Positions 1 through 23,679 of a DNA stretch of 23,679 bases are shown piece after piece (positions within the stretch are counted from its first letter, which is position 1; each line of letters starts with the position of its first letter). Both the position numbers and the translations under genes were made by a program. The stretch is from a virus. The stretch lies in the IMG/VR virus record IMGVR_UViG_3300042991_000055, positions 1-23,679 of that record; one strand, 5' to 3'. The notes beneath the pieces were generated by a model. It was not told the origin of the DNA. It saw only the letters and a list, made by a program, of their open reading frames with translations, and made no database searches.

Positions 1-3000
1 CCATACTACCATCAGCTTGTAATCTACCAATACTTCTACTTAGAAATAATCCTTTTTTATGATGTATAATTAATCTATCTTTATATGCCATAAGAACCCA
101 TATAGTATCATAATCAGCAATATGGTCGTAATAATCAGCAATAGGAAATTTACTCCAATTACTAGAATCAATAGTATCACTATTATAAGGTAAACTTCTA
201 GCTATTCTTACAGGATATGTATTAAATGATTTATCATAAATATTAGAACACAATAAAGATTCTATATTGTTAATTGAATCATACATTACTTCTTGATAAA
301 ATTCATAAGCTGAAACCCATGAATGTCTTGCTGTTAGCATCCATGTAAATTCACTAGCCGTTTCAAATCCTGTTTTAGGTAAATATAAACTATTATTCAC
401 ACCACTTGATGTAAGATAATCAGCTTCATATCTAAGATTCAAATTAAATCTTGATTCACAAGGATATAAATGAATCGCTTTAATGCCATCAAAGCCTGTT
501 GGTGGTATTACTTTTACTCCTAATAGATCAATAGCGCAACTTGTAGATATAATACAATTTCTACCCGCAAAAGTATCTCCATTTAAAACAGGATATACAG
601 TTGTTATATCACTACTACCAAATCTTGTATCAGTAGCTATTGTAATGGCAGTTGTACCAGAACCAGGTGAAGTTATTACTAATCTTTGATTTGTAAATGA
701 TAAATAAACATTATTGTAATATCGTTGTAGGGTATGTAAGTAACTATATACTAAATGTGGGTCACCAGCACTCCAATCTTCTCCATCTGCTATTTCAACA
801 CTAGCTTTTGATGTAGCTCTTGACGTAAGCCAATCTACAATAGGTTTATTGATTAACCCTGTAGCATCATTTACTTTTGCAATAACAAATTCTTCACCAT
901 ATTGATTTTCAATAGTTGTACCATCATACGTTTTATTTATATTATGTGGTACATATTCAACAGAGGTTAAATCTATCGTACAATCACTTAATGTAGGTGA
1001 AATACTAGCTACACTATTAACATGAGAATAATTACATAATGCTGCATATTTATTTATATCTCCTGTATTAAAAAATCCACTTTGAGAAGGAGAACCAGCA
1101 CTACCTATATCCATATCTTCTAATGTATATTTACATTCTAAACTTGTAAATATATTAGCAGCTATATATAATTTATTTTTTAATAAAGAATATGAATGAA
1201 GTCTTATATAATCTTCTTCTTTATCGAAGGTAATCGTTCCTGATGGAAATTGATGAATATTCCAATTACCTGTTGAATTATAAATACCTGTTCCTCCACC
1301 TGCTCCAGCACTAGCTTTAGCACATTGATGCCATATATCTTGACCTATTATTAAACTATTATTACCATTTCTTTCAGCATAAGTAATAATAGCTCCAATA
1401 TATTTATCTTGTACTCCTGTAAAATCTATATCAGATTGTGTAATAAAACCTAATCTAGGAAAATGTGTTACACATAAACCCTCTATTGTAGCAGCTCCAG
1501 TATCATTTGTTAAATCACCAGGATTGGCAATATAATATGAATCTGCCCATTTTTTTATTTCATCAATACTTGGAAATTTATGATGTCTAACTGCTGCCCC
1601 AGTACCATTATTATTTAAACTTGTACCTAATGCGGGATAATAACTTCCACTTTCAGGATAAAATTCATCTTCATTCTCCCAATAATCCATGTGTCCATAG
1701 GGTAAACTAACTGCTGTTGGAGGATTACCTGCATTATTTACTGTATCATTAACATAAACAGGTGCAGTATTTGTACTATCATCATAGGGATTAGTACTAT
1801 AATATCTAAAAGCAAAACCTTCTTTTGGATAGTGATTACCACTACCATGTATATCTTCTGTAGTTTTATCATCCACACCTGCTTTATATCTTCTTCCAGG
1901 TATATGAAAACCTTTAGTTATAGTCCAATCGGGTCTTATCATATGAAGATAAAAAGCGTATACTTCTCTACTTTGAAACCCCATCCAATCAGGATGTTTA
2001 CTACCAGTCCCTAATTCATCCCAAGTTACTGTAGAATGAATTATAATAGATGTTGCTACTTGTTGTACAGCTTTATCATTATCATCAAATGTTGATAAAT
2101 CTGCAATATAACTTTTTTTATCTAATTGAGTTTCTGTACCAATATTAACAAATGCAGGTAATTTAGCAGTTAATTCAATAATATTCAAATCCTCTAATAC
2201 TTGATCATTATTAATTAAATTAAAAGTCATATTAGTAAGTGTTGGTACAATTACTAATTCAGCAGCTAATTGAAATCTAGTAGTTGCTCCATTTTTATAT
2301 ACAACACCAATTCGTAATTTAGTAAAATCACTATCTAAATTATCAATATATAAAACTAATGATTGATTACTTATTGCATTTTGTGGTAATCCTTCATATT
2401 CTGCAAAATAATCATCACCATGCGCTACATATATGGGTCGTGTTGGTATAAACCAATTACTTCTAACTCCAATTTTATTTTCATATTGAATTGTAAATTG
2501 ATATGCTCCACTAAGTAAACTGCCATTATTGTCTACACCTCCAGCTAATGTGGGTAATTTAGGCGATGGAAATCTAGATATACCATTTATAGATAAATCA
2601 TTTTGTAAAACGCCAGTAGAAGTACATACTATTATTTTACTTCTATTACCTGCACTTGTCTGTTTATCAGAAAATGTACAAACTATTTCATTATTACTAT
2701 TAATATAACTTTCAGAAGATACAATAGGAAAGGCTTGTTTAAATCCTAAAATACCTGTACTATCACTTATTACACTATACACCAGTGTACCATTAAATAG
2801 ATATACTTTACTTGTTTCTATACCAACTGTATCTAAATCTACAGCAAATATAATAATACCTTTAGGTGTTACTTCAAATCCAATAATTTCACCAACTAAT
2901 GTAGTAGTAACTCCAGTAAGACCATATTCAGCTTGTATTGCATCATTTACTGAATTATATATACAATTCTTCGCTTTAACCCAACAACCATCAGGTTTAG

Positions 3001-3040
3001 CGATATTAGAACCATCTATTTTCAATCCCTTATTAACCAT
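1..3040 (-). CDS. Tail muzzle/nozzle (stabilisation-type) protein, C-terminus beyond window
   Basis: This is one uninterrupted reading frame of 1013 codons from an ATG at 3040 to the window edge, with no stop seen, so the protein is longer than 1013 residues. It probably forms the distal tail tube of a short-tailed phage (muzzle of crAss-like phages, comparable in role to T7 gp12 or P22 gp10). Supporting motifs are VYAFYLHMI near residue 360, FHIPGR near 380, MDYWENEDEFYP near 455, AVRHHKFPS near 490, and KDRLIIHHKKG near 990, the last typical of beta-propeller tail hubs. The motifs resemble conserved stretches I associate with large tail proteins of crAss-like phages. Its ATG shares one base with the stop of the ring-protein gene (TAATG), suggesting coupled translation. 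There is no signal peptide and no in-frame TAG or TGA. The family call is fairly secure; exact structural equivalence is inferred. Confidence 0.8.
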   Translation of the reverse strand, partial: MVNKGLKIDGSNIAKPDGCWVKAKNCIYNSVNDAIQAEYGLTGVTTTLVGEIIGFEVTPKGIIIFAVDLDTVGIETSKVYLFNGTLVYSVISDSTGILGFKQAFPIVSSESYINSNNEIVCTFSDKQTSAGNRSKIIVCTSTGVLQNDLSINGISRFPSPKLPTLAGGVDNNGSLLSGAYQFTIQYENKIGVRSNWFIPTRPIYVAHGDDYFAEYEGLPQNAISNQSLVLYIDNLDSDFTKLRIGVVYKNGATTRFQLAAELVIVPTLTNMTFNLINNDQVLEDLNIIELTAKLPAFVNIGTETQLDKKSYIADLSTFDDNDKAVQQVATSIIIHSTVTWDELGTGSKHPDWMGFQSREVYAFYLHMIRPDWTITKGFHIPGRRYKAGVDDKTTEDIHGSGNHYPKEGFAFRYYSTNPYDDSTNTAPVYVNDTVNNAGNPPTAVSLPYGHMDYWENEDEFYPESGSYYPALGTSLNNNGTGAAVRHHKFPSIDEIKKWADSYYIANPGDLTNDTGAATIEGLCVTHFPRLGFITQSDIDFTGVQDKYIGAIITYAERNGNNSLIIGQDIWHQCAKASAGAGGGTGIYNSTGNWNIHQFPSGTITFDKEEDYIRLHSYSLLKNKLYIAANIFTSLECKYTLEDMDIGSAGSPSQSGFFNTGDINKYAALCNYSHVNSVASISPTLSDCTIDLTSVEYVPHNINKTYDGTTIENQYGEEFVIAKVNDATGLINKPIVDWLTSRATSKASVEIADGEDWSAGDPHLVYSYLHTLQRYYNNVYLSFTNQRLVITSPGSGTTAITIATDTRFGSSDITTVYPVLNGDTFAGRNCIISTSCAIDLLGVKVIPPTGFDGIKAIHLYPCESRFNLNLRYEADYLTSSGVNNSLYLPKTGFETASEFTWMLTARHSWVSAYEFYQEVMYDSINNIESLLCSNIYDKSFNTYPVRIARSLPYNSDTIDSSNWSKFPIADYYDHIADYDTIWVLMAYKDRLIIHHKKGLFLSRSIGRLQADGSM

Positions 3041-3954
3041 TATACATTCAATGTTATATATTGTGATACATTATTACCTAATACACTAATTGTTCCAGTT
3101 TGAGTAACATATCCTGTTTTACTAGCTTGATAAGTATATGTTCCATCGCTTCTGTAAATCGTATAAGTAGCATTTGCTAAAATTACAGGCATATCAGGAC
3201 TTACGGTTAATTCCACACCCGTAACATTTAATATAAAACTAATAGCATATCCTATATCAGCACTCGAAGTTTGAACTTCATTAGAAGTAGCACAACTATT
3301 ATCGAAAAAATATGTATCTGCAGGATGTGATTCTTTTACCATACTAGTCCATATTTCATGTATAGCTTCTCTTCTATCTCTATCTAACATAATCATACTA
3401 TTCTTTGCTCTAGGATATAACCGTTCCCACATAGCATTAGCATCTGCAAATTTTATTATAGGATGAACGTAACCCCTTAATAATATCATTCGTACACAAT
3501 ACCAAGCAATAGCCTCAATCATCTTTTGATTATCGGGTATCATAGGATAACCATCACAATCTACAACCATAGCTACATAATGAAACACAACTTCACCGGA
3601 TTCAAAAGTAGTACTAATACTACCATCACGCATTAGTGTATAACTATGACTAGGATGTACTGTTATGTTACAATCTCCCATAGCTACACAAGTTTCATTA
3701 ACTCTTGTAGCTGGTGATAATCTACAACCTTGATATACTATTGTTACTAAAGTTTCTAAATCACATGGTAATTGCACTCGATAGTTGGATACTGCTTTCT
3801 TTTCCCTACAGGGTTTTAAAGCAGAAAACGCTTTAATTAATCTTAAAGCATCTCCAATCCATTCTATAGCATTTACTTCCCAATCTGCATATTTTATATT
3901 AAAATCTCTATATACTTTACTTACAAGTAAATGAGAACTTACACTTTTATACAT
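3040..3954 (-). CDS. Tail ring/connector protein with C-terminal PEGA-like domain
   Basis: A 304-residue protein directly before the muzzle gene, the position of a crAss-like tail ring protein (ring protein 1 type). The N-terminal 180 residues match the pattern I know for this family: a start with SKVYRDFNIKY, then EWIGDALRLI (residues about 31-40), VQLPCDLETL, a YTLMRDGSISTTFESG beta segment, then a stretch containing DCDGYPMIPDN and AIAWYCVRMILLRGY. The last 60 residues look different: a PEGA or carboxypeptidase-regulatory-like beta fold (ATYTIYRSDGTYTYQASKTGY and the following strands). I do not expect that part in the core ring fold, so it may be a surface addition. The start overlaps the upstream gene by 8 bases, and the stop overlaps the muzzle start by one. 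It likely sits between portal-side adaptor rings and the muzzle. Confidence 0.72.
   Translation of the reverse strand: MYKSVSSHLLVSKVYRDFNIKYADWEVNAIEWIGDALRLIKAFSALKPCREKKAVSNYRVQLPCDLETLVTIVYQGCRLSPATRVNETCVAMGDCNITVHPSHSYTLMRDGSISTTFESGEVVFHYVAMVVDCDGYPMIPDNQKMIEAIAWYCVRMILLRGYVHPIIKFADANAMWERLYPRAKNSMIMLDRDRREAIHEIWTSMVKESHPADTYFFDNSCATSNEVQTSSADIGYAISFILNVTGVELTVSPDMPVILANATYTIYRSDGTYTYQASKTGYVTQTGTISVLGNNVSQYITLNV
3804..3813. repeat. GC-rich 10-mer CCCTACAGGG, copy 1
   Basis: This near-palindromic 10-mer has arms CCCT and AGGG around a two-base centre. It lies inside the ring-protein gene. The same word, reverse complemented (CCCTGTAGGG), occurs at 17154-17163 and 22246-22255. Its role is unknown. 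Confidence 0.5.
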
Positions 3955-4795
3955 TCTTTAAATAGTTTAAATGATAATTTTCATCTATTTTTAATAATAT
4001 AGATAATTTATCTATTATAGGTAAATAACTATTATATACATCGTTTGCATTCATTGTTTCAGCTAATCTAAGAGTTGGTGTACCTTTATATGCAGGTTTA
4101 AAATGATATTCCGAAGGTATTACATCTTTACTCTTTTTACGAAACATAAGCATATATCGTACATCTTGTTTACCATTGTACATAAAATATTTAATACCAT
4201 CCGGTGCAGTTTCTTTATCATAAGGTATTTTACCTACTGCTATTAATTCTGCTTTACGAATATTTGTAGCTTTCCAATCTATGGTTCTAAATATAGCATT
4301 TGTATCAAATTTAGTTCTTATAGGTAAAAATGAAAATACACCCATTTTACCAAAATGAACAGCATTACCTTTTAATATTCTATTCGATATTTGACTGTAT
4401 ATATTTTGTAATAAAAATTGATATTGACACTTGGTAATTCCCCGTAGGAATAGTATATGCTTCTTGCTATCATTGAGTACCCACTTTATCTTAATACATC
4501 TATTATACGCTGAAACCCATAATTGAACTTCTGATACGTCTAATCTCGTTTTATCTCCCTCTCTAAAATTATGTAAGGTTAGTTTTATATTATTAACACT
4601 AACCTCACCTTTTAATATATCACTAACTTTAACATTAGTATTTCTATCTATCCAACTTGAATTAATTTTAAATTTTGCAATTAAAACTTCTTTATAATTG
4701 TTATAATAAGTTATCTTATTACATACTTCTTCTAATTCTATTTGTAATTTCTTTTGGAAATTATCAAAATATTGTTTATTTCCCGCTGTTTTCAT
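3947..4795 (-). CDS. Conserved-looking phage structural protein in the tail block
   Basis: A 282-residue protein between two ring-type genes, overlapping the upstream one by 20 bases and the downstream one by 8. There is no signal peptide or membrane segment. The central part reads ISNRILKGNAVHFGKMG followed by a TIDWKATNIRKAE motif at about residues 173-185. I associate this G-K-M-G plus IDWxAT pattern with an uncharacterised protein often found in tail modules of Bacteroidota phages, but I cannot name a function. The charged, soluble composition and tight gene overlaps suggest it is made with the rings. It could be a connector protein, a tail assembly factor or a minor virion component. The ATG at 4795 is the first in frame and gives the tight overlap typical of this region. 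Confidence 0.6.
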   Translation of the reverse strand: MKTAGNKQYFDNFQKKLQIELEEVCNKITYYNNYKEVLIAKFKINSSWIDRNTNVKVSDILKGEVSVNNIKLTLHNFREGDKTRLDVSEVQLWVSAYNRCIKIKWVLNDSKKHILFLRGITKCQYQFLLQNIYSQISNRILKGNAVHFGKMGVFSFLPIRTKFDTNAIFRTIDWKATNIRKAELIAVGKIPYDKETAPDGIKYFMYNGKQDVRYMLMFRKKSKDVIPSEYHFKPAYKGTPTLRLAETMNANDVYNSYLPIIDKLSILLKIDENYHLNYLKNV

Positions 4796-5429
4796 CTACT
4801 ATTTTGACTTCTGTATCTTCCGGTTTAATAACACCAAATTCTTTTAATATATTTTGTCTTATAATAGTTAATAAATCTTCTGGTATTGGAAACTCCATAT
4901 CATCTGTATAACAAATACCAACAATATCATCATTCATACATGGTATAATCAATGAAGGATTTTCATAAATAGCACGTATTGAAATATATTTTAATCTTCT
5001 TGTATTAAATAAGTAAATATAGTTATCTATATAATCATATCTAACTATATTAGCTGTATATTTATTATACGATGTATGTTTCCATCCACTCATAGGTGTA
5101 TAAACGAATGTTATACCTTCATCTACACTACCTACAAATTGAAATGGAACATCACAATTATACCTAACAGGAGTTGGTACTTTATTTTCAGTTCTATGTA
5201 TTGCACACCCAACTGTAACTAAACAGGTATCTGCTTTGTCTACTTTAATGAGTTCTGCTCTATATCTTTGAATATATTGCAAATCTACACCATATTTATC
5301 AATAGATTGACGAAGATATAAAGCTCTCTGTTGTTTAATTAAATCTTTAATTAAATCACGAAGTATTGTATCTTCTGGTCTTTTAAGTTCTAATGTAAGA
5401 CCGTCTGCTATTTGATTAAGACTTGCCAT
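4776..5429 (-). CDS. crAss-like tail ring/adaptor protein
   Basis: A 217-residue protein with a layout I recognise from crAss-like phage tail blocks. The N-terminal helix starts MASLNQIADGLTLELKRPED. It is followed by an Arg-rich helical part (LIKQQRALYLRQ, about residues 31-42), a segment with CLVTVGCAIHRT and VPTPVRYNCDVPFQFVGSVD (about residues 69-105), and a beta-rich half with YIYLFNTRRLKYISIRAIYE. Family members are thought to form one of the stacked rings joining portal to muzzle. The gene lies between a coiled-coil membrane protein and the 282-residue gene, and its last 20 bases overlap that gene's start. There is no signal or membrane segment. Which ring it corresponds to cannot be told from the sequence alone. 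Confidence 0.68.
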   Translation of the reverse strand: MASLNQIADGLTLELKRPEDTILRDLIKDLIKQQRALYLRQSIDKYGVDLQYIQRYRAELIKVDKADTCLVTVGCAIHRTENKVPTPVRYNCDVPFQFVGSVDEGITFVYTPMSGWKHTSYNKYTANIVRYDYIDNYIYLFNTRRLKYISIRAIYENPSLIIPCMNDDIVGICYTDDMEFPIPEDLLTIIRQNILKEFGVIKPEDTEVKIVDENSGK

Positions 5430-5446
5430 GTTTAGTATTATTAATC

Positions 5447-5779
5447 TTAATGTAATTCATTAATTTGATGTTGTAAATCAGATAATGTTTTCTGAACATC
5501 ATTTTTACATATCTTACAACTACTTTCAATTTCTCTTATTTTATCTTTTAAGACATCTGTAGTTTGAGTTGTTGATTTTAATTCAATATTCATTTCTTGT
5601 AGTTTTTCATTTATATTCGCTAAAGCCTTTTTAAATTCTTCAAGATAACTTGTAAGAGATTTAACTGCTGTAGTAAACATATATCTACCTAATACTACAA
5701 TTATAATTATAAGTATTGAAAATAATCCTGTAAAGATTGCTACTACTAACGCTTCATAATTTGGAATTTGTGCTATCAT
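5447..5779 (-). CDS. Small single-pass membrane protein with long coiled coil
   Basis: A 110-residue protein with one strongly hydrophobic segment (residues about 9-31, ending VLGR) followed by a long hydrophilic helix (about 45-110) with heptad-like spacing, rich in Lys, Glu, Asn and Gln. A CKIC pair lies at residues 88-91. The topology, a short N-terminus, one anchor and then a coiled coil, resembles inner-membrane spanins (Rz type), but no outer-membrane partner gene is evident beside it. It sits inside the tail block, 17 bases from a ring-protein gene, so a role in tail assembly or genome entry at the membrane is also possible. I do not recognise a named family. The coding call is secure from length, tight spacing and clear domain structure; the function is open. 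Confidence 0.65.
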   Translation of the reverse strand: MIAQIPNYEALVVAIFTGLFSILIIIIVVLGRYMFTTAVKSLTSYLEEFKKALANINEKLQEMNIELKSTTQTTDVLKDKIREIESSCKICKNDVQKTLSDLQHQINELH

Positions 5780-5791
5780 TGTTGGTAAAAT

Positions 5792-6208
5792 TTAATCTTC
5801 GTTAAAAATATCTTTACCGTCTAACCATCCATATACTACTGCTATCAGTATATTATTTGTATATAGTTTTTGTACTCTGTCTTTCACTAAAGTAATCTGT
5901 TCAGGGGTAAATTCTATTTCTCCTAAATCATGTGCTTTTACTACTTTATGAGAAAGTTTTGCAAGTTCCATTGCATTTTGTAATGACATTCCTTTATCAG
6001 AATCTAATGTACTTGTCAATGCTCCATATATTACATGACCGACTTCTAATGGTTTTCTATATTCTTCATGTCTTTTAACAATACTTTGAATTGTAGGCAA
6101 TGAAGGACTTTCCATTAAAGATTTTACTACTTCATCAACAGTCAATGTTGATTCATTAAAAGATTTACCACTTGGGGTTTTTACTTCTTGTTTTAAATTT
6201 ACTTTCAT
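5792..6208 (-). CDS. Small conserved-type phage protein, possible tail assembly factor
   Basis: A 138-residue mostly helical soluble protein starting MKVNLKQEVKTPSGKSF. It contains SLQNAMELAKLSHKV and the segment EIEFTPEQITLVKDRVQKLYTN (about residues 97-118). The second half pattern, a Lys-rich helix then I-x-L-T-x-E-x-I-x-x-x-K, recalls small proteins found next to tail genes in many phages, some of them assembly chaperones. That parallel is weak and based only on appearance. It lies between the tail fibre gene and the coiled-coil membrane protein, with a 23-base A/T-only leader in front of its ATG. There is no membrane segment or cysteine cluster. The function is unknown. Confidence 0.6.
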   Translation of the reverse strand: MKVNLKQEVKTPSGKSFNESTLTVDEVVKSLMESPSLPTIQSIVKRHEEYRKPLEVGHVIYGALTSTLDSDKGMSLQNAMELAKLSHKVVKAHDLGEIEFTPEQITLVKDRVQKLYTNNILIAVVYGWLDGKDIFNED

Positions 6209-6231
6209 ATAATTAAATTAAATTAAAATTA

Positions 6232-7887
6232 TTATACTGCTTTTAAAAATATTTTATATTCAACATTATTAATCCAAATATTATGAGTATAATCAGGTGT
6301 ATCAGTTCCTACTGCTGCAACAACTTGTTCTGTAAATAGAGCTAATGTAGCATTGCCAGCTGCTGTATCTTTAGCAAATAATTGTGCTATATTGACACTA
6401 GTGGTGGGAGATACCGCTGCATTTGTTAGTGATAAAACTTTTTGTGCTGTAGCACCTGCTACTCCCCCTATACATATATTAGCCAAACTATCAATTTTCA
6501 TAGCTAAAATTCTTGTGTCAAATGTACTTGGAGAAGTTATAGCAAAACATAAGTCCGTTGAAGTATTAGAACTACTCCAAGTTGCTGATGTTACAGCATA
6601 TATTTCAGCACCCCCTACTACTGTATTGACATTATCAGAAGCTCCTACAAAAAATATTTCACCAAGACGGTCGCCTAATGCCATTGCAGCACCATCGTTT
6701 ACACCAAAAAACATTCTCCCACCTGCTGTAGAACCTGAAAGTGCTGTACTTACCAGCTTCAATAACCTTACATCTGCTCTATCTCCTGTAATCAGATATG
6801 TTGGAGCTGTATTATTTATTCCAATAAGTCCCGTATTATTAATTCGCATTCTCTCTATTGCTGCACTTGTTGTTGAACCAGTTGCAAAAATTAAATCTGT
6901 AGGTACATTTGTTGCTGAATTAAAATTACCAGTGGCTATTGCACCTATATAAGCACCAGTTCCAAATGCACCAGCAATTTGATAACCGACAAAATATAAT
7001 TTACCAATAGTATCCCCATTTAATACTTGTGATTTTACTACTATAGAACCTCTCATTCTTCCTAGTATAATTCCAACTTCGTGTGCTGCACTTACAGAAG
7101 AAGCCGCCGTAAACCAATAATAAGCCGCATTCGCATTTACATTATGAAAATGACTTCGACTTTGAATTGCATTTGTAAAACTATATACCCCTGCTCCTAA
7201 TATTAATGCTTGAGTGTTATCTATTTGTAAAGCAGCAGTATTATTAGTTCCAAACACTAAAGCATGATTTGATGTGTTAAAGATATTTCGATCTGCGCCA
7301 CCCAAATAAATATGATTACCAAATGTAGCTATTCCTGTTGTATTAAAACTTAAATCATCAATCCATGTTCCACCACCTTTAGTTATATTAGCAACTGTAC
7401 ACCTTGAAAATCTTAACGAATTGGCTATATTTATAAACAATCTATCACCTACAGTATCTACTATTGATGAAGTAGCTTGATAATATGGTGTTGCTAAAGT
7501 TTGGTCTATTACCCCACAATTAAGTAATGATTTATTGTATATAATTTGACTAAGTGCGGTATCGATTAATATCTTCTGTGCTATCCATCTTCCGGGATTT
7601 GCACCACCATCTGTTGGTTGTAATATTACAGCACCATCATCAGCTGCTACACTTGTCGCATCCCATTGATATACATAAGCTGTTATAAAATTACCTATAT
7701 CATCTCCTGCATCAATTGTTGCATAAGCAATTGCTCTAATAGCTGCTACATCGGCTTTCCATATATCAGGAACAACACCCATAGCCATAGCTATTTCTAC
7801 CGATACACCACTACTTAAAAATACTTCATCAGCATCATGTTTATGCCATACTTGACTATTTAATATTTTATCTAAATGTCTGCTCAT
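6232..7887 (-). CDS. Tail fibre/spike, probable receptor-binding protein
   Basis: A 551-residue Ala-, Thr- and Asn-rich beta protein. Residues about 43-104 resemble the N-terminal domain of tail spikes: KADVAAIRAIAYATIDAGDD, then YVYQWDATSVAADDGAVILQ, and a closing GANPGRWI. Two tandem fibre repeats follow, about 272-366 and 391-485, each with a GKLYFVG or GEIFFVG strand, a (L/C)xFA(T/I)(G/T)S strand, an ERMRIN or LAMKID strand, and a LIGI or ICIG turn. This repeat type occurs in trimeric phage fibres. The end (WINNVEYKIFLKAV) is short and has no visible endosialidase-type chaperone domain. A histidine motif HKHDAD (residues 15-20) lies near the start. It most likely projects from the tail and binds the host surface. 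Neighbouring small genes may supply attachment or assembly partners. Confidence 0.68.
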   Translation of the reverse strand: MSRHLDKILNSQVWHKHDADEVFLSSGVSVEIAMAMGVVPDIWKADVAAIRAIAYATIDAGDDIGNFITAYVYQWDATSVAADDGAVILQPTDGGANPGRWIAQKILIDTALSQIIYNKSLLNCGVIDQTLATPYYQATSSIVDTVGDRLFINIANSLRFSRCTVANITKGGGTWIDDLSFNTTGIATFGNHIYLGGADRNIFNTSNHALVFGTNNTAALQIDNTQALILGAGVYSFTNAIQSRSHFHNVNANAAYYWFTAASSVSAAHEVGIILGRMRGSIVVKSQVLNGDTIGKLYFVGYQIAGAFGTGAYIGAIATGNFNSATNVPTDLIFATGSTTSAAIERMRINNTGLIGINNTAPTYLITGDRADVRLLKLVSTALSGSTAGGRMFFGVNDGAAMALGDRLGEIFFVGASDNVNTVVGGAEIYAVTSATWSSSNTSTDLCFAITSPSTFDTRILAMKIDSLANICIGGVAGATAQKVLSLTNAAVSPTTSVNIAQLFAKDTAAGNATLALFTEQVVAAVGTDTPDYTHNIWINNVEYKIFLKAV

Positions 7888-7888
7888 A

Positions 7889-8230
7889 TTATTTATTTAT
7901 TACAGATGATGAAATATAATATGTTAAAGCTGTAATTGTAGCTATTACTCCACCAGCCCCTTCTATTGCTACATCAAAACTTTTACTAGCACTAGACCAT
8001 CGACTAGTTGTTAAATTTGTTGCAGTATCTTCTGCTATTTGTAACACTAACCATTTTGCATCAGTATTTGCAATATCATTAGCACCTGCATAACAGAGAT
8101 AAGTATAATTCACACCCAATACTGTTACTTCATAAGTAACAGGAGCAACTGCTAATTTCATTTGTAATAGATTATATAAATTACTTAACAATCTATCTGT
8201 TCCTGTTTTACTATCTCCAAATGTTTGCAT
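7889..8230 (-). CDS. Small beta-rich virion protein, fibre-associated
   Basis: A 113-residue protein one base upstream of the fibre gene. After an N-terminal helix (TDRLLSNLYNLLQMKLAV) it is beta-rich, with YLCYAGANDIANTDAKWLVL (about residues 48-67), a Y-x-G-x-A ... W-x-(I/V)-x-x-I pattern that is common in small proteins and domains attached to phage fibres. There is no signal peptide or membrane segment. The 3-base gap on its other side and the single-base gap before the fibre gene suggest co-translation with the fibre. It might attach the fibre to the tail or be a short decoration. That function is inferred from position and composition only. Confidence 0.6.
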   Translation of the reverse strand: MQTFGDSKTGTDRLLSNLYNLLQMKLAVAPVTYEVTVLGVNYTYLCYAGANDIANTDAKWLVLQIAEDTATNLTTSRWSSASKSFDVAIEGAGGVIATITALTYYISSSVINK

Positions 8231-8233
8231 ATA

Positions 8234-8620
8234 TTATAAATCTAAAATATTTTCAATTCCAAAATCAGTTAATATCTTACGTAAAGATATTTTATTACAA
8301 GCTAGTTTTTCATTTGTATCAGATAATTCAAATTTAGTATCATAATAATCGCTATCGCTTATTACACCAAATTGTTGTATATCTAAGAATATCAAACTTG
8401 CATACATTAATGAGTATTGATATTGTAAAGCTACATACCAATTACATGCTTTTTTATCCCATATTTCTTCTTGCCTTATAGCTTCTCCAGCTATTGTAGT
8501 AAAATATGAAGGATTACTACTTAAATTAGAATACATAGCGGTAACAATAATTTCAAATACTGAATTAACACTATGAGAAACTATTGTTGTACCACTATAT
8601 ATATCGTGTATTAATAACAT
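8234..8620 (-). CDS. Small protein of unknown function, virion cluster
   Basis: A 128-residue protein, predicted to be largely helical, with an aromatic middle (WYVALQYQYSLMYASLIFLD, about residues 61-80) that is amphipathic rather than a clear membrane span. Two cysteines (about 59 and 108) are present. Its ATG at 8620 overlaps the end of the upstream 440-residue gene by 10 bases, and only 3 bases separate it from the next gene. I do not recognise a family. The overlap with the cysteine-rich protein suggests the two are made together, and it could be an assembly partner or a connector component. It is called coding because of length, tight packing on both sides and lack of a better alternative in other frames. 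Confidence 0.6.
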   Translation of the reverse strand: MLLIHDIYSGTTIVSHSVNSVFEIIVTAMYSNLSSNPSYFTTIAGEAIRQEEIWDKKACNWYVALQYQYSLMYASLIFLDIQQFGVISDSDYYDTKFELSDTNEKLACNKISLRKILTDFGIENILDL

Positions 8621-9933
8621 CCTGTATTTGTTGTTATTTTATTACAATCATCAGAACAATCGCATGGTGAAGTACAATCTTCACAATAACTTTGTATTCT
8701 TTCTATAAATTTATATATTTTATATAAGAAAGCATCAGGTGGTTCAGATGTACCATTATTTACATAATCATACATTTTCCAAAAATAGATACTACCTGCC
8801 AATATAGATATAGCAAAAGTATTAAATTCGTAATAATCAATAGCTTTACAAGCATCTACAACTCTACAACATAATACATCAGGTAATTTATCTCGTAAAC
8901 ATTCTTCAATATTACAAGTTGCAAGAATTGTTAATACTTCCGTATAAGGAGTTGCTCCTATTGTATATGTTACAGTTATTTTATAAATACCATCAGTAGG
9001 TAATGATAAATCCATTACATTCCCTGTTGTAAGAATAGAAGATAACAATGCAATTGTTTCCCAAGTAGCACCATTAAAATAAGTTAACGTTACTACCATA
9101 TCAACAGCTATAGTATTAGTCAAACTATATATATTACAACTGTTAGATACCGATAAAGCATTGTTAATAAGACCAATTGGTACAATCATAGCTTTAACAC
9201 CTTGAGTATCAGCATCACCGGTACTCATTGTAGTTGTTAAATGAGCATCAGTTACAACACCAATGATAGTATGCGTAAATGATAACTCACTAACACTAAA
9301 ATCTAAACCTCCACCATCTGTAATAAACCACAACATAGTAGTTGGTAAATAAGCATCAATACTAAAATTCCTATAAAATGTAATAGTATCAGAATTACCT
9401 ATTCGATATACAAGAATATCTCTTGCCCAACCATCTAACATATCAGCTGGGTCTTCTATTAATACAAATCTAAAAGCTGAACCTGCTGTAATAGATGGGG
9501 TTGCAATCCAACTACCATCATAAAATGGAGCATTACTCATACTAGAGGATACAGACGGATTTTGACCTAAATCATAACCATATAACTTAAAAGATATATC
9601 AGTAATGGCATCAAAACCTGTTAAAGAAATACCCATTTTAATATATACCCAACTATCATCATCATCTGCATCTAAACCATCTATTCTCATTGTCCAAAAA
9701 TCTGAATTTTCTACTTTCAGATATTTAACATTTATATCATCACCATTACTATTTTGTCCACAATACCGATTTGTTAATATATCAGCAAACGATTGAGCTA
9801 AACCATTATATATAGTTATATTATTAATTCTTATATTAATAGTATAATTATTACTAGCTATTGGTAAAATCGTAGAAGGAGCTGATGCTCCCAATACGAA
9901 ATTTGCTCTATTTACTGTAAATCGAAGTATCAT
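8611..9933 (-). CDS. Beta-rich virion protein with cysteine-rich C-terminus
   Basis: A 440-residue protein. The first 330 residues are beta-rich, with low charge and many Ser, Thr, Asn and Asp residues, as in virion surface proteins. The last 101 residues (340-440) hold 11 cysteines: C340, C345, C355, C356, C362, C417, C420, C424, C426, C430 and C439. The final cluster follows CX2CX3CXCX3C. A helical, aromatic stretch (KMYDYV ... LYKIYKFIERIQ) separates the two cysteine groups. I do not recognise a named family. The cysteines could form disulfides in the particle or bind a metal. It lies 3 bases downstream of the 320-residue gene and overlaps the next by 10 bases. A surface or tail-associated virion role is likely. 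Confidence 0.62.
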   Translation of the reverse strand: MILRFTVNRANFVLGASAPSTILPIASNNYTINIRINNITIYNGLAQSFADILTNRYCGQNSNGDDINVKYLKVENSDFWTMRIDGLDADDDDSWVYIKMGISLTGFDAITDISFKLYGYDLGQNPSVSSSMSNAPFYDGSWIATPSITAGSAFRFVLIEDPADMLDGWARDILVYRIGNSDTITFYRNFSIDAYLPTTMLWFITDGGGLDFSVSELSFTHTIIGVVTDAHLTTTMSTGDADTQGVKAMIVPIGLINNALSVSNSCNIYSLTNTIAVDMVVTLTYFNGATWETIALLSSILTTGNVMDLSLPTDGIYKITVTYTIGATPYTEVLTILATCNIEECLRDKLPDVLCCRVVDACKAIDYYEFNTFAISILAGSIYFWKMYDYVNNGTSEPPDAFLYKIYKFIERIQSYCEDCTSPCDCSDDCNKITTNTGCY

Positions 9934-9936
9934 AGA

Positions 9937-10899
9937 TTATGTAGTTAAAATGTTTAATAAAGTTGCATATACACCACCAGTAGGACAAGCAATCGTTAGT
10001 GTCTGATATGGATTTTGAGTTTTAATAGCTAATTGGTCCGAATCTGGTGTTTTCCATGTTAATTTAATAACATCATAATTTACACCCGCAACTAACATTG
10101 ATGGAGATGAATAAAATTCATCAGTTAAATAATTAGGACTATTATTACCTCGTTCTGTAGATGCTTCTTTTTCTAAAGCTAACATATCAGCGTAAGTACC
10201 TACACTCGCTGTAGCTTCTACTGTAGTTGTAAGTTCAGTAAATGTTAATTCACCTTGACCAAATACATGAAATGATAAACCAACAACACCAATAAATGTA
10301 ATAGTAGCACCCGCATCTATAGCACTAGTTAAAAAATTTAATCTACCAGATGTAATATCAGCAGTAATTAAGTCAGATAATGCAGCTGCTAAATCGGTTT
10401 CAGTCCAAGCTGCTATAACATTTGCCGCCGTTAAAACATGAGTATATTTATGTCTACGTGTGGAATCATGTGAATTTTTATTCAAATCATCAATAACTAT
10501 AGTGTACTCTGTTCCTATATCAATATCTGCTAATGTTCCAGTAGCTGGAATAACAAATGTAGCTTGTCTTGGTGTACCAGCTGCATATATAGCTGATTCA
10601 ATATTCAATGTGCTAATGTCAATAGGATTTGTTAGATAAGCTCCGTTAGCAGACCTACCTACAGCAATTCTAAAATTCTCTACATTAGCAGTAAGTAAAG
10701 TACTAATACCGGTACCTGTTGCTAATATTCCACCCATATCATAAGTAGCTGTATGACCACCGATAACAGCAAATGAACCTGCTAACAATCCTGTAGTAGT
10801 ATGATTAATTGTACTTAAATTTGTAAAAGTATCAACACCACCACTCGCTGTATTATTAGCATAAACAACACCGTTTAAACTTGCAATAAATTGTTTCAT
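9937..10899 (-). CDS. Virion structural protein, head auxiliary or fibre candidate
   Basis: A 320-residue Ala- and Thr-rich beta protein without signal or membrane segments. It starts MKQFIASLNGVVYANN. The C-terminal third contains ADMLALEKEASTERGNNSPN, then EFYSSPSMLVAGVNYDVIKL (about residues 264-283) followed by a short closing region. That V-x-G-V-x-Y-D-x-I pattern looks like one seen in structural proteins of Bacteroidota phages, but I cannot assign it securely. It lies downstream of the triple-repeat protein after a 66-base A/T-rich gap and 3 bases before the cysteine-rich gene. Position among capsid-decoration candidates suggests a head auxiliary protein. A tail component is the alternative. 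Confidence 0.6.
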   Translation of the reverse strand: MKQFIASLNGVVYANNTASGGVDTFTNLSTINHTTTGLLAGSFAVIGGHTATYDMGGILATGTGISTLLTANVENFRIAVGRSANGAYLTNPIDISTLNIESAIYAAGTPRQATFVIPATGTLADIDIGTEYTIVIDDLNKNSHDSTRRHKYTHVLTAANVIAAWTETDLAAALSDLITADITSGRLNFLTSAIDAGATITFIGVVGLSFHVFGQGELTFTELTTTVEATASVGTYADMLALEKEASTERGNNSPNYLTDEFYSSPSMLVAGVNYDVIKLTWKTPDSDQLAIKTQNPYQTLTIACPTGGVYATLLNILTT

Positions 10900-10965
10900 A
10901 TATTATATAAAATTAAATTATTAAATTAAGAAATATAAATAAGAGTATATATTAACTTCTATTCC
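10900..10965 (-). other. 66-base A/T-rich spacer, leader of the 320-residue gene
   Basis: This gap has almost no G or C. On the minus strand it ends in AATTTAATTTTATATAATA directly before the ATG. No hairpin with a T run and no TAnnTTTG element is visible. It is probably an unstructured translation leader. The word AATTAAATTA (plus strand, 10911-10920) recurs at 6211-6220 in the leader of the 138-residue gene. Confidence 0.4.
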
Positions 10966-11979
10966 TTATGATAACGGAGTTATATCATTACTATAAAGAA
11001 CATTCCACTGACTATTTTTAGTACACCATATTAAAGCGGTAGTTAATTGCCCCATTGTCAGTTTTGTAAATACTCCACCGCAACCCATTTTATCACTTCC
11101 CGCACAAGTTATTACTGCATCGTTAATTCCTGTTGGAATTTCTAAATAAATACATCTACCTACAGTAGCAGCGGGTAATGTTACAATATGAGCATCATTG
11201 GCAGATGTGATAACTGCGATATCACCGGTTGTAATAATCCCAGTACCATCACCTAACACAGTTGCTGTAATAAGTTGTGAAGTAGCATCTACAGTAGCTT
11301 TTGTTATAATATAATCCCATTGTCCTGCATCATTACATTCAAAAATAGCAACACTATTTGATGGTAAACTTACAGCTTTAACAGTACCAACACCGATTGT
11401 TTCAATACCATTACCATCTATAACACAACCGTAATTAGCTATTTGTAAAAATAACTTTTTACCAACTTCTGCCAAAGGTAATGTTACAATATAACTAGGA
11501 TCAGTAGATGTAACTGTTATAATTTCACCATTGGTAATACCACCTGTAGTTGAACCATCGACTGTTGCTGTAACACTTTCTTTAATTTTATTACTAAGTT
11601 TATCAGTAACCAAAACTTTCCATTCAGTAGCACTGATAGCTTCTGCTATAACAATACTTGATGGAGGAATTGAAAGATAATTAGAAGCACCTGATGCTCC
11701 ATTGATACTATTAGCAGCACGAACAGTGTTATCATTTCCTGCTTCTAATCTATAACCACAATCATTTATTGCAGTTATACTAGCATCTAATATAATCTTA
11801 CTACCGATAATTGATGTTTCAGGTAATGAAACATAATACTCAGCATGAGTAGATGTAACTAAATAACTACTATTAGCCATAATGGGTGTAGCACCATCAG
11901 CTGTAGCATTTGCAACTACTGTTGTAGTAGCTACTGAAATCCCACTCTTATTTGCTAAAAGATAAGATAAATATTTCAT
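10966..11979 (-). CDS. Virion fibre or capsid-decoration protein with three tandem beta repeats
   Basis: A 337-residue protein built mainly from three repeats of roughly 95-105 residues (about 26-126, 138-228, 239-331). Each has a strand of the form (V/I)TSxxxxxxVxLPxxxxGxxxxL: VTSTHAEYYVSLPETSIIGS at 41-60, VTSTDPSYIVTLPLAEVGKK at 156-175 and ITSANDAHIVTLPAATVGRC at 257-276. Each ends in a W-containing strand: EWKVL, QWDYI and QWNVL. Copies two and three also begin with a shared ATV-x-G pattern. Repeats of this kind are found in surface proteins of many phages, often fibres or capsid decorations. The gene follows the adaptor-like gene after one base and precedes a 66-base spacer. It probably forms a trimeric projection, but the attachment site is unknown. 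Confidence 0.65.
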   Translation of the reverse strand: MKYLSYLLANKSGISVATTTVVANATADGATPIMANSSYLVTSTHAEYYVSLPETSIIGSKIILDASITAINDCGYRLEAGNDNTVRAANSINGASGASNYLSIPPSSIVIAEAISATEWKVLVTDKLSNKIKESVTATVDGSTTGGITNGEIITVTSTDPSYIVTLPLAEVGKKLFLQIANYGCVIDGNGIETIGVGTVKAVSLPSNSVAIFECNDAGQWDYIITKATVDATSQLITATVLGDGTGIITTGDIAVITSANDAHIVTLPAATVGRCIYLEIPTGINDAVITCAGSDKMGCGGVFTKLTMGQLTTALIWCTKNSQWNVLYSNDITPLS

Positions 11980-11980
11980 A

Positions 11981-13099
11981 TTATTCTAAAGTTAAATTTT
12001 CGTTTATTATATTCTTATAATTATTACTATTAACTAATGCTTTCAATTCTTGAACAACATTATCTATTATTTCTTGATGAAAATTATCATGTAATTCACA
12101 AGATATATTCAAATACCAATTACACAATCTCGGTTTCTTTATATAATCTATAAAAATTTTATAAGGAGTAAATGTATTATTATAATGAACATATATTCGT
12201 CTACCTTGTAATCTACTAATTGGACTATCCCATTTAGTTTTCAAATAACTATGTTCAAGATAATTATGATAAACATCTGTTTTAATAAGTCTATTAGGTT
12301 TAGTTACTAATGTTGCACCTAATACAACAGGATTTATTCTATTTTTACTTATAGGCGTATCAATAGGTGTTGCAGCAGCAATAGGATTAGGTATCCCTAC
12401 ACCTGCTATTTCTATCGTATAACCAGCAACGCTACTAATAAAAATAAAACTATTCGGAACATATAATGTATCATATTTTTCCCAATATACTCTTACATCA
12501 CTTGTTGGATGTAATACATTCATTTCATAAAGAACTTGATTAACTATAAAGAATTTCTCTCCAAGATTATATAACCCAGTAGGTCTATAAGTATTACCAT
12601 TAATAGCTGTACTAAAAGTTGCAGCAAAATTAAATAAATTTTGTATAGTTGAACCTACCTTAATAGTAATAATAAAATCATCATATAAAGTTCCTATTGT
12701 ATCATCCCCAAACGCCCATGTTTTATAATAAGCAAGTACAGGTAATGTTGCATTTTGAAGCATACCATTACAATTATAATAACTTTGTAATCTATCATTC
12801 AATAATGATAAATAATCGTAAGGTAATATCCCATGTACAAACAAATCTTGTGTACTTTCTACGTAAGTATTTAATGTAGCATTTGTAATTAATTCAGCAA
12901 AATCTTCATATCTTTTTTGTGTTTCTTGGAAACCCTCACGTTTAGCATTTGATTTAGGATTTACTCTATTCCTAATAAATTTAATCGTATGTTTATTTAT
13001 CAAATAATCTAATTCTTCATGTTGAAAATAATCCCATACATTCAAACTTACAGCTTGAAACCCTAAATCAATACCAACGTGCATTTCCTGTATAGTCAT
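11981..13099 (-). CDS. Adaptor/ring-type structural protein
   Basis: A 372-residue protein. It starts MTIQEMHVGIDLGFQAVSLN, followed by EELDYLINKHTIKFIRNRV, and ends with FHQEIIDNVVQELKALVNSN and a short acidic tail. The ending (H-x-x-I-(V/I)-D-x-V-x-x-L ... Y-x-x-I-x-x-E) and the N-terminal EELDxLIN helix are features I associate with a structural protein near the capsid genes of crAss-like and related Bacteroidota phages, probably a ring or adaptor. The middle is beta-rich. There is no membrane segment. It begins 6 bases after the 329-residue gene and ends 1 base before the repeat fibre. A second in-frame ATG at residue 6 is possible, but the first one fits the tight spacing. Confidence 0.65.
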   Translation of the reverse strand: MTIQEMHVGIDLGFQAVSLNVWDYFQHEELDYLINKHTIKFIRNRVNPKSNAKREGFQETQKRYEDFAELITNATLNTYVESTQDLFVHGILPYDYLSLLNDRLQSYYNCNGMLQNATLPVLAYYKTWAFGDDTIGTLYDDFIITIKVGSTIQNLFNFAATFSTAINGNTYRPTGLYNLGEKFFIVNQVLYEMNVLHPTSDVRVYWEKYDTLYVPNSFIFISSVAGYTIEIAGVGIPNPIAAATPIDTPISKNRINPVVLGATLVTKPNRLIKTDVYHNYLEHSYLKTKWDSPISRLQGRRIYVHYNNTFTPYKIFIDYIKKPRLCNWYLNISCELHDNFHQEIIDNVVQELKALVNSNNYKNIINENLTLE

Positions 13100-13105
13100 A
13101 TACTT

Positions 13106-14095
13106 TTATTGTTTATTCGTTTTAGGTAACGATTTTAACTGTGCTTCTAATGAATTTAAAAAAGCCTTATTCTTTACATCTTTTAAATGAGCAACAACTT
13201 CTAATAAATTATTACCTAAACTTTCATTATCACTATTTACAATAATTTCTGTATTTGGTAATTTACGAATCAAGTTTTTATTTAGAGCATCGAATATTAA
13301 AGCCTTTAATTGTAATTCTTTATCAGCTTCTACTTCAAAAAATCGTGAAGGATTAGAATCTACAACACCTTTAAGTAATTGTAATCTTTCTAATGGATCT
13401 AATAAATCAACACCTTTAAAATCCATTGCTTTCAGCATATAAGTTATCTTACTATCATCTGTAGACATTGTCATTAATTTCTGTGTCGCTTTCATTGATT
13501 CTTGAAACTTATTCTTAGCAATTAATTTAGCTTCTTGTGGATCATGTAAATAAAAACGAATTTTCTTTGGTGCTTTGTTTATATCTTCTTCTCTATTTGC
13601 AACATTAGAATAAACTAAACAATATCTCCAAAGAATATAATCAGCAGGTGCTATTGCAGTACCATACATATATCTTTCTTCTTCAAGTACGTTTAACTCA
13701 CCTTGTTTATTTGTACTATAAACAAATTCTACCAATTCAGCATCGGTTTTAATTTCTTTACTTTCAATAATTGATTTTGCTATTCCATTTGTTATACCAT
13801 CTATTGAATATTTATGTCCAATTTGCAATACTTTTCCTGTATCAGAAATATTTTCTGCAATATTATTCCAATATTCAAACACTTTAGTATCCCAATTGGA
13901 ACTATCGGGAGATAATCCTATAATCTTTCTTAGATATTGTTTAAATTCAACATCTCTAGAGATCATATAATTAACTGCTCCGATAGCTGCTCCAATCTTA
14001 TCTCTATCTTTATGTAACCACTTTATATTTGTAAGTACATAACCACTTGAGCTTGTTACTCTTAATAAATGTACTTCTTTATTTACTTGAATCAT
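13106..14095 (-). CDS. Head-associated structural protein after major capsid gene
   Basis: A 329-residue mostly helical, charged protein starting MIQVNKEVHLLRVTSSSGYV. A middle segment runs HDPQEAKLIAKNKFQESMKA (about residues 184-203). A C-terminal half follows with DPLERLQLLKGVVDSNPSRF, an ALIFDALNKNLIRK helix and a final SLEAQLKSL. I recall proteins of this layout directly downstream of the capsid gene in phages of Bacteroidota, but no function is assigned to them that I can state. It follows the major capsid gene after a 53-base gap and precedes the adaptor-like gene by 6 bases. Likely roles are a portal-vertex or head auxiliary protein, or an internal virion protein. No enzyme motif or membrane segment is visible. 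Confidence 0.6.
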   Translation of the reverse strand: MIQVNKEVHLLRVTSSSGYVLTNIKWLHKDRDKIGAAIGAVNYMISRDVEFKQYLRKIIGLSPDSSNWDTKVFEYWNNIAENISDTGKVLQIGHKYSIDGITNGIAKSIIESKEIKTDAELVEFVYSTNKQGELNVLEEERYMYGTAIAPADYILWRYCLVYSNVANREEDINKAPKKIRFYLHDPQEAKLIAKNKFQESMKATQKLMTMSTDDSKITYMLKAMDFKGVDLLDPLERLQLLKGVVDSNPSRFFEVEADKELQLKALIFDALNKNLIRKLPNTEIIVNSDNESLGNNLLEVVAHLKDVKNKAFLNSLEAQLKSLPKTNKQ

Positions 14096-14148
14096 ATTTG
14101 TATTTGTTTATAAGTTATATCCTTTTATACATTATATATTAATCAAAA

Positions 14149-15636
14149 TTATAGTTCCGACCTCAACATAAAACATCTAGTAATGTTTGAAATATGTAAT
14201 CCCCTACTCGTTTTAGTTTCATAAGAGGCTTCATCTCTATCGTGTGAAATAATACCTAAATCTTTAGCATTTGGTAAACCAGCTCCAGCCCATTCAACAG
14301 GAAGTGGAGTAATACCACGAACAATACCTACTAAATCAACTTGACCTTTCATGCAAGCCATTTTAATATTACGTTCGCCATTATACACTGATTGATCTAA
14401 GAAAACTCCTGTATGAGAAAACATTGGATAACCGGTTCTAGGATGAATATCACCATTATCTCTTTCCATCTGTGCAATAGAACCAAAATCAAAGAAATTA
14501 GAAACCTGAACGGTAATGATATGACCTTTAATATGACGATACCTTGTAAAATATGCACCATATTCCAAAGTACCTTTACTATTTCTAATTTCTTCTTCTG
14601 ACATTTTATACCAATATTGATTGGTACTTCCCTCTGATTTAATCCCTCTATCGAAATCATCAGCAAATCCACTTCCACAATGCAACATTACTTCCATTTT
14701 ACCACTATCGGTATCATTGTAAAATACATCATTAATCGTATTCTTTATTTTATTTACTGATAAATCATATCCGTAAGTATCAAAATTTGCTTCTTCTACT
14801 TGTTCCAAAATACCTGCACCTTGTGGAATTGGTTCTCCCGTTTCAGCATCAATAAGAGTAATATTTCCATCGGCTAATCTATTGTATTTAGAAGTCCATA
14901 AATCTTCTTCAATCATCTGACGTTTTAAATCTTCAAATTGACGCATTTCTTCAGGCATCCATCTCATTGATGTACCACCAGTTTTAGTTGGTATTTCAAT
15001 TTCAGTTACTTTATTGGCAGCATTACCAGCAATTTTCATTGAAAATCTCTGAAAACCAATTTGATTAACTAACTTACCAGGAGCTTGTTTATTAGATTTA
15101 TTCCCTCTTGATTTACTTTCTGCTACAGCAGGTGCTGCAAGAACCCAATGTTTAGTTACTGCTAGATTTGTTAATATACAAAAATCATTAGGATTAGTTG
15201 TAATCATATTAAGAGCATATCTATAACCATTAACTACTACTTGAGGCTCAGCCATTACTCTATAAATAGTTCTATCTGGTGCGATTAATTTCCAATCTCT
15301 TGGAAACCATTGAGATTTAAATACAACATAAAATGTAGTAAAATTAATACCGGGAGCATCACCGGCACTATATCCATGACTTACTACTTCTTCGGTGATT
15401 TTCATTCTTCCCTGAACATCCCACCAATACTGTACTTCATCTATTTCTTTAACATTTCCCTGACCTTCTGTAATAAAAGATAAAGGAAACTTATCAGTAT
15501 CCCTACCAAAAAGGTATGTAAGATTTTGATTAATCTTACTCGGTTTACCACCAATTAATAATCTACTCATTGAATTTTCATCTGTATAACCAGATGCATC
15601 ATATTGTAGACTACGAATTTCATTCCACATTGCCAT
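14149..15636 (-). CDS. Major capsid protein
   Basis: A 495-residue protein, a usual size for crAss-like major capsid proteins, placed after portal and scaffold candidates as expected. It starts MAMWNEIRSLQYDASGYTDE. Mixed alpha/beta sequence follows without signal or membrane segments. Segments such as EVQYWWDVQGRMKITEEV, WMPEEMRQFEDLKRQMIEED and TLEYGAYFTRYRHIKGHII are the kind of long helix and strand runs expected for an HK97-type fold, but the fold itself is inferred from position and size. It should form the capsid shell and be the most abundant virion protein. Its ATG is preceded by a 27-base A/T-rich leader with TTTAATTTAAAATAAA and no Shine-Dalgarno sequence. The identification relies on gene order plus length, with moderate to good certainty. 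Confidence 0.75.
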   Translation of the reverse strand: MAMWNEIRSLQYDASGYTDENSMSRLLIGGKPSKINQNLTYLFGRDTDKFPLSFITEGQGNVKEIDEVQYWWDVQGRMKITEEVVSHGYSAGDAPGINFTTFYVVFKSQWFPRDWKLIAPDRTIYRVMAEPQVVVNGYRYALNMITTNPNDFCILTNLAVTKHWVLAAPAVAESKSRGNKSNKQAPGKLVNQIGFQRFSMKIAGNAANKVTEIEIPTKTGGTSMRWMPEEMRQFEDLKRQMIEEDLWTSKYNRLADGNITLIDAETGEPIPQGAGILEQVEEANFDTYGYDLSVNKIKNTINDVFYNDTDSGKMEVMLHCGSGFADDFDRGIKSEGSTNQYWYKMSEEEIRNSKGTLEYGAYFTRYRHIKGHIITVQVSNFFDFGSIAQMERDNGDIHPRTGYPMFSHTGVFLDQSVYNGERNIKMACMKGQVDLVGIVRGITPLPVEWAGAGLPNAKDLGIISHDRDEASYETKTSRGLHISNITRCFMLRSEL

Positions 15637-15663
15637 ACTATATTTATTTTAAATTAAACAAAA

Positions 15664-16824
15664 TTAAATATCTAAATCACTATTACTTACTTTTTCGCGT
15701 TGTTGATGTTGTCCCAAACCCCTTATTCCATCTGATTTAACACCATTTCTACCTATTCTTGCCTTTAAATCTTTTGCTTTTTGACTTGCCACTTCTTTAG
15801 TGACTAAAGTTGAAATAGAACCCTTAGTAAATGATAATAAAGCACGCCATATTTCTTCTTCAGTCGTAAGAGTTTGTTCTTCATTTTGATAAGCTGTATA
15901 ACCATTTTCAGTTGGAACTTGAATATAAGTTTTAAAATCATCCCATGTGTGTACTTTATCACCAACTTTAATTTGTTCCGGTAATGTAAACTCTCCAATC
16001 TTCCTTGATGTAATTAAACTATCAACAGAACCCCAATAGTCATTAATTTCCTTTTGAGCATCTAATTGTTTATTTTTAACAATAGTTTCTTGCATTTCTT
16101 TTTCTGCTTTATCTTGTGCTTGTAAATAAGATAAATCTCCTTCTGCCATTATAAACAAACTATTATCAGCTTTATAATAATCAATTAATTTCTTTACCGC
16201 TTGCTCATTTCTACCACGTTTAACTTCGGCTTTTGTAATCACATCAATAAGTTGAGCTTCATTATCTTTATTTAAGGTTACAGAACTATAATCAGGTTTA
16301 TTTAAGAAATTCGCTAAAGCAACTTTATCATTAATATTGTATTTAATCATAGCATCCCATACATCTTTAGCTAAAGGGTATGTTTGCATAAACTTTGTTT
16401 GTTCTTCAACAAACGCTTGTTTACCATATATCTTTGCACTATCAATGGCATATTTTGCTAAAGTTTGAATATCATTTGGGTTATCATAAACAATAGTTTT
16501 ACCAGTTTCATCTGTTGGGGTAAATCCTGTTAATTTTATTAAATCTTCTAAAACGGTTGATTCAGTATTATCATCGGCATTACCACCATTGTTTTTATTT
16601 TTATCCTTATCGATATCACCATTATCATCCCCATTCCCATTATCCCCCACTCCTTTATTTTTATCAACATCTACATTTTTAGCTTTACCATCATTACCGC
16701 TATCGGTTTTAATTACTGTAACGCCTTGTTTTTGACTCATATCTAAATCTAATTCATCATCAGTTACTACAACCGGTGTTGTATCAGGTGGATTTCCGCC
16801 ATTATTTCCTATTCCATCAATCAT
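15664..16824 (-). CDS. Scaffold-like acidic protein between portal and capsid
   Basis: A 386-residue protein in the usual position of a capsid scaffold. Residues about 20-95 are low-complexity, rich in Asp, Asn, Gly and Lys (for example KNKGVGDNGNGDDNGDIDKD) and likely disordered. The middle is helical and charged (QDKAEKEMQETIVKNKQLDA). The last 40 residues are basic (SQKAKDLKARIGRNGVKSDG), as expected for a scaffold tail that contacts the capsid protein. The only sizeable intergenic region of the window precedes it and carries a promoter-like element. No protease domain is visible here, and none of the other genes looks like a capsid protease. The scaffold role is inferred from position, composition and charge pattern; an internal cargo protein is the alternative. 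Confidence 0.62.
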   Translation of the reverse strand: MIDGIGNNGGNPPDTTPVVVTDDELDLDMSQKQGVTVIKTDSGNDGKAKNVDVDKNKGVGDNGNGDDNGDIDKDKNKNNGGNADDNTESTVLEDLIKLTGFTPTDETGKTIVYDNPNDIQTLAKYAIDSAKIYGKQAFVEEQTKFMQTYPLAKDVWDAMIKYNINDKVALANFLNKPDYSSVTLNKDNEAQLIDVITKAEVKRGRNEQAVKKLIDYYKADNSLFIMAEGDLSYLQAQDKAEKEMQETIVKNKQLDAQKEINDYWGSVDSLITSRKIGEFTLPEQIKVGDKVHTWDDFKTYIQVPTENGYTAYQNEEQTLTTEEEIWRALLSFTKGSISTLVTKEVASQKAKDLKARIGRNGVKSDGIRGLGQHQQREKVSNSDLDI

Positions 16825-16864
16825 AATTACATTTAATTTAATCAGTTATTACCTGTTATTATTA

Positions 16865-16896
16865 CAAAAATACATTATATTATATAGGGAAAACAA
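16865..16896 (-). promoter_or_regulatory. Bacteroides-type promoter candidate
   Basis: On the minus strand TATTTTTG (16872-16865) fits the Bacteroidota -7 consensus TAnnTTTG. A TTG at 16896-16894 lies 21 bases upstream of it, close to the usual -33 spacing but with only a partial -33 match. It would place a start of transcription about 35 bases before the scaffold-like ATG. In an A/T-rich genome such matches arise by chance, so this is a modest call. Confidence 0.35.
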
Positions 16897-16905
16897 GCCC
16901 TATAT
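16882..16905. promoter_or_regulatory. Inverted repeat ATATAGGG...CCCTATAT (8-bp stem, 8-base loop)
   Basis: A perfect 8-base inverted repeat, 16882-16889 with 16898-16905, has three G:C pairs in A/T-rich surroundings. It overlaps the upstream part of the promoter candidate. No T run follows on either strand, so it is not a standard terminator. It could be an operator or an RNA hairpin at a processing site between portal and capsid mRNA. Confidence 0.45.
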
Positions 16906-16942
16906 TGCAAAAATTAGATTTAAAATCATAATCATACATTTA

Positions 16943-19387
16943 TCAATCATATTTATTTTTATTTGTTTTAGCGACCTGTAATTGATTATTTATCTGTTTT
17001 TCTTTTAAATCTCTATCCTTTTTATCTTTCATCATCTTATAATACAATTCTCTATTTTTAATTCTAGTCATTTGTTCTTTTGTATTATAATCTTCAACAT
17101 CAGTTTCTACTTCTACAGGTTCATTATTTTTATTATTTTCATCATTCAAATTCCCCTGTAGGGAAGATATAGCAGCTTGCTCACTTATTGCTAATTTCGT
17201 TTCATTATTCATTTGAGCAATCGTTAAATCCTTCTGTATTTCTTCTTGATGTCTTCTTTCAACATTAGCATCTATTTCAGCTTTTAAATCTCTATCAGCT
17301 TGTGCTTGTGCAGCTTCGTATTCTCTCTTTGCTGTTTCATATTTTTTCAATATTGTTTTAACTTTACTAACACTACTTGCATCTAAAGTTTCCAATGCAA
17401 CTGTATATTCCCCATTTTGTGCAGCACCAAAAGCCACATCAGTTAATATCTTTTTCTTTTCTGTTTCTTCTGCACTATTTTTAACTTTAATCCCAAATGA
17501 TGTTTCAGCATAATCTATTCCATTTATTTCAAAAAATGTTTGACGACCATCACTATTTAGGTAAGTCCCTGATTTACCATCTATATATGCAAACTTACTA
17601 TAATCAATTAATCCATCATAATCAACTTCCATCGTTTTATTAAATATTTCAAATATAGGTATACTTATAATAGAACTTCTAAATATAGATTGTTCAGTTA
17701 CCGCTTTACCTTGACTAGCATATATTTGTCCTAATCGGGAATCTGACATTCCTATTACAGACCAGGCTTCTCCTTTAACCATTCCAATAAGTTCACTAAG
17801 AACCTTTATGTATTCTGCATCATTTGTATTTAATGTTTTTACACCTTGAATTGCTAATGAAAAATTAGGTGCAGTTTCATCTAATAACATTAAACCATCG
17901 GCTGTAATGTAATACATCGATTCTTCTTGTGATACTTCATCATCATTTGCTAAAATCCCTTTAGGTAAAGTAATAATATTACCTTTATTTTTAGCTATTG
18001 CTCTTTCTCTTTGTAATTGAAATATATTATATAATACTTGAAATGGTAATAAAGATTTAACAATACTGTGATTACCACTATTTTTAAATAATCCCATTTT
18101 ACCATTTACAGGTAATTTACAAACACTAACATTATGTAATAAATTTCTTTGTACTTCAATTACTTCAGGTTTTAAATAAATACCAGCAACTCTTTCTCCT
18201 AATCTAAAACCACTCATTACTTCACTTATCCATTCTTTCTTTAATGCAATATCTCCATGTGTTTTATCTAATTCATAATCCACATCAACTTCCATTTCAT
18301 ATACCTTACCAAAGTAATTATATGTAAGAATGGCTATTTCTCTTTCAGATTTCCAAAATACTTCATATACCATAATCATTCGTGGGTCATGTCCAAATAA
18401 AACTCTATCTACGTTATTGGTAGTACTTGAAGTAACAAAATCCCAACCAGCTTCTTTGGTCAAACTCCTACTACTTATTCTTTCCATCGGAACACTTACA
18501 GGAATAACACTATGCGTATATTGATTAGCTAAATTATGTACATAGTTTAAATCTTCTTCTGACATTTTATTTCTAAATCTATCAATAATTCGATTTAAAG
18601 ACATTCTATGTATTCTCACAAAAGCATCATGATCCTCAACAAATGCTTCACCATTAGTTATCGGATATGCTTCATCTGGTGAAATAATTTCACGTTCAAC
18701 TTCACCATTAATTATATATTTATATGTAAATACTCTACCTGTTGTAATCCAATCATAAAATGCACATACATTTTGATAATCTGATTTATTTCTTTCCAAT
18801 ATCCAATTTAAAGCATCTTGTCCATAATTAGCTCTTTGATTGTTATAATTAGTATGAAATTCTTCCATAAACTTAGATGGTTCAGGAGTTTGACGTGTAG
18901 GTATTCCTGTTATTATACCTAATCTATTAACTTCATTTACAAATCTTTGTGCCAATATACCACTCAAAGAAGCCATAGCTTCTCTTTTCATTTCATTAAC
19001 AACATCTGCATTTATAGCAACTACTTGAAAATCTTTTACAGATTTTATATATTCACCGATAAAAGCATTTATAATCGGACTAATTATATCAAAGTTTCTT
19101 AATGCTCCTGGAAATGTTGTTAATTTTTCTATATTTGTATTGAATGGATTTAATACATAATTATATGTGTCATCATCCATAACACCACACGCAGCATCTT
19201 GTAGTTGTTTAACCTCTACATGGTCTGTTGCCATATACGCTTGTCTAATATAAAAATCATAGGTATTACAATAAAAATTCGGTTTCATCTTTTCTTTTAT
19301 AGAAACCTTTTGAACAGGTAATTGATTAACCCACTTAAAAGTTCTATCAGTTAAACTATCTGTTGTTTTAAATCCTTGTTTACTCAT
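16943..19387 (-). CDS. Portal protein
   Basis: An 814-residue protein five bases downstream of the terminase gene, the usual portal position, and of the size found in crAss-like phages. It starts MSKQGFKTTDSLTDRTFKWV. The first 650 residues are mixed alpha/beta without a membrane segment. The last 170 are helical, strongly charged and Gln-rich, containing KKYETAKREYEAAQAQADRD and ending YKMMKDKKDRDLKEKQ and a Lys/Asn tail, like the extended C-terminal barrel helices of large portals. It should form the dodecameric ring at one capsid vertex through which TerL moves DNA and onto which tail rings assemble. The GC-rich 10-mer copy 2 lies in its 3' part. Identification is by order, size and composition. 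Confidence 0.75.
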   Translation of the reverse strand: MSKQGFKTTDSLTDRTFKWVNQLPVQKVSIKEKMKPNFYCNTYDFYIRQAYMATDHVEVKQLQDAACGVMDDDTYNYVLNPFNTNIEKLTTFPGALRNFDIISPIINAFIGEYIKSVKDFQVVAINADVVNEMKREAMASLSGILAQRFVNEVNRLGIITGIPTRQTPEPSKFMEEFHTNYNNQRANYGQDALNWILERNKSDYQNVCAFYDWITTGRVFTYKYIINGEVEREIISPDEAYPITNGEAFVEDHDAFVRIHRMSLNRIIDRFRNKMSEEDLNYVHNLANQYTHSVIPVSVPMERISSRSLTKEAGWDFVTSSTTNNVDRVLFGHDPRMIMVYEVFWKSEREIAILTYNYFGKVYEMEVDVDYELDKTHGDIALKKEWISEVMSGFRLGERVAGIYLKPEVIEVQRNLLHNVSVCKLPVNGKMGLFKNSGNHSIVKSLLPFQVLYNIFQLQRERAIAKNKGNIITLPKGILANDDEVSQEESMYYITADGLMLLDETAPNFSLAIQGVKTLNTNDAEYIKVLSELIGMVKGEAWSVIGMSDSRLGQIYASQGKAVTEQSIFRSSIISIPIFEIFNKTMEVDYDGLIDYSKFAYIDGKSGTYLNSDGRQTFFEINGIDYAETSFGIKVKNSAEETEKKKILTDVAFGAAQNGEYTVALETLDASSVSKVKTILKKYETAKREYEAAQAQADRDLKAEIDANVERRHQEEIQKDLTIAQMNNETKLAISEQAAISSLQGNLNDENNKNNEPVEVETDVEDYNTKEQMTRIKNRELYYKMMKDKKDRDLKEKQINNQLQVAKTNKNKYD
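17154..17163. repeat. GC-rich 10-mer CCCTGTAGGG, copy 2
   Basis: Exact copy of the near-palindromic word in the portal gene. Its surroundings extend the symmetry to TTCCC-CTGTA-GGGAA. See 3804-3813 and 22246-22255. Confidence 0.5.
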
Positions 19388-19392
19388 ACTAT

Positions 19393-21582
19393 TTATACTT
19401 TACTATACCAAGTTCTTTTAAATATACTCTCCACTTTAATATTTTTATCTTTTATTTTTAATTCATTTATAAGAGTTTCCTTTATATCAAACTGTCCTAC
19501 AATCAATGCAGAAGTTCTATCAAAGTTTCCTTTTAAATTCCATTTTTGTAATTCTAATAAAGTCGGTAAGTCATATATATAATGAAATGTATAAACTTGT
19601 TTACCATTTACATCTATACCTCTTTTAGTGTATAACCAATCTTTAAGATAACCTAAACCTGCTAATTTTCTTCCCGGACTACTACAACTAACCCCATATA
19701 CTCTACTTATACTTCCAGCTAAACTTTTATCCCAAGCCATAGTTGGCTCTTGTGCAAGTTTATGTACTTTCTTCCACATTTTACTATTCTGTAACATAGT
19801 ACCCCTATCACTCTCAAACATAATCATCGCATTATAATAATCAGCAAGTAAATGAACAAATTTATCAGTATCTTCCACTAACGGTGTTCTACCACAATAT
19901 GAAGCTACTAATATATCTCCAGGATTACCTACTATATTATTAGGTCGCATATATACATATACAGACGATAAAGAATCTTTATATGATATTTTATCTTTAG
20001 CTTTATCTAACGCTACAGGGTCATACCATATTCTATATAAATTAGTAGGTATTTGACCCCCAATAAACATAGGTGGATAAAATATACGTAAACAACCATG
20101 AGCATCATTTCCCCTACTTAAAGGTACTTCTTCAATATATTGATGAATAATATGGTTATTATCTTTTAACCAATTATTAGTTTTAAATACAACTCTATCA
20201 TATTCTGTAGTTAACCAACCATCTCTATAAAATCTAATCTTAGGGTCATGTTTTAATACATCAATCCATTGATTCAATTCTACTGATGTAAATATATTTT
20301 CAGTACTAGCACTAAATGATTCACTAGGTGAGTTAGAATACATAGCACAATATACTATATATTCTTCTTGTGATTTTACAAGTTTACTATGAGTTCTTTC
20401 TTTTTCAGATATTGTTATAGCTGTTTCCCAATCTGAATTACCATGTTTATCCATAGCAAATGTTCCATCTAATACTCCTTGTAATCCCCACCAATAAGGT
20501 TTATAGAAACCACACATCGTATGTCTTGAATTTTCATCCCATACGTTTTCAAAACACATAGCATTAAATGAAGCTGGATTATAAAACCAATCTTCAAACT
20601 CTTGCCAATTACCAGCTTTACTACCCCCTGTACCAAATCCAATAATCTGTCCTGTCATAAATGCGCCAGTTCGAGTTGTTGGTTCAGTAACACCTAACAT
20701 TTTATTTAAACCTGGAGCATCATTTAATTCATCTACTTTAATCTTCTTTGCATCTTTACCAACAGCAACACCATAATTACCTTGACCAAACGATAAAGAT
20801 ACTATACGTGATTGATAACCTTGTTTTATATTACTATTCTTAGGCTTCCAACCTAACATTAAATCCTCTAAATCTTCACTTATATAACCTCTATTAAATG
20901 GAGTATTTGATTCATACCAATCTAAATTCTTTTTACTCATTGCTGTAATAGCATTACCTCTGACCAAATATTTAGTATCAGATGCAATATGTAATACAGT
21001 TTGAAATGGATTTAGATTAACATCATTAGCACTATCAGCTCCTTCCATATAACTAAATCCACCACGTCTTGATTTACCAACTACTAAGTGAAATCCATTC
21101 TTTTTTGAAAATTCTTTTACTTTAAAATACCAATATTGAGCATCTACAAAAACTGGAAAACCTTCTCCTTTATTACCTGTGGAAGCATTTACATTAATAC
21201 TGCTTTCATCAAGTTTATTCATCCTACTATAATTAAGAAAATTATAATGTTCTCCTGTAATACGTAATGGAAGTATTTTACCATCTTTTACTTTACATGA
21301 TAAAGTAACCCCATTTCTTCTTTTAAATTCTTCTGATTTTCTAAAGTTTCTAAAATCAGGACTATCGACCACAGCATTAGTGTATACCCCAGTTTGTTCA
21401 AATCTTTTTGCAGCAGCACTAAATAATTCTGTATTAATAAATATAAAATCAATATTAAATAAAAATCCTCCACTTTCCCCTATAAGAAAATCATTATCAG
21501 GATCTACAAAACCACATTCAGTTGCAGTTTTATATCTACTCTTATCTTCTCTTATAAATGATATGAAAGATTCAGGTCGCAT
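19393..21582 (-). CDS. terL: Terminase large subunit
   Basis: A 729-residue packaging motor: an N-terminal ATPase drives DNA into the capsid and a C-terminal nuclease cuts it. The ATPase site is seen as a deviant Walker A, VGKSRRGGFS at residues 168-177, where the lysine precedes SRRGG as in lambda gpA. A Walker B, KIKVDELNDAPG (280-291), ends in D284-E285. A G/T-rich coupling segment follows (TGQIIGFGTGG, about 310-320). The nuclease half has acidic candidates D521 in WYDPVALD and E590/D592 in MFESDRG, consistent with an RNase H-like fold. The ATG at 21582 shares one base with the upstream stop (TAATG), and the portal starts five bases after its stop. This is the best-supported call in the head block. 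Confidence 0.88.
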   Translation of the reverse strand: MRPESFISFIREDKSRYKTATECGFVDPDNDFLIGESGGFLFNIDFIFINTELFSAAAKRFEQTGVYTNAVVDSPDFRNFRKSEEFKRRNGVTLSCKVKDGKILPLRITGEHYNFLNYSRMNKLDESSINVNASTGNKGEGFPVFVDAQYWYFKVKEFSKKNGFHLVVGKSRRGGFSYMEGADSANDVNLNPFQTVLHIASDTKYLVRGNAITAMSKKNLDWYESNTPFNRGYISEDLEDLMLGWKPKNSNIKQGYQSRIVSLSFGQGNYGVAVGKDAKKIKVDELNDAPGLNKMLGVTEPTTRTGAFMTGQIIGFGTGGSKAGNWQEFEDWFYNPASFNAMCFENVWDENSRHTMCGFYKPYWWGLQGVLDGTFAMDKHGNSDWETAITISEKERTHSKLVKSQEEYIVYCAMYSNSPSESFSASTENIFTSVELNQWIDVLKHDPKIRFYRDGWLTTEYDRVVFKTNNWLKDNNHIIHQYIEEVPLSRGNDAHGCLRIFYPPMFIGGQIPTNLYRIWYDPVALDKAKDKISYKDSLSSVYVYMRPNNIVGNPGDILVASYCGRTPLVEDTDKFVHLLADYYNAMIMFESDRGTMLQNSKMWKKVHKLAQEPTMAWDKSLAGSISRVYGVSCSSPGRKLAGLGYLKDWLYTKRGIDVNGKQVYTFHYIYDLPTLLELQKWNLKGNFDRTSALIVGQFDIKETLINELKIKDKNIKVESIFKRTWYSKV

Positions 21583-21905
21583 TATTCATTACTTGGTGCT
21601 ACAAATAATTTAATAGTATAATCTTCAGTTGTTATTGTAAGTAAACCATTAGGTGCTGGTAAATTTATTATAATACCATTATCTCCAATTTTTATCCCTT
21701 TTATTTGGTAAGTCAAACCATCATCTTTTTGAATAAACAATCCTTTAACTTTTGCTTTTTTCATAGTATAATAACTATCAGCTTGAAGAATATCTTCCAA
21801 TGTTATCATCGGATATTCAATTAGTGATTTTAATTGAAAATTAGTTGTCTTTTCAATTATATCTCCTATTATAATTTCATCTACTATTTTACCACTAACT
21901 TTCAT
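21582..21905 (-). CDS. Small protein directly upstream of terL, unknown function
   Basis: A 107-residue protein, mostly beta by appearance (AKVKGLFIQKDDGLTYQIKG, then DNGIIINLPAPNGLLTITTE), with no signal, membrane segment or helix-turn-helix. It overlaps the holin candidate by 11 bases and ends in a TAATG junction with TerL. The position is where many phages keep the small terminase, but no DNA-binding helix typical of TerS is visible. That role is only a possibility and I leave it unnamed. Confidence 0.6.
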   Translation of the reverse strand: MKVSGKIVDEIIIGDIIEKTTNFQLKSLIEYPMITLEDILQADSYYTMKKAKVKGLFIQKDDGLTYQIKGIKIGDNGIIINLPAPNGLLTITTEDYTIKLFVAPSNE

Positions 21906-22167
21906 TTATTTCCTTTTCATCTTGTTTGCAAAAATTACTTAAAAATTTACCAACAACACCTAATAGTAAAACACATCCGACAACAATTTTAACAGCTGTT
22001 GGTGAAAACGTTTCTTTAATTAAATCATAACCAAATATACCAGTTGCACCAATAGCGCTACATGAATATAATAAAGCATCACCTATTTTTTTACATCTAA
22101 TTTTTGTATGTTTGGTATAATATCTATTTACTACTTTACTCATTTTAGATTTTACCATTCTTGTCAT
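21895..22167 (-). CDS. Holin candidate, two membrane segments
   Basis: A 90-residue protein with a basic N-terminus (MTRMVKSKMSK), two membrane segments (about residues 29-48 and 58-76) and a charged hydrophilic tail (CKQDEKEINES). Length, two spans, basic start and charged end match class II phage holins, which permeabilise the inner membrane to time lysis. It lies just after the spanin-like pair and uses an ATGA overlap with the upstream gene. Its stop is TAG. Three Met codons occur in the first nine residues, so more than one start could be used. The holin role is inferred from topology and context; an uncharacterised membrane protein is the alternative. Confidence 0.62.
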   Translation of the reverse strand: MTRMVKSKMSKVVNRYYTKHTKIRCKKIGDALLYSCSAIGATGIFGYDLIKETFSPTAVKIVVGCVLLLGVVGKFLSNFCKQDEKEINES

Positions 22168-22598
22168 AATAAAACTAATAATATGATTAATAATATATTT
22201 GCTCCAATACTTCCACTAAGCCAACTTTTTAACTTTTTATTATCCCCCTGTAGGGTAAGAATATATAGACCTTTAGTTATTGTATCTTTCTTCAATACAG
22301 CTTTATCTATTCTACATAAACTATCATTCATCTTCCAACCTTCTATTTCAATTCTCACATCTCTCATTGTTTCAAACTGTAAATGACACTTTCTTTCTAA
22401 CGTCTTATTTAATCTTCTTGCAACCGAACCCTCATATAAACTATCTCTTATAATTAACCAACTTGGTTTAGTAAAACATAATTCAGTTGTATCTCCCTTT
22501 ACTATCTTATAGCTATTTATTCTTACTGAAGAATTTTGTGATGTCATCTTCAATGGCACTATAAGAAGTACTATTATTAAACTTAGGAACTTTCTCAT
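22164..22598 (-). CDS. Exported protein with C-terminal membrane segment, spanin-like partner
   Basis: A 144-residue protein. Residues 1-20 form a signal-like hydrophobic start (MRKFLSLIIVLLIVPLKMTS), without a lipobox cysteine. A charged periplasmic-type middle follows with three cysteines (C41, C71, C95), and then a short C-terminal membrane stretch (about 128-144, GSIGANILLIILLVLL). This two-ended membrane layout recalls unimolecular spanins, which join inner and outer membranes for lysis, but without a lipobox that fit is incomplete. Its first 86 bases overlap the upstream coiled-coil gene in another frame, as Rz and Rz1 do. It ends in TGA inside an ATGA overlap with the holin candidate. 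The GC-rich 10-mer copy 3 lies in its 3' part. A lysis role is likely but unproven. Confidence 0.6.
   Translation of the reverse strand: MRKFLSLIIVLLIVPLKMTSQNSSVRINSYKIVKGDTTELCFTKPSWLIIRDSLYEGSVARRLNKTLERKCHLQFETMRDVRIEIEGWKMNDSLCRIDKAVLKKDTITKGLYILTLQGDNKKLKSWLSGSIGANILLIILLVLL
22246..22255. repeat. GC-rich 10-mer CCCTGTAGGG, copy 3
   Basis: Exact third copy of the word also present at 3804-3813 (reverse complement) and 17154-17163. It lies inside the 144-residue gene. A one-mismatch relative, CGCTACAGGG, lies at 20021-20030 in terL. Confidence 0.5.
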
Positions 22599-22839
22599 GT
22601 ATATATTTTTTTAAAACTGTTATACTATCATTTAATTGAAATATTAAAGAATCTCTATATAATCTTCTTATTACAGCTTCATTTATCTTTATTAAATTAG
22701 TTTGAGCAATACTATCATTTTTTGATTCTACATTCTCTACAGTATTTATTTGTAATTTAACATTATGTATTTGATAACTAAGATATGCAAATATTCCAAG
22801 TAATAATACAATTACAATTATTCCTTTATAATCTTTCAT
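22513..22839 (-). CDS. Membrane-anchored coiled-coil protein, inner-membrane spanin candidate
   Basis: A 108-residue protein with an N-terminal signal anchor (about residues 6-22, IIVIVLLLGIFAYLSYQ) and a hydrophilic helical remainder with heptad-like segments (KNDSIAQTNLIKINEAVIRR, DSITVLKKYIHEK). This is the layout of Rz-type inner-membrane spanins. The next gene starts 86 bases before its end in another frame and encodes an exported protein, so the pair mirrors overlapping Rz/Rz1 arrangements. It lies 29 bases after the 59-residue gene, within a cluster that also holds an endolysin-like enzyme and a holin candidate. No lipobox or enzyme motif is present. The lysis role is inferred from topology and context. 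Confidence 0.6.
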   Translation of the reverse strand: MKDYKGIIVIVLLLGIFAYLSYQIHNVKLQINTVENVESKNDSIAQTNLIKINEAVIRRLYRDSLIFQLNDSITVLKKYIHEKVPKFNNSTSYSAIEDDITKFFSKNK

Positions 22840-22868
22840 TATTTTAAATGTTTATTAAGTCTATTATA

Positions 22869-23048
22869 TTAATTTAATCTATTAGTTATTATATCATCTA
22901 TATTTTCTTTTATCGTCCCTGTATTATAAGTAAACTCATATTTCTTACCTTCATAATATGTCCAATAAGTTCGTTTATCGCCATTTACTAAAACATTCAA
23001 ACTACATAGTTTAGTAATCACTACAAAATCATCACTCATTTCTTCCAT
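22869..23048 (-). CDS. Small soluble protein, 59 residues, unknown function
   Basis: It starts at the ATG at 23048, one base after the stop of the endolysin-like gene (TAATATG), giving MEEMSDDFVVITKLCSLNVL and so on. The frame is open for 23 more codons upstream, but using them would mean a 68-base overlap with the enzyme gene and a hydrophobic start unlike the rest, so the downstream ATG is preferred. The product is small and beta-like, with WTYYEGKKYEFTYN in the middle and no membrane segment. I do not recognise it. It lies in the lysis cluster and is followed by the spanin-like gene after 29 bases. Confidence 0.5.
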   Translation of the reverse strand: MEEMSDDFVVITKLCSLNVLVNGDKRTYWTYYEGKKYEFTYNTGTIKENIDDIITNRLN

Positions 23049-23049
23049 A

Positions 23050-23658
23050 TTATAATTGTTTAAAATCCTTTTCTTCCAATAAAGTATATGTAAATAGATT
23101 ACCATACAATTTTGCACTTTTTTCTACTATTCTAATAAATTCATTCCAATCTTTCATCTTAGATAATACTTGACAAGCAGCACTCCAATTATCTATCGAC
23201 ATGGACATAATTCCAGCATGATGGATATTTATTCCATCATATTGTGATACAATTGCTTTACTAGGATCAATATCATATATTAAGTCTTTATTATTATCTC
23301 TACATATTTTTAATATACCACATTGTACTAAAGCATTGTATTTACCTAAATGTAATCCAATTTTATGAGATTTTACATATTGATTTGGTATTATACTTGC
23401 TGTACCTTTTGGATTCATAGGATGTTCCATAAAGTATTTACCCGCTAATGTTGTACTATCGGCAATGAATAATATTTCTTTACCATTTAGACCATATAAA
23501 ATACCGATGTTATCATCAAATAAATTATCTACATCTAAATTATCATTGCGAATACCGAATATATTTATATTATAATCTTTAGTAGTATCGTAGAATCTAT
23601 AATTTTTATTACTATAAACTTTTTTGATATTTTCTATTGTAATTAATGATTTATCCAT
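23050..23658 (-). CDS. Endolysin-like cell-wall enzyme
   Basis: A 202-residue protein from the ATG at 23658 (MDKSLITIENIKKVYS). The frame stays open upstream through a TTG at 23676 to the window edge, so a longer product cannot be excluded. Conserved-looking blocks in order are NINIFGIRND, EHPMNPKGTASIIPNQY (about 78-94), IGLHLGKYNALVQ (100-112), CRDNNKD, and GINIHHAG followed by DNWSAACQV (142-164). The last pair puts H146/H147 and S159/C162 in an order like the H...SxxC catalytic motif of YkuD-type L,D-transpeptidase folds. I have seen this N-P-M-N-P-K-G ... W-S-A-x-C-Q-V pattern in phage lysins. It probably acts on host peptidoglycan during lysis, next to the spanin-like and holin candidates. 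There is no signal peptide, so a holin would be needed for export. Confidence 0.62.
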   Translation of the reverse strand: MDKSLITIENIKKVYSNKNYRFYDTTKDYNINIFGIRNDNLDVDNLFDDNIGILYGLNGKEILFIADSTTLAGKYFMEHPMNPKGTASIIPNQYVKSHKIGLHLGKYNALVQCGILKICRDNNKDLIYDIDPSKAIVSQYDGINIHHAGIMSMSIDNWSAACQVLSKMKDWNEFIRIVEKSAKLYGNLFTYTLLEEKDFKQL

Positions 23659-23679
23659 TACTTCTTTGTTTTTCAAATT

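Follow-up and report, generated by a model that had tools for sequence, protein, structure and literature searches.

A gene at the end of a viral contig raises the question of whether a protein with the active-site order of L,D-transpeptidases (YkuD-type enzymes) can serve a phage as its endolysin. The contig, hereafter the window, is the whole stretch of 23,679 nucleotides that was analysed, and it represents part of a crAss-like phage genome: the major capsid protein that it encodes has a Pfam Crass_capsid match (E 5e-53), and its terminase and portal match PHROG families. The gene and the codons of its predicted active site, whose positions were computed from the open reading frame (ORF), are located as follows.

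23053..23658, minus strand: endolysin candidate of 202 amino acids with a predicted L,D-transpeptidase (YkuD) fold; ATG at 23656-23658, stop codon at 23050-23052
23221..23223, minus strand: codon of His146, the predicted catalytic base, kept in 83/83 family representatives
23182..23184, minus strand: codon of Ser159 in the S-x-G-C motif, kept in 83/83
23173..23175, minus strand: codon of Cys162, the predicted nucleophile, kept in 82/83

Motif and family of the 202-residue protein

A single-sequence scan of viral contigs gave no relative of the protein, and an alignment profile was needed to find its family. By tblastn, 24 of 50,697 phage records carry a member. These include crAss-like phages from the families Intestiviridae and Crevaviridae, DAC16, SJC03 and other Bacteroides phages, the P2-like phages ACA1, ACA2 and proACA1-A of Pseudoalteromonas, and two phage records that exceed 600 kb. 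A profile scan confirmed at least 580 IMG/VR stretches from 600 candidates, of which 80 were retained, and 77 loci in bacterial assemblies; around some of the bacterial copies, no phage genes stand out. The sample comprised 171 domain copies from 169 loci, one copy being dropped for short coverage. The alignment holds 171 rows (the window protein and 170 domain copies), and 83 representatives, the window protein included, remain at 70% non-redundancy.

The initial annotation had singled out the strings GINIHHAG (residues 142-149) and NWSAACQV (residues 157-164), and the motif spotted there is real as a sequence pattern and above chance, with His146 present in all 171 aligned rows and Cys162, which had been numbered correctly, absent from two. 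The spacing of 12 residues that was given for these strings applies to the gap between H146 and S159, while the strings themselves are seven residues apart. Among the 83 representatives, N32, R37, T69, G85, Q93, H103, Q112, R120, H146 and S159 are invariant and C162 is kept in 82; the family pattern reads GINIH-R/K-...-WSAGCQV. Residue 161 (23176-23178) is Ala in the window protein, and Gly precedes the Cys in the other 170 rows. S-x-G-C around the nucleophile is the family rule and SxAC occurs in the window protein alone, where Ala161 may modulate or weaken the enzyme. The two rows that deviate at Cys162 are a Polaribacter copy with Thr in place of the catalytic Cys (L127) and a Bacteroidota copy with a gap there (L133), both of them possibly inactive forms.

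Profile searches place the protein outside the named domain families. It has no Pfam or NCBIfam match, and four weak NCBIfam names were dismissed as unrelated. YkuD (PF03734) does not match it and is likewise missing from the Pfam families found in 11 phage members; the Tlde1 domain (PF10908) does not match it either and is found weakly in one of those 11 (E 0.032). A lysin-like pattern had also been seen in HPMNPKG and GLHLGKYNALVQ; these segments do include family-conserved positions, but they are not recognised by any lysin model of Pfam or NCBIfam. PHROG 3000, a family of unknown function, matches at E 4e-29, and PHROG 33083, which is labelled endolysin, at E 3e-10 with an overlap confined to the C-terminal part of PHROG 33083. 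DUF5675 (PF18925) was rejected as the same family, with no Pfam match and an hhalign probability of 2.3%. A phmmer match to 5oi9 (E 0.039) and the PDB matches of the family profile (E 0.67 and above) were taken as noise. By a simple hydropathy scan, the protein has no transmembrane (TM) segment.

Some copies of the domain occur in larger proteins. In Hymenobacter sp. CA1UV-4, a 957-amino-acid protein (L168:2847-5717) joins LSDAT_prok, a SLOG/TRPM-like sensor, DUF4231 and SLATT_1, a 2TM effector, to a lysin domain at residues 717-956. A second Hymenobacter copy (L233/L235) shares residues 250-612, the part compared, at 67-74%, and frames of 957 or 990 amino acids with the lysin domain were seen in two of 120 Hymenobacter genomes. 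This fusion, which has no PADLOC match, could be a suicide-type defence protein with membrane and wall-cutting parts. An N-terminal PG_binding_1 domain is over the cut-off in L113 and slightly under it in L148 and L152, and an inserted segment that resembles peptidoglycan-binding repeats by eye is present in L012, L013 and the Hymenobacter proteins, L012 being without a Pfam match. The neighbours of some bacterial copies include a phospholipase resembling the T6SS effector Tle1 and two DUF2589 proteins; such copies might serve as secreted effectors and not as phage lysins.

Predicted fold and bond specificity

Foldseek retrieved no PDB entry at an E-value of 0.001 or lower for the AlphaFold2 model of the 202-residue protein (pLDDT 96.7, pTM 0.92). 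The first rows of that list are ribosomal proteins with a TM-score of about 0.13, which were dismissed as meaningless, and Pgp2 appears in row 7 (E 0.12); a viral model library gave six matches at E 0.001 or better, none of them functionally named. Re-alignment by VIA, which solely re-aligns the Foldseek list and was given 994 of the top chains, returned 46 rows. L,D-transpeptidase-fold enzymes account for 44 of these, though not independently, since a single protein, LdtMt2, supplies about 26 of the 44 entries. The remaining two rows are 4xxt under another title and an unrelated endolysin at Z 2.4. Pgp2 is the top match (Z 9.3, rmsd 3.9, 127 residues aligned), and Csd6 (Z 8.7, rmsd 4.0, 126 aligned), Bd1075 (Z 8.4, rmsd 4.2, 134 aligned) and DpaA (Z 7.9, rmsd 3.6, 130 aligned) are also listed. 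By VIA's own guidance, a Z near 8 alone can be chance, and the fold is assigned because the list is nearly pure and Z then drops, not because of Z alone. A second model, of a member 31% identical to the window protein (pLDDT 94.2) and built with largely the same relatives as the first, gave the same fold in 22 of 24 VIA rows (about nine of them LdtMt2), with Pgp2 at Z 9.1 and an unrelated row at Z 2.1.

The active-site order points the same way. Hhalign against YkuD domains from bacterial genomes aligns H146 and C162 with the His and Cys of those domains, at weak probabilities of 22% and 14.5%, whereas a three-sequence YafK-like set gave no active-site match and a chance-level match elsewhere. 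DSSP assigns short strands to residues 145-147 and 163-165 of the model. The YkuD-like fold and the His/Cys order proposed in the initial annotation are in line with these comparisons, and the protein very probably has, as judged from the two models, the L,D-transpeptidase fold.

The available text of the Csd6 paper gives H(S/G/D)X14-19C as the catalytic motif. The spacing of H146 and C162 in the window protein is X14, and the distance from His to Cys is 16-20 residues across the family, within the range of this motif and comparable with the spacing of 16 given for Csd6 in the same text, which puts the two residues of Csd6 3.96 A apart in space. The position after the His departs from S/G/D: it is His in the window protein (H147, which had also been named as a candidate) and is not conserved among the 83 representatives, with R in 51, K in 27, H in three and G and T in one each, in contrast to the Gly of Csd6, Pgp2 and Bd1075. 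According to the accessible part of PMC8263019, the second residue past the Cys is Arg in transpeptidases, and the hydrolase DpaA (YafK, LdtF) has no such Arg. This position is Val in 81 of the 82 Cys-bearing representatives; hydrolysis is a better guess than transpeptidation because the Arg is missing, as it is from DpaA. The protein is most likely a cysteine hydrolase that would depend on a holin for its release.

The L,D-carboxypeptidases Csd6, Pgp2 and Bd1075, all of the YkuD fold, are the best structural matches of both models. Because of this likeness, the bond between meso-diaminopimelate and D-Ala (mDAP-D-Ala) is suggested as the target, and we put even odds on its being the main bond cut. 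The known hydrolases of this fold have roles that are not lytic: Csd6 and Pgp2 trim peptide stems and, like Bd1075, are bacterial wall-trimming enzymes (9-16% identity to the window protein over the aligned part), and DpaA detaches Braun's lipoprotein (Lpp), unlike the role proposed here (10% identity over the aligned part). The fold could also have been retuned in an endolysin with a different target, such as the gamma-D-Glu-mDAP or the D-Ala-mDAP bond. DpaA shows that the fold can act beyond the L,D-peptide bond (PMC8263019, available part), and the family has diverged so far that PF03734 misses it and that R or K follows the His in 78 of 83 representatives. The best structural matches nonetheless act at mDAP-D-Ala, and a different target bond appears unlikely.

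Gene order and exchange with lysozymes

Downstream of the endolysin candidate, the window carries a series of small genes followed by the terminase; the upstream side of the gene falls past the end of the contig. The following features were located there.

22869..23048, minus strand: small ORF of about 59 amino acids directly after the lysin gene, start chosen by eye; cr8_1 likewise has a 59-amino-acid ORF there
22513..22839, minus strand: protein of 108 amino acids with an N-terminal TM segment and a long polar stretch, inner-membrane spanin-like topology by hydropathy
22164..22598, minus strand: protein of 144 amino acids, second of the spanin-like pair, overlapping the 108-amino-acid gene in another frame; signal-like N-terminus and C-terminal TM segment
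21895..22167, minus strand: protein of 90 amino acids with one strong TM segment by hydropathy, a speculative holin candidate (PHROG holin at E 0.34 only)
19393..21582, minus strand: terminase large subunit (phrog_6681), marker of the slot

The 108-residue protein matches a PHROG Rz-like spanin at E 0.038 only, together with weak unrelated names, and the pair of the window gave no BLAST match at E 0.01 to the pair of its relatives, which it resembles in topology only. In the relatives, too, the first protein has an N-terminal and the second a C-terminal TM segment, and in L002, L003 and L009 the second begins with an LLSC lipobox-like string. The 144-residue protein has no lipobox Cys despite its signal-like start, unlike these three. 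Taken by topology, the pair looks like spanins and may act as such. Elsewhere in the window (5447-5779), a 110-residue protein with a strong N-terminal TM segment, a polar coiled-coil-like remainder and weak PHROG matches only lies amid structural genes.

The same arrangement, with the spanin-like pair and the terminase downstream of the family gene, is found in seven crAss-like records (ctcc615 has one annotated pair member). A gene of about 1 kb lies upstream in these seven, labelled PD-(D/E)XK nuclease in three, ATP-dependent helicase in three and unnamed in one, with one or two tiny ORFs intervening in two records. In cr127_1 four extra small genes precede the terminase, in cr8_1 the 59-amino-acid ORF precedes the pair, and in R. 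jaberico the record origin falls between the family gene and the terminase. The gene neighbours in the DAC16 and SJC03 records carry no annotation labels.

In cr3_1, ctbg_1, Carjivirus, cr11_1 and cr110_1, a GH108 protein occupies the slot, with one or two small membrane-protein genes of this kind between it and the terminase. GH108 is a glycan-cutting lysozyme family. The five proteins are annotated as endolysin, lysozyme or glycosyl hydrolase and all exceed the GH108 cut-off; they are unrelated to the present family and presumably have the same role, in Carjivirus as in other Crudevirinae. Two or three further small genes lie between nuclease and lysozyme in the GH108 records, and the gene content of the slot therefore does not correspond exactly; several of the downstream pair proteins have homologues in the other group (R. 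jaberico versus cr3_1, E 3e-12). In 14 records chosen from the match lists, GH108 is present in five and the family in the other nine (window included), and none has both. Among the 30 best terminase relatives, 13 appear in the family list. All of the remaining 17 appear in the GH108 list, whose best 60 of 173 matches include none of the 13. R. jaberico belongs to the Crudevirinae and carries the family, while the five subfamily mates compared have GH108, and therefore an exchange probably occurred within this subfamily.

P2-like phages are a second, unrelated case of exchange with a known lysin. The family member gp35 of ACA1 lies between tail tube and tail chaperone; in the corresponding place, a pesticin-like muramidase is encoded in PY3, and phiO18P has genes for a holin and a muramidase. 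The 52 features of the ACA1 record include two holins but nothing labelled as an endolysin, and the record of the cultured crAss-like phage crAss002 has no annotated endolysin either.

The ORFs surrounding family genes were also compared with distant ones. The near set comprised 135 of 156 ORFs, after 15 had been omitted by hand (two own-family copies and long, spurious or remote ORFs) and six others. Among the best 25 of 145 PHROG families matched by this set are endolysin families with four and three members and holins with three and two, whereas the best 25 of 138 families matched by 109 far ORFs include no lysis family. Small ORFs (200 amino acids or less) with one to four TM segments make up 32 of 74 near and 13 of 63 far ORFs (Fisher p 0.006, with rows that are not independent). 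Gene order and the exchange with known lysins back the endolysin role suggested in the initial annotation, and from this replacement of lysozymes and muramidases we consider it quite probable that the 202-residue protein is a phage endolysin.

A wall enzyme of this fold could instead be a non-lytic L,D-carboxypeptidase that edits the wall by trimming stems, the true endolysin being some unrecognised protein. The closest folds, Csd6, Pgp2 and Bd1075, fit this explanation, as do the second wall enzymes near some loci: Pfam CHAP occurs in two of the 135 near ORFs, and, assigned by eye, an amidase-like gene lies beside the family gene in L145 and NlpC/P60- or CHAP-like genes lie beside it in L109 and L156, hinting at two-enzyme cassettes. 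No match to GH108, Amidase_2, glucosaminidase, Phage_lysozyme or NlpC/P60 exceeds the cut-off in the window or in eight records whose titles describe complete genomes; below it are weak lysin matches to NlpC/P60 in a 219-amino-acid frame directly after the cr271_1 terminase (E 0.004), to Phage_lysozyme in a 1188-amino-acid frame of cr8_1 (E 0.003) and to Amidase_2 in SJC03 (E 0.018). Against a wall editor, the family stands in for known lysins: for the GH108 lysozyme in crAss-like phages, where the adjoining genes are homologous, and for a muramidase in P2-like phages. Moreover, the Pfam scan covered 54 of 81 crAss002 and 19 of 52 ACA1 proteins (27 and 33 annotated proteins were left out), and the 15 families matched by these mostly unassigned proteins include no wall enzyme; a PHROG scan of the same 73 proteins found no lysis family among the best 25 of 40 families. 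A purely editing role is quite unlikely on this evidence.

The location of the ACA1 copy inside the tail operon would suit a component of the virion that locally perforates the wall during entry. Yet in relatives of ACA1 that spot is taken by a muramidase, in one case together with a holin, and the crAss-like copies adjoin the spanin-like pair and the terminase. The visible part of the gp35 annotation note mentions no mass spectrometry, while the notes of some other proteins do, and an entry function is very improbable. A true transpeptidase that strengthens the wall, and thereby delays lysis or excludes other phages, would share the common fold but is scarcely credible given the missing Arg at C+2 and the exchange with lysozymes.

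Proposed lysis pathway and its place among phage lysins

The best explanation for the locus as a whole, to which we assign a probability of roughly 0.6, is that it encodes an endolysin of L,D-transpeptidase fold which likely cuts mDAP-D-Ala, is released by a holin and is followed by a membrane-protein pair that opens the outer membrane; its lytic activity is predicted from sequence, models and gene order. The protein would be a cytoplasmic cysteine hydrolase to which a holin gives access to the wall. His146 would then activate Cys162 for attack on a bond of the peptide stem, most likely that between the L-centre of meso-DAP and D-Ala. The Bacteroides wall is directly cross-linked. The mesh of such a wall would open upon this cut because that D-Ala bears the 4-3 cross-link and the severed bond lies inside it, and the adjoining pair would then disrupt the outer membrane. 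A more far-reaching proposal is that the family is the sole endolysin of several crAss-like lineages, cuts mDAP-D-Ala in 4-3 links and has changed places with lysozymes in two or more unrelated types of phage; we regard this as tentative, at slightly less than even odds, and the second wall enzyme adjacent to the family gene in some bacterial and prophage loci speaks against a sole role there.

Phage lysins of the YkuD fold have been proposed before, and the present family, its spread and the lysozyme exchanges appear to be new. The accessible text on PhaLP (PMC8310338) lists 10 YkuD-type phage lytic proteins under PF03734, cd16913 or PF10908; these share the domain type with the window protein, which matches neither PF03734 nor PF10908. 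The same table holds 747 PF00877 and 260 C39 entries, at odds with the earlier remark that a cysteine-dependent lysin would be unusual. The initial interpretation as a whole is partly supported, and what is unusual is the fold rather than the cysteine dependence. YkuD is counted among endolysin domains in the available parts of PMC13284279 and PMC5017753. The endolysin of Vibrio phage Martha 12B12 was predicted by synteny as a soluble protein with weak L,D-transpeptidase likeness in HHpred (PMC9239132, mBio 2022, available part); its gene is likely VPCG_00031, a DUF5675 protein, and the present family is not DUF5675. Tlde1a attacks the wall with an altered L,D-transpeptidase fold and has carboxypeptidase and exchange activity (PMC9638812, accessible text), but it is an effector delivered by the T6SS. 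A 2025 survey of pig crAss-like phages assigns GH73 and GH108 lysozymes by lineage (PMC12053484, available portion). The family is absent from that portion and from those of PMC11476376, PMC9456138, PMC12596118, PMC10727944, PMC10136315 and PMC12729407. In the open-licence literature, we found no paper on the family and no characterised endolysin that has the L,D-transpeptidase fold or cuts mDAP-D-Ala cross-links.

The family fills the gap of the missing endolysin in crAss002 and ACA1 and provides a concrete enzyme to assay, and many hypothetical phage proteins could be named through it, given the number of stretches confirmed in one IMG/VR scan. If lysis by opening L,D bonds holds true, a fold that builds and trims the wall would be usable as a lytic weapon, and one more site would be added to those at which endolysins cut.
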